Source: Deltaproteobacteria bacterium RBG_16_64_85 (GTDB taxonomy: Bacteria; Desulfobacterota; Deferrimicrobia; Deferrimicrobiales; Deferrimicrobiaceae). Taken from it: DNA of 44,952 nt. The DNA is taken from the NCBI GenBank assembly GCA_001798885.1, contig MGQW01000011.1, positions 1 through 44,952 of the forward strand, read 5' to 3'. Below are positions 1 to 44,952 of the stretch, piece by piece. Positions within the stretch are counted from its first letter, which is position 1. Every line of letters starts with the position of its first letter. The position numbers were made by a program, and so were the translations under genes. The notes beneath the pieces are model-generated. The model was not told where the DNA came from, searched no databases, and saw nothing but the letters and a program-made list of their open reading frames with translations.

Positions 1-759
1 GGAGTAGGGATAGGTGTACCGGAGGTACTGCTCGGTGAGGTTCTCCGCCGGCCCCGGCATCGCGAATTGGCGCTGCACCTCGTTGAAGACGACCCTTGCC
101 CCCGCCTTTTCGAAGAATGCATGGAGGCCGGTCACGATCGGGGGCACACCCACGAAGGCAAGCGGCAGCAGATCTTTCCGCGAAGGGCGGGACTTCGCTT
201 TATGGAGAAACGCCCGGACGCGCCTCTCGTACCGGCCCGGGTCTCCCTCGAAATCGGAACAGTTGACCAGCCACAGGTGGTTCTCCTCCCCCGTCACCTT
301 TCCCTCCTCCCAGGTGAGCCGGTCGATTTCGAAAGCGAGCCTGCGGATGCCGTCCAGCTTCTTTTTCCATTGTTCGGCGGCGCCGATGGTCGTGCCGAAC
401 CGCCCGGCCATCTTGTGCAGTTCCCGGGAGAGGAACTCGGAATCGCGGTCGAACGGGAAAGCGAAGGGGGTGACGCGCACGCCCCGGTAAGAGAGGACCT
501 CCATCAGCGCCTGAGTGAAGCTGCAGTCCCCCTGCGTGACCGCGATGACGTCCTTGTGCCGGTGCTTCCGCACGATCCCGTAGATTCCCTTGATCCAGCT
601 GCAGCTGTTCCGGGGGAATCCGTCGGATTCCGCGGCGCGGATGTACTCCTCCGGTTTGGGGGCGGTGATGAAGCGGTTGTTGAGGTCGATGGGGATGTGG
701 CCCCCGGCGAACAGGATCTCCACCGGGATGGTGGTGGTGAACCCGACGCGCAGAGTCAA
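1..759 (-). CDS. 2-hydroxyacyl-CoA dehydratase family protein (HgdB/BcrB-like), 3' end outside window
   Basis: Reading the minus strand from a TTG at 759 gives 253 open codons up to the window edge, so only the N-terminal part is visible. The protein opens with VGFTTTIPVEILFAGGHIP, typical of the 2-hydroxyglutaryl-CoA dehydratase / benzoyl-CoA reductase subunit family, whose members carry a [4Fe-4S] cluster and act on acyl-CoA thioesters. Cysteines at about 53 (NSCSW), 79 (QGDCSF) and 167 (VNCSDF) are candidate cluster ligands. The TTG start overlaps the stop of the upstream membrane protein gene (TTGA) and follows AAGGGGG, so the two are translationally coupled. Substrate is unknown. Stand-alone members of this family are common in anaerobes, and no CoA-transferase or activator ATPase gene is visible in the window. 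Confidence 0.85.
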   Translation of the reverse strand, partial: MTLRVGFTTTIPVEILFAGGHIPIDLNNRFITAPKPEEYIRAAESDGFPRNSCSWIKGIYGIVRKHRHKDVIAVTQGDCSFTQALMEVLSYRGVRVTPFAFPFDRDSEFLSRELHKMAGRFGTTIGAAEQWKKKLDGIRRLAFEIDRLTWEEGKVTGEENHLWLVNCSDFEGDPGRYERRVRAFLHKAKSRPSRKDLLPLAFVGVPPIVTGLHAFFEKAGARVVFNEVQRQFAMPGPAENLTEQYLRYTYPYS

Positions 760-1040
760 TCCCCCTTGATGAAGAGGAAATAGATCAGGACGACGGCGAC
801 CGCCAGGACCCCGCCGATGAAAACCAACATTTGCTGGTCGCCGGGGCCTCCTCCCGCGCCCGGATTCGTGTAGCGCACGACCACAAGGATCGCCCCCAGG
901 CCGAAGAGGAACAGGAGGACGAATTTCCAGCGCAGCAGGACCGCGATGACGAAAACCACCGCGGTTACGAAGAGCACCCGGGGATCGGTGGCCAGTTCCA
1001 TGATTCTCGCGCTCGTCAGGAAGTCGATGATTTCCTTCAT
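756..1040 (-). CDS. small integral membrane protein of unknown function
   Basis: 94 residues with ATG at 1040 and a good ribosome-binding site (AAGGAG) upstream on the minus strand. After a short polar N-terminus (MKEIIDFLTSARIMEL) there are two closely spaced hydrophobic segments at about 22-37 and 39-58, a Gly-rich loop (NPGAGGGPGDQQ), and a third segment at about 70-90 ending in FLFIKGD. I do not recognise a named family. It is the first gene of a minus-strand operon and its stop overlaps the start of the dehydratase-family gene, so a membrane-associated accessory role for that enzyme is possible but only inferred. Confidence 0.75.
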   Translation of the reverse strand: MKEIIDFLTSARIMELATDPRVLFVTAVVFVIAVLLRWKFVLLFLFGLGAILVVVRYTNPGAGGGPGDQQMLVFIGGVLAVAVVLIYFLFIKGD

Positions 1041-1067
1041 CGGGGCTCCTTTTTCGGGGTGCTTTTA

Positions 1068-1096
1068 TTGACAAGAATACCATAGCGTCATAAGTT
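1068..1096 (+). promoter_or_regulatory. putative sigma-70 promoter for murI
   Basis: TTGACA at 1068-1073 is followed, after a 17-base spacer, by TAAGTT at 1091-1096 (CATAAG at 1089-1094 is an alternative). The expected start site near 1102 lies about 20 bases before the GTG of murI. The site sits in the short AT-richer divergent gap between the minus-strand operon and murI. The -35 is perfect and the -10 is weak. Confidence 0.5.
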
Positions 1097-1123
1097 AGGA
1101 AAATCAAAGCGTTAGGAGAATGC

Positions 1124-1918
1124 GTGGATCAGCCCATCGGAGTGTTTGATTCGGGTGTCGGCGGACTGACCGTATTGAGGGAGCTCACGCGGACGCTTCC
1201 CGGGGAAAGATTCTTCTATCTCGGGGACACCGCCCGGGTGCCGTACGGCACCAAGTCGAGGGAGACCGTCACCCGCTACTCCATCGAAATCGCCAATTAC
1301 CTCATCGCGCGGCACGACATCAAGATGCTGGTCGTGGCTTGCAACACGGCGTCCTCGCTGGCTCTCCCGGCGCTCCGGAAAATCTACAGGATCCCGGTCG
1401 TGGGAATGGTCGACCCTTGCGTGCGGCGCGTCGCCTCCCTTCCGAGGCGGGACGCGATCGGGGTGATCGGGACGTCGGGGACGATACGGTCGGGGGCCTA
1501 CGAGCAGGCGCTGCGCGCGGCGCTGCCTGCGGCGCGTGTTTTTTGCCAGCCGTGCCCGCTGCTCGTCTCGCTGGCGGAGGAAGGGTGGATGGAGAAGCCG
1601 GTCACCCGCGCCGTGATTGCCGAGTACCTGGCGCCGTTTCGGGAGGCCCCGCCGGACGCCATGATCCTCGGATGCACGCATTATCCGGTTCTGAAGAAAC
1701 CCATCCGGGAGATCCTGGGAGGCGGCACGGTCCTCGTCGACTCCGGGGAGGAAGCGGCGCGGGTCGTCGACACGCTGGTCTCCGAGAGCGGAATGAAGCG
1801 GGAAAGGGGCGAAGCGGAAGTGCGCTTCCTGGTCACCGACGATCCCGAGCGCTTCGCGCGCGTGGGGGAAGCGTTCTTCGGCCGTGCACTTACGAGCGTG
1901 GAAGGGGTGGCCCTGTGA
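1124..1918 (+). CDS. murI: glutamate racemase
   Basis: 264 residues, the usual length. It interconverts L- and D-glutamate, supplying D-Glu for peptidoglycan precursors in the cytoplasm. Family hallmarks are all present: the N-terminal FDSGVGGLTV with Asp9-Ser10, the first catalytic cysteine in ACNTASS (Cys73), and the second in GCTHYP (Cys184). The start is GTG at 1124, 5 bases after an AGGAG at 1114-1118; an overlapping ATG at 1120 is in another frame. It heads the plus-strand run and is followed after 35 bases by a small conserved protein and then the FtsEX/EnvC-like cell-wall module, which fits its role in wall synthesis. Confidence 0.97.
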   Translation: MDQPIGVFDSGVGGLTVLRELTRTLPGERFFYLGDTARVPYGTKSRETVTRYSIEIANYLIARHDIKMLVVACNTASSLALPALRKIYRIPVVGMVDPCVRRVASLPRRDAIGVIGTSGTIRSGAYEQALRAALPAARVFCQPCPLLVSLAEEGWMEKPVTRAVIAEYLAPFREAPPDAMILGCTHYPVLKKPIREILGGGTVLVDSGEEAARVVDTLVSESGMKRERGEAEVRFLVTDDPERFARVGEAFFGRALTSVEGVAL

Positions 1919-1953
1919 GACAATATCGGGAGAAGGGCTAAGGGGAACCGACC

Positions 1954-2250
1954 ATGACGACGCGGGTCCGGATGCTGTCCGGGTTCAATCACAACCTCAA
2001 ACACAAGGGGAAAATCTATCACATCCAGACCGAGGACGGGGGGAAGGACAACCCGCAGATCATCACCCACGCGTTTCTGGGCGGGGTGATCCTCGACACC
2101 GTCCGCCAGCCCTATGGCGACCTTCTGTTGAAACCGAACTGGCAGGATGCCCTCCGCGACCGAATGAAAGCGCAGCACCTCGAGGAGATCCGCAAGCTCT
2201 TTTCGGGAGCGTTCGACGCGCAGACGGAGACGTCGTCGGAAGATGATTGA
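1954..2250 (+). CDS. conserved hypothetical protein, 98 aa
   Basis: Starts at ATG 1954 behind AGGGGAA. The sequence LSGFNHNLKHKGKIYHIQTED followed by NPQIITHAFLGGVILDT resembles a small family I remember from deltaproteobacteria and myxobacteria, with no assigned function that I know of. The pattern suggests a compact beta-rich soluble protein (alternating hydrophobics up to about residue 55) followed by a helical C-terminus (DALRDRMKAQHLEEIRKLF). There is no signal peptide, membrane segment or metal motif. Its end overlaps the start of the FtsE-like gene by 8 bases, so it belongs to that operon; a link to FtsEX function is inferred only from this coupling. Confidence 0.8.
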   Translation: MTTRVRMLSGFNHNLKHKGKIYHIQTEDGGKDNPQIITHAFLGGVILDTVRQPYGDLLLKPNWQDALRDRMKAQHLEEIRKLFSGAFDAQTETSSEDD

Positions 2251-2926
2251 GGCGTTTCGCGTCGGGGCGGTTTCGCGCAACGGGACGCTCTGGGACGGGC
2301 TGGACCTGGCCGTAGGCGATGGCGAGGTTTGCGTCGTCACCGGCCCGCCCGCGAGCGGGAAAACCCTCCTTCTGCGGATCCTGCGGGGGGATCGCCGGCC
2401 GGACGCCGGCGATGTCGTGGTCGGGGGGGAATCGCTCTACCGAGGGAACCCGGGGGCCGTCAGGGCCTTCCAGGCCACGTCGGGCGTGATCCCCGAATCG
2501 TTTCCTGCCTGCGGAGGGCGCGCGATCGGTGATCTGTTCCGGATTTCCTCCGTGGCAGGGGCGGGGATCTCCGCGAGGGAACGAAAGGAGCGGGAGGAAG
2601 AGCTGCTCTCGTTGCTGGGCCTGCACGGCGCGCAGGACGCGGGGTTTTCGTCTCTGTCGGTCTCCGAAAGGGCACGGGTCTCGCTGGCCGTGGAGCTGTT
2701 CCGCGGCCCGAAGGTTCTCTTTGCGGACATGCTGCTCCACAACGCAGGAAGGGAATGGATGGAGATGCTGGGGGGGCTGTTCCGGGGGCTGGCGAGAGAA
2801 GGGAAGACGGTCCTCCTTGCGGAGAGGACGATTCCCGAGAAGTGGAAGGCCATGGAAAGCAGGGAAGGGATCGTCAAGGGACCGTTTCGCCTGTTCCGGT
2901 ACACAGCAAAGGGGGAAGTCCCGTGA
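2243..2926 (+). CDS. ftsE: divergent FtsE-like ABC ATPase with degenerate catalytic motifs
   Basis: 227 residues in the position of FtsE, directly before FtsX and an EnvC-like protein. FtsE normally hydrolyses ATP to drive FtsX and so switch on periplasmic amidases at the division site. Walker A is intact (GPPASGKT, Lys40). The rest is eroded: the Q-loop region reads SGVIPE, the signature is LSVSERAR instead of LSGGEQQR, Walker B is KVLFADM with Met163 where the catalytic Glu is expected, the D-loop is lost, and the H-loop reads LAERT with Arg195 for His. It may bind nucleotide but probably hydrolyses it poorly or not at all. The frame is intact with overlaps at both ends, so this is not an ordinary pseudogene. 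The ftsE name rests on context; a generic ABC protein is the alternative. Confidence 0.75.
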   Translation: MIEAFRVGAVSRNGTLWDGLDLAVGDGEVCVVTGPPASGKTLLLRILRGDRRPDAGDVVVGGESLYRGNPGAVRAFQATSGVIPESFPACGGRAIGDLFRISSVAGAGISARERKEREEELLSLLGLHGAQDAGFSSLSVSERARVSLAVELFRGPKVLFADMLLHNAGREWMEMLGGLFRGLAREGKTVLLAERTIPEKWKAMESREGIVKGPFRLFRYTAKGEVP

Positions 2927-3813
2927 TGACCGGCTCCTCCCTCCGGTGGATCGACTGGAAGCTCGCGCCAAAAGCGATGTTGCGGGAGACCGCGGGGCGG
3001 TTCTGCCTTCTCTTTCTGCTCGGTTCGTTCCTCTTGTCGATGCTGCTCTCCGGAGGAATGAACCGGTTTCTCTCCGAGCAGTGGGCCGTCACCGCGATCC
3101 TGCGCCTGTCGGTCTCGCCGGCGGAAGGACAGGGGATCGCGGGGAAGGCCGCGGGACTTCCGGCCGTGCGCTCGGCGGTCTACAAGGACGCGGAGGAGTC
3201 CTGGAAGGAGTTTCTTGCGGCGTATCCGGGGCTTTCGACCCTCCGGGGAGCGGGAGGGAATCCGCTTTCCGGCTATGTCGAAATCCGGATGCGTCCCCGC
3301 CGTTTCACGGAAGCGGACATCCAGGCGGTGGAGGCCGGCCTCCGCCCCCTCCCCCAGGTGGAAAGGATCCTGTCCGGGGGGGAAGTCCTGCCCCGCCTGC
3401 TCCGGGTCAGGGAGTGGGTGAACGCCTTCCTCTGGGCGGGGTTCGCCCTCCTTTGCACGGTGTCCTTCCTGGTTTTCCTCCTGCAGGAAAAGGCGCGATC
3501 CTCCTTTCTGGCGGCGGATTTCAATTTCCTGAGAGAGAGAGGGGTTTCGGTTCGAAGCATCATCGTCTCCCGGGCTTCGGGATCCCTGCTGACCGGCCTC
3601 CTCCTCTCTCTGGCGGCCACGGGAACCGCGGCTTTCCTGCTCTTCATTCTGGAAACCCGCCTGCCCCTTCTCGGCCGTGTGATCGGTCCCGCGCGGGAAA
3701 TCCCGACACTGCCCATCCTCATCCCCGCCTTGCTGTTTCTTTTCGCATCTGCGCTTGTTTCCGGCGCGGCATCCTCGCTGGGGTGGCGCGCGGCGCAGTC
3801 CCGCCCGGAATGA
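2926..3813 (+). CDS. ftsX: FtsX-like permease
   Basis: 295 residues from ATG 2926, which overlaps the stop of the ftsE-like gene (TGATG). The topology matches FtsX: a cytoplasmic N-terminus (LRWIDWKLAPKAMLRE), a first membrane segment at about 22-42, a periplasmic domain of about 120 residues, then three segments around 165-187, 219-243 and 254-285. In known systems FtsX transmits the FtsE ATPase state to a periplasmic LytM activator such as EnvC. The next gene encodes exactly such a protein and overlaps by 4 bases. A longer upstream in-frame reading exists but has no support, because the ATG at 2926 is the coupled start. Confidence 0.88.
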   Translation: MTGSSLRWIDWKLAPKAMLRETAGRFCLLFLLGSFLLSMLLSGGMNRFLSEQWAVTAILRLSVSPAEGQGIAGKAAGLPAVRSAVYKDAEESWKEFLAAYPGLSTLRGAGGNPLSGYVEIRMRPRRFTEADIQAVEAGLRPLPQVERILSGGEVLPRLLRVREWVNAFLWAGFALLCTVSFLVFLLQEKARSSFLAADFNFLRERGVSVRSIIVSRASGSLLTGLLLSLAATGTAAFLLFILETRLPLLGRVIGPAREIPTLPILIPALLFLFASALVSGAASSLGWRAAQSRPE

Positions 3814-4979
3814 TGTTTCCCGGACGACTTGCGTGGATCGCGGCCTGCCTCGCGACGGGGTTGGCTCTCGCCTCCTTCGCCCCCGCCGCGGATTCCCTGG
3901 ATAAGCTCCGGCAGGAAAAGGCGCGGTTGACGGAGATGAAGAAGGGAGCCGAGAGGGCGGCGGCGGAGCTCGCGGAAACCCTCCGGCGGGAGAAAATGAC
4001 CCGAAGCCGGGTGGACGACCTCCAGACGCGCCTGGCGAAGCAGCGGCGGTTGATTGCCCGAATCGATCGGAGGCTTTCGGAGCTTGGCGGACAGATGGGC
4101 CAGGCGGAGCGGGAGGTCCGCTCGCTCGAGGAGGAACGGGGCAAGTCGCAGCGCGGCCTGTCGGCGGCGACGGCGGAGGTTTTTGCATTCGAGCGGGGAA
4201 GACCCGGTGCGCTGTTGGAACCCTCCGACGGGGAGCGCCAGCGCTACTTCGCCCGCCGGATCTTGGTTGAGGAGCTCTCCCGTTACGGCCGCCTGACGGC
4301 CGACCAGGCGGAAAAGGAGAGGATCCTTTCCGGCATCGAACGCAGGCTCGAGGACTCGGAGCGGCGGATGGCGACGCAGAGGAAGGTGGGGGAGAAGCTG
4401 GCCTCCCAGCAGGAGGCCGAGCGCCAGAGGCTGGCGGAGATCGAGAAGAAGAAAAAGGAGAAGGCCAGGGAGCTTCGGACCCTTCGCGCGCGCATCGCAA
4501 GGATGGAAGCGTTGGTTTCGAGGATCGAGCGGCAGGTGCGGCAGAGGGAACCGCGGAAGCAGGGTCCCAGGCAGTTTTCCGGCGTTCCCGGAGGGCTGGT
4601 CCTTCCGCTGGCGGGGAAGGTGGTAGGGCGATTCGGGAAGCAGCGGGACCCCGTTTTCGACGTGGACGTGGAGAACCGGGGAGTGGAGATCGAAGCTGCC
4701 TCCGGTGCGGTCATCCACGCAATGGGCGGCGGGGAGGTGGTTTTTGTGGGAAGCGTATCGGGTTTCGGCAAGGTGCTCATCCTTCAGCACGGGAGCGGGC
4801 TTTTCTCGGTTTACGGGAAGGCCGATACCTTTTCCGTGAAGCAGGGACAGGCGGTCGCCGCCGGGGAGGCCGTCGGAAAGCTGCCCGTGAACCCGGAAGG
4901 AAAATCGGTGCTATACTTGGAGCTCAGGGCCGCGGGGACTGCCTTGGATCCGACGACGGTGATCCCGCTTTCCCGTTGA
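3810..4979 (+). CDS. envC: EnvC-like murein hydrolase activator (coiled coil plus degenerate LytM domain)
   Basis: 389 residues from ATG 3810, overlapping the ftsX stop by 4 bases. A signal peptide (MMFPGRLAWIAACLATGLALAS) is followed by long coiled coils at about 30-110 and 160-235 and a C-terminal LytM/M23 fold at about 250-389. The zinc-binding residues of active M23 peptidases are missing: HxxxD is replaced around ENRGVEIEA, and the HxH segment reads SVYGKAD. This matches EnvC of E. coli, which does not cut peptidoglycan but activates amidases under FtsEX control. By contrast the M23 gene at 8658 keeps both motifs. The role is inferred from family, residues and neighbours. Confidence 0.88.
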   Translation: MMFPGRLAWIAACLATGLALASFAPAADSLDKLRQEKARLTEMKKGAERAAAELAETLRREKMTRSRVDDLQTRLAKQRRLIARIDRRLSELGGQMGQAEREVRSLEEERGKSQRGLSAATAEVFAFERGRPGALLEPSDGERQRYFARRILVEELSRYGRLTADQAEKERILSGIERRLEDSERRMATQRKVGEKLASQQEAERQRLAEIEKKKKEKARELRTLRARIARMEALVSRIERQVRQREPRKQGPRQFSGVPGGLVLPLAGKVVGRFGKQRDPVFDVDVENRGVEIEAASGAVIHAMGGGEVVFVGSVSGFGKVLILQHGSGLFSVYGKADTFSVKQGQAVAAGEAVGKLPVNPEGKSVLYLELRAAGTALDPTTVIPLSR

Positions 4980-5019
4980 CGCATCACGCATGGATCAGAA
5001 TCGCCCGAGGAGGCGTCCC

Positions 5020-6411
5020 ATGAAAGGCAAAAAATGGTTGGGCCCCGCGATGGTCGTCGTTATCTTCTTCATGGGGTTCCTCTCCGGAGACATCACCGCC
5101 TCCCGGCACGCTGCCCAGGCCAACGTCGCATTCGGCAAGCTGAAGGCGTTCGGCGACGTCCTCTCCACGGTCCAGGCAAGCTATGTGGAAGAACCCAACG
5201 TCGATGAGCTGGTCAACGGGGCGATCCGGGGAATGCTCCAGACGCTGGACCCGCACAGCTCCTATCTCACGCAGGACATGCTGAAGCAGGTGGAAGTCGA
5301 GACCAAAGGCAGCTTCGGGGGACTGGGGATCGAGATCGGGGTCAAGGACAGCGTCCTGACGATCATCGCTCCGATCGAAGACACCCCTGCATACCGCGCC
5401 GGGCTCCAGGCGGGAGACAAGATCGTCCGGATCGAGAACGAGCCGACGCGGGATATGAACGTCATGGACGCGGTGAAACGCCTGCGCGGCGAGCCGGGAA
5501 CGAAAGTGACGATCTGGATCGCGCGGGAAGGGCTGTCCGAGCCCCGGGCCTATACCATCACCCGGGACATCATCAAGATCCGGAGCGTCAAGTCGAAGCC
5601 CATGGGCGAAGGAATCGGGTATGTCAAGCTGACCCAGTTCCAGCAGGACACCGACAGCGAACTGGAGAAGGCTCTCCAGGTCCTGACCAAGGAGAAGGGC
5701 GGCCTGAAAGGGCTGGTGCTGGACCTTCGGAACAATCCGGGAGGGCTCCTCGACCAGGCGGTGAAGGTGTCCGACAAGTTCATCGATTCGGGTCTCGTCG
5801 TCTACACGGACGGCCGGATTGAAAACCAGAAGTTCAAGTACTTCGCACGGAAGGAAGGAACCTACTTGGGGTTCCCGATGGTGGTGCTGGTGAATGCCGG
5901 CTCCGCCTCCGCGTCGGAGATTGTCGCGGGAGCGCTTCAGGACCATGGACGGGCGATCCTGCTGGGGGCGCAGACGTTCGGCAAGGGCTCCGTTCAGACG
6001 ATCATCCCGATGGAGGACGGGTCGGCGATCCGGCTGACCACGGCTCGCTATTTCACTCCGAACGGGAGGTCCATCCAGGCGAAGGGGATCGAGCCGGACC
6101 TCATCGTCAGCGACGGCAAGGAAAGCCCCGAGGGACACCCGGTACCGCTCCGGGAGAAAGACATCGAGCGGCACTTGAAGGGAGAAGGAGAAGGGAAGGA
6201 ATCTCCCGCTCCGGGGAAGGCGATGCCGCCCTCTTCGAAGGAGAAGAAGGAGGAACCCTCGGGAAAGAGGAACGGGAAGAAGGATTCGGCCTCCCTGGAA
6301 GAGGGGCGGAAAGAGGAGGGGAAAGATCCCCAGCTCGAGCGGGCGGTGGAACTCCTGAAGGGGTGGGAGATCTTCAAATTGCGGTTCATCGACAAGGGCA
6401 AGACTTCCTAG
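5020..6411 (+). CDS. ctpA: carboxy-terminal processing peptidase, S41 family
   Basis: 463 residues. A periplasmic serine protease that trims C-termini and in many bacteria controls peptidoglycan hydrolases. Order: an N-terminal membrane anchor (WLGPAMVVVIFFMGFLSG), a helical domain, a PDZ domain around 90-180 (GLGIEIGVKD, TPAYRAGLQAGDKIV), then the S41 catalytic core with NAGSASASE (catalytic Ser about 297) and FGKGSVQT (Lys322, 25 residues later as expected). The C-terminus is a highly charged Glu/Lys-rich tail. I chose ATG 5020 because GAGGAGG lies 6-7 bases upstream; the upstream in-frame ATG at 4990 has no ribosome-binding site. It follows the EnvC-like gene by 40 bases, a common order. 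Confidence 0.94.
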   Translation: MKGKKWLGPAMVVVIFFMGFLSGDITASRHAAQANVAFGKLKAFGDVLSTVQASYVEEPNVDELVNGAIRGMLQTLDPHSSYLTQDMLKQVEVETKGSFGGLGIEIGVKDSVLTIIAPIEDTPAYRAGLQAGDKIVRIENEPTRDMNVMDAVKRLRGEPGTKVTIWIAREGLSEPRAYTITRDIIKIRSVKSKPMGEGIGYVKLTQFQQDTDSELEKALQVLTKEKGGLKGLVLDLRNNPGGLLDQAVKVSDKFIDSGLVVYTDGRIENQKFKYFARKEGTYLGFPMVVLVNAGSASASEIVAGALQDHGRAILLGAQTFGKGSVQTIIPMEDGSAIRLTTARYFTPNGRSIQAKGIEPDLIVSDGKESPEGHPVPLREKDIERHLKGEGEGKESPAPGKAMPPSSKEKKEEPSGKRNGKKDSASLEEGRKEEGKDPQLERAVELLKGWEIFKLRFIDKGKTS

Positions 6412-6432
6412 GGGTTTCCCCGTTAGGGAAGG

Positions 6433-7332
6433 ATGAGACGAGAGTCAACCGGGGGGCGCGAGGGCCGCGGACGTTCGCGGCAGCTGGGAATGCTGATGTT
6501 CGGAGCGTTCCTCGCCGGCCTTCTGGTCGTGGGCGTAGCGTTCCTCCTGTCGGGCCAGGGGAAGGCCCCCTCGCCCCTTGCCTCGTCGCCCGTAGCGCAG
6601 GCGCCGTCGGCCCGGCCGGCACAGGCACTCCCTCCTCCTCCATCTCCGCCTCTCCCCCGTCTGGCCATCGTCGTGGACGGCCTCGGCTACGATCCGTCCC
6701 GGGATGCCGAATGGCTGAAGTTCCCCGTGAGGATCACCGTGGCCGTACTTCCCTTCGGCCCCTCCTCCCGCAAGATCGCGGAGTCGGCCCGGGCACGGGG
6801 ATGGGGGGTGATTCTGCACGTCCCCATGGAGCCGGAAACTGCGACCTCCGACCGCACGGAGCGTTTCCGGATCCGCCGGGGGATGACGGCCGATGAGATG
6901 GAATCCCTCCTGGCCCGCATGACCGAGGACCTTCCCCAGGCGTCTGGGGCCAGCAACCACATGGGCTCCGCCGTGACCGCCGACCCGGAGGCGATGGCGA
7001 CGTACACCTCCGCCCTCGGGAAAAAGGGGTTCTTTCTTCTGGACAGCGTGACGACGTCGAAGTCCGTCGCGCTGGAGGCCGCGCAGCGGGCCGGCATCCC
7101 TGCTGCCAGGAGGGACGTCTTCCTCGACGCCGACATGAATTCCGAGGAGATGCGGCGCCAGTGGGATCGGGTGTTGTCGATCGCCAGGGAGAAAGGAGCG
7201 GCGGTCCTGATCTGCCACGGGAGAATGGAGGCCCTGCGGATGGTGATGGAGTTACTTCCCGGACTCGGGGACGAGAAAGTCCAGGCGGTGACCCTGGAGG
7301 AGCTTCTCCGGGGAAAAGGGACACAAGGATAA
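6433..7332 (+). CDS. YibQ-type divergent polysaccharide deacetylase family protein
   Basis: 299 residues. One N-terminal membrane segment (about 19-40, LGMLMFGAFLAGLLVVGVAF) and a Pro/Ala-rich linker lead into a NodB-like fold beginning PRLAIVVDGLGYD at about 75. Conserved family pieces follow: ITVAVLPFGPSS, WGVILHVPMEPE, SNHMGSAVT and VLICHGR. This group is often found next to envC and ctpA, as here, and is thought to act on the cell wall or its sugars, but its activity is not established. It starts at ATG 6433, immediately after AGGGAAGG, 21 bases past the ctpA stop, and ends 3 bases before xseA. Confidence 0.88.
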   Translation: MRRESTGGREGRGRSRQLGMLMFGAFLAGLLVVGVAFLLSGQGKAPSPLASSPVAQAPSARPAQALPPPPSPPLPRLAIVVDGLGYDPSRDAEWLKFPVRITVAVLPFGPSSRKIAESARARGWGVILHVPMEPETATSDRTERFRIRRGMTADEMESLLARMTEDLPQASGASNHMGSAVTADPEAMATYTSALGKKGFFLLDSVTTSKSVALEAAQRAGIPAARRDVFLDADMNSEEMRRQWDRVLSIAREKGAAVLICHGRMEALRMVMELLPGLGDEKVQAVTLEELLRGKGTQG

Positions 7333-7335
7333 GGG

Positions 7336-8661
7336 ATGGGCGGGGTTCTGACCGTAACCGAACTGACTGCGCGCATCAAGGCGTCCCTGGAAGGAGCCTT
7401 CCGCTCCGTTCGCGTGGAGGGGGAGATTTCCAACTACAAGCTTTATCCCTCCGGACACCGGTACTTCACGCTCAAGGATGAAGGAGCCCAGGTCAGGGTG
7501 GTGCTGTTCCGCGGGAGGGAGCGGTTCATCATCGGGGAGATCCGGGACGGGCAGACGGTCATCGTCTCGGGATCCCTTGGCGTGTACGAGAAGAAGGGGG
7601 AGTACCAGATCTACGCCCAGTCGGTGGAGGTTCGCGGCCTGGGCAGTCTCCTTCTGGAACTGGAAAAGCGAAAAGTGCGGCTTGCCGCGGAAGGTCTTTT
7701 CGATCCGGAGAGGAAGCGGCCGCTTCCCCCCTTCCCGGAGCGGATCGGCATCGTCACCTCCCGGCAGGGCGCGGCCCTCCGGGACATGATCCGGGTCGCG
7801 CGGAACCGGTGGCCGGCCATCGGCATCACGCTGGCTCCCGCGCAGGTACAGGGGGAGAGTGCCGCGGAGGACATCGCGGCGGCGCTCTCCGCAATGGTTT
7901 CGCAGGGCAAGGTCGACCTGATCATCGTGGGCCGCGGGGGGGGCTCGGTGGAGGATCTCTGGGCGTTCAACGAGGAGGTGGTGGTGCGGGCGATCGCTTC
8001 CTCGTCCGTCCCGACGATCAGCGCGGTGGGGCACGAGACCGACTTTACCCTTTCCGACCTCGCGGCGGACCACCGTGCCCCTACGCCGACCGCGGCTGCG
8101 CAGATGGCTGTTCCGGATCGCGCGGAGGTGGTCGAGCGCATCTCCGGGCTTGTCCTGCGGGCGCGGCGGGCGGAGCGGCACCACCGGGAAACGCTCCGAA
8201 GGGAATTCCGGATCCTCGCCGGCGCGCTCGTCGATCCCAGGCCCCTCCTCCAGGCCCGCCGGTATGCCCTGGCGAAGTCGACGGACGCCCTGGCGGAGAG
8301 GATGCAGGAGATCTCCCGGCGATCCCGGGAACGGGTGTCGGACCTCACGACGGCTCTCCGCCTCGGCGCGCCCGGAGCGTGGGTTTCCCGGAAGCGAGGG
8401 GAGATCGCGGTTCTCCTGGAGCGCGCGGTACGGCGGATGGACGCAGGGCGTGCGGGGTGTCGGGGGAGACTCGAGATCTGCGGCGGGAAGCTTGCGGCCC
8501 TCGACCCGACGGCCGTCCTGTCGAGGGGATACGCCATTGCGACGGTACGATCCTCCGGACGCGCCGTGCGGACCGTGTCGGAAGCCACGCCCGGCGCGGT
8601 CCTCGATGTCCGCGTGTCCGACGGGGTGTTCGGCGCGGTCGTGGAAGGGGAGCAAGGTTGA
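7336..8661 (+). CDS. xseA: exodeoxyribonuclease VII large subunit
   Basis: 441 residues, near the usual 400-460. With XseB it forms exonuclease VII, which degrades single-stranded DNA to short oligonucleotides. The N-terminal OB-fold is recognisable (SVRVEGEISNYKLYPSGHRYFTLKD written here in parts: EGEISNYK, SGHRYFTLKD, VVLFRG). The catalytic domain has ERIGIVTSRQGAALRD, VDLIIVGRGGGSVEDLW and SAVGHETDFTL, then a long helical arm at about 265-370 and a C-terminal RGYAI strand. It is separated from xseB by an M23 peptidase gene whose start overlaps its stop. Confidence 0.97.
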   Translation: MGGVLTVTELTARIKASLEGAFRSVRVEGEISNYKLYPSGHRYFTLKDEGAQVRVVLFRGRERFIIGEIRDGQTVIVSGSLGVYEKKGEYQIYAQSVEVRGLGSLLLELEKRKVRLAAEGLFDPERKRPLPPFPERIGIVTSRQGAALRDMIRVARNRWPAIGITLAPAQVQGESAAEDIAAALSAMVSQGKVDLIIVGRGGGSVEDLWAFNEEVVVRAIASSSVPTISAVGHETDFTLSDLAADHRAPTPTAAAQMAVPDRAEVVERISGLVLRARRAERHHRETLRREFRILAGALVDPRPLLQARRYALAKSTDALAERMQEISRRSRERVSDLTTALRLGAPGAWVSRKRGEIAVLLERAVRRMDAGRAGCRGRLEICGGKLAALDPTAVLSRGYAIATVRSSGRAVRTVSEATPGAVLDVRVSDGVFGAVVEGEQG

Positions 8662-9515
8662 GAAAAGCCGTGTCCATGGCGTGGGGCCTCCTCCTGGTTC
8701 CGCTCTTTTTCGCGAGGGGGGAGACGATCTCCGTTTCGGTTTCCAGCCGCTTCCCCGATCAGGGAGACCCGGTTCTCGTGGAGGTTTCCGTCGCTCCCCC
8801 TCCCGACAACCTCGCGATGGTCTGGAAGGGGCGTACGTTTCCCTTGATGAAAGCCGGGAACGGCCGGTTCCTTGCGTTGATCGGGATCGACCTGATGGAG
8901 CCCCCCGGAAAGGCCCCGCTTTCGGTCGTGGCGGACCGGGACGGTACCACCGCGCGCCTTGACCTGGAGCTCGCGGTCAGGGAGAGGGCGTTTCCCGTCC
9001 AGGTGCTTTCCCTGCCGAAAAAAATGGCGGAGTTCGACGCCGGTACCCTCGAGCGGATCCGCAGGGAGGCGCAAGAGCTGGAGGTTCGGCTTGCCGCCGT
9101 CTCCGCGCCCGCCTGGGATCTTCCTTTCCTCCCGCCGGTCGAGGATTACCGGCCCGCTGGTTTCGGCGCCCGCAGGGTGATCAATCGAGAACCCCGCAGC
9201 CCCCACGCGGGGGTGGACCTCCACCTTCCGGCGGGGACGCCCGTGAGGGCGATCGCGGCGGGCGCCGTGGCGTTCTCCGGCGAGCAGTTTTTCGGGGGAC
9301 GGTCCGTTGTGCTGGACCACGGGGGCGGCCTGTTCAGCATCTATTACCACCTCCAGGAAACCGTGGTATCGGAGGGACAGAGCGTGGGGAAAGGGGAGAG
9401 GATCGGCGCGGTGGGCTCGAGCGGGCGCGCCACGGGTCCGCACCTCCACTTCGGCATTCGTGCAGCCGGCGGCCGGGTCGATCCCTCCCTGCTCTTCGGG
9501 CCGTCATTTCATTGA
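8658..9515 (+). CDS. M23 family metallopeptidase with intact LytM active site
   Basis: 285 residues from TTG 8658, which overlaps the xseA stop (TTGA) and follows GGGGAG by 5 bases. In-frame GTG 8670 and ATG 8676 are weaker alternatives. The N-terminus (LRKAVSMAWGLLLVPLFFARG) is a signal peptide. An Ig-like beta domain covers about 25-115, then a linker and a C-terminal M23 domain with SPHAGVDLHLP (His and Asp zinc ligands) and HLHFG (second His pair). It is therefore likely an active periplasmic endopeptidase cutting peptide cross-links in peptidoglycan, unlike the EnvC-like protein upstream. Position between xseA and xseB is unrelated to nuclease function. Confidence 0.9.
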   Translation: MRKAVSMAWGLLLVPLFFARGETISVSVSSRFPDQGDPVLVEVSVAPPPDNLAMVWKGRTFPLMKAGNGRFLALIGIDLMEPPGKAPLSVVADRDGTTARLDLELAVRERAFPVQVLSLPKKMAEFDAGTLERIRREAQELEVRLAAVSAPAWDLPFLPPVEDYRPAGFGARRVINREPRSPHAGVDLHLPAGTPVRAIAAGAVAFSGEQFFGGRSVVLDHGGGLFSIYYHLQETVVSEGQSVGKGERIGAVGSSGRATGPHLHFGIRAAGGRVDPSLLFGPSFH

Positions 9516-9541
9516 CCCTCGCTGTGCAGGGGAGATATATA
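9512..9541 (+). promoter_or_regulatory. putative sigma-70 promoter for xseB-ispA-dxs-tlyA
   Basis: TTGACC at 9512-9517, overlapping the M23 stop codon, is followed after 18 bases by TATATA at 9536-9541 (TATAAT at 9538-9543 with a 20-base spacer is the alternative reading). A start near 9548 would leave a leader of about 90 bases before xseB. It lies in the only real gap in this block. Confidence 0.45.
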
Positions 9542-9638
9542 ATTATGGAAACCTCGGCTTGCAGAGGACGGCTCCGGCAATATTTCCCGGAAGGCCCGAA
9601 TCTCTCGCCGAACGTTCCTGCAGGGATCGGGGGAGGGG

Positions 9639-9890
9639 TTGGCAAAGGGGAAAGAGCCTTCCTTTGAGGAAGCGCTGAAAGCACTCGAATCCATCGTGGC
9701 GAAGCTGGAATCCGGCGAGACGAAGCTGGAGGAGTCCATCCGCCTGTTCGAGGAGGGGATGCGGTTGTCGGCCATCTGCCAGAAGCGGCTGGACGAAGCC
9801 GACAGGAAAATCGAAGTTCTCCTTCGGAAGCCGGGAGGCGTGACGCAGGAGACCGAGGACGAAGAAGCCGTTCTCGGCAAAGAGGAGTGA
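9639..9890 (+). CDS. xseB: exodeoxyribonuclease VII small subunit
   Basis: 83 residues, typical size. It forms the helical small subunit that decorates the XseA arms. The signature PSFEEALKALESIVAKLESG followed by LEESIRLFEEGMRL is clear. Start is TTG 9639 directly after GGGAGGGG. The C-terminal tail is acidic (TQETEDEEAV). The ispA start follows the stop by one base, so the two are coupled. Confidence 0.95.
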   Translation: MAKGKEPSFEEALKALESIVAKLESGETKLEESIRLFEEGMRLSAICQKRLDEADRKIEVLLRKPGGVTQETEDEEAVLGKEE

Positions 9891-9891
9891 A

Positions 9892-10788
9892 GTGGCCTCT
9901 CCCGCTTCGGAAGAGATCGACCGCCGCCGGGAGACGGTGGAGGACCATCTCCTCCGGTTCCTGGACAGGGACGTGTGCAGGATACCCGGGAGGCTCCGCG
10001 AAGCGATGGAGTATTCGTTGACCGCCGGCGGAAAGCGGATCCGGCCGGTGGTGCTGCTCTCCGCGGGAGGCGCCGTCGGCGGGGACGAGGAGGAGCTTCT
10101 CCCGTTTGCCTGCGCGGTGGAATATGTCCACACGTATTCCCTGATTCACGACGACCTGCCCGCGATGGACGACGACGATTACCGCAGGGGGAGGCCCTCC
10201 AATCACAAGGTGTTCGGCGAGGCCACGGCCATCCTGGCCGGAGATGCGCTCCTCACGGAGGCGTTCCGGGTGATGGGCGAGTCGCCGTTGGCGATGAAGG
10301 ACCCCCGGCGCGCGCTTGCCGCGGTGGCCGTCCTGGCCCGCGCCGCGGGGGCGGAGGGGATGGTTGGCGGTCAGCAGTTGGACCTTTCCGCGGAAGGATT
10401 GCGGGGAGGGAGAACCGAAAAAGAGGAGATCGACCTCCGGAAGACGTCGGCGCTCCTGTCCGCCGCCGCCCGCATGGGGGGCATCCTCGGCTTCGGAACC
10501 GGCGCGCAGGTGGAGGACCTTGCGCGGTACGGCCGTGCGCTGGGCCTCCTGTTCCAGGCGACGGACGACATCCTGGATGAAACCGGCAGCTTCGAGGAGA
10601 TGGGGAAAAATGTGGTGAAGGACAGGGTGCGCGGCAAGCTGACCTATCCCGGCGCGTTCGGCATGGAGGCGGCGGTCGCCCGCGCGGAGGCGTTGAACCG
10701 CGAGGCCCTGTCGGCCGTTTCCTCTTTCGGGAAGGAAGCGGAAGGTTTGCGGGGCATCGTCCACCTGGTTGCCGCGAGGAGATCGTAG
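9892..10788 (+). CDS. ispA: polyprenyl (farnesyl/geranylgeranyl) diphosphate synthase
   Basis: 298 residues. Condenses isopentenyl diphosphate with allylic diphosphates in the cytoplasm. The first Asp-rich motif DDLPAMDDDD begins at Asp87 and is preceded by HTYSLIH as in E. coli IspA, which suggests a short-chain (C15-C20) product. The second Asp-rich motif DDILDE is near residue 225. Also present are GGKRIRP (substrate-binding Lys/Arg) and GGQQLDL. Start is GTG 9892 behind AGAGGAG. The next gene, dxs, starts 2 bases after its stop, so this operon pairs precursor synthesis with chain assembly. Confidence 0.95.
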   Translation: MASPASEEIDRRRETVEDHLLRFLDRDVCRIPGRLREAMEYSLTAGGKRIRPVVLLSAGGAVGGDEEELLPFACAVEYVHTYSLIHDDLPAMDDDDYRRGRPSNHKVFGEATAILAGDALLTEAFRVMGESPLAMKDPRRALAAVAVLARAAGAEGMVGGQQLDLSAEGLRGGRTEKEEIDLRKTSALLSAAARMGGILGFGTGAQVEDLARYGRALGLLFQATDDILDETGSFEEMGKNVVKDRVRGKLTYPGAFGMEAAVARAEALNREALSAVSSFGKEAEGLRGIVHLVAARRS

Positions 10789-10789
10789 C

Positions 10790-12727
10790 GTGCAGTCCAC
10801 TCCTCTGCTTCCCGGCATCCGCTCCCCGGAAGACCTGAAAAAGATTCAACGGGAGAGACTCCCGCAGGTCGCAGCGGAGTTGCGCGAGCGGATCGTGCAG
10901 GGCGTCTCCAGGACCGGCGGGCACCTGGCCTCCAGCCTGGGCGTCGTGGAACTGACGATCGCGCTGCACTACGTTTTCTCCTGCCCCAGGGACCGGATCG
11001 TGTGGGACGTCGGGCACCAGGCCTATGCCCACAAGATCCTCACCGGGAGGCAGGAGCTCTTTCCCACCCTGCGCACCTTCGGAGGGATCTCGGGATTTCC
11101 GCGCATCTCGGAGAGTCCGTACGACGCCTTCGGGACCGGCCACTCCGGAACCTCGATCTCCGCCGCCCTGGGGATGGCGGTGGCCCGCGACATGCGGAAG
11201 GAGAGCCACAAGGTCATCGCGGTGATCGGGGACGGCTCGCTCTCCTCGGGGCTGGCCCTCGAGGGGCTGAACCAGGCGGGCCACCAGAAGCGTGACCTGA
11301 TCGTGATCCTGAACGACAACGAGTGGTCCATTTCGCAGAACGTCGGCGCGCTCTCCGGATACCTGAACCGGATCATGACAGGAAAGTTCTACACGTCCTT
11401 CCGGAAACGCGTCGAGAACCTCCTCAGGTCGATGCCGAGGGGCGATTTCATGGCCCGGATCGGCAAGAAGGCGGAGGAGCTCACCAAGGGGTTCATCGTC
11501 CCCGGGCTGCTCTTCGAGGAGCTCGGCTTCACGTACGTCGGCCCCATCTCCGGCCACCACATCGAGGATCTCCTCGCCACCTTCCAGAACCTGTCCAACC
11601 TGGATGGGCCCCTGCTGATCCACGTGGTCACCGCGAAGGGGAAGGGGTACCCGCCCGCCGAGGCCAACCCGGAAGACTTCCACGGGGTGGGAGCCTTCGA
11701 CCCGGTGACGGGGAAGGGAAAGGGGGGCGGATCCCCCCCCACCTATACCGACGTGTTCGCCGACGCGATCGTGGAGATCGGCCGGGAGAACCCCAAGGTG
11801 GTGGCGATCACGGCGGCGATGTGCAGCGGCACCGGACTCTCGAAGTTCCGGGACGTCTTCCCGGACCGGTTTTTCGACGTGGGGATCGCCGAGGCTCACG
11901 CCGTTACGTTCGCCGCGGGTCTGGCCCGGGAGGGGAAGATCCCGGTGGTCACCATCTATTCCACGTTTCTCCAGCGCGCCTACGACCAGATCATCCATGA
12001 CGTCTGCCTTCAGAACCTGCCCGTCGTCTTTGCAGTGGACCGGGGGGGGATCGTGGGCGCCGACGGGGCGACCCACCAGGGGCTGTTCGATCTTTCGTTC
12101 CTGCGGCACATCCCGAACCTGTCGGTGATGGCTCCGGCGAACGAAGCCGAGCTTCCCGCGATGCTCCGGGCAGCCGTCGCCGCGGGGCGGCCCGCCGCGA
12201 TCCGGTACCCCAGGGGAAGCGGGACGGGCGCGGGGAAGCAAGGATCGGCGGAGCCCCTGGAATGGGGAAGAGGAGAACTTCTTCTCGATGGGAAGGACCT
12301 GCTGATCCTCGCGGTCGGCGCTTCGGTGGCCCCTTCGCTCCGTGCCGCGGAGGAGCTCCGGAAGAGGGGAATCTCCGCCGCCGTCGTCAACGCGAGATTC
12401 GTGAAGCCCCTAGACGCCGAACTCATTCTCCCCCTGGCGCGCCGGATCGGCCGGGTCATTACGGTCGAGGAGAACGTGCTGGCGGGGGGATTCGGGAGCG
12501 CGGTGCTCGAGTTGTTCGAGGAGCACGGCGAGCATCCCCATCATTTCCGCCGTCTGGGCGTCCGGGACGCGTTCGTGGAGCACGGCTCCCAGGAAGAGCT
12601 CCGGGAAACGCACGGCTTGAGCGCCGACGCGATCGTCGCCGAGACGCTGCGGATGTTCGGCCATGCCAGGACCTTCCTCCCGTCGTTATTCAACGGCATC
12701 CGGTCCAGGCTCGAAAGGATTGTCTGA
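10790..12727 (+). CDS. dxs: 1-deoxy-D-xylulose-5-phosphate synthase
   Basis: 645 residues, full length. Thiamine-diphosphate enzyme that joins pyruvate and glyceraldehyde 3-phosphate, the first step of the non-mevalonate isoprenoid pathway. Seen: TGGHLASSLGVVEL, DVGHQAYAHKIL, the ThDP motif GDGSLSSGLALEGLN...NDNEWSIS, and in the second half FDVGIAEAHAVTFAAGLA and DRGGIVGADGATHQG. I chose GTG 10790 because GAGGAG lies 9 bases upstream and it begins just past the ispA stop; the in-frame TTG 10769 is inside ispA and has no such support. Its 3' end overlaps the likely tlyA start. Confidence 0.97.
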   Translation: MQSTPLLPGIRSPEDLKKIQRERLPQVAAELRERIVQGVSRTGGHLASSLGVVELTIALHYVFSCPRDRIVWDVGHQAYAHKILTGRQELFPTLRTFGGISGFPRISESPYDAFGTGHSGTSISAALGMAVARDMRKESHKVIAVIGDGSLSSGLALEGLNQAGHQKRDLIVILNDNEWSISQNVGALSGYLNRIMTGKFYTSFRKRVENLLRSMPRGDFMARIGKKAEELTKGFIVPGLLFEELGFTYVGPISGHHIEDLLATFQNLSNLDGPLLIHVVTAKGKGYPPAEANPEDFHGVGAFDPVTGKGKGGGSPPTYTDVFADAIVEIGRENPKVVAITAAMCSGTGLSKFRDVFPDRFFDVGIAEAHAVTFAAGLAREGKIPVVTIYSTFLQRAYDQIIHDVCLQNLPVVFAVDRGGIVGADGATHQGLFDLSFLRHIPNLSVMAPANEAELPAMLRAAVAAGRPAAIRYPRGSGTGAGKQGSAEPLEWGRGELLLDGKDLLILAVGASVAPSLRAAEELRKRGISAAVVNARFVKPLDAELILPLARRIGRVITVEENVLAGGFGSAVLELFEEHGEHPHHFRRLGVRDAFVEHGSQEELRETHGLSADAIVAETLRMFGHARTFLPSLFNGIRSRLERIV

Positions 12728-13505
12728 TCCCTCCCCGAAAAAGGTTCCGCGCAGCCGCTTGGACGCCGCGGTGGTCGCCCGGGGGCTGGCGGAAACGCGT
12801 GCGAAGGCCCAGGGGCTGATCCTCTCCGGGCGCGTCCTGCTCGGCGGCACCATCGTCACCAAGTGCGGCGCGCAGGTCCGGGAAGACCAGTCGGTCGCTC
12901 TCTCGCCCGCCCCTCGTCCCTTCGTGTCCCGCGGCGGCATCAAGCTCGAGGGAGCGCTGGAAGATTTCGGGCTTTCCTGCGAGGGGAAAGCCGCGCTGGA
13001 CGTCGGCGCGTCGACGGGGGGATTCACCGACTGCCTGCTCCGAAAGGGTGCAGCGCGGGTCTACGCCGTCGATGTGGGAGAGAAGCTGATCGACGACCGC
13101 CTCCGGAGGGACCCGCGGGTCGTTGTCCTCGAGAAGGTGAATTTCCGTTACGCCCCCGTGGAGCTGCTTCCGGAAAAGGTGGCGCTGGCCACCGTCGATG
13201 TTTCCTTTATCTCGCTCCGCCACATCCTGCCGCCGCTCCGCCGGTTCTTGCAGACTCGCGGGGATGTGCTCGCGCTCGTCAAGCCGCAGTTCGAGGTGGG
13301 GAAAGCGTGGGTCGGCAAGGGAGGCGTTGTCCGGGACGAGGCGAAACGGCGGGAGGCAGTCCGGGCGGTGGCCGATATCGCAGCGGGGCTGGGATTTTCC
13401 ATTCTGGGTCAGTCGGACAGCCGCGTGAGGGGCCCCGGCGGAAACCGGGAGGTATTCCTGCATCTTCGATGGGAAGGGGGGTCCAGTCGCGCGGAATGGC
13501 CTTGA
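12720..13505 (+). CDS. tlyA: TlyA-family rRNA 2'-O-methyltransferase
   Basis: About 261 residues. An N-terminal S4 RNA-binding domain (SRLDAAVVARGLAETRAKAQ, LILSGRVLLGG) is followed by an FtsJ-like SAM domain with ALDVGASTGGFTDCLL, VYAVDVGEKLID, TVDVSFISLRHILPP and ALVKPQFEVG. Family members methylate ribose in 16S and/or 23S rRNA; in some species they are also called hemolysin. The start is uncertain: TTG 12720 aligns best with the short N-terminus of relatives, but its AAAGGA lies almost against it; ATG 12663 would add 19 poorly conserved residues. Either choice overlaps the end of dxs. Confidence 0.92.
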   Translation: MSDPSPKKVPRSRLDAAVVARGLAETRAKAQGLILSGRVLLGGTIVTKCGAQVREDQSVALSPAPRPFVSRGGIKLEGALEDFGLSCEGKAALDVGASTGGFTDCLLRKGAARVYAVDVGEKLIDDRLRRDPRVVVLEKVNFRYAPVELLPEKVALATVDVSFISLRHILPPLRRFLQTRGDVLALVKPQFEVGKAWVGKGGVVRDEAKRREAVRAVADIAAGLGFSILGQSDSRVRGPGGNREVFLHLRWEGGSSRAEWP

Positions 13506-13541
13506 CTTTCCCTAATATGAATAGTAGTTTTCTTCATAATG

Positions 13542-13570
13542 TGCGATATTTAGCATAAATTAGATATAAT
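13542..13570 (+). promoter_or_regulatory. AT-rich promoter region of the LysM gene
   Basis: The 95 bases before the LysM gene are far richer in A/T than the flanks. A perfect TATAAT lies at 13565-13570 with a poor -35 (TGCGAT at 13542-13547, 17-base spacer). A second -10-like CATAAT is at 13535-13540 and a TTGACT at 13502-13507, but their spacing is too long (27) to pair. Confidence 0.4.
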
Positions 13571-13609
13571 TAAATACCCCAATGCCGGGGTGGATGCGAG
13601 GTGTACAAC

Positions 13610-14701
13610 ATGAAAGGACGGGCAGCGGTTCTCATGGTCTTGACGATTATTGCCGTGTACCTTGCTCTTCCCGTAGGGGCATTTGCCCAGGCCAGTTCCC
13701 CCGAAGGGGCGGTTTCCTACCCCGAGGGCCTGGTCCACTCGGTCGTGGAGGGGGATACCCTTTGGGACCTCTCCGCGAAACACCTGGATTCCCCGTGGAA
13801 GTGGCCGGAGCTCTGGGAACGGAACCGGTTCCTGACCAACCCGCACTATATCTATCCCGGGATCAGGATCGTCATTTTCCCGCCTCCCCCGAAGGAATAC
13901 GAACTTCCGGCCGCGGAACCTCCCACAGCGATTTCGGCCGCGCCGGCGGAGGCCCCCGCGCCTGCCGAGGCGGAGGTTGCGAAACCGTCGACGCCCCCCG
14001 CCGTTCCGAAAGTGCCGACGCTCGACATCCCACCGTCGGAAATGGTCCGGGCAGGCGAGTTTCTGAAAGAGAGGCCGAAAGGGATCGGCAGCATCCGCGC
14101 CGCCGAGGAGCCCAAGGTGGCGTTCTCGGAGGGGGACAAGGTATATCTCAAACTGGACAAGAAGATCCCGGCGGGCCAGCTCCTGGGTGTATACCGTGTC
14201 CGCGGTCCGATTACGGCCCCGGCCGGCCGGCCGGTTACCGGATACGCAAGGTACCTGGTGGGACTCGTGCAGGTGAAGGGGAGCGAGTCTGGCGAGGTCT
14301 TCGGGGTCGTCCGAAAATCTTTTGAAGACCTGAACAGGGAAGACCAGATCCTCGAGGAGATCCCTTCCTACACCCCGGTTCCGCTTTCTCCCGGAGCGGC
14401 GGGATTGGAGGCGACCGTCATCTCCGGCCAGGGAGAGAACAAGGAACTCGCCACGGGAAATTTCGTCTTCCTGAACCGGGGATCCGGCGCCGGGATCGCG
14501 ATGGGCAACGTTTTCCGGCTGATTCAAGGCGGGGGCGATTCGGCCGCGCTTTCCGGATTGGAGCCCGGCATCCGGGTCGATGTCGGCCAGGCGGTCGTCG
14601 TCCGCGTGTCGCCCGAATTCTCTACGGCCTACATCGTGAAAAGCTTCCTGTCCTTCCCGGCCGGAGTGACCGCCATCCGGGGGGCGGAAGGGCCCAGGTA
14701 G
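13610..14701 (+). CDS. secreted LysM-domain protein
   Basis: 363 residues from ATG 13610, chosen because GAGGTG lies 6 bases upstream; GTG 13601 is in frame but has no spacing for a ribosome-binding site. The signal peptide ends near GAFAQA. A LysM domain at about 42-95 (HSVVEGDTLWDLSAKHL, WPELWERNRFL, IYPGIRIVIFP) should bind peptidoglycan. An Ala/Pro-rich linker (about 103-145) leads to a C-terminal region with two beta-rich repeats (DKVYLKLDKKIPAGQLLGVY; GNFVFLNRGSGAGIAMGNVF) that I do not recognise by name. It is monocistronic by layout, with its own promoter region. Likely periplasmic, wall-bound. Confidence 0.88.
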   Translation: MKGRAAVLMVLTIIAVYLALPVGAFAQASSPEGAVSYPEGLVHSVVEGDTLWDLSAKHLDSPWKWPELWERNRFLTNPHYIYPGIRIVIFPPPPKEYELPAAEPPTAISAAPAEAPAPAEAEVAKPSTPPAVPKVPTLDIPPSEMVRAGEFLKERPKGIGSIRAAEEPKVAFSEGDKVYLKLDKKIPAGQLLGVYRVRGPITAPAGRPVTGYARYLVGLVQVKGSESGEVFGVVRKSFEDLNREDQILEEIPSYTPVPLSPGAAGLEATVISGQGENKELATGNFVFLNRGSGAGIAMGNVFRLIQGGGDSAALSGLEPGIRVDVGQAVVVRVSPEFSTAYIVKSFLSFPAGVTAIRGAEGPR

Positions 14702-14770
14702 AGGAAACAGGAGCGGGAGCCCGAAATCCCCGGCACGGATTTTGATCGGACAGGTCTCACGAAGGAAGGA

Positions 14771-15850
14771 TTGCGAGACCTGGTCCGAATGACGAGCGAA
14801 CCCGTACCGATCGATCTCCTGCTGCGGCTCAGCCAGGTGGAAAGGTTTACGGCCCGTCATCTTCACCTCCTGTGCCTGGCGGACCGCACCCCGTCCCTTC
14901 CGGGTGCACCGGGGGAGACCCGGCAGGGGATAATCCGGAAAGCCGTCGAAGTCCTGACGTCCAGGGAGGCCGGGGAAAAGGCTTCCCGCACCAGGGAGGC
15001 CTGCGGGAGGGCGGGCATTCGCATCCTCCCGCTGGGTTCCGAAGACTACCCGGGGGCGCTGCGCCCCGTCCCGGATGCGCCGCTGGTGCTCTACCTGGCG
15101 GGAGATTACGTCCCATGGGAAGATTCCGTCGCAGTCGTCGGAAGTCGCGCCCCCACGCCGCCGGGGAAGGAGTTTGCCGGCGAGCTTGCGTCCGACCTCG
15201 CGGCGGCGGGATGGACGGTGGTCAGCGGGATGGCGCGGGGGATCGACGCGGCAGCCCATGACGGGGCGATGCGAGGCGGTGGAAAAACGGTGGCGGTCCT
15301 GGGTTGCGGCGTGGACGTCGTGTATCCCCCCGAGGCGGGCCGGCTGCGGGGGCGGATCCTCGAGCAGGGGGCGCTTCTTTCCGAATATCCTCCCGGAAGC
15401 CTTCCGCTTCCGCGGCATTTTCCAGCGAGGAACCGCATTATCAGCGGGATCTCGCGGGGCGTCGTCGTCGTGGAAGCTCCTTCCCGCAGCGGCGCCCTGA
15501 TCACCGCCCGGCTTGCCCTGGACCAGGGAAGGGAGGTAATGGCCGTCCCCGGGAACCCCCTCTTCCCCCACACGGCCGGCAGCAACCGGCTGATCCGGGA
15601 AGGCGCGGAACCGGTGACAGGCGCCGAGGACGTGATCGCCGCCCTGGGGTGGACCTGCCGCAGGACGCCGGAGGAGAGCAGGGAACGCCGGATCCTGGAA
15701 TTCCTCTCGATGCCGCGCCACGTCGGCGAAATTGCGGATGCTCTCGACATCCCCCCGCAGGAGCTGCTTCCCGCCCTCCTGGAAATGGAGTTCAGGAAAT
15801 TGCTTGAAAGAAGGGCGGGGGACTATTATAAAAAAATGTCCAAACCCTAG
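14771..15850 (+). CDS. dprA: DNA-processing protein DprA (Smf)
   Basis: 359 residues. Loads RecA on incoming single-stranded DNA during natural transformation; also widespread in bacteria not known to be competent. The Rossmann-like core is clear: VAVVGSRAPTPPGKEFAG, GWTVVSGMARGIDAAAH, KTVAVLGCGVDVVYPPE, FPARNRIISGIS and EAPSRSGALITARLALDQGR. The C-terminus (about 300-355, PRHVGEIADALDIPPQEL) is the winged-helix domain. The N-terminal helical part is short. Start TTG 14771 lies 5 bases after GAAGGA; ATG 14789 is an alternative. topA follows by 33 bases, a common pairing. Confidence 0.95.
   Translation: MRDLVRMTSEPVPIDLLLRLSQVERFTARHLHLLCLADRTPSLPGAPGETRQGIIRKAVEVLTSREAGEKASRTREACGRAGIRILPLGSEDYPGALRPVPDAPLVLYLAGDYVPWEDSVAVVGSRAPTPPGKEFAGELASDLAAAGWTVVSGMARGIDAAAHDGAMRGGGKTVAVLGCGVDVVYPPEAGRLRGRILEQGALLSEYPPGSLPLPRHFPARNRIISGISRGVVVVEAPSRSGALITARLALDQGREVMAVPGNPLFPHTAGSNRLIREGAEPVTGAEDVIAALGWTCRRTPEESRERRILEFLSMPRHVGEIADALDIPPQELLPALLEMEFRKLLERRAGDYYKKMSKP
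15800..15829 (+). promoter_or_regulatory. putative sigma-70 promoter for topA within the dprA 3' end
   Basis: TTGCTT at 15800-15805 and TATTAT at 15824-15829 with an 18-base spacer, in a locally A/T-rich end of dprA. The expected start near 15836 gives a leader of about 48 bases before topA ATG 15884. Neither element is perfect. Confidence 0.35.
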
Positions 15851-15883
15851 GGGGTCGGCCCCCGTTTGCGTTCCGGAGGAAGG

Positions 15884-18307
15884 ATGGTCAAGTCGCTAGT
15901 CGTCGTCGAGTCTCCTGCCAAGGCGAAGACGATACAGAAGATTCTCGGGAAGGGGTACCAGGTTCTCTCTTCCATGGGGCACGTCAAGGATCTCCCCAAG
16001 AGCCGCCTGGGCGTGGACGTCGAAAACGGGTTTGCCCCCACCTACGTCGTCATCAAGGAACGGAAGAAGGTGCTCGGGGAGATCGTCGAGGCGGCGCGCG
16101 CCTCGAAAGCCGTATACCTCGCCCCCGACCCCGACCGCGAAGGGGAGGCGATCGCCTGGCACATTGCCGATGCGATTCAGGCCGACAACGGGAAAAAGAA
16201 GAAGGGAAAGGTAAAGGGGAAGGTAAAGGTAAAGGCGAAGGCGGAGCCGAAGCCGCATCCGGAAATCCGCCGCGTTCTCTTCCACGAAATCACCCGGAAA
16301 GGGATCACGCAAGGGATGGCGGATCCCCGTCCCCTCGACAGGAGCAAGTTCGATTCCCAGCAGGCCCGGCGCATCCTCGACCGGCTCGTGGGATACACGC
16401 TGAGCCCGCTTCTGTGGTCCAAGGTCCGGCGCGGCCTTTCGGCGGGAAGGGTGCAGTCGGTGGCCGTGAAGATCGTGTGTGTCCGGGAGCGGGGAATCGG
16501 GTCTTTTGTCCCGGAGGAGTACTGGTCGTTATCCGCCCGCCTGACGGGGAGCGTTCTGCCGTCCTTCCTTGCGAAACTGGTGGAAGCCGGCGGTGAAAAG
16601 GTGCGGCTCCGTACGGAGCAGGAGACGCTTGTCCTGCGGAAGGCCGTGGAAAGCGGACCCTTCGTGGTGCGGGAGATCCGGAAAAAACTGCGGCGCCGGT
16701 CGGCACCGGCCCCGTTCACCACCTCCAAGCTCCAGCAGGAGGCGGCAAGAGCCCTCCGGATGCCCCCGTACAAGACGATGATGGTGGCCCAGTCCCTTTA
16801 CGAGGGGGTCGACCTACCGGGGGCCGGCCTCGTCGGTCTCATCACGTACATGCGGACCGACTCCGTGCGCGTGGCGGAAGAGGCTCTTGAAGCCGTGAGG
16901 GCCCATATCCGGGCAACCCACGGGGAGGCCTACCTTCCCGAGGCGCCCAACGCCTACCGGAACCGGAAGACCTCCCAGGACGCCCATGAGGCGATCCGGC
17001 CCACATCGGTGGAGCTTTCTCCCGGGAAGCTCAAGCCGATCCTGTCCCGGGACCAGTACCGGCTCTACTCCCTCATCTGGAACCGTTTCGTGGCCTCCCA
17101 GATGGCGCCGGCGGAATTCGAGCAGACGACGATCGATATCCTCTGCGATCCTTCCGGGGGACCTGCGGAAGGGTACCTGTTCCGCGCCACGGGATCGGTG
17201 CCCCGATTCCCGGGATACCTCGAGGTGTACCAGGATGGGGGCAACGGCAACGCACGGCAGAACGGTTCCGGGTCCACCGGGAGGGATGCCTCCGGCGACA
17301 AAGGAGGCGAGAACGGGGACGCGGCGGAAGCGAAGGAGGACGGGAACCTCCTTCCTCTCCTTGCGGAAGGGGAACGGCTGGAGCAAAACGAGCTGGTCGG
17401 GGCCCAGCACTTCACCCAGCCCCCCCCGCGCTTCTCGGAGAGCTCGCTGATCAAGGAGCTGGAGGAGCAGGGGATCGGACGGCCTTCCACGTACGCGGCG
17501 ATCGTCAAGACGATCAAGGATCGCGGATATGTCCGGCTCGAAGAGGGAAAGTTTCAGCCGACGGAGCTCGGCCGGGTCGTGACCGGTCTCCTGGAGGAGA
17601 GCTTTCCCAAGGTCATGGATGTGGCATTCACCGCGCAGATGGAGGAGGAACTCGACCAGATCGAGGAAGGCGAGCGCGAGTTTTCCCTGGCGCTGGAGGG
17701 TTTCTACCAGCCGTTTTCGGAGGAACTCGAGCGCGCCAAGCTCTCGATGCCCAAGGTGAAGGACGAGCTGATCGCCACGGGAATCGCCTGTTCCGCGTGC
17801 GGCGGGGAGATGGTCATCCGGTTCGGGCGCGCGGGGAGGTTCCTTGCCTGCCGGAACTACCCGGAATGCCGCAACACCGCCAACTTCCGGGAGACCGCGG
17901 AGGGGAAGGTCGAGCTGCTCCCCGACGAGGAGGCGGGAGCCGCGTGCGACAAGTGCGGGAAGCCGATGGTGGTCCGGAAATGGAAGGGGGCCCGATACAT
18001 CGCCTGCTCGGGGTATCCCGAGTGCCGGAACAGCCGGCCGTACGCCATCGGGATGACGTGCCCGGAGTGCCGGGAAGGAGAGATCGTCGAGCGGACATCC
18101 CGGATGGGGAAATTCTTCTACAGCTGCTCCCGCTTTCCCGAATGCCGGTTCGCCTCGTGGAGCCGTCTTCTCCCCGAGACGTGCCCGGCGTGCGGCTACA
18201 CCGCGATGGCGGAGAAGGTGCGAAAGGGAGGAAAGACCGAAATCGTTTGCGCGCGCAAGGGGTGCAAGGGGAAGAAGCCGGAGGACGCATGGAACGCGGC
18301 GGGGTAA
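15884..18307 (+). CDS. topA: DNA topoisomerase I
   Basis: 807 residues. Type IA enzyme that relaxes negative supercoils. Toprim motifs are VVVESPAKAKTIQKILG and PDPDREGEAIAWHI; the active-site tyrosine is Tyr322 in LITYMRTDSVRV. SQDAHEAIRPT, ELEEQGIGRPSTYA and a C-terminal run of four cysteine zinc ribbons (starting CSACGGEM, CDKCGKPM, CPECREGE, CPACGYTA) are intact. ATG 15884 follows CGGAGGAAGG; a TTG 18 bases upstream is not needed. Two insertions are odd: a lysine-rich stretch at about 103-123 inside the Toprim domain, and a Gly/Asn/Asp-rich stretch at about 449-487. Confidence 0.97.
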   Translation: MVKSLVVVESPAKAKTIQKILGKGYQVLSSMGHVKDLPKSRLGVDVENGFAPTYVVIKERKKVLGEIVEAARASKAVYLAPDPDREGEAIAWHIADAIQADNGKKKKGKVKGKVKVKAKAEPKPHPEIRRVLFHEITRKGITQGMADPRPLDRSKFDSQQARRILDRLVGYTLSPLLWSKVRRGLSAGRVQSVAVKIVCVRERGIGSFVPEEYWSLSARLTGSVLPSFLAKLVEAGGEKVRLRTEQETLVLRKAVESGPFVVREIRKKLRRRSAPAPFTTSKLQQEAARALRMPPYKTMMVAQSLYEGVDLPGAGLVGLITYMRTDSVRVAEEALEAVRAHIRATHGEAYLPEAPNAYRNRKTSQDAHEAIRPTSVELSPGKLKPILSRDQYRLYSLIWNRFVASQMAPAEFEQTTIDILCDPSGGPAEGYLFRATGSVPRFPGYLEVYQDGGNGNARQNGSGSTGRDASGDKGGENGDAAEAKEDGNLLPLLAEGERLEQNELVGAQHFTQPPPRFSESSLIKELEEQGIGRPSTYAAIVKTIKDRGYVRLEEGKFQPTELGRVVTGLLEESFPKVMDVAFTAQMEEELDQIEEGEREFSLALEGFYQPFSEELERAKLSMPKVKDELIATGIACSACGGEMVIRFGRAGRFLACRNYPECRNTANFRETAEGKVELLPDEEAGAACDKCGKPMVVRKWKGARYIACSGYPECRNSRPYAIGMTCPECREGEIVERTSRMGKFFYSCSRFPECRFASWSRLLPETCPACGYTAMAEKVRKGGKTEIVCARKGCKGKKPEDAWNAAG

Positions 18308-18311
18308 ACGG

Positions 18312-19700
18312 TTGAAAGCCTGCATCCTCGTTGTCGATGACGAGCAGAGCCTCCGGCAATTCTTAAAGATCTTCCTGCAAAAGGAAGGATACAGGGTGGA
18401 CGTGGCCGCCTCCCTTGCGGATGCCGAGAAGGCCATCGGCGAAAACGTCTTCGATCTCGTCCTCACGGACATGCGGATGACTGCGCCGGACGACGGCCTC
18501 AAGGTCATCCGCGCGGCGATCCAGAGGACACCTTCCACGCAAGTGATCGTGATGACCGCCTACGCCACGATCGAGGGGGCGGTCGAAGCCATCAAGCAGG
18601 GCGCCTACAACTACATCGTCAAGCCGTTCGGCAATCAGGACCTGCGCAACCTCATCCAGGGAGCGCTGGCCACCAAGGATGTTGCCGTGGAGCGGCGAAG
18701 GGCCCTTCGAGAGGAGGTCCAGGGGAAGTCCTCCTTCGAGGGGATCGTCGGCCGCAGCGAGGCGATGCTCAAGGTCTACGAGCTGGTCGACCGGGTCGCC
18801 CCCACCAACGCCAACGTGATGATCCTGGGGGAGAGCGGAACCGGGAAGGAGCTGATCGCCTCCGCGCTGCACTCCCGGAGCGAACGGAAGGACGCCCCGT
18901 TCGTCGCGATCAACTGCGCGGCGATACCCGAAACGCTGATGGAGAGCGAGCTGTTCGGGCACATGCGGGGGGCGTTCACCGGCGCGGTCCAGACGAAGCG
19001 GGGGCTTTTCGAGGCCGCTCACCGGGGGACGCTGTTCCTGGACGAAGTAGGCGAGATCCCGTCGAGCATGCAGAGCAAGCTGCTGCGCGCGATCCAGGAG
19101 CGGTCGTTCCGGAGGATCGGCGGAAACGAGGACCTCTCCATCGACGTGCGGATCGTGTGCGCCTCCAAGCGGGATCTCGAGGAGGAGATGAAGGCCGGGC
19201 GTTTCCGGGACGACCTCTACTTCCGGCTTCACGTCATCCAGATCGTCGTCCCCCCCCTGCGGGAGCGGAGGGAGGACATCCTCCCCCTGGCGATGCACTT
19301 CCTCGGAAAATTCGCAAAACAGATGGAGAAGACGATCTCGCGGATCGACGGCGAGGCGATGCGGGCGCTTCTGGCCTACGACTACCCGGGGAACGTGCGG
19401 GAGCTGGAAAACATTATGGAGCGGGCGACAATTATAGAGACAAAAGACGTCATATCCGTGGCATCCCTCCCCCCAAATGTGACAAAAATTGACAGTTCCC
19501 GCGAGGGGATCGTCCCCCTCTACCCGGAAATTTTCGACGTTGAAGGGACATCCCTGGATGCCCTGGTCGACCGGTTGGAAAAAGAGCTCCTCCTGAAAGC
19601 GCTTGAGCGCGCCGGGGGGAACAGGACCGAGGCCGCAAAACTCCTGAATATTTCCTTCCGTTCCATGCGTTACCGCCTCGACAAGCACGGAATCGAGTAA
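18312..19700 (+). CDS. sigma-54-dependent response regulator (NtrC/PilR type)
   Basis: 462 residues. A receiver domain (1-120; VVDD, phospho-acceptor Asp53 in LTDMRM) and a AAA+ domain with [11 protein letters not shown] (Walker A), canonical GAFTGA sigma-54 contact loop and LFLDEVGEI, then a Fis-type helix-turn-helix (RTEAAKLLNISFRSMRYRLDK). Start is TTG 18312, 4 bases after the topA stop. It stands directly before a pilin with a sigma-54 promoter and no kinase gene is adjacent, so its likely targets are the two pilin promoters. A second such regulator, next to a kinase, lies at 25850, so the name pilR could apply to either. Confidence 0.93.
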   Translation: MKACILVVDDEQSLRQFLKIFLQKEGYRVDVAASLADAEKAIGENVFDLVLTDMRMTAPDDGLKVIRAAIQRTPSTQVIVMTAYATIEGAVEAIKQGAYNYIVKPFGNQDLRNLIQGALATKDVAVERRRALREEVQGKSSFEGIVGRSEAMLKVYELVDRVAPTNANVMILGESGTGKELIASALHSRSERKDAPFVAINCAAIPETLMESELFGHMRGAFTGAVQTKRGLFEAAHRGTLFLDEVGEIPSSMQSKLLRAIQERSFRRIGGNEDLSIDVRIVCASKRDLEEEMKAGRFRDDLYFRLHVIQIVVPPLRERREDILPLAMHFLGKFAKQMEKTISRIDGEAMRALLAYDYPGNVRELENIMERATIIETKDVISVASLPPNVTKIDSSREGIVPLYPEIFDVEGTSLDALVDRLEKELLLKALERAGGNRTEAAKLLNISFRSMRYRLDKHGIE

Positions 19701-19716
19701 AGGCACGGATTCTGCT
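19701..19716 (+). promoter_or_regulatory. sigma-54 promoter of the first pilin
   Basis: AGGCACGGATTCTGCT: the invariant GG (19702-19703) and GC (19714-19715) are separated by exactly 10 bases, and GGCACG-N4-CTGCT is close to the consensus TGGCACG-N4-TTGCT. It starts right after the stop of the sigma-54 activator gene. The predicted transcript start is near 19727, about 38 bases before the pilin ATG. Confidence 0.8.
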
Positions 19717-19764
19717 AGACTTTTTCCCCGTAAATCGCCGGAATCCCGAAGGGTCGGTAGAATC

Positions 19765-20205
19765 ATGAAGGAAAACAGTGGGTTCACGCTGATCGAGTTG
19801 ATGCTCGTCGTGGCCGTCGTTGCCCTCCTGGCGGCGATCGCGATCCCCAATTACCTGAAATTCGTCGGCAAGACCCGCCGTGCCGAGGTGAAATACAACC
19901 TTGAGGCAATCTTCAAGGCCGAGGTCTCATGGTGCGGCGAAAGGAACGTTTTCAATAGTGATTTCAATTCGATACGCTGGAAACCCGTTGGCGCGATTTA
20001 TTACTATACCTTCTCGCTGGGGGCGGGGACCGAAGGCTTGTCCGTCGCCGCGAATCCGATGCCGGCCGCCGCGGTTCCGTTCGCAAATGACAACGCGTTC
20101 GCCGCCTACGGGTGGGGCAATATCGATTCCGACGCAACGGTCGACGTCTGGCACATCGACGAACGGAATAACCTGGTTAACGACGTCGACGACCTCGCTT
20201 CGTGA
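19765..20205 (+). CDS. type IV pilin, first paralogue
   Basis: 146 residues. Short leader MKENSG, cleavage before Phe, then FTLIELMLVVAVVALLAAIA with Glu5 needed for assembly; mature length 140. The globular part begins YLKFVGKTRRAEVKYNLEA and ends TVDVWHIDERNNLVNDVDDL. It has a single cysteine (mature position 51, in SWCGERN), so no D-region disulfide can form within the subunit. It is clearly related to the next gene over its whole length, with similar endings (DVWHIDER versus DGWYINEK), which suggests tandem duplication followed by strong divergence. It could be the major pilin, a minor pilin or a pseudopilin; the two cannot be told apart from sequence alone. Confidence 0.9.
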   Translation: MKENSGFTLIELMLVVAVVALLAAIAIPNYLKFVGKTRRAEVKYNLEAIFKAEVSWCGERNVFNSDFNSIRWKPVGAIYYYTFSLGAGTEGLSVAANPMPAAAVPFANDNAFAAYGWGNIDSDATVDVWHIDERNNLVNDVDDLAS

Positions 20206-20208
20206 GTG

Positions 20209-20224
20209 TGGCACGAGAGTTGCT
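20209..20224 (+). promoter_or_regulatory. sigma-54 promoter of the second pilin (perfect consensus core)
   Basis: TGGCACGAGAGTTGCT matches the -24/-12 consensus TGGCACG-N4-TTGCT at every defined base. GG (20210-20211) and GC (20222-20223) are 10 bases apart. It begins 3 bases after the first pilin stop. The predicted start is near 20235, 38 bases before the second pilin ATG, the same spacing as for the first pilin. Confidence 0.92.
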
Positions 20225-20272
20225 TTTGTTGAGGTTAGAAAAATTATAACCCGCAAGGGAAAGGAGAAAACC

Positions 20273-20785
20273 ATGTTGAAAGGAAAAAAGGGATTCACCC
20301 TGATCGAGCTGATGATCGTCGTCGCGATCATCGGTATCCTCGCGGCTATCGCCATCCCGAACTTCCTCAAGTTCCAGGCGAAGTCGAAACAGTCGGAGGC
20401 CAAGACGAACCTCGGTGCGATCTTTACCGGAGAGCTGGCCTACTTCGGCGAGCAAAACATGTACGGCAATTTCCCACAGATCAATTGGTCGCCCTCGGGC
20501 ACTCCCAGGTATCACTTTTCGGTGGGCACCTGGGTTCTCGCCGGAGACAACGTGAATGTGGGAGCCGCGACCGCGGGATACACGGAAGCTTCGTGGGCCG
20601 CAAACCTGAACAACGCAATGGACAACGGGGTGCTGATCAGTGGGACGCCAACTATAGGATATACAGTTACGTCTCCCTTCACCTTCACCGCCGGCGCCAG
20701 CGGGAAAATCAGTAACAGCGCGACAATGGATGGCTGGTATATCAACGAGAAGCGGATCCTTGTCTGGTCGGCTGACGGAACCTAA
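20273..20785 (+). CDS. pilA: type IV pilin, second paralogue (probable major pilin PilA)
   Basis: 170 residues from ATG 20273 with AAGGAG 6 bases upstream. Leader MLKGKKG, then mature FTLIELMIVVAIIGILAAIA (163 residues). The stretch KFQAKSKQSEAKTNLGAIF closely follows the myxobacterial PilA pattern. The C-terminal part is rich in Gly/Ser/Thr and ends TMDGWYINEKRILVW. It contains no cysteine. The stronger ribosome-binding site and perfect sigma-54 promoter make it the better candidate for the major subunit. Mature aromatics at 1, 24, 27, 51 and 57 coincide with those of Geobacter PilA, though 24, 51 and 57 are common among type IVa pilins. Confidence 0.93.
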   Translation: MLKGKKGFTLIELMIVVAIIGILAAIAIPNFLKFQAKSKQSEAKTNLGAIFTGELAYFGEQNMYGNFPQINWSPSGTPRYHFSVGTWVLAGDNVNVGAATAGYTEASWAANLNNAMDNGVLISGTPTIGYTVTSPFTFTAGASGKISNSATMDGWYINEKRILVWSADGT

Positions 20786-20824
20786 TCGGAACACAGGAAC
20801 GAATCCCCGGGTATGGGGAAACAG

Positions 20825-20853
20825 GGGGCGCTTCGGCGCCCCTTGGTGTTTTT
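20825..20853 (+). terminator. Rho-independent terminator after the pilin genes
   Basis: Stem GGGGCGC (20825-20831), tetraloop TTCG, stem GCGCCCC (20836-20842), then TTGGTG and five T (20849-20853). A seven-base-pair GC stem with a UUCG loop is very stable. It separates highly expressed pilin transcripts from the exporter genes. Confidence 0.85.
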
Positions 20854-20864
20854 CCGGGACGATC

Positions 20865-20893
20865 TTGCGAATCGCGGGAAGCCACTGTATCGT
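20865..20893 (+). promoter_or_regulatory. putative sigma-70 promoter for the pilG-like operon
   Basis: TTGCGA at 20865-20870 and TATCGT at 20888-20893 with a 17-base spacer, just downstream of the pilin terminator. A start near 20900 precedes the ATG at 20949. Each hexamer matches consensus at four positions. Confidence 0.4.
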
Positions 20894-20948
20894 ATCCCCG
20901 GGGCGGACGCCGCAGGGCGATTCCGCGAAAAGGACCGGGTGAGGATCG

Positions 20949-21869
20949 ATGACAGGGCATGCCCGGGACACGGAGGGAGAGGTTTCTGAAGGATTGAGCG
21001 TGTCCACTAGGGGAGTGTGGGGCGGGGCGGCCGTTCTCGCCCTCCTGGTTTCCATGGGTTTCTCCTGGAGGTTGCTTCTGGAGCGTCCTTTGTCGGAGAC
21101 CGGCAGGGAGGGGCGGGAGAGGCCGGGCCTGCTCGCGGCGGTCAGCAAACGACCGTCCTTCTCCTTCGGGTTCCAAAATTTTCTGGCCGACGTTGTCTGG
21201 CTGGAGGCGGTCCAGGTGTCGGGGAACCTGAAGATGACCCCGGCGGATTACGACCGGCTTTATCAACTTCTGAACGTCGTGGCGAACTTCGACCCGAAAT
21301 TCGAAATTCCCTATCTCCTGGGCGGACTGGTCCTGGGGGAATCGCCGCTCCACGCGGGAGAGGCGTTGCGGGTTTTCGATCGCGGAAAGACGCACCACCC
21401 TGCCGACTGGCGTTTTCCCTTCTACATGGGGTTCACCCACTACTTTTCCGTTGGCGACCCGGAAAAGGCGGGAGCGGCAATGGCGGAGGCGGCGCGGTTG
21501 CCCGGGAGCCCGGCCTACCTGCCGGGACTCGCGTCCCGGATGCTGTCGGAGGCGAGGAAACCGGAGACTGCGATGGCCCTGCTGGAGACGATCGCCCGGC
21601 AGGAGAACGACCCCGCGCGGCGGTCGGTGCTGGAGCGAAGGATCCGGGAAGTCGCCGTCGAGCGGGATCTTCAGATCCTGGAGAGCGCCGTGGAACGATA
21701 TCGCCGGAAGACGGGAACCGTACCGGAAAATCTGGCCGATCTCGTCCGGGAGGGAATCCTCGCGGCGGTCCCTGCGGAACCCAACGGCGGAAGATACCTG
21801 CTGGAGAGGGGAGGAAAGGTGCGCAGCGACCGGGTTGCGCAGCGGTTGCGGGTGTTTCGGACGCGATGA
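20949..21869 (+). CDS. membrane-anchored TPR-like protein in PilG position
   Basis: 306 residues from ATG 20949 behind GAGG. One membrane segment at about 22-45 (GVWGGAAVLALLVSMGFSW) and then helical repeats: FLADVVWLEAVQVSGN, YQLLNVVANFDPKFEIPYLLGGLVLG, HAGEALRVFDRGKTHHPADWRFPFYMGF and PEKAGAAMAEAARLPGS look like tetratricopeptide-type units. It is followed, with overlap, by an ABC ATPase and a permease. In Myxococcus xanthus the genes after pilA are pilG, pilH and pilI with this same makeup and are needed for pilus formation. Assignment to PilG rests on this order; I cannot confirm homology by eye. Confidence 0.75.
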   Translation: MTGHARDTEGEVSEGLSVSTRGVWGGAAVLALLVSMGFSWRLLLERPLSETGREGRERPGLLAAVSKRPSFSFGFQNFLADVVWLEAVQVSGNLKMTPADYDRLYQLLNVVANFDPKFEIPYLLGGLVLGESPLHAGEALRVFDRGKTHHPADWRFPFYMGFTHYFSVGDPEKAGAAMAEAARLPGSPAYLPGLASRMLSEARKPETAMALLETIARQENDPARRSVLERRIREVAVERDLQILESAVERYRRKTGTVPENLADLVREGILAAVPAEPNGGRYLLERGGKVRSDRVAQRLRVFRTR

Positions 21870-22828
21870 AGGGCGATCGCCGGATCCTCGCCATCGAGGG
21901 GCTCACGAAGTCCTACCCGACGGGCTTCTGGAGAAAGCCCGTCCGTGTGCTGTCGGACCTCTCCTGCGAAGTCCACGAGAACGAGATCGTGGGATTCCTG
22001 GGTCCCAACGGCGCCGGGAAGACCACCACGTTCAAGATCCTGAACCGGCTGGCCTTCCCGGACGCGGGGAAAGTGACCCTGTTCGGGGAGGACATCCAGG
22101 GTAGGAAAGAGTTCCGCCGCCGCATCGGCTTCATGCCGGAGCAGCCCTACTTCTACGAGTACCTCACGGGCGGAGAGTTCCTGCACCTGTGCGGGCAGCT
22201 GTGCGGGATGCCGCGCGGGGAGACGGAGTCCCGCTCTTCGGAGCTCCTCTCCCGGGTCGGGCTTTCGGGGGCCCGGGAAACCGCAATCCGGAAATACTCG
22301 AAGGGGATGATGCAGCGGCTGGGGCTGGCCCAGGCGCTGCTGCACGACCCGGAACTCGTGATCCTCGACGAGCCGATGTCCGGGCTGGACCCCATGGGCA
22401 GGATGGAAGTGCGCGGCCTCATCCGGGAGCTCAAGGCGGCGGGAAAAACCGTGTTCTTCAGCTCCCACATCCTTTCCGACGTGGAGGCGCTTTGCGACCG
22501 GGTCATCATGCTGCACAAGGGGAGGAAGGTGGCGGAGGGCCGGGTGGAGGAACTGATCGGGGCGGAGACTCTCTACATCGAGCTGGTCGTCTCGCCGGCC
22601 CTGGCAAAGGACCGTCTCGCGGCGGCGGGGATTCCCCCGGACGCCGGGTACGCGCAGGGGGATCTTCTCGTGCTGCGGGCGCCCGGCAGCGAGAAGGCCA
22701 ACCTTTGGATGGGGAGCCTCCTCCGGGAGGGATGCGCGGTGCTCTCCTGCGTCCCCGTGAAGAAGGGACTCGAGGAGATTTTCCTGGAGCGGGTGGGGGA
22801 TGCCGACGCGGAAGGGAAAGAGGCCTGA
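21866..22828 (+). CDS. pilH: ABC transporter ATP-binding protein (PilH-like)
   Basis: 320 residues, ATG 21866 overlapping the upstream stop by 4 bases. Intact motifs: Walker A GPNGAGKTTT, Q-loop IGFMPEQPYF, signature YSKGMMQRLGLAQ, Walker B LVILDEPMSGLDP and H-loop SSHIL. The roughly 80-residue C-terminal tail after the ATPase (about 235-320) is common in CcmA/NatA-type exporters. With the next gene it forms an ABC exporter inside the pilus locus, matching the pilH/pilI pair of Myxococcus. The transported substrate is not known from sequence. Confidence 0.85.
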   Translation: MKGDRRILAIEGLTKSYPTGFWRKPVRVLSDLSCEVHENEIVGFLGPNGAGKTTTFKILNRLAFPDAGKVTLFGEDIQGRKEFRRRIGFMPEQPYFYEYLTGGEFLHLCGQLCGMPRGETESRSSELLSRVGLSGARETAIRKYSKGMMQRLGLAQALLHDPELVILDEPMSGLDPMGRMEVRGLIRELKAAGKTVFFSSHILSDVEALCDRVIMLHKGRKVAEGRVEELIGAETLYIELVVSPALAKDRLAAAGIPPDAGYAQGDLLVLRAPGSEKANLWMGSLLREGCAVLSCVPVKKGLEEIFLERVGDADAEGKEA

Positions 22829-22829
22829 C

Positions 22830-23606
22830 GTGGTCCGCAGGGTCCTCTCCATCGCCGCCAACACCTTCCGGGAGACGATCCGGAACAAGATCCTCTACGC
22901 GATCCTGGCCTTCGCTCTCTTCGTCATCGGCACGACCTTCTTCCTCGCCGACCTCTCCATCGGAGATTTCACCCGGATCATCGCCGACATGGGGCTGGCC
23001 AGCATCCACGTGTTCGGTGTCATCATGGCGGTCTTCCTCGGGATCACGCTGGTCAGCAACGAGGTGGACCGCAAGACCATCTACCTCATCCTCTCCAAGC
23101 CGGTGCGGCGCTTCGAGTTCATCTTGGGCAAGACGCTCGGCCTGAACTTCACGCTGGCCCTCACGACGCTTGCGATGGCGACGGTCCTGTTCCTCGTGCA
23201 CCTGGCGTACCGGTACGGGGGGAGGGTGGAGCCCGGCATCTTCGTCGCCTCCGCGGGGATCTTCATGGAGCTGGTTCTGCTGACGTGCCTGGCCACTCTC
23301 TTTTCAACCTTCACCACCCCGGTCCTGAGCGCCATTTTCACCATCTCCCTGTTCCTCGTCGGGCACGTGACGAACTACCTCTATGTCCTGGGGGACCGGT
23401 CGCATGCGGCGGCGGTGCGGTGGGGCAGCCGGGCCCTGTTCTACCTCCTGCCGAACCTGGAGAATTTCAACTGGAAGAACGAGGTCGTCTACGGCGGGGC
23501 GCGATCGTTCGCCGTTCCGGGACTCGCCGCCGGCTACCTCGTCCTTTACAGCGCCGGGGTGCTCATCCTGGCGTGCCTTCTCTTTTCCCGCAAGGACTTC
23601 AAGTGA
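22830..23606 (+). CDS. pilI: ABC transporter permease (PilI-like, ABC-2 type)
   Basis: 258 residues from GTG 22830, chosen because AGAGG lies just upstream and it begins right after the ATPase stop; ATG 22800 would overlap by 29 bases and add a charged stretch. About six membrane segments are visible, including ILYAILAFALFVIGTTFFL, HVFGVIMAVFLGITLV, LALTTLAMATVLFLVHLAY and YLVLYSAGVLILACLLF. SNEVDRKTIYLILSKPVRRFEF is typical of ABC-2 permeases. It partners with the ATPase upstream and its stop overlaps the pilD start. Confidence 0.85.
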   Translation: MVRRVLSIAANTFRETIRNKILYAILAFALFVIGTTFFLADLSIGDFTRIIADMGLASIHVFGVIMAVFLGITLVSNEVDRKTIYLILSKPVRRFEFILGKTLGLNFTLALTTLAMATVLFLVHLAYRYGGRVEPGIFVASAGIFMELVLLTCLATLFSTFTTPVLSAIFTISLFLVGHVTNYLYVLGDRSHAAAVRWGSRALFYLLPNLENFNWKNEVVYGGARSFAVPGLAAGYLVLYSAGVLILACLLFSRKDFK

Positions 23607-24382
23607 TGTCGGGAAGCGGGATTCCCGGCGGGGCCACCCTACTCGCCGGGGCATTCCTTTTCGGGGCATGCATGGGCAGCTTCTTCAACGTGCTCATCCA
23701 TCGCCTTCCCCGGGGTGAGTCGATCGTGCGCCCCGGTTCGCGCTGCCCTTCCTGCGGACGGCCCATCCCCCCGTGGGAGAACATCCCCCTCCTGAGTTTT
23801 TTCTTTCTTGGGGGAAGGTGCAACGGGTGCGGCGGCAGGATCTCGCTGCGGTATCCGGGTGTGGAGGCGTTGACCGGGGCCGGGTATGCGATCTTCACCG
23901 GGTTGGACGGTGTCGGGATTCCTCTCCTCCGGGACCTGGTTTTTTTTTCCTTCCTGGTCCCGATCACCTCCATCGACATCGATCACCGGATCATTCCCGA
24001 TGAACTGTCCATCGTGGGTCTGGCGGCCGGGCTTCTTCTCTCGTTCCTCCCGGGGGGAGACTGGAAGGGGAGCCTCATTGGCGCCGTCTTGGGGGGAGGA
24101 GTGCTCTACGGGACTGCAGCCGCCTACGAAAAGATCACGGGGAGGGAGGGGATGGGGGGGGGCGACGTCAAGCTGATCGCCATGATCGGCGCCTTCCTCG
24201 GCTGGAAAGGCGCGCTGCTCACCATCTTCTGGGGATCGATCCTGGGGGTCGCGGGAGGCCTGTTCGCCATGCGGAAAGGCAAGGAAGGGTTGAAGACCGC
24301 GATTCCCTTCGGGCCCTATCTCTGCGCCGCCGCGTTGATCGCCCGCTTCCTCGGGGAGGCCTTCTGGAGCTTTTCTACATGA
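23606..24382 (+). CDS. pilD: prepilin peptidase / N-methyltransferase
   Basis: 258 residues. Inner-membrane aspartic protease that cleaves the pilin leader before Phe1 and methylates the new N-terminus. ATG 23606 overlaps the permease stop. The cytoplasmic zinc loop has all four cysteines (Cys47, Cys50, Cys72, Cys75 in RCPSCGRP and RCNGCGGR), so the methylase-type domain is present. Catalytic aspartates are in SIDIDHRIIPDE (around 124-126) and GGGDVKL (Asp187). Several membrane segments follow. It would process both pilins and any pseudopilins of the cell. Confidence 0.95.
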   Translation: MSGSGIPGGATLLAGAFLFGACMGSFFNVLIHRLPRGESIVRPGSRCPSCGRPIPPWENIPLLSFFFLGGRCNGCGGRISLRYPGVEALTGAGYAIFTGLDGVGIPLLRDLVFFSFLVPITSIDIDHRIIPDELSIVGLAAGLLLSFLPGGDWKGSLIGAVLGGGVLYGTAAAYEKITGREGMGGGDVKLIAMIGAFLGWKGALLTIFWGSILGVAGGLFAMRKGKEGLKTAIPFGPYLCAAALIARFLGEAFWSFST

Positions 24383-25857
24383 AAAAGGATATCTCGGTTC
24401 GTGCCGGAGTCGTCATCCAGCTGACGTTGATCGCCGTAGCCTCCCTTTCCCTCCTGGCGGTTTTTGCCCTGAAAGCCATCGGAATAAGTATGGAACGACG
24501 CCAGGCAGAGGCGGCCGTCTCGGTGGCATACGCCGTCCGCAGCGCGGTGGAGAGGGGAGAGGATCCACGCTCCTTCCCCTACATCCAGGGCGTGACGCTG
24601 CTCCCCGAGGCCCCCTCCGCGGATCAGCCGCTGGTGGAGCCCGCGGGGGAAAAATCGGGCGGCGTCCTGTCCTTCCATCCGGCCGTCGATGTGACGCTGC
24701 CGCTTTCCGGGAGCGTGGAAGGATCCAAGGGGATCCGGGTCCGGTTTTTCTCTCCCGGGATCGAGAAGGAAGCCCGGCATCTTGTCCAGGTGGCCGGCAT
24801 TCTGGTGGGGACGGACGTCATCGTCATGGTCCTGTTCGGAGCTTTCCTGATGGACCGGTCGGTTGCACGCCCCATCCGGCGCCTGGCGGCCGTCTCCGAA
24901 AAAATCGCGGAGGGAGACTATCTCCTGCGGGCGGACGAGTCTCCCGGAAACGAGCTGGGACAGCTCGGCGCTTCGTTCAACCGGATGGTCGCCGCGATGC
25001 TATCGGCCCAGGAGAAGGTGCGGCAGGCCGAGCAGGATACGTTCCGGTCGGAAAAGCTTGCCACCGTCGGGCGCCTGGCTGCAGGAGTTGCGCACGAGGT
25101 GGGGAACCCGCTGATGGCCATCCGCGGGTACGCGGAGTACCTCCGGAAAACGGCTTCCTCCCGCGCGGAGCAGGACGAGTGCCTGGACAAGATCGTGGAG
25201 GAGACCCGGAAGATCGAGAACATCGTTCGCGGGCTGTTGTCCGTGGCGGCGCCGGCGGGCAGGGAGGGGGAAGACGCCGATGTCAACGCCGTCGTCCGCG
25301 AAACCGTGGAGCTGCTCTCCTTCCGGAGGATGTTCCGCGAGATCGAAGTTCTCGTCGAGTACGGGGAGGCAGGAAGAGCCCGCCTCGCGGGAGGCCGGCT
25401 CCAGCAGGTGCTGCTGAACCTGTTGATCAATTCCGTGGATGCCATGGAAACCAGCGGGTCGATCCGTGTCCGAACCTGCCTGGCGGATCCCTGGGTCCCG
25501 CCGCCGGCGCGGTTTGTCCGGAGGCGGGCGTCCGATCCGCCGTGGGTGGACGTCGTCCCGCTCCGTGGAGGAAAAGGAAAGATCCCGACGAGGGGGGTGG
25601 CGATTTCCATTTCGGACACGGGCCGCGGGATCCGGCCGGAGGACCTGAAGAACATCTTCGACCCCTTCTTCACAACCAAGGAGCCCGGGAAGGGGACCGG
25701 TCTCGGTCTGTCGGTTTCCCGGGCCATCGTGGAGGGAGCTGGCGGAGAGATCCTGGCCGAAAGCGAGGAGGGGAAGGGATCGATCTTCACGGTGATCCTT
25801 CCCGCCTGCCGGGAGATTCCGCAGGTCGACGCAGGGGAGGAGGGGCCGAATGGCTGA
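24379..25857 (+). CDS. pilS: sensor histidine kinase (PilS role)
   Basis: 492 residues, ATG 24379 overlapping the pilD stop by 4 bases. Two membrane segments at about 12-34 and 137-162 enclose a periplasmic sensor region of about 100 residues. Then HAMP (VARPIRRLAAVSEKIAEGDY), HisKA with His239 in GVAHEVGNPL, and an ATPase domain with N box (LLNLLINSVDAM), DTGRGIRPED, FDPFFTTKEPGKGTGLGLS. An insert near 375-400 (PWVPPPARFVRRRASDPPW) lies inside the ATPase domain. Classic PilS has six membrane segments, so this is an NtrB/AtoS-like architecture in the pilS position. It overlaps the regulator gene downstream, so they are partners. Confidence 0.93.
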   Translation: MKKDISVRAGVVIQLTLIAVASLSLLAVFALKAIGISMERRQAEAAVSVAYAVRSAVERGEDPRSFPYIQGVTLLPEAPSADQPLVEPAGEKSGGVLSFHPAVDVTLPLSGSVEGSKGIRVRFFSPGIEKEARHLVQVAGILVGTDVIVMVLFGAFLMDRSVARPIRRLAAVSEKIAEGDYLLRADESPGNELGQLGASFNRMVAAMLSAQEKVRQAEQDTFRSEKLATVGRLAAGVAHEVGNPLMAIRGYAEYLRKTASSRAEQDECLDKIVEETRKIENIVRGLLSVAAPAGREGEDADVNAVVRETVELLSFRRMFREIEVLVEYGEAGRARLAGGRLQQVLLNLLINSVDAMETSGSIRVRTCLADPWVPPPARFVRRRASDPPWVDVVPLRGGKGKIPTRGVAISISDTGRGIRPEDLKNIFDPFFTTKEPGKGTGLGLSVSRAIVEGAGGEILAESEEGKGSIFTVILPACREIPQVDAGEEGPNG

Positions 25858-27250
25858 ACGGATCCTGGTGGTCGATGACGAGGCAGGCATGCGCGACGTG
25901 CTCGGGAAGATCCTTTCCGCGGAAGGGTACATCGTGGCGCAGGCCGGGAACGGCAGGGAAGCGCTCAAGGCGCTCGATAAGGGTCGGTACGACTTCATCC
26001 TGTGCGACATCCGGATGCCGGAGATGGGCGGGCTCGATCTGCTCCGGGAGATGACGGCGCGGAAGATCCCGGGGACCGTCATCATGATGTCGGCCTTCGG
26101 CACGGTGGAGACCGCCGTCGAGGCGATGAAGCTGGGGGCGTACGACTACATCTCCAAACCGTTCATGAGCGACGAGATCCTGCTGACCCTCCGGAAAGGC
26201 CAGGAGCGCGAAACCCTCAGGAAGGAGAACGAGTACCTCCGCAGCGAGGTCGAGAAGGCGTTCCGGCCCGAGGACCTCCTGTTCGCGAGCCCCGCCATGG
26301 AAGGGGTCGTCCGGATGGTGGAAAAGGTGAAGGATTACGATTCGACGGTCCTGGTCACCGGTGAGAGCGGCACGGGCAAGGAGCTGGTGGCCCGCATGCT
26401 CCATTACGGAGGGCGGCGCAAGGGGAAGCCGTTCGTCGCCATCAACTGCGGTGCGATCCCCGAAACCCTGCTGGAGAGCGAGCTGTTCGGATACAAGAAG
26501 GGGGCGTTCACGGAGGCGAAGTCGGACCGGGCCGGGCTGCTCGAGGAGGCGGGAGGAGGCACGTTGTTTCTGGACGAGATCGGGGAACTTCCGGTTCTGG
26601 TGCAGACGAAGCTGCTCCGCTTCCTTCAGGAAGGGGAATTTCGCCGGCTGGGGGACACCGAGACCCGGCGCGTCATCGTCCGGATCGTCGCCGCCACGGC
26701 GAGGGAGCTGGAGGAGGAGGTGGCGGGCGGAAGGTTCCGCGAGGACCTGTTTTACCGGTTGAACGTCATCCGGATCCACGTGCCTCCCCTCCGGGATCGG
26801 CGGGAGGACATTCCCTTGCTTTCCCAGCATTTTCTGGACGGTTTCTGCAGGAAATTCCGGAAACCGGAGATGCGCCTGCCGCCTTCCGCGCAGGAGGTCC
26901 TCATGGCGCACGACTGGCGGGGGAACGTCCGGGAGCTGGAAAACTTGATCGAACGTTGCGTCCTCCTCGGGGAAGGGCGGGAGATATCCCGGGAAGAACT
27001 GCTTTCCGCATGGAAGCGGGGCACGGCGGGAGACGAGGGGAGAGGGGGGAGGGATGCCCCCCGGCTTCTGGTCCGGATCCCCGTTTCCCCGGACCGGCCG
27101 GACCTCAAGGAAGCCGTGAGGGAGGTGGAAAAGCAGATGATCCGGATCGCCTTGGAGCGGACCGGCGGGAGCCGGCCGAAGGCGGCGGAACTGCTCGGAA
27201 TCAGTCATCCCGCACTCCTGTACAAGGCGAAAGCGTACGGCCTGAATTGA
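25850..27250 (+). CDS. pilR: sigma-54-dependent response regulator (PilR role)
   Basis: 466 residues, ATG 25850 overlapping pilS by 8 bases. Receiver domain with VVDDE and Asp53 ([11 protein letters not shown]); AAA+ domain with [11 protein letters not shown] and LFLDEIGEL; Fis-type helix-turn-helix at the C-terminus ([24 protein letters not shown]). The sigma-54 contact loop reads GAFTEA instead of GAFTGA, so it may act on sigma-54 in an altered way or be specialised. Between AAA+ and DNA-binding domains there is a Gly/Arg-rich linker ([15 protein letters not shown]). No terminator is seen after it. Confidence 0.94.
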
Positions 27251-27298
27251 TGATAATTTAGTATAATTATGTACCTTTAATGTTCAGTTAAAAATAGC

Positions 27299-27326
27299 TT
27301 GACATAAATTTATGGGACGGTATGAT
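27299..27326 (+). promoter_or_regulatory. sigma-70 promoter for the xre-pilMNOPQ operon
   Basis: TTGACA (27299-27304), 16-base spacer, TATGAT (27321-27326), in an AT-rich gap of about 140 bases. The predicted start is near 27333. No sigma-54 GG-N10-GC site is seen here, so the machinery genes look differently controlled from the pilins. A further AT-rich element with TATAAT is at 27262-27267. Confidence 0.75.
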
Positions 27327-27389
27327 TTGCTCCAGGTACAGTATTGCGGGTGATATTACTTGGTGTTTCGGGTGGGGGATTCTGTGGTA

Positions 27390-27626
27390 ATGACGAAGGA
27401 GCGGAAGACGACGAAGATTAAAGTCGAAGGCAATAATGTCCGAAAGATCCGGGAAGGGCTCTTGATGAGCAAAGCGGAACTGGCGCGGCGGGCGGGGCTG
27501 TCGGTCCTGACCATCGACCGCGTGGAGAAGGGGATGACGTGCCGGATGGACACGAAACGGAAAATCATCCTTTCTCTCGGGCTTCAACTTTCCGATCGGG
27601 ACAAGGTGTTCCTCAAAGACGACTAA
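27390..27626 (+). CDS. small Xre-type helix-turn-helix regulator
   Basis: 78 residues from ATG 27390. GTG 27384 (4 bases after GGGGGA) and TTG 27360 are in-frame alternatives, so the N-terminus is uncertain. The core NNVRKIREGLLMSKAELARR, AGLSVLTIDRVEKGMTCRM is a Cro/cI-type HTH covering nearly the whole protein, ending SDRDKVFLKDD. It lies 17 bases before pilM behind its own sigma-70 promoter and is the first gene of the pilMNOPQ transcript. Auto-repression of the operon is a reasonable inference. I recall similar small regulators before pilM in related genomes but cannot verify it here. Confidence 0.88.
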   Translation: MTKERKTTKIKVEGNNVRKIREGLLMSKAELARRAGLSVLTIDRVEKGMTCRMDTKRKIILSLGLQLSDRDKVFLKDD

Positions 27627-27643
27627 AAAGGCCGGGTGCGGCG

Positions 27644-28705
27644 ATGGGACTCTTCGGATCGAAAGAGCTGATCGGCCTCGACATCGGGTCCAGTTCGATC
27701 AAGCTCGCGTATGTCAAGACATCGGGGGGCGAGTACGGCGTCAAGAAGTTCGGGGTCTTCCCCCTTCCGCCGGACGCCATCGTGGACGGGGCCATCATGG
27801 ACCATGCCTCGGTGATCGATGGAATCAAGACGGCCCTCCGGGAGCTGAAAGTCCGGGAAAAGGAGGTGGCCACCTCCCTCTCCGGCCATTCGGTGATCAT
27901 CAAGAAGGTCGTCCTCCCCACGACGACTCCGGAGGAGCTGGAAGAGTCGATCCAGTGGGAGGTCGAGCAGTACATCCCCTTCGACATCAAGGACGTGAAG
28001 ATCGATTTCCAGGTGATCGGACCGCTCAAGGAAGATCCCGCAAAGATGGACGTCCTCCTGGTGGCGGTGAAGACCGACCTGGTGAACGACTACATCTCCG
28101 TCGTCAAGGATGCCGGCCTCTCGCCGGCGATCGTCGACATCGATTCCATCGCGGCGGGGAACGCCTTCGAGTTTTGCCATCCCGTTTCCGACGAGCAGGT
28201 TCCCATGGTGATCAACGTGGGGGCCTCCTTCATGAACGTCAATATCCTCCACACCGGGGTGCCGCTCTTCACCCGCGACGTGCCGATGGGAGGGGGGATG
28301 TACACCTCGGAGATCCAGAAGCAGCTTGCCGTCAGCTTCGAAACGGCGGAATCGCTCAAGGTGGGCGCGAAGGACGCCGGCGACCGCGCCGAGAAGCTCA
28401 CCGAGGTCATGAAGACCGTTTCCAGCATTCTCGCCACGGAGGCCCAGCGCTCCTACAATTTCTTCTCGGCCACGTACCCGGACCGGCTCGTCACGAAGGT
28501 GTACCTCACTGGAGGCGCCGCAAAATCCATGTTCCTGAAGGAAATGATGGGAGAGAAGATTGGCGTCGAGGTGGAGCTCTTCAACCCCTTCGAGGGTCTT
28601 TCGGTGGATGAACACGCGGTGGACCCGACGGTGGTTTCCCAATACACCACGGCCGCGACGGTTGCCATCGGTCTCGCGCTGCGGAACCTGGAGGACCGCC
28701 GATGA
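27644..28705 (+). CDS. pilM: type IV pilus inner-membrane platform protein PilM
   Basis: 353 residues from ATG 27644. Actin/FtsA-like cytoplasmic ATP-binding protein that binds the PilN tail and links the alignment complex to the motor. Seen: MGLFGSKELIGLDIGSSSIK (phosphate-1), LPTTTPEELEESIQWEVEQYIPFD, DIDSIAAGNAF, MVINVGASFMNVNI (phosphate-2) and KVYLTGGAAKSMFLKEMM (adenosine). Length is typical. The stop overlaps the pilN start. Confidence 0.96.
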   Translation: MGLFGSKELIGLDIGSSSIKLAYVKTSGGEYGVKKFGVFPLPPDAIVDGAIMDHASVIDGIKTALRELKVREKEVATSLSGHSVIIKKVVLPTTTPEELEESIQWEVEQYIPFDIKDVKIDFQVIGPLKEDPAKMDVLLVAVKTDLVNDYISVVKDAGLSPAIVDIDSIAAGNAFEFCHPVSDEQVPMVINVGASFMNVNILHTGVPLFTRDVPMGGGMYTSEIQKQLAVSFETAESLKVGAKDAGDRAEKLTEVMKTVSSILATEAQRSYNFFSATYPDRLVTKVYLTGGAAKSMFLKEMMGEKIGVEVELFNPFEGLSVDEHAVDPTVVSQYTTAATVAIGLALRNLEDRR

Positions 28706-29250
28706 TCCGGATTAACCTGATCCGCGGCAAGAGAAAGAAGCGCAAGGAGCTGAACCTCAATTTTCTCTTTCTTCTCATCCCCCTGTTGGTCCTCGCGGTG
28801 GTGTTTGCGTATCACCGGATGCTCTCCAACCGGATCGAGACGCTCCAGTCGAACATCCAGAAGGCTACCACCGAAATCGCGCGGTTGAAAAAAGAGATCG
28901 GAGAAGTCGAGAAGTTCAAGCTGCGGAAGGCGGAGCTGCAGCAAAAAGTGGACATCATCTCGAACCTTCAGAACGGTCGGACGCTCCCCGTGAAGGTGTT
29001 CGAGGGAATTTCGGCCTCCATCCCCGATAAGTGCTGGATCGATCAGCTGGCCGTCAGGAGCGACAGGATCTCCCTCTCCGGGGTGGCCTTGAACAACCAT
29101 ACCATCGCCAATTTCATGACCGCGCTGGGCCAGAGCGGGCGCTTCCAGAGAGTGGAACTGGGATCGGCGGAGCAGACGACGGTGATGGGCGTCAAGCTGA
29201 TGAAGTTCAACTTGACGTTCCAGACAATCCCCGACGGACGGGGCGCGTGA
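28702..29250 (+). CDS. pilN: type IV pilus assembly protein PilN
   Basis: 182 residues. It starts MIRINLIRGKRKKRKELNLN; the INLI motif is the PilM-binding tail. A single membrane segment (FLFLLIPLLVLAVVFAY, about 23-40) and a coiled coil (about 42-90, RIETLQSNIQKATTEIARLK) lead to a ferredoxin-like periplasmic domain (CWIDQLAVRSDRISLSGVAL). It pairs with PilO. ATG 28702 overlaps the pilM stop by 4 bases. Confidence 0.95.
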   Translation: MIRINLIRGKRKKRKELNLNFLFLLIPLLVLAVVFAYHRMLSNRIETLQSNIQKATTEIARLKKEIGEVEKFKLRKAELQQKVDIISNLQNGRTLPVKVFEGISASIPDKCWIDQLAVRSDRISLSGVALNNHTIANFMTALGQSGRFQRVELGSAEQTTVMGVKLMKFNLTFQTIPDGRGA

Positions 29251-29263
29251 GCGAGGTGACGGG

Positions 29264-29878
29264 ATGGCGCTGAAACTGGGAGATCTGGGCCGGGTCCCGC
29301 CGAAACAGAAGGCCTTCCTGGTGGTGCTGATGTGCCTCCTGGTGGTCGTCGGATATTACTATCTTTATTACAACGCAACCGCGGTGCAGATTGCCAGTCT
29401 GGAGAAGAAGCTTGGGGAACTGGAGCATGAGATCAAGACGCAGGCCGCGATCGCCCAGAACCTGCCCGCCTTCAAGGCGGAGGTCCGCCGGCTGGAGGAG
29501 CAGCTGAACCTCCTGCTCGAGCAGCTTCCCGATTCCGCGGAAATCCCCAGCCTGTTGAAGAACATCACGGAGCTGGGGAAGGAGTCCGGCCTGGAATTCC
29601 TGAAATTCGCCCCCGGGGCGGAGGGCCGGAAGGATTTCTACGCGCAGATTCCGGTTTCGATCGCCGTCAACGGGGATTATCACAGTTTCGTTCTCTTCGC
29701 CGACAAGGTCAGCCAACTCCCGCGCATCGTGAACCTCTCGGACATCGCGTTTTCCAACCCGAAGGCGGGAGGCGAAAACCGCATGCAGGTCAACGTCAGC
29801 TGCACCGCAACCACGTACCGGTTCCTGGAGCAAACGAAACAGGAAGCCGCCGGGGCCGAAAAAGGAAAGTCGAAATGA
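29264..29878 (+). CDS. pilO: type IV pilus assembly protein PilO
   Basis: 204 residues. One membrane segment at about 19-37 (AFLVVLMCLLVVVGYYYLYY), a coiled coil at about 42-85 (LEKKLGELEHEIKTQ, EVRRLEEQLNLLLEQLP), and a ferredoxin-like C-terminal domain with GLEFLKFAPGAE and YAQIPVSIAVNGDYHSFVLF. Forms a periplasmic heterodimer with PilN that holds PilP. Start ATG 29264 is 13 bases after the pilN stop; the stop overlaps pilP by 4 bases. Confidence 0.95.
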   Translation: MALKLGDLGRVPPKQKAFLVVLMCLLVVVGYYYLYYNATAVQIASLEKKLGELEHEIKTQAAIAQNLPAFKAEVRRLEEQLNLLLEQLPDSAEIPSLLKNITELGKESGLEFLKFAPGAEGRKDFYAQIPVSIAVNGDYHSFVLFADKVSQLPRIVNLSDIAFSNPKAGGENRMQVNVSCTATTYRFLEQTKQEAAGAEKGKSK

Positions 29879-30420
29879 CGCGGACGATCGAGCGGTACTT
29901 GCTGATCCTGCTCCTGGCGATTGCCCCGCTGGCGGGAGGGATCGCCGGCTGCTCGAAGGTGGAGCCCCCTCCCCAGCCGGTGGTGAAGAAAGTCGTACCG
30001 AAGGAACAGGCCAAAACCGCGGAAGGCATGAAACCGGGGGATGCCCAGGCGGCAAAGCCGTCGGCAACGGTTTTCTACAACCCGGCGGGGAAACGGGATC
30101 CCTTTGTTCCCTTCCTGAAGGTCGAGCAGAAATCGGTCGGCGTCGGGATCGACGGCGTTCCTCCCCTGCAGCGTTACGATCTCGGAGAGCTGAAGTTCGT
30201 CGGGGTGATCTGGGGGCCGAAGGGGGCCTACGCCCTCGTCGAGGACGCAGAGGGGAAGGGGTACACGGTGACCGTGGGGACGAAGATCGGGCGCGGTGGG
30301 GGCACCGTCACGCGTGTAACGGACGGTGAAATCCTCGTGAAGGAAGACTTCAATGACTACACGGGCGGGAAGGTCGTGCGGGAAAGTTCCATGAAGCTAC
30401 AGAATGCGGGAGGAAAATGA
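29875..30420 (+). CDS. pilP: type IV pilus lipoprotein PilP
   Basis: 181 residues. N-terminal signal with lipobox IAGC (lipid-modified Cys26), a disordered Lys/Pro/Ala linker to about residue 60, then the PilP fold: YNPAGKRDPFVPFL, LQRYDLGELKFVGVIWGPKGAYALVEDAEGKGYTV in pieces, and ILVKEDFNDYTGG. It bridges PilNO in the inner membrane to the PilQ secretin. ATG 29875 overlaps pilO, and its stop overlaps pilQ. Confidence 0.95.
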   Translation: MTRTIERYLLILLLAIAPLAGGIAGCSKVEPPPQPVVKKVVPKEQAKTAEGMKPGDAQAAKPSATVFYNPAGKRDPFVPFLKVEQKSVGVGIDGVPPLQRYDLGELKFVGVIWGPKGAYALVEDAEGKGYTVTVGTKIGRGGGTVTRVTDGEILVKEDFNDYTGGKVVRESSMKLQNAGGK

Positions 30421-32693
30421 CGATGAACCTGTTCCGGGGGATGCGGGCACACAAGCGATACCCGGCCTGGCCGGCCGCCCTGCTCCTGCTGGTGATAGCG
30501 GCGGCGGCCCCGTCCTTGCTTCCGGCCGCCGAAAAGGAGGCACCGGTCATCCCCGGCGGGAGCGTCAAGGAGGTGACCGTCTCCAAGACGCCGTACTACA
30601 CCAATATAGAAGCCAGCGTCGAGGGGAAGATCGAGAGTTACAATTCCTTCAAGCTCAACGACCCGTTCCGCATCGTCGTCGACGTGTGGGGGGTATCGCA
30701 GGGCGCGGTTGCGTCGGAGTTTCCCGTCAACACGCCCCAGGTGAAGACGGTGAAGCTGTCGCAGCAGGAAAACAAGCTCCGGATCCTGGTGGAAACCCCG
30801 GAGGACCGCCCGCTGCCGTTCCTCGTGACCGCGGAGGGTGGGAAGCTCGTGCTTTCCGTTGGAGGCGGGCAGGAAGAGAAAGTGACCAGCATGGACCGCG
30901 TTGAGGAGGGGAGGCCTGCCGCGAAGGGAGCGGCCGTCGTGGGGATCGACCTGGAGGATCTGCCCGACGTCTCCAACGTGGTGATTACGACCTCCGGCGG
31001 GGTGGTGAATCCCCAGGTCGAGAAGAAGACGGGAAGCGTTGCGCTGGTTTTCCCAGGGGCCTCGGCGGAGAAGGGGCTGCTGAGGGCGATCGACGCCCGG
31101 AAACTCGGCATCCCGGTGACCCGGATCGCTCCTGCGGCGGGCAAGAAAGGCGTAACCGTTGCCGTGGCGTTCGCGGCGGGTTCGCAATACACGATCGAAA
31201 ATCGCGGGGATGCCGTCGTGGTCTCCTTCCCGAAGAAGGTGTCCGGTGAGGCGCAAGGCCAGGTAGTGGCCAAGATAACGGAGGCGAAGGCAGCTCCGGC
31301 GGCCGAGCCGGCGAGCGGCGAGAAGTTGAACGGCCCGTCCGGAAGCGCACAGCAGCTGGGGTTCCTGATGGGCAGCTCGGAGACCCAGCGGAAATATATC
31401 GGGCAGAGAATCTCCCTGGACTTCAAGGATGCGGATCTCCAGAATATTTTCCGCATCCTTGCGGAGGTGAGCAATCTCAACATCATCACCTCGGACGACG
31501 TCAAGGGGAAGGTCACCCTGCGACTGATCAACGTCCCCTGGGACCAGGCGCTGGATCTCGTCCTGCAGGCGAAGTCGCTCGGAGCCAAGCAGGAAGGCAA
31601 CGTAATCCGGATCGCCCCCCTCGCCTCGTTGCGGTCGGAGGAGAGAGCCCGGCTGGACTCACAGAAAGAGGTGGAAAAGCTCAAGGCATCGCTGGAAGCG
31701 GTGACGGTAACCCTGCCTGTAAGCTATACCAAGGCCTCGGACCTTCAGTCGAAAATCAAGGACCTGCTGTCCGAGGGCGGAAAGGTCCAGATCGACGAAC
31801 GGACCAACACGATCGTGATCCGGGACCTTCACCGGAATGTCGAGGAAGCCAGGGCGCTGATCGCCAAGCTCGATACCGCAACCCCGCAAGTCCTGATCGA
31901 GGCCAGGATCGTCGAAGTCGACACGTCGTTCTCCCGGGAACTGGGTGTGCAGTGGGGAGGGTCGTATAGCGGCACTTCCGGCAGATCGAAGCTCGGGGTT
32001 TCCGGGATCCAGGATTCCAGCGGTGCATCCCTGCCGGGGAATCCGGTGGCCAACACGGGCCTGGTACCGTTCACGTCCACGTCGCCTGTCCCCAACTTTG
32101 CCGTGAACCTTCCGGCCAAGGTCGGGCTGGGCGCCGGCGGAGGGATCAGTTTCGGCATCCTCAGGGATAACCTGCGGCTGGACCTGTCGCTATCGGCGTT
32201 GGAGGCGTCCAACAAGGGGAGGGTGATCTCCTCCCCCAAGGTGATCACCATCGACAACAAGGAAGCCACGATCGAGCAGGGGACCCAGATCCCCTACTCC
32301 ACGGTTTCGGCCTCCGGCACGAACACCCAGTTCATCGACGCCACCCTGAGCCTGAAGGTGACGCCTCACATCACGCCCGACGGAGGCGTGATCATGAAAC
32401 TGGAGGCGAAGAACGACTCGCAGGGCGACGTCGGGGCGTCCGGCCAGCCCGCGATCAACAAGAAGAAAGCCACCACGGAAGTGCTGGTCCGGGACGGCGA
32501 AACCGCAGTCATCGGCGGGATCCTCCAGATCAGCCGCAAGGAAACCGAGTCGGGCATCCCCTGGCTTTCCAAGATACCGATCCTGGGATATTTGTTCCGC
32601 AGCGACGCAAGCCAGTCGACCAACAGGGAGCTGCTGATCTTCATCACTCCGAAGATCCTGAGACAGGAGGCCGCGCAGGCCAAGGCATCCTGA
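30417..32693 (+). CDS. pilQ: type IV pilus secretin PilQ
   Basis: 758 residues. Outer-membrane channel for the pilus. Order: signal peptide (about 1-40), AMIN domain 1 (about 45-145), AMIN domain 2 (about 170-280) which bind peptidoglycan, an N0/STN domain (about 325-405, ISLDFKDADLQNIFRILAEV), an N1 domain (about 420-485, DERTNTIVIRDLHRNVEEA), and the secretin core (490-750) with VLIEARIVEVD, GGISFGILRDNLRLDLSLSA, SSPKVITIDNKEA and ESGIPWLSKIPILGYLFRS. ATG 30417 overlaps pilP; ATG 30423 is equally possible. A strong terminator lies 25 bases after the stop. Confidence 0.97.
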   Translation: MTMNLFRGMRAHKRYPAWPAALLLLVIAAAAPSLLPAAEKEAPVIPGGSVKEVTVSKTPYYTNIEASVEGKIESYNSFKLNDPFRIVVDVWGVSQGAVASEFPVNTPQVKTVKLSQQENKLRILVETPEDRPLPFLVTAEGGKLVLSVGGGQEEKVTSMDRVEEGRPAAKGAAVVGIDLEDLPDVSNVVITTSGGVVNPQVEKKTGSVALVFPGASAEKGLLRAIDARKLGIPVTRIAPAAGKKGVTVAVAFAAGSQYTIENRGDAVVVSFPKKVSGEAQGQVVAKITEAKAAPAAEPASGEKLNGPSGSAQQLGFLMGSSETQRKYIGQRISLDFKDADLQNIFRILAEVSNLNIITSDDVKGKVTLRLINVPWDQALDLVLQAKSLGAKQEGNVIRIAPLASLRSEERARLDSQKEVEKLKASLEAVTVTLPVSYTKASDLQSKIKDLLSEGGKVQIDERTNTIVIRDLHRNVEEARALIAKLDTATPQVLIEARIVEVDTSFSRELGVQWGGSYSGTSGRSKLGVSGIQDSSGASLPGNPVANTGLVPFTSTSPVPNFAVNLPAKVGLGAGGGISFGILRDNLRLDLSLSALEASNKGRVISSPKVITIDNKEATIEQGTQIPYSTVSASGTNTQFIDATLSLKVTPHITPDGGVIMKLEAKNDSQGDVGASGQPAINKKKATTEVLVRDGETAVIGGILQISRKETESGIPWLSKIPILGYLFRSDASQSTNRELLIFITPKILRQEAAQAKAS

Positions 32694-32717
32694 ACCGTTC
32701 ATAACCGGATTTCCACC

Positions 32718-32757
32718 GGAGCACCTGGTCGCAGGGGACCGGGTGCTCCTTATTTTT
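32718..32757 (+). terminator. Rho-independent terminator / possible attenuator between pilQ and aroC
   Basis: A 13-base-pair stem (32718-32730 with 32737-32749, one G-U pair), a 6-base loop GCAGGG, then TTATTTTT to 32757. The T-tract runs straight into GGAGGAGGG (32758-32766), the only good ribosome-binding site for aroC. The right arm (CTCCT, 32746-32750) could alternatively pair with AGGAG (32760-32764). Confidence 0.88.
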
Positions 32758-33967
32758 GGAGGAGGGCGACCCCATCGGAAGGCTGAATTTCCATACCGCG
32801 GGCGAGACCCACGGGCCGGCGCTTCTGGTCATCGTGGAAGGGCTTCCCGCCGGCGTGAGCGTGTGCGCGGAGGACGTCAACAGGGAACTCGCGCGGCGCC
32901 AGTTGGGATACGGGCGCGGGGACCGGATGAAGATCGAGAGGGACGAGGCGGAGATCCTGTCCGGCGTGCGGTTCGGAAAAACGCTGGGGGGGCCCGTCGC
33001 CCTGCTGATCCGAAACCGGGACTGGGTGAACTGGCGGGAAAAAATGGCTCAGGAGGGGACGGGGGCAGGGGTTCCGCCGCTGACGACCACCCGGCCGGGG
33101 CACGCCGATCTCGCGGGCGTACTGAAATACGGACACAGGGACGTCCGCAACGTGCTGGAGCGGGCAAGCGCGAGGGAGACCGCGGCACGCGTTGCGGCGG
33201 CCGCTCTGGCGCGCCTTTTCCTGCGCGACGTGGGAATCGCCGTTGCGGGACACGTTCTCTCCATCGGGAAGGTCTGCGTCCCCGTGGATGTCGAGGGGAG
33301 CTGGGAATGCGCGGTTCGGGCCGAAAAGAGCGGACTTCGGATGGGCGATCCCTTTGCCTCGGCGCGCGCGGTGCGGCTGATCGACCGGGCAAGGAAGGCG
33401 GGGACCTCCGCCGGAGGGATCGTGGAGGCGATCGCGAAGGGGGTTCCTCCGGGGTTGGGATCGTTCGTTTCCTGGGACCGCAGGCTGGACGCCCGCCTGG
33501 CTTATGCCGTGATGAGCATCCCGGCGATCAAGGGGGTGGAAATCGGGGGGGGGATTGCGCTCTCCGCCCTTCCGGGCAACCGGGTCCACGACGAAATATT
33601 TCCCGGAAGAAGGCGCGGCAACCCCCTGCTGGGAAAGGTCTGCCTCCCGTTCCACCGGAGAACGAACCGGGCGGGAGGCGTGGAGGGGGGGATGAGCGAC
33701 GGGGAGCTCGTCCTCGTGCGCGCCGCGATGAAGCCCATTCCGACACAGTCCCGGCCCTTGCGCACGGTTGCCATCGGGACCTGGAAGAAGGCGGTGGCTC
33801 ATCGCGAGCGCAGCGACGTCTGCGCGGTTCCGGCGTGCTCGGTCGTTCTGGAGGCGATGGTGGGGATCGTCCTCGCGGACGCCTTCCTGGAGAAATTCAG
33901 TGGCGATTCGATGCGGGAAATCCAATATAATTATGTCCATTACCTGCGCAGCATCGGCGCCCGATGA
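32756..33967 (+). CDS. aroC: chorismate synthase
   Basis: 403 residues if started at TTG 32756. Final shikimate-pathway step: converts EPSP to chorismate with reduced FMN. Seen: HTAGETHGPALLVIVEG, ELARRQLGYGRGDRM, EILSGVRFGKTLGGPVA, TTTRPGHADLAGVLKY, NVLERASARETAARVA and KGVEIGGG. The start is problematic: TTG 32756 sits in the terminator T-tract with no upstream ribosome-binding site, while GGAGGAGGG (32758-32766) points 7 bases on to an ATC codon at 32774, close to where relatives begin. No ATG or GTG fits. It overlaps aroK by 4 bases and heads the aro block. Confidence 0.95.
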   Translation: MEEGDPIGRLNFHTAGETHGPALLVIVEGLPAGVSVCAEDVNRELARRQLGYGRGDRMKIERDEAEILSGVRFGKTLGGPVALLIRNRDWVNWREKMAQEGTGAGVPPLTTTRPGHADLAGVLKYGHRDVRNVLERASARETAARVAAAALARLFLRDVGIAVAGHVLSIGKVCVPVDVEGSWECAVRAEKSGLRMGDPFASARAVRLIDRARKAGTSAGGIVEAIAKGVPPGLGSFVSWDRRLDARLAYAVMSIPAIKGVEIGGGIALSALPGNRVHDEIFPGRRRGNPLLGKVCLPFHRRTNRAGGVEGGMSDGELVLVRAAMKPIPTQSRPLRTVAIGTWKKAVAHRERSDVCAVPACSVVLEAMVGIVLADAFLEKFSGDSMREIQYNYVHYLRSIGAR

Positions 33968-34521
33968 AATGGGACGGCAAGCGTTTGCGACAGGCAGTGC
34001 TCGTGGGATTCATGGGGGCGGGAAAGAGTTCCGTCGGGAAGATCCTGGCGGAACGTCTCGGGGCGGAATTCGTCGACGTGGACGCGCGGATCGAGGAGAC
34101 CGCCGGTAAGGGCATAGGGGAGATCTTCACTTCTTGCGGAGAGGGGAGGTTCCGCGAAATGGAGAGGGCGGCGATCCGGAATGCGGTATCCGCGCCGGGG
34201 CGTGTGGTGGCGGCCGGAGGGGGGGCTTTCGTCGATGAAGCGAACCGGCAGGCGCTCAAGGCGTACGCTCCGGTCGTTTTTCTCGACGTCTCCGTCGAAT
34301 CGGTCTTGGAACGGCTCTCGGGGGACCGCTCCCGACCGTTGTTCCCCGTGGAGAAGGAAGCGGAGAAATTGCGGGAATTGATGGAAAGGCGCCGACCGGC
34401 GTACCAGGAGGCCGATTTCACCGTGTCAACGGACGGCCGCACCGTCCCGGAAATCGCGGATCGCATCCTTGCCCTGCTCGCACGGCGCCCCGTTCCGCGA
34501 CGGGAAGGAGGGCGCGGATGA
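33964..34521 (+). CDS. aroK: shikimate kinase
   Basis: 185 residues. Phosphorylates shikimate at the 3-position. Walker A is GFMGAGKSSVGK; DVDARIEE provides the Mg/shikimate-binding Asp pair; SCGEGRFREMERAAI and VVAAGGGAF are the shikimate-binding segments; FLDVSVESVLERLSGD and RPLFP match the lid region (RPL). ATG 33964 overlaps the aroC stop and its stop overlaps the aroB start. The C-terminus (PRREGGRG) is slightly extended. Order aroC-aroK-aroB is a coupled operon. Confidence 0.96.
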   Translation: MKWDGKRLRQAVLVGFMGAGKSSVGKILAERLGAEFVDVDARIEETAGKGIGEIFTSCGEGRFREMERAAIRNAVSAPGRVVAAGGGAFVDEANRQALKAYAPVVFLDVSVESVLERLSGDRSRPLFPVEKEAEKLRELMERRRPAYQEADFTVSTDGRTVPEIADRILALLARRPVPRREGGRG

Positions 34522-36254
34522 CCTCCGACATGCTCACCGTCCCACTGGGCGAGCGGACGTACGACATCTTTTTCGGGGAAGACATCTATTCCCTGTTCCA
34601 GGAATGGATTTGCCGCTTCTTCCCGGACGGCTCGGTGTTCGTGATCACGGACCGGAACGTCGCCTCGATCTACGGGGAGGACATCCGCCGGTGGCTTACC
34701 GGGATCCCCCATTACGTCCACATGATCGAGCCGGGGGAGGAGTCGAAAGACTGGGAAACGGTGCGCGGGATCTACGCCTTTCTCGCGCGAGGGAAAGCGG
34801 ACCGCGATGCATTGGTGGTTGCCTTCGGCGGCGGGGTGGTCGGGGACCTCGCCGGCTTCGCCGCCGCAACCTACCTGCGGGGCCTCCCCTACATTCAGAT
34901 TCCGACCACGCTGATCTCCCAGGTGGACAGCAGCGTGGGGGGCAAGACCGGGTTCAACCTCCCGGAAGGGAAGAACCTCGTGGGGGCGTTCCATCAGCCG
35001 CGGGCGGTTTTCATCGACCACAACTTTCTCCGAACGCTGGACGACCGGAATCTGCGCGCCGGGATGGCCGAAGTGGTCAAGTGCGGTCTCGCGGGCGACG
35101 CGGTCCTCTGGAAGACGCTCTGCTCCAATGGCGCGGGGTGGAAGTCGGTGTCCGGGCGGGAGTGGCACGACGTTATCCGGCGGTCCGTTGCTTTCAAGGC
35201 GTCGATCGTGGCGAAGGACGAAAGGGAATCGTCCATCCGCCGCATCCTGAACCTGGGTCACACCATCGGGCACGCCCTGGAGCAGTCCTCCGGCTACGGC
35301 GCCCTTCTCCACGGGGAAGCGGTGGCGATGGGGCTCGCCTGGGAGGTGATGTTTTCCCGACGGCTGGGAATTACCCCTCCGGAAGTGGAGGAGCGTCTCT
35401 TTTCCCTGTTGCGGGAAATGGGGTTTGCCCTCGACGATCCCGGTCTCGCGCTTTCCTCGATCGCCTCGGCAGTCGGGTTGGACAAGAAACGGGTCGCGTC
35501 GGACGTGGACCTCCCGATGGTGACCGCTCCCGGCGCCTGTGCCCTGAAGCGGGTGCCTCTTGCGCTCCTGCGGAAGGAGCTGCCAGCGATTCGCGCCGAG
35601 ATTCTGCGAAGGAGCCGCGAGGCGGGCATCGATCCGGCAGAGGGAAGGGAACTCCAGGAGCGGATCGAGCGAGGCAGCCACGAGGAGGCGGTAGCGATCC
35701 TCGAAAGGCGGGTGGAGTCCAATCCGAGCGATCTCAGGGCCATGGTGCTCCTTTCGGATGCCTATCGCCGCTCCGGGAAGCATACCGCCGCGTGGGAAAT
35801 GATCAAGGAGGTCCTCCAGCAGTCCCCAGCGGATGCAGGGGTGCAACGCGTGGCCCGCGAAATCGAAGAGGAACTCCGCCGGTCCCCTCCCCGGGAAGTC
35901 GTTGCGCCTCCCGAACCGCTGGAGGATGTGATCCTCCTCCCGGAAGGGGCCTTCGAGATCCGTCCGGCCGACCTTTTGCCGGGCACTCCGGAGAGCCCCG
36001 TTCCCGTCGCGGGTGTCCCGCCGCCTGGCCCGCCGATACGAACGATCACGATGGCCAACGTCTACTGGGAGCAGGGAGAGAAGGAAACGGCCCTGCGGAT
36101 CGTCGACGAGATCCTGATGCGCGACCCGGGGGATCACCGGGCACTGGAATGGAAGAAAGCGCACGAGGAGGAAAGGAGGGCCGTCGCGGCCCTCGCAGCT
36201 TTCCTCGACACGATCGCAAAGGAGTATGGATATGACCTTTCGAAACCTCATTGA
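34518..36254 (+). CDS. aroB: 3-dehydroquinate synthase fused to a C-terminal TPR-like region
   Basis: 578 residues, against about 360 for normal AroB. Residues 1 to about 365 are a complete enzyme: GGGVVGDLAGFAAATYLRG (NAD), IPTTLISQVDSSVGGKTGFN, MAEVVKCG (zinc Glu), NLGHTIGHALEQ and LLHGEAVAMG (zinc His). The frame then continues without a break into helical repeats (about 375-445: GSHEEAVAILERRVESNPSD, LLSDAYRRSGKHTAAWEM), a Pro-rich linker (about 446-512), and another TPR-like unit (about 513-575: MANVYWEQGEKETALRIVDE). I found no internal start for the tail. It overlaps the Roadblock gene by 23 bases. The tail has no obvious role in aromatic synthesis and suggests a scaffold function. Confidence 0.93.
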   Translation: MTSDMLTVPLGERTYDIFFGEDIYSLFQEWICRFFPDGSVFVITDRNVASIYGEDIRRWLTGIPHYVHMIEPGEESKDWETVRGIYAFLARGKADRDALVVAFGGGVVGDLAGFAAATYLRGLPYIQIPTTLISQVDSSVGGKTGFNLPEGKNLVGAFHQPRAVFIDHNFLRTLDDRNLRAGMAEVVKCGLAGDAVLWKTLCSNGAGWKSVSGREWHDVIRRSVAFKASIVAKDERESSIRRILNLGHTIGHALEQSSGYGALLHGEAVAMGLAWEVMFSRRLGITPPEVEERLFSLLREMGFALDDPGLALSSIASAVGLDKKRVASDVDLPMVTAPGACALKRVPLALLRKELPAIRAEILRRSREAGIDPAEGRELQERIERGSHEEAVAILERRVESNPSDLRAMVLLSDAYRRSGKHTAAWEMIKEVLQQSPADAGVQRVAREIEEELRRSPPREVVAPPEPLEDVILLPEGAFEIRPADLLPGTPESPVPVAGVPPPGPPIRTITMANVYWEQGEKETALRIVDEILMRDPGDHRALEWKKAHEEERRAVAALAAFLDTIAKEYGYDLSKPH

Positions 36255-36591
36255 AGGATTGCACCAGAAGGATGCCTCCGTTCACGGAGGTGCGCTGGCG
36301 GGGGTTGACGGGCTGGTCGTCGAGGAGTGGCAGATCTCCCCGGAAGGCCGCGATCTTGCCGCCCTATGCGCCGAAATGGCGCAGTTTTTCAAGGAGTCCG
36401 GCCGGATCGCAGGAGAATACGGTCTCGGCCCCGCCTCGGAGTTGCTCCTGGCCGGCGAGCAAGGGATCGTCCTGGTGCGCAAGGTGACGGAGGACTACAT
36501 CCTCCTGCTGGTCGCGGACCCGGGGGCCGTCCCCGGGAAGTGCCGCTTCTACCTTCGCCTCGGGGCGCGGCGCGCAAAGGAGATGCTGTGA
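36232..36591 (+). CDS. Roadblock/LC7-domain protein
   Basis: 119 residues from ATG 36232, 7 bases after AAAGGAG; an ATG 6 bases earlier is too close to that site. The start MTFRNLIEGLHQKD, then GALAGVDGLVVEEWQISPEGRDLAALCAEMAQFFKESGRI and LLLAGEQGIVLVRKVTEDYILLLVADPG (given in parts) is the typical Roadblock pattern: helix, GVDG turn, long helix, then two strands. Bacterial members include MglB, which regulates the Ras-like GTPase MglA and pilus polarity. No MglA-like gene is in the window. It overlaps the TPR tail of aroB and the aroQ start, so it is made together with them. Partner unknown. Confidence 0.78.
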   Translation: MTFRNLIEGLHQKDASVHGGALAGVDGLVVEEWQISPEGRDLAALCAEMAQFFKESGRIAGEYGLGPASELLLAGEQGIVLVRKVTEDYILLLVADPGAVPGKCRFYLRLGARRAKEML

Positions 36592-37061
36592 AGCGACAGG
36601 TCCGTCCCCGCATCCTGTTCATCGACGGCCCGAACCTCAACGTTCTGGGAAAGCGGGAGCCGGAGGTCTACGGGAAAAGGACCCTCGACGAGATCCGGCG
36701 CGAGGTTGCCCGGGCCGCCCGCCGGGAAAGGGCCGCCGTGGAGTTCTTCCAGTCGAACCACGAGGGGGAGATCATCGGCAGGCTTCAGGAAGTTCGGGGG
36801 AGTTTCGACGGCCTGGTGATCAATCCTGGCGGGTATACGCACACCAGCGTCGCGATCCGCGACGCCCTGGTCTACGCGGGAGTGCCCGCCGTCGAGCTCC
36901 ATCTGAGCAACCCGGGGAAGCGCGAGCCGTTCCGTCGGACCTCCCTCATCGAGGACGTTGCCATGGGCCGGATCGCCGGCTTTGGAGGATACGGATACGT
37001 CCTCGCCCTTTCGGCTCTGGTAAACCATTTACGGGAAGCGGGCGGACTTGCCGGCAGGTGA
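36588..37061 (+). CDS. aroQ: type II 3-dehydroquinate dehydratase
   Basis: 157 residues from GTG 36588, overlapping the Roadblock stop by 4 bases with AAAGGAG upstream. Dehydrates 3-dehydroquinate, the step after AroB. Seen: ILFIDGPNLNVLGKREPEVYG (in parts, with Asn and the catalytic Tyr of the EVYG segment), FFQSNHEGEIIGRLQEV, VINPGGYTHTSVAIRDAL, ELHLSNPGKREPFRRTS. The typical size is 145-155. It completes the four aro genes in this operon; aroE, aroA and the first enzyme are not here. Confidence 0.96.
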   Translation: MKRQVRPRILFIDGPNLNVLGKREPEVYGKRTLDEIRREVARAARRERAAVEFFQSNHEGEIIGRLQEVRGSFDGLVINPGGYTHTSVAIRDALVYAGVPAVELHLSNPGKREPFRRTSLIEDVAMGRIAGFGGYGYVLALSALVNHLREAGGLAGR

Positions 37062-38121
37062 TCCTCGCATCCGGCGGCTGGTTTCCCTCCTGTCCCGCCG
37101 CAAGATCGACCTGTTCCTCAGCGTTCGGTTGACGAACATCCGCTACCTTTGCGGGTTCGGTGGCAGCGACGCCGTCCTCCTGGTATCGGCCGAAGGGGCG
37201 ATGCTGGTGACCGACGGACGGTATGCCGAGCGGTCGCGGCAGGAGGTCCGCGGCGTGGACGTCACCATCACCGACCGCAAATGGAGGGAGGTGACTCGGC
37301 GGATCCGGCACGCACGCCCCGCACGGATCGGATTCGAGTCCCGCCACCTGTCCGTGGAGTTGTTCCGGCTCCTCTCCCGCGGCTCCGAGAGGAAGTGGGT
37401 GGCGCTCCCGGATCCCGTAGAGGGGCTCCGGATGCGAAAGGAAGAGGGGGAAGTCCGCGCGATGGAGGAAGCCGCGGTCGCCGCGTCGTGCGCTCTTCTT
37501 GCCGTGCTCTCCAGGGGCTACCGGGGACGCACCGAATCGGAGGTGGCCGCAGACCTCGAGCGGGAGATGAAAGTCCTGGGCGCGGAGGAGACCTCCTTCC
37601 GGCCCATCGTCGCCTCCGGCCCCCGTGCCGCGATGCCCCATGCCGTCCCCAGCTCCTGCAGGATCGGCGACGCGGATTCCGTGATCATCGATTTCGGAGC
37701 ACGGAAGGGAGGCTACTGCTCGGACGAAACGGTGACGCTGCTCCCCGGGCGGCCTTCCGGGTCCTTTCGGAAGGCGTACGACGCCGTTCGTCGGGCGCAG
37801 GAGGCGGGCATCCGGGCGATACGGCCAGGGATCCTCTGCCGGGAGGTCGACGCCCGCGTACGGGAATCTCTGGACCGCTCGGGATATTTAAAGTATTTTG
37901 TTCACTCTACCGGCCATGGAGTAGGCCTGGACATCCACGAGCGCCCCTCGCTCTCTCACCGGTCGAAGGACCGGCTTTCCGAGGGGATGGTGGTCACCGT
38001 GGAGCCCGGGGTCTACCTTCCCGGAAGGGGAGGGGTGAGGCTCGAGGACATGGTACGGGTCGCCGGGACTCGGGGGGAGCGGATCACCTATCTCCCGAAA
38101 GCGGTTCCGCCGCTGGGCTGA
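37048..38121 (+). CDS. M24-family aminopeptidase (Xaa-Pro peptidase type)
   Basis: 357 residues from TTG 37048, overlapping aroQ by 14 bases. Two-domain layout: an N-terminal creatinase-like domain (IRRLVSLLSRRKIDLFL, RYLCGFGGSDAVLLV) and a pita-bread catalytic domain. All five metal ligands are visible: Asp in IIDFGARKGGYCSDETV (two), His in HSTGHGVGLDIHE, Glu in VTVEPGVYL and Glu in VRLEDMV. Releases N-terminal residues next to proline. Genes of this type commonly lie between aroQ and efp. Whether it is PepP or PepQ cannot be settled. Confidence 0.93.
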   Translation: MPAGDPRIRRLVSLLSRRKIDLFLSVRLTNIRYLCGFGGSDAVLLVSAEGAMLVTDGRYAERSRQEVRGVDVTITDRKWREVTRRIRHARPARIGFESRHLSVELFRLLSRGSERKWVALPDPVEGLRMRKEEGEVRAMEEAAVAASCALLAVLSRGYRGRTESEVAADLEREMKVLGAEETSFRPIVASGPRAAMPHAVPSSCRIGDADSVIIDFGARKGGYCSDETVTLLPGRPSGSFRKAYDAVRRAQEAGIRAIRPGILCREVDARVRESLDRSGYLKYFVHSTGHGVGLDIHERPSLSHRSKDRLSEGMVVTVEPGVYLPGRGGVRLEDMVRVAGTRGERITYLPKAVPPLG

Positions 38122-38136
38122 GGGGGAAAGAGGTTC

Positions 38137-38694
38137 GTGTATACAACAGCGGATTTTCGCAACGGGCTGAAGATCGAGTTCGAAGGGGACCCGTACATCA
38201 TCGTCTATTTCCAGCATGTCAAGCCCGGGAAGGGGGGAGCGTTCGTCCGGACGAAGCTGAAGAACCTCAAGACGGGCGCCGTGCTCGAGCACACCTTCCG
38301 GAGCGGGGACAAGGTCGACAAACCGGATCTTGAAGACCGGGACATGCAGTTCATGTACAGGATGGAGAATGCGTACCACTTCATGGACACGGCGACCTAC
38401 GAGCAGATTTACCTCGACGGGGACCACGTCGGCGACGCCGGGAACTACCTGATCGAGAACCTGCCCGTCAAGATCCTCTTTTACCGGGGAGAACCGATCG
38501 GGATCGACCTTCCCATCTTCATCGAGCTCCGGATCGTCGAGTCGGAGCCGGGAGTGAGGGGAGATACCGTGAGCGGGGGCAGCAAGCCGGCGAAACTGGA
38601 GTCCGGCGCCGTCGTGCAGGTTCCCCTGTTCCTCAACGTTGGGGACAAGATCAAGGTGGACACCCGAACGGGAACCTACATCGAGCGAGCGTAG
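38137..38694 (+). CDS. efp: elongation factor P
   Basis: 185 residues from GTG 38137 behind AAAGAGG. Rescues ribosomes stalled at polyproline runs, which fits a proteome with many Pro-rich linkers (YibQ-like protein, AroB tail, LysM protein). Three beta-barrel domains; the loop [17 protein letters not shown] has a lysine at the modified position (Lys32), so an EpmA-type or lysine-dependent system is expected, not arginine rhamnosylation. The C-terminal [17 protein letters not shown] is canonical. Confidence 0.97.
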
Positions 38695-38717
38695 TAGGGA
38701 CACTGGAGGGGAACGAC

Positions 38718-39170
38718 ATGAATCTCAAAGAGATAAAGGAAATCCTGGAACTTCTGAAGGGGTCCGACGTTTCGGAGCTCGAGGTGGCCCGGGGGGAAAA
38801 TGTGTTGAAGGTGCGCCGCGGGCCGTCGGGGGGGGAATTCCGCCAGGCCGCGGCCGTTCCCGCCCCGCCTCCGCTGGCGCCTGCCGGGGAGCCTTCCCGT
38901 GCGGAGACGGCGCCTGCACCCAAGACCAACGTCAAGGAGATCGTCTCCCCGATCGTCGGTACGTTTTACCGGGCCCCCGCACCGGACGCCTCTCCGTTCG
39001 TCGAGGTCGGCACGCGCGTCACGAAGGGGCAGGTGCTCTGCATCGTCGAGGCGATGAAGATCATGAACCAGATCGAATCCGACGCCGGCGGCACGGTGGC
39101 GGCGGTCCTCGTCGAGAACGGGCAGCCGGTGGCCTACGGGCAGCCGCTGTTCCACATCACGCTGGACTGA
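38718..39170 (+). CDS. accB: biotin carboxyl carrier protein of acetyl-CoA carboxylase
   Basis: 150 residues from ATG 38718, 23 bases after efp. The N-terminal helix ([20 protein letters not shown]) is followed by an Ala/Pro-rich linker and the biotinyl domain: [20 protein letters not shown] with the thumb, and [11 protein letters not shown] with the biotinylated Lys114. It carries the carboxyl group from AccC to the carboxyltransferase in fatty-acid synthesis. accC follows after 10 bases. Confidence 0.97.
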
Positions 39171-39180
39171 AGGGGACGGC

Positions 39181-40518
39181 ATGATCCACAAGGTGCTGAT
39201 CGCCAACCGGGGAGAGATCGCCGTCCGCATCATCCGAAGCTGCCGCGAGATGGGGATCAAGACCGTCGCGATCTATTCCACGATCGACAAGGACGCCATG
39301 CACGTCCGGATGGCCGACCAGTCGGTCTGCGTCGGCCCGCCCGAAAGCTCGGAGAGCTACCTGAACGTCCCCTCCATCCTGAGCGCCATCGAGATCACCG
39401 ACGCCGACTCGGTCCACCCGGGATACGGCTTCCTGGCCGAGAATCCGGCGTTCGCGGAAATCTGCGAAAACTACGGCGTGAAGTTCATCGGACCTTCCTC
39501 CGAGGCGATCCGCCTGATGGGGGACAAGATCGAGGCGCGGCGGGCGGTCCAGAAGGTGAGGGTTCCCGTCGTCCCGGGGAGCGACAGCGCGATCACGGAG
39601 GAGGAAGAGGGGCTCAAGATCTCCAAGGATATCGGGTTCCCCGTGATCATCAAGGCGGCGGCCGGAGGAGGCGGAAGGGGGATGAAGATTGTCCACAGCC
39701 CGGCCTCCTTCATCAACGCATTCCTCACGGCGCAGTCGGAGGCCCTTTCGGCGTTCGGCGTCCCGGACGTCTACATCGAGAAATACTTCGAGCAGTCCCG
39801 GCACGTCGAAGTCCAGATCATGGGGGACAGCTTCGGCAGCGTGATCCATCTGGGGGACCGCGACTGCTCGATCCAGCGGCGCCACCAGAAGCTGATCGAG
39901 GAGGCGCCCGCGCCGTTCATCCCCGCGCGGATCCGCAACCGTCTCTGGAAGGCGGCCGTGGACGCGGCGACGGCGGTGGGTTATAACAATGTTGGGACCA
40001 TCGAATTCCTGTATGTGCCCGACGGGGAGTTCTACTTCCTGGAGATGAATACCCGCATCCAGGTGGAGCATCCCGTCACCGAAGCGATCACGGGGGTCGA
40101 CATCGTGCGGGAGCAGTTCCGCATCGCGGACGGGAAGAAGCTCCGGTTCGAGCAGAAGGACATCCATTTCCGGGGGCACGGCATCGAGTGCCGCATCAAC
40201 GCCGAGGACTCCGGGAACTTCGTCCCGTCCCCGGGAACGATCCGTTCCTGCCTCTTCCCGGGGGGATTCGGCGTGCGCGTGGACACCGCGATCTATCCCG
40301 GGTACGTCATCCCTCCCACTTACGATTCGCTCCTCGGGAAGCTGATCGTTCACGGAGAGGACCGGAACGAGGCGATCAGCCGGATGCGTCGGGCGCTCGA
40401 CGAGCTCCAGATCGAAGGCGTGAAGACCACGACGGATTTCCACAAGAAAATGATGAACAATACCGATTTCACCGAGGGACGGCTCTGGACGAACTTCCTG
40501 GAGAAGGCCAGGGGCTGA
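39181..40518 (+). CDS. accC: biotin carboxylase subunit of acetyl-CoA carboxylase
   Basis: 445 residues, full length. ATP-dependent carboxylation of the AccB biotin. Seen: VLIANRGEIAVRIIRSCREM, VHPGYGFLAENPAF, IKAAAGGGGRGM (Gly-rich ATP loop), ERDCSIQRRHQK-type segment (DRDCSIQRRHQKLIEEAPAP), FLEMNTRIQVEHPVTE and GHGIECRINAEDSGNFVPSP. Start ATG 39181 behind GGGGACGGC. It closes the efp-accB-accC run; accA and accD are not in the window. Confidence 0.98.
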   Translation: MIHKVLIANRGEIAVRIIRSCREMGIKTVAIYSTIDKDAMHVRMADQSVCVGPPESSESYLNVPSILSAIEITDADSVHPGYGFLAENPAFAEICENYGVKFIGPSSEAIRLMGDKIEARRAVQKVRVPVVPGSDSAITEEEEGLKISKDIGFPVIIKAAAGGGGRGMKIVHSPASFINAFLTAQSEALSAFGVPDVYIEKYFEQSRHVEVQIMGDSFGSVIHLGDRDCSIQRRHQKLIEEAPAPFIPARIRNRLWKAAVDAATAVGYNNVGTIEFLYVPDGEFYFLEMNTRIQVEHPVTEAITGVDIVREQFRIADGKKLRFEQKDIHFRGHGIECRINAEDSGNFVPSPGTIRSCLFPGGFGVRVDTAIYPGYVIPPTYDSLLGKLIVHGEDRNEAISRMRRALDELQIEGVKTTTDFHKKMMNNTDFTEGRLWTNFLEKARG

Positions 40519-40576
40519 ACGCACGGAAGGCCCCGTTGCGACCGCCGGCCGCGGCGCGTTGAGGAGCGAATAACCA

Positions 40577-41890
40577 GTGGATTTTATCGATTCCATCAAG
40601 AAGATCTTCTCCACCCGGGAGGCGGAGGACCGGGTGTCCCTGTCGCGACGCGTGCAGGCTGCCCCCCAGGATCCCCAGGCCCGGCAGAAGCTCGGCATCT
40701 TCCTCCTCCGCCAGGGGGAGGTGGTCGAGGGGCTTGACCAGCTGGCCCGGGCCGCCGTGATGTACGAAAAGGACGGTTTCGCGGGGAAGGCCGTGGCCGT
40801 CCTGCGCCAGATGCTCAAGCACGACCCGTCCAACATCGATTTCCTGCGGTGGCTCATTCGGTTGCTTGCGCAGGAAGGGCTCACGGGGGACGCACATGGG
40901 GAGATGGAAAGCGTGGCCGCCCGCCAGGGCCTGTTCGTTTCGGACGATCAAAAAATAGAGTTCTTCCGGCAGGCGGGCGAGAGTCTCCCGAGGTCTCCGC
41001 TGCCGTCGTTGTTCATCGCGGATCTCCTGCGTTCCCAGCGGAAATTCTACGAAGCGATCAACGAACTGGTGAAGGCCGCGCGCCAGGTCGTCCCCTCGGG
41101 GATGGTCCCGGAGTTTGTCGAACGGTTGACCGCGATGGTCCTGTCGGCGGGGGATGACGAGGAGATCCTCGAGTCATGCGGGTTCCTGTGGCTGAGGGTC
41201 GGAAGGAATTCCGAGGGCAACTCGCTCCTTTTACGGGTCATCAAGAAGGCCCGGGAAGAGGGGCGCATCGAGGACGCCGGAGAGATGAAGCGGGTCCTCG
41301 ACGCGATCCTGGAAGGGTGGGACGTGGCGGCTTCGGACGCCTTCTCCTTCGCCGACGCGGCGCGGAAAATGGCCGAGCCGAAAGCATCTTCCCCCACCCC
41401 TTCGGAAACCGCCGCTCCCGAACCGATGGAACCTCCGCCGTCCGATGCGGGTTACCAAGAGGAGGCCAATATCGTCCGCGATGCGGTGTCGCGGCTCCAG
41501 GCGAAGGTACAGGAAGAAATCGGCGAATCCGATCCCGACGCGCGGTACAACCTCGGAATCGCCTACAAGGAGATGGGGCTGCTGGACGAGGCGGTCGGAG
41601 AATTCACCCGTGCACGGCAGAGGCCGGAGCTGTTCCTGGGCGCTTCCTCCCTGCTCGCCGACACGCTTGCCGCAAAGGGGGAATTCGCCTCGGCCGTCGC
41701 GACGCTCGACGAGGTCCTTTCCTCGGAGTCCTTGACGGAGTCGGAAATCCGGGACCTGCGATACCACAAGGCGGTGCTGCTGTCGCGCGACGGGAAGGAC
41801 GAGGAATCGAAAGAGATCTTCCGATCGATTTTCGAGGAGGCGCCCCAATACCGGGACGTCGCCTCGCGCGTGGAGCACGACCTCCCGTAG
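40577..41890 (+). CDS. cytoplasmic TPR-repeat protein
   Basis: 437 residues from GTG 40577, with GAGGAG 10 bases upstream. No signal peptide or membrane segment. TPR-like helices fill about 25-240 (QDPQARQKLGIFLLRQGEVVEG, AAVMYEKDGFAGKAVAVLRQML) and about 310-430 (DARYNLGIAYKEMGLLDEAVGEF, SSLLADTLAAKGEFASAVATL), separated by an acidic Pro/Ala/Ser-rich linker (about 265-295, EPKASSPTPSETAAPEPMEP). I recall similar proteins of two TPR blocks in deltaproteobacterial genomes but no assigned function. It follows accC after 58 bases. Probably a scaffold or chaperone-like adaptor. Confidence 0.85.
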   Translation: MDFIDSIKKIFSTREAEDRVSLSRRVQAAPQDPQARQKLGIFLLRQGEVVEGLDQLARAAVMYEKDGFAGKAVAVLRQMLKHDPSNIDFLRWLIRLLAQEGLTGDAHGEMESVAARQGLFVSDDQKIEFFRQAGESLPRSPLPSLFIADLLRSQRKFYEAINELVKAARQVVPSGMVPEFVERLTAMVLSAGDDEEILESCGFLWLRVGRNSEGNSLLLRVIKKAREEGRIEDAGEMKRVLDAILEGWDVAASDAFSFADAARKMAEPKASSPTPSETAAPEPMEPPPSDAGYQEEANIVRDAVSRLQAKVQEEIGESDPDARYNLGIAYKEMGLLDEAVGEFTRARQRPELFLGASSLLADTLAAKGEFASAVATLDEVLSSESLTESEIRDLRYHKAVLLSRDGKDEESKEIFRSIFEEAPQYRDVASRVEHDLP

Positions 41891-41918
41891 GCGGCAAAGT
41901 TCCTCCGTCGCGACAGGG

Positions 41919-41946
41919 TTGCATTTCCCTTCGTTCCCGTGATAAA
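41919..41946 (+). promoter_or_regulatory. putative sigma-70 promoter for tRNA-Gly
   Basis: TTGCAT at 41919-41924, 16-base spacer, GATAAA at 41941-41946. The predicted start at about 41952 is 8 bases before the mature tRNA 5' end. Confidence 0.5.
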
Positions 41947-41959
41947 AAACGGTGAACAG

Positions 41960-42034
41960 GCGGGCGTAATTCAGGGGTAGAATGCAAGCTTCCCAAGCTT
42001 GACGTCGCCGGTTCGAATCCGGTCGCCCGCTCCA
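41960..42034 (+). tRNA. tRNA-Gly (anticodon CCC)
   Basis: 75 bases that fold fully: acceptor GCGGGCG/CGCCCGC, D stem ATTC/GAAT, anticodon stem CAAGC/GCTTG with loop TTCCCAA (anticodon CCC, reads GGG), five-base variable loop, T stem GCCGG/CCGGT with loop TTCGAAT, discriminator T and an encoded CCA. GGG is a frequent glycine codon in these GC-rich genes. A promoter lies upstream and a strong terminator about 35 bases downstream, so it is transcribed alone. Confidence 0.98.
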
Positions 42035-42068
42035 TTCGATGATTCCCGGGAACGCGTCCCGGTGAAAC

Positions 42069-42110
42069 GAAGAGCCTCTTCTCCAGCGGGGAAGGGGCTC
42101 TTCGCTTTTC
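42069..42110 (+). terminator. Rho-independent terminator after tRNA-Gly
   Basis: A 16-base-pair stem (42069-42084 with 42088-42103, two G-U pairs) closes a 3-base loop and is followed by GCTTTTC. It separates the tRNA from the AsmA/TamB-like gene. Confidence 0.8.
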
Positions 42111-42128
42111 GACGATTTCCTCTATAAT
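42101..42128 (+). promoter_or_regulatory. putative promoter of the AsmA/TamB-like gene
   Basis: A perfect TATAAT at 42123-42128 with a weak TTCGCT (42101-42106, 16-base spacer) inside the tRNA terminator tail. The predicted start (about 42135) is only about 2 bases before the ATG at 42137, implying a nearly leaderless mRNA. Confidence 0.4.
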
Positions 42129-42136
42129 TGGTAGTC

Positions 42137-44952
42137 ATGTCGAGGCGATGGGCGTGGTGGACGGCAGGAGGCCTCCTCCTCGTCGTCCTCCTGGCGTTTG
42201 GGGCATGGCGGCTTTCCCGCGAGATCCCCGACCAACTGCGCAAGGCAGAGGAGGCGATCCGGGAGGAGGCCGCAAGGAACGGGCTACGGGTTTCGTACCG
42301 GAACCTCCGCTTCCATCTTTTGTACCCGCGAGTCTCGCTGGACAACCTGGTTGTCGTGGACGAGCGGCCGGGGATTGAGCTCCTGCGGGCCGAAAGCGTC
42401 GACGTCTCCCTTTCTCCCGGACGCCTGGTCTCCGGCGATTCCCCGGTTTCCCGCATCCGACTCCGGAAGTTCACCCTGCACGCCGAGGAAGCGGATCGGC
42501 CGGTGATCGACCGGCTGCGTGCCGGCAAGCGGACGGGGCCGATGCCGGAAATCCTTCTCCTCGGGGGAAACGTCCGCATCGGACCGTTCGGACCCCTGAA
42601 ACGGTGGGAAGCAAGGGTCCCGGAACTGCGCCTCCGCGAGGTGAAATTCCTCGGGACAAGACTTTTCCTCAAGGCGGAAGAGGTTTCGGGGGAGATCGTC
42701 CTCCCCGACGCGGGAGCGGGGCAATGGCCGTTCGCCTCCCTGGAGGCGGACCTGATCGACCAGGAAGGCGTGCTCCGCATCCGGAAAATCCGGGCCTCGG
42801 GACCGTCCGCCACCGTGAGGATCTCGGGCTTCGTGGAACCTTCCCGGAAGTCCGGCGACGTGAAACTGTCGGGCGACGTCGACCTGGCCCGCTGGATTTC
42901 CGCGGGTGCCCCCTATGCTCGCTGGATCGGTAAACTCGCAGAAAATGGGAACGTCGATTACTCCGCCGAACTGGCGGGGAACCTGGAGGATCCCACAGGC
43001 TCGGGGAGGCTGATCCTCCACAACGGCCGGTTCCGCGGCAACACAGCGGTGGAGGCGGAGCTTGCCGCGACGGTGTCGAAGAGGAAAATCCGGATGGAAT
43101 CCCTGAAGGGGAAACTCTTGGGAGGGACCCTTTCGGGCAGCGGATCCTATGACCTGGCCTCCGGCCAGGGAGAAGGGAAACTGTCCCTTGCGCGCGCGTC
43201 TTTCGGCACGGCTCCATGGAAGGAGTGGGGATTCGCTTGGCGTCCCGCCGGCGCGGGGGACGCGGAAATCGCTCTCTCCGGGAACCGCAGGGAGAGGGTT
43301 CATGCGGCATTCTCCTGGATGAATCCGGCGGGGCTGGAACGCACGGACGGAGACAAGGGGACCGGTGCGGATCTCCGGCTTTTGCTTGCCGCAACCGGAA
43401 CGGCGGACCTTTTTCCCGACGGCCGGATTGCGGTTTCGGTGCTTCAGCTTCGCGCGGGGAAATCGACGCTGTCGGGGGCGGGAGAAGTCTTCCTGCAGGA
43501 AAGAAGCGGCCGGCTGGCGGGGGAGTTTTCCATTCCCAGGGGGATGGCATCGGATTACGGGTGGGACGCCCGCCTGTCCTGGGCAAACCTCGCCGGCAGG
43601 TGGGAGGTCGGCGGGCAGGTTGCCCGGCCGCGCGTTTCCGTGCGGGTGGAGGCGAAGTCCCTCGCGGTCCGAGCGCTCCCACCCGTTCCGTTGGTGGTCA
43701 AACTGGAGGGGGACCTCGCCGATGCCGTCCATTTCGTTGCGGACATCCCGGCCCCGATCGCCAAGGCGACGGCCACCGGAACGTTCACCGGCCCCCTGTC
43801 CACCGAGCCCCTCGCGGTCGAGGCGGCCGTTGCGGTGCGCGACATCGATTTCTCCGAGGGCAACCGCTGGGTCACGGCCGCACTGAGCTCCCCGGGGAGG
43901 GAACCGCCGGAGGCGGCGCGGGTTCTTGCGGGGCTGGCCGGATCGGGATCCGGCGACCTGCAGATCTCCATCGCCAGGGAGGCCGATTCCTTCACGGGCT
44001 CGTTGCATTCCCCCGAGCTTCGGCTCAAGGGGATCAAAGTCCGCGAGGTTTCCCTGGAGGGGGGATGGAGCCGCTCAGGGTCCGGAGAAGGTTGGAAGGC
44101 GACCGTCGACGGGAAGATGGAGGAGGGGGCGCTCCGGGTGGGGGGGGAAGGGAAAAACGGTTTGGCGGAAATTTCGGGAACGATCGAACGGCTCGACCTC
44201 GGCCAGGCGATCTCCCTCTTCGCGCGCGGAAAAGAACCGTCCCTCCAAGGGAAGGCAAGCATCCGTTTTTCGGCGAGGGGCTACGATCGGGTGTGGGAAC
44301 TGGACCATCTATCCGCCTCCGCCTCCCGGCTGTCGATCGACAATGCGGTGCTGGAGGGGGTATCCGCGGAGGGATCCCTCGGCGCCTCCGCAGGCCGTTT
44401 CCGCATCGAAGCGCAATCCCCCGCGATGCGAATGACGGCGGACGTGCGCCGGGGGGGCGAGTGGCCGGTGAACTTCACCTGCGCTGCCAGCGGGGTCCCC
44501 ACGGACTTCCTCCTCTCCGCGGCGGGGCGGTCGGGTCTTGCATCGGCAGGAAAGTGGAGCGCCGAGGCGGAGGGGACCGTTTTAACGGGCAAGTTTCTCT
44601 CGGAGAATCCCTTCCCGCCGGAAGCGGTTTCCGTGCTCCGGTTCTCCCTGTCGGGCGATGCTCCGTCGGTTTCGGGAGTGGCGTTCGAGGAACTGCGCGT
44701 GAGCGGGAAAAAGAACGGGGATGCCATCGCGGGGGAGATCTGGACCCGCAGACCCGACACCCGCCTCGCGTTCTCCGTCAACCTCAGGGAACCTTTCGGA
44801 TTCCGGGTGGAAGGCCCCTTCGGCTTCGGGACCGCGGGAAACGGGATGGGGAAGGAGGAAAGGAAAGCCCGGTTCGCCCTGTCCGGCGGAGTGGAAATCG
44901 GCGGGTCGCTACGGGCCCTCTCGAACACCACGGGATCTTTCGAAGTCCGCCA
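42137..44952 (+). CDS. AsmA/TamB-like envelope protein, 3' end outside window
   Basis: At least 938 open codons from ATG 42137 to the window edge with no stop. An N-terminal membrane anchor (WWTAGGLLLVVLLAFGAWRL, about 7-27) precedes a very long periplasmic region made of repeated beta-strand segments: LRVSYRNLRFHLLYPRVSLDNLVV in parts, SVDVSLSPGRL, SGRLILHNGRFRG, SGSGSYDLASGQGEGKLSL, ADVRRGGEWPVNF. Such N-anchored beta-groove proteins (AsmA, TamB, YhdP) carry phospholipids between the membranes. The subfamily cannot be set without the C-terminus (DUF490/TamB or AsmA_2). No other in-frame start is near and no ribosome-binding site is seen. Confidence 0.8.
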   Translation, partial: MSRRWAWWTAGGLLLVVLLAFGAWRLSREIPDQLRKAEEAIREEAARNGLRVSYRNLRFHLLYPRVSLDNLVVVDERPGIELLRAESVDVSLSPGRLVSGDSPVSRIRLRKFTLHAEEADRPVIDRLRAGKRTGPMPEILLLGGNVRIGPFGPLKRWEARVPELRLREVKFLGTRLFLKAEEVSGEIVLPDAGAGQWPFASLEADLIDQEGVLRIRKIRASGPSATVRISGFVEPSRKSGDVKLSGDVDLARWISAGAPYARWIGKLAENGNVDYSAELAGNLEDPTGSGRLILHNGRFRGNTAVEAELAATVSKRKIRMESLKGKLLGGTLSGSGSYDLASGQGEGKLSLARASFGTAPWKEWGFAWRPAGAGDAEIALSGNRRERVHAAFSWMNPAGLERTDGDKGTGADLRLLLAATGTADLFPDGRIAVSVLQLRAGKSTLSGAGEVFLQERSGRLAGEFSIPRGMASDYGWDARLSWANLAGRWEVGGQVARPRVSVRVEAKSLAVRALPPVPLVVKLEGDLADAVHFVADIPAPIAKATATGTFTGPLSTEPLAVEAAVAVRDIDFSEGNRWVTAALSSPGREPPEAARVLAGLAGSGSGDLQISIAREADSFTGSLHSPELRLKGIKVREVSLEGGWSRSGSGEGWKATVDGKMEEGALRVGGEGKNGLAEISGTIERLDLGQAISLFARGKEPSLQGKASIRFSARGYDRVWELDHLSASASRLSIDNAVLEGVSAEGSLGASAGRFRIEAQSPAMRMTADVRRGGEWPVNFTCAASGVPTDFLLSAAGRSGLASAGKWSAEAEGTVLTGKFLSENPFPPEAVSVLRFSLSGDAPSVSGVAFEELRVSGKKNGDAIAGEIWTRRPDTRLAFSVNLREPFGFRVEGPFGFGTAGNGMGKEERKARFALSGGVEIGGSLRALSNTTGSFEVR

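Follow-up and report, generated by a model that had tools for sequence, protein, structure and literature searches.

The ftsE-like gene found in the window, the whole stretch of 44,952 nt that was analysed, encodes a protein whose operon, fold and partner mark it as an FtsE ortholog and whose catalytic motifs disqualify it as an ABC ATPase. With a probability of roughly two in three, the protein is a hydrolysis-dead, probably nucleotide-holding FtsE that functions as a pseudo-ATPase scaffold or clamp for EnvC. Hereafter, class and phylum refer to the bacterial class and the phylum of the host genome. The class is one of uncultured bacteria; the close relatives that bear names are uncultured Deltaproteobacteria MAGs, and the host may belong to the MBNT15/Deferrimicrobia lineage.

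The operon and the identity of the ftsE-like protein

The gene order in the window is romY-ftsE-ftsX-envC-ctpA, with the following features:

1954..2250, + strand: romY-like gene, 98 aa, RomY N-terminal domain (NCBIfam NF053858, 101 bits, cut-off 50)
2243..2926, + strand: ftsE-like gene, 227 aa, with an ABC fold that is missing the hydrolysis motifs
2926..3813, + strand: ftsX, 295 aa, TM1-ECD-TM2-coupling helix-TM3-TM4 (PF18075, 28.9 bits)
3810..4979, + strand: envC, coiled coil and LytM domain with degenerate zinc site (PF01551, 68 bits; NF008644 (EnvC), 53 bits)

The ftsE-like gene lies among murI, the gene for the RomY N-terminal domain, ftsX, envC and the genes for an S41 protease of the ctp type and for a divergent polysaccharide deacetylase. 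It is directly upstream of ftsX with envC next, and translational coupling was found in both families of the class. The overlaps are 8 bp for romY/ftsE, 1 bp for ftsE/ftsX (TGATG) and 4 bp for ftsX/envC. The open reading frame, its coordinates and its coupling to neighbours at both ends are as described in an earlier sequence-only reading of this DNA.

The best NCBIfam match of the protein was FtsE (TIGR02673) at 61 bits, far below the cut-off of 265, so that the sequence model did not recognize it as FtsE. The Pfam ABC_tran domain scored 56 bits, and sequence profiles alone did not single out FtsE among the NBDs of the PDB. The AF2 model (mean pLDDT 87.9) was searched with Foldseek and ranks 1-4 were solved FtsE structures (8hd0, 8ymc, 8tzj, 6z4w) with TM of about 0.72-0.79. 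The operon, the fold and the conserved partner together suggest that the class FtsE pairs with FtsX.

The low score of 61 bits against 265 could point to a decaying gene, an assembly or frame error, or an unrelated ABC protein that moved beside ftsX; however, this explanation is barely credible. The same state was found in 24 genomes, including the one-contig genome G013/CP070783, with no stops and with dN/dS below 0.5. The recurrence in 24 genomes rules out a sequencing or frame error, in agreement with the earlier view that the frame is open. An unrelated ABC protein is at odds with the romY-ftsE-ftsX-envC placement, which is conserved in both class families, and with solved FtsE being the closest folds.

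Catalytic motifs and their distribution in the phylum

The motifs were scored in an alignment of 24 class orthologs with 30 canonical FtsE from the same phylum. The positions in the window are:

2273..2275, + strand: A-loop position 11, Ser here and Tyr in canonical FtsE (Tyr in 29/30 canonical, 0/24 class)
2342..2365, + strand: Walker A residues 34-41, GPPASGKT; G39, K40 and T/S41 invariant in the class
2495..2497, + strand: Q-loop position Glu85; Glu in 23/24 and Asp in 1 of the class, Gln in 30/30 canonical
2654..2668, + strand: signature 138-142, LSVSE (canonical LSGGE); S139 and E142 invariant in the class
2726..2731, + strand: end of Walker B, D162-M163; Asp invariant, catalytic Glu absent in 24/24 of the class
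2747..2749, + strand: D-loop Gly169; Gly in 24/24 of the class, Asp in canonical FtsE
2822..2827, + strand: H-loop Glu194-Arg195, invariant in the class; Thr-His in canonical FtsE; beta strand 189-194 in the model

The Walker B Glu, Q-loop Gln, H-loop His, LSGG(Q/E) signature and D-loop Asp that define an active ABC ATPase were all absent from 24 of 24 class orthologs. Canonical FtsE retained the Walker B Glu, the second signature Gly and the switch His in 30/30 and the D-loop Asp in 29/30. The class has Ser or Thr at the signature Gly position in the pattern LSxSE. A gapless reading of the H-loop sets LLAER against VVATH while MAFFT opens a gap of two residues, and in either case there is no His. 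The alignment bore out every replacement named from the sequence alone, with Glu85, LSVSE, Met163, Gly169 and Arg195 at these sites in the window, and the loss of the A-loop Tyr, also in 24/24, is a further change not listed previously. The description of Walker A as intact holds in part. GPPASGKTL fits GxxxxGK[ST], although it departs from the usual GPSGAGKTT at two residues, the inner Gly37 and the second Thr, Thr42; in the class Gly37 is changed in 19/24, Thr42 in 23/24 and the first Gly is replaced in 2/24. The P-loop GxxxxGK[ST], apart from that first Gly, and the Walker B Asp are present. Residues kept in 24/24 are G39, K40, T/S41, L138, S139, E142, R145 and D162, whereas E151, R154, G169, R181, E194 and R195 are among the invariant residues specific to the class. 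These new invariant residues indicate re-specialisation of FtsE rather than drift or decay. The combined motif losses strongly suggest that the class FtsE has lost hydrolysis.

In canonical ABC proteins, the Q-loop and H-loop positions form part of the lining of the nucleotide site. Since E194 and R195 are invariant, E85 is found in 23/24 and the three occupy such positions, Glu85 or Glu194 might conceivably serve as a replacement base. Catalysis would then be re-wired, Glu85 or Glu194 with Arg195 replacing the canonical Glu and His for slow hydrolysis of nucleotide in a non-canonical site. This alternative is improbable in view of five elements having changed together, among them the D-loop and the signature Gly, from which the site is assembled across the dimer, and we know of no ABC ATPase with such re-wired catalysis.

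An ortholog with the same pattern was found in 24 of the 26 class genomes, representing both class families; one of these relatives is the single-contig chromosome mentioned above. The two genomes lacking it are MAGs that are 75% and 78% complete, where a match to FtsX was also absent. Outside the class, 95 phylum genomes have FtsE adjoining FtsX. The Walker B Glu was present in 95/95, none lacked more than 2 of the 6 positions tested and full motif loss was found in none of these FtsX-linked proteins. A class profile searched against 297 phylum genomes gave no match outside the class at E<=1e-33. The recurrence of the motif set in 24 genomes, against 0/95 others of the phylum, is far beyond chance. 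The dN/dS of ftsE (NG86) was 0.12-0.45 over 13 pairs, similar to or below that of ftsX, and the gene is under purifying selection. In the tree, class proteins formed one clade (SH-aLRT 99) on a stem of 2.15 changes per column; the tree has long branches and did not separate a position of this clade inside canonical FtsE from one beside it. The single clade on a long stem is consistent with one origin of the motif loss.

Partial changes were observed elsewhere in the phylum. In family f9 (L149/G032, L249/G211, L252/G104, L283/G274 and L294/G233) the switch His is replaced by Gln or Arg and in two members the Q-loop Gln by Pro, with the Walker B Glu kept across the family; this partial erosion may be an intermediate state. 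Family f20 (L188/G043, L263/G194) has the Q-loop Gln replaced by Glu, as in the class, and family f91 (L261/G271, L250/G310) has changes in the signature (LSASE) or D-loop.

The host genome, which is 99% complete, was searched for a second canonical ftsE as had been proposed. Among some 40 NBD-like matches none scored above the FtsE cut-off. A single FtsX_ECD protein was found, which leaves the genome without another FtsX, and the search revealed no second canonical FtsE/FtsX pair. The five most FtsE-like NBDs adjoin their own permeases of the MacB, ABC3 or LolC type, and a second canonical FtsE was ruled out since these top NBDs belong to MacB, ABC3 and LolCDE type systems. The number of NBD-like matches leaves candidates for a heterodimer in which another canonical NBD supplies hydrolysis to the class FtsE, but the neighbouring permeases of the most FtsE-like ones speak against this very unlikely arrangement. 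Moreover, both composite sites of such a heterodimer would remain faulty, because the class FtsE has lost the Walker B Glu as well as the signature.

FtsX, EnvC and the RomY-like gene

The FtsX protein scored above the PF18075 cut-off and has the four-TM ABC3 fold. Its model (pLDDT 79) retrieved solved FtsX at Foldseek ranks 1-12 and contains a short helix, 196-204, at the place of the coupling helix. In canonical FtsX no other part is as well conserved as the surrounding segment, which is rewritten in the class:

3496..3570, + strand: FtsX coupling segment, residues 191-215; identity 0.55 between canonical proteins, 0.13 between class and canonical

The canonical coupling motif EIxxLxGAxxxFIxxP...E..QG is lost from the product of 2926-3813, which has F(L)xxRG instead. 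The EnvC-binding ECD has an identity of 0.23 between class and canonical FtsX compared to 0.32 between canonical proteins. As judged from these comparisons, the cytoplasmic coupling side of FtsX changed along with FtsE while the periplasmic side stayed. FtsX and EnvC are both of full length, as had been thought, but the coupling segment of FtsX is divergent.

The rewritten segment is also compatible with the main rival to a nucleotide-holding clamp, that of a purely structural adaptor. FtsE without nucleotide would then complete or stabilise the FtsX dimer, or link FtsX to FtsZ or FtsA. The loss of the A-loop Tyr (24/24) and the changes to Gly37 (19/24) and the second Thr of Walker A (23/24) fit such an adaptor. 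It is nevertheless considered unlikely, since the invariance of G39, K40, T/S41, S139 and D162 in 24/24 would be unexplained without nucleotide.

The EnvC zinc ligands are replaced in the class and also in canonical EnvC of the phylum, as expected for the amidase-activator type. The genome encodes FtsA and a single Amidase_3 protein with an upstream AMIN-like region (AMIN read by eye). A second M23-type protein is encoded downstream of xseA at about 8630-9515 (+ strand) with a full zinc site (HxxxD...HLHF), placing an apparently active LytM enzyme near the inactive EnvC.

The romY gene overlaps ftsE in most of the class and abuts it in one relative, and is beside ftsE wherever class genomes carry it. 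Four phylum genomes outside the class likewise have romY ahead of a canonical ftsE; the linkage is therefore older than the motif loss, and RomY was ruled out as a compensation unique to the class. In Myxococcus, RomY is a co-GAP of MglA with MglB (PMC9481161), and no link of RomY to FtsEX was found in that paper. The joining of a RomY N-terminal-domain gene to ftsE (1954-2250 in the window; loci L103, L104, L106 and L107) connects a polarity-type regulator with FtsEX, and this connection was found in no paper. A role for RomY in gating FtsEX is speculation. It is also doubtful that the class FtsEX-EnvC is no longer driven by ATP and that FtsE has become a receptor that passes on the signal of another protein, such as the RomY-like one, with the amidase gated by protein contact.

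Role of the complex and comparison with known systems

The sequence-only reading took ATP hydrolysis by FtsE to drive amidase activation. The published work does not agree with this premise, since in E. coli and P. aeruginosa it is ATP binding that activates the EnvC-amidase system, exposing the LytM domain of EnvC, and hydrolysis that resets it (PMC12505981, PMC11139282). ATP-locked FtsEX activates EnvC-AmiB in vitro (PMC11139282). Hydrolysis-dead FtsEX of E. coli still recruits EnvC and partly supports cell separation, and blocks septal peptidoglycan synthesis through FtsA (PMC7343993). The FtsE mutations E163Q and D162N are harmful in E. coli (PMC12505981, PMC7343993), a point against a hydrolysis-dead FtsE, with which other parts of the divisome would have had to adapt in the class.

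The suggestion of a lineage with binding-only signalling or with an adaptor was supported in part, in that FtsE without the hydrolysis machinery is lineage-wide. Between binding and a pure adaptor the sequence points both ways. K40, T/S41, S139 and D162 are invariant, as expected for binding, and a bound nucleotide would account for the conservation of GK[ST], the signature Ser and the Walker B Asp. Ordinary binding of ATP is made less likely by the missing A-loop Tyr and the altered inner residues of Walker A. We infer that the class FtsE probably retains nucleotide and acts as a recruiter of EnvC. In the favored mechanism of a pseudo-ATPase scaffold or clamp, ATP hydrolysis would have been lost once, in the ancestor of the class, and FtsE kept as a pseudo-ATPase. 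Nucleotide held as a structural cofactor would produce a clamp with no hydrolytic reset, and the rewritten coupling segment of FtsX would make the connection of FtsE to the membrane part different, weaker or static. The FtsEX complex would mainly place EnvC at the septum via the conserved periplasmic domain of FtsX, where EnvC would activate the single Amidase_3 protein of the genome, the timing of amidase activity presumably being set elsewhere.

The system shares with canonical FtsEX-EnvC (E. coli, P. aeruginosa, V. cholerae; TIGR02673) the ftsE-ftsX-envC operon, the ABC fold, the P-loop Lys, the Walker B Asp, the signature Ser and an FtsX partner with an EnvC-binding domain. It differs in that FtsE is without the catalytic Glu, Q-loop Gln, D-loop Asp, switch His, signature Gly-Gly and A-loop Tyr, with a score of 61 bits against the FtsE cut-off of 265, and that the FtsX coupling segment is rewritten. 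Family f9 shares the replacement of the switch His and, in two members, a Q-loop change, but keeps the Walker B Glu, D-loop and signature. In the heterodimeric ABC proteins TmrAB, CFTR and TAP, an NBD has likewise lost its catalytic Glu, signature or His in nature. They keep one consensus composite site, whereas in an FtsE homodimer both halves are degenerate and none is left. The laboratory FtsE mutants E163Q and D162N, which lost hydrolysis and still assembled with FtsX and EnvC (PMC7343993, PMC11139282), resemble the class FtsE, for which loss of hydrolysis is indicated by its motifs. The class state is natural, fixed in the class and involves many positions at once, while the mutants block division in E. 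coli. No report of a naturally hydrolysis-dead FtsE was found among open-licence papers.

ATP turnover by FtsE has been held necessary for division and for reset of the amidase switch in the bacteria studied. With a class that is without the hydrolysis residues and shows signs of co-adaptation in FtsX, nature offers a way to tell the FtsEX functions that depend on hydrolysis (candidates are septal synthesis via FtsA and amidase reset) from those needing only assembly and recruitment; the FtsX coupling segment is the place to seek compensation. Overall, the FtsEX-EnvC switch of the class probably works as a scaffold or binding-only clamp, against the view that ATP use is obligatory.
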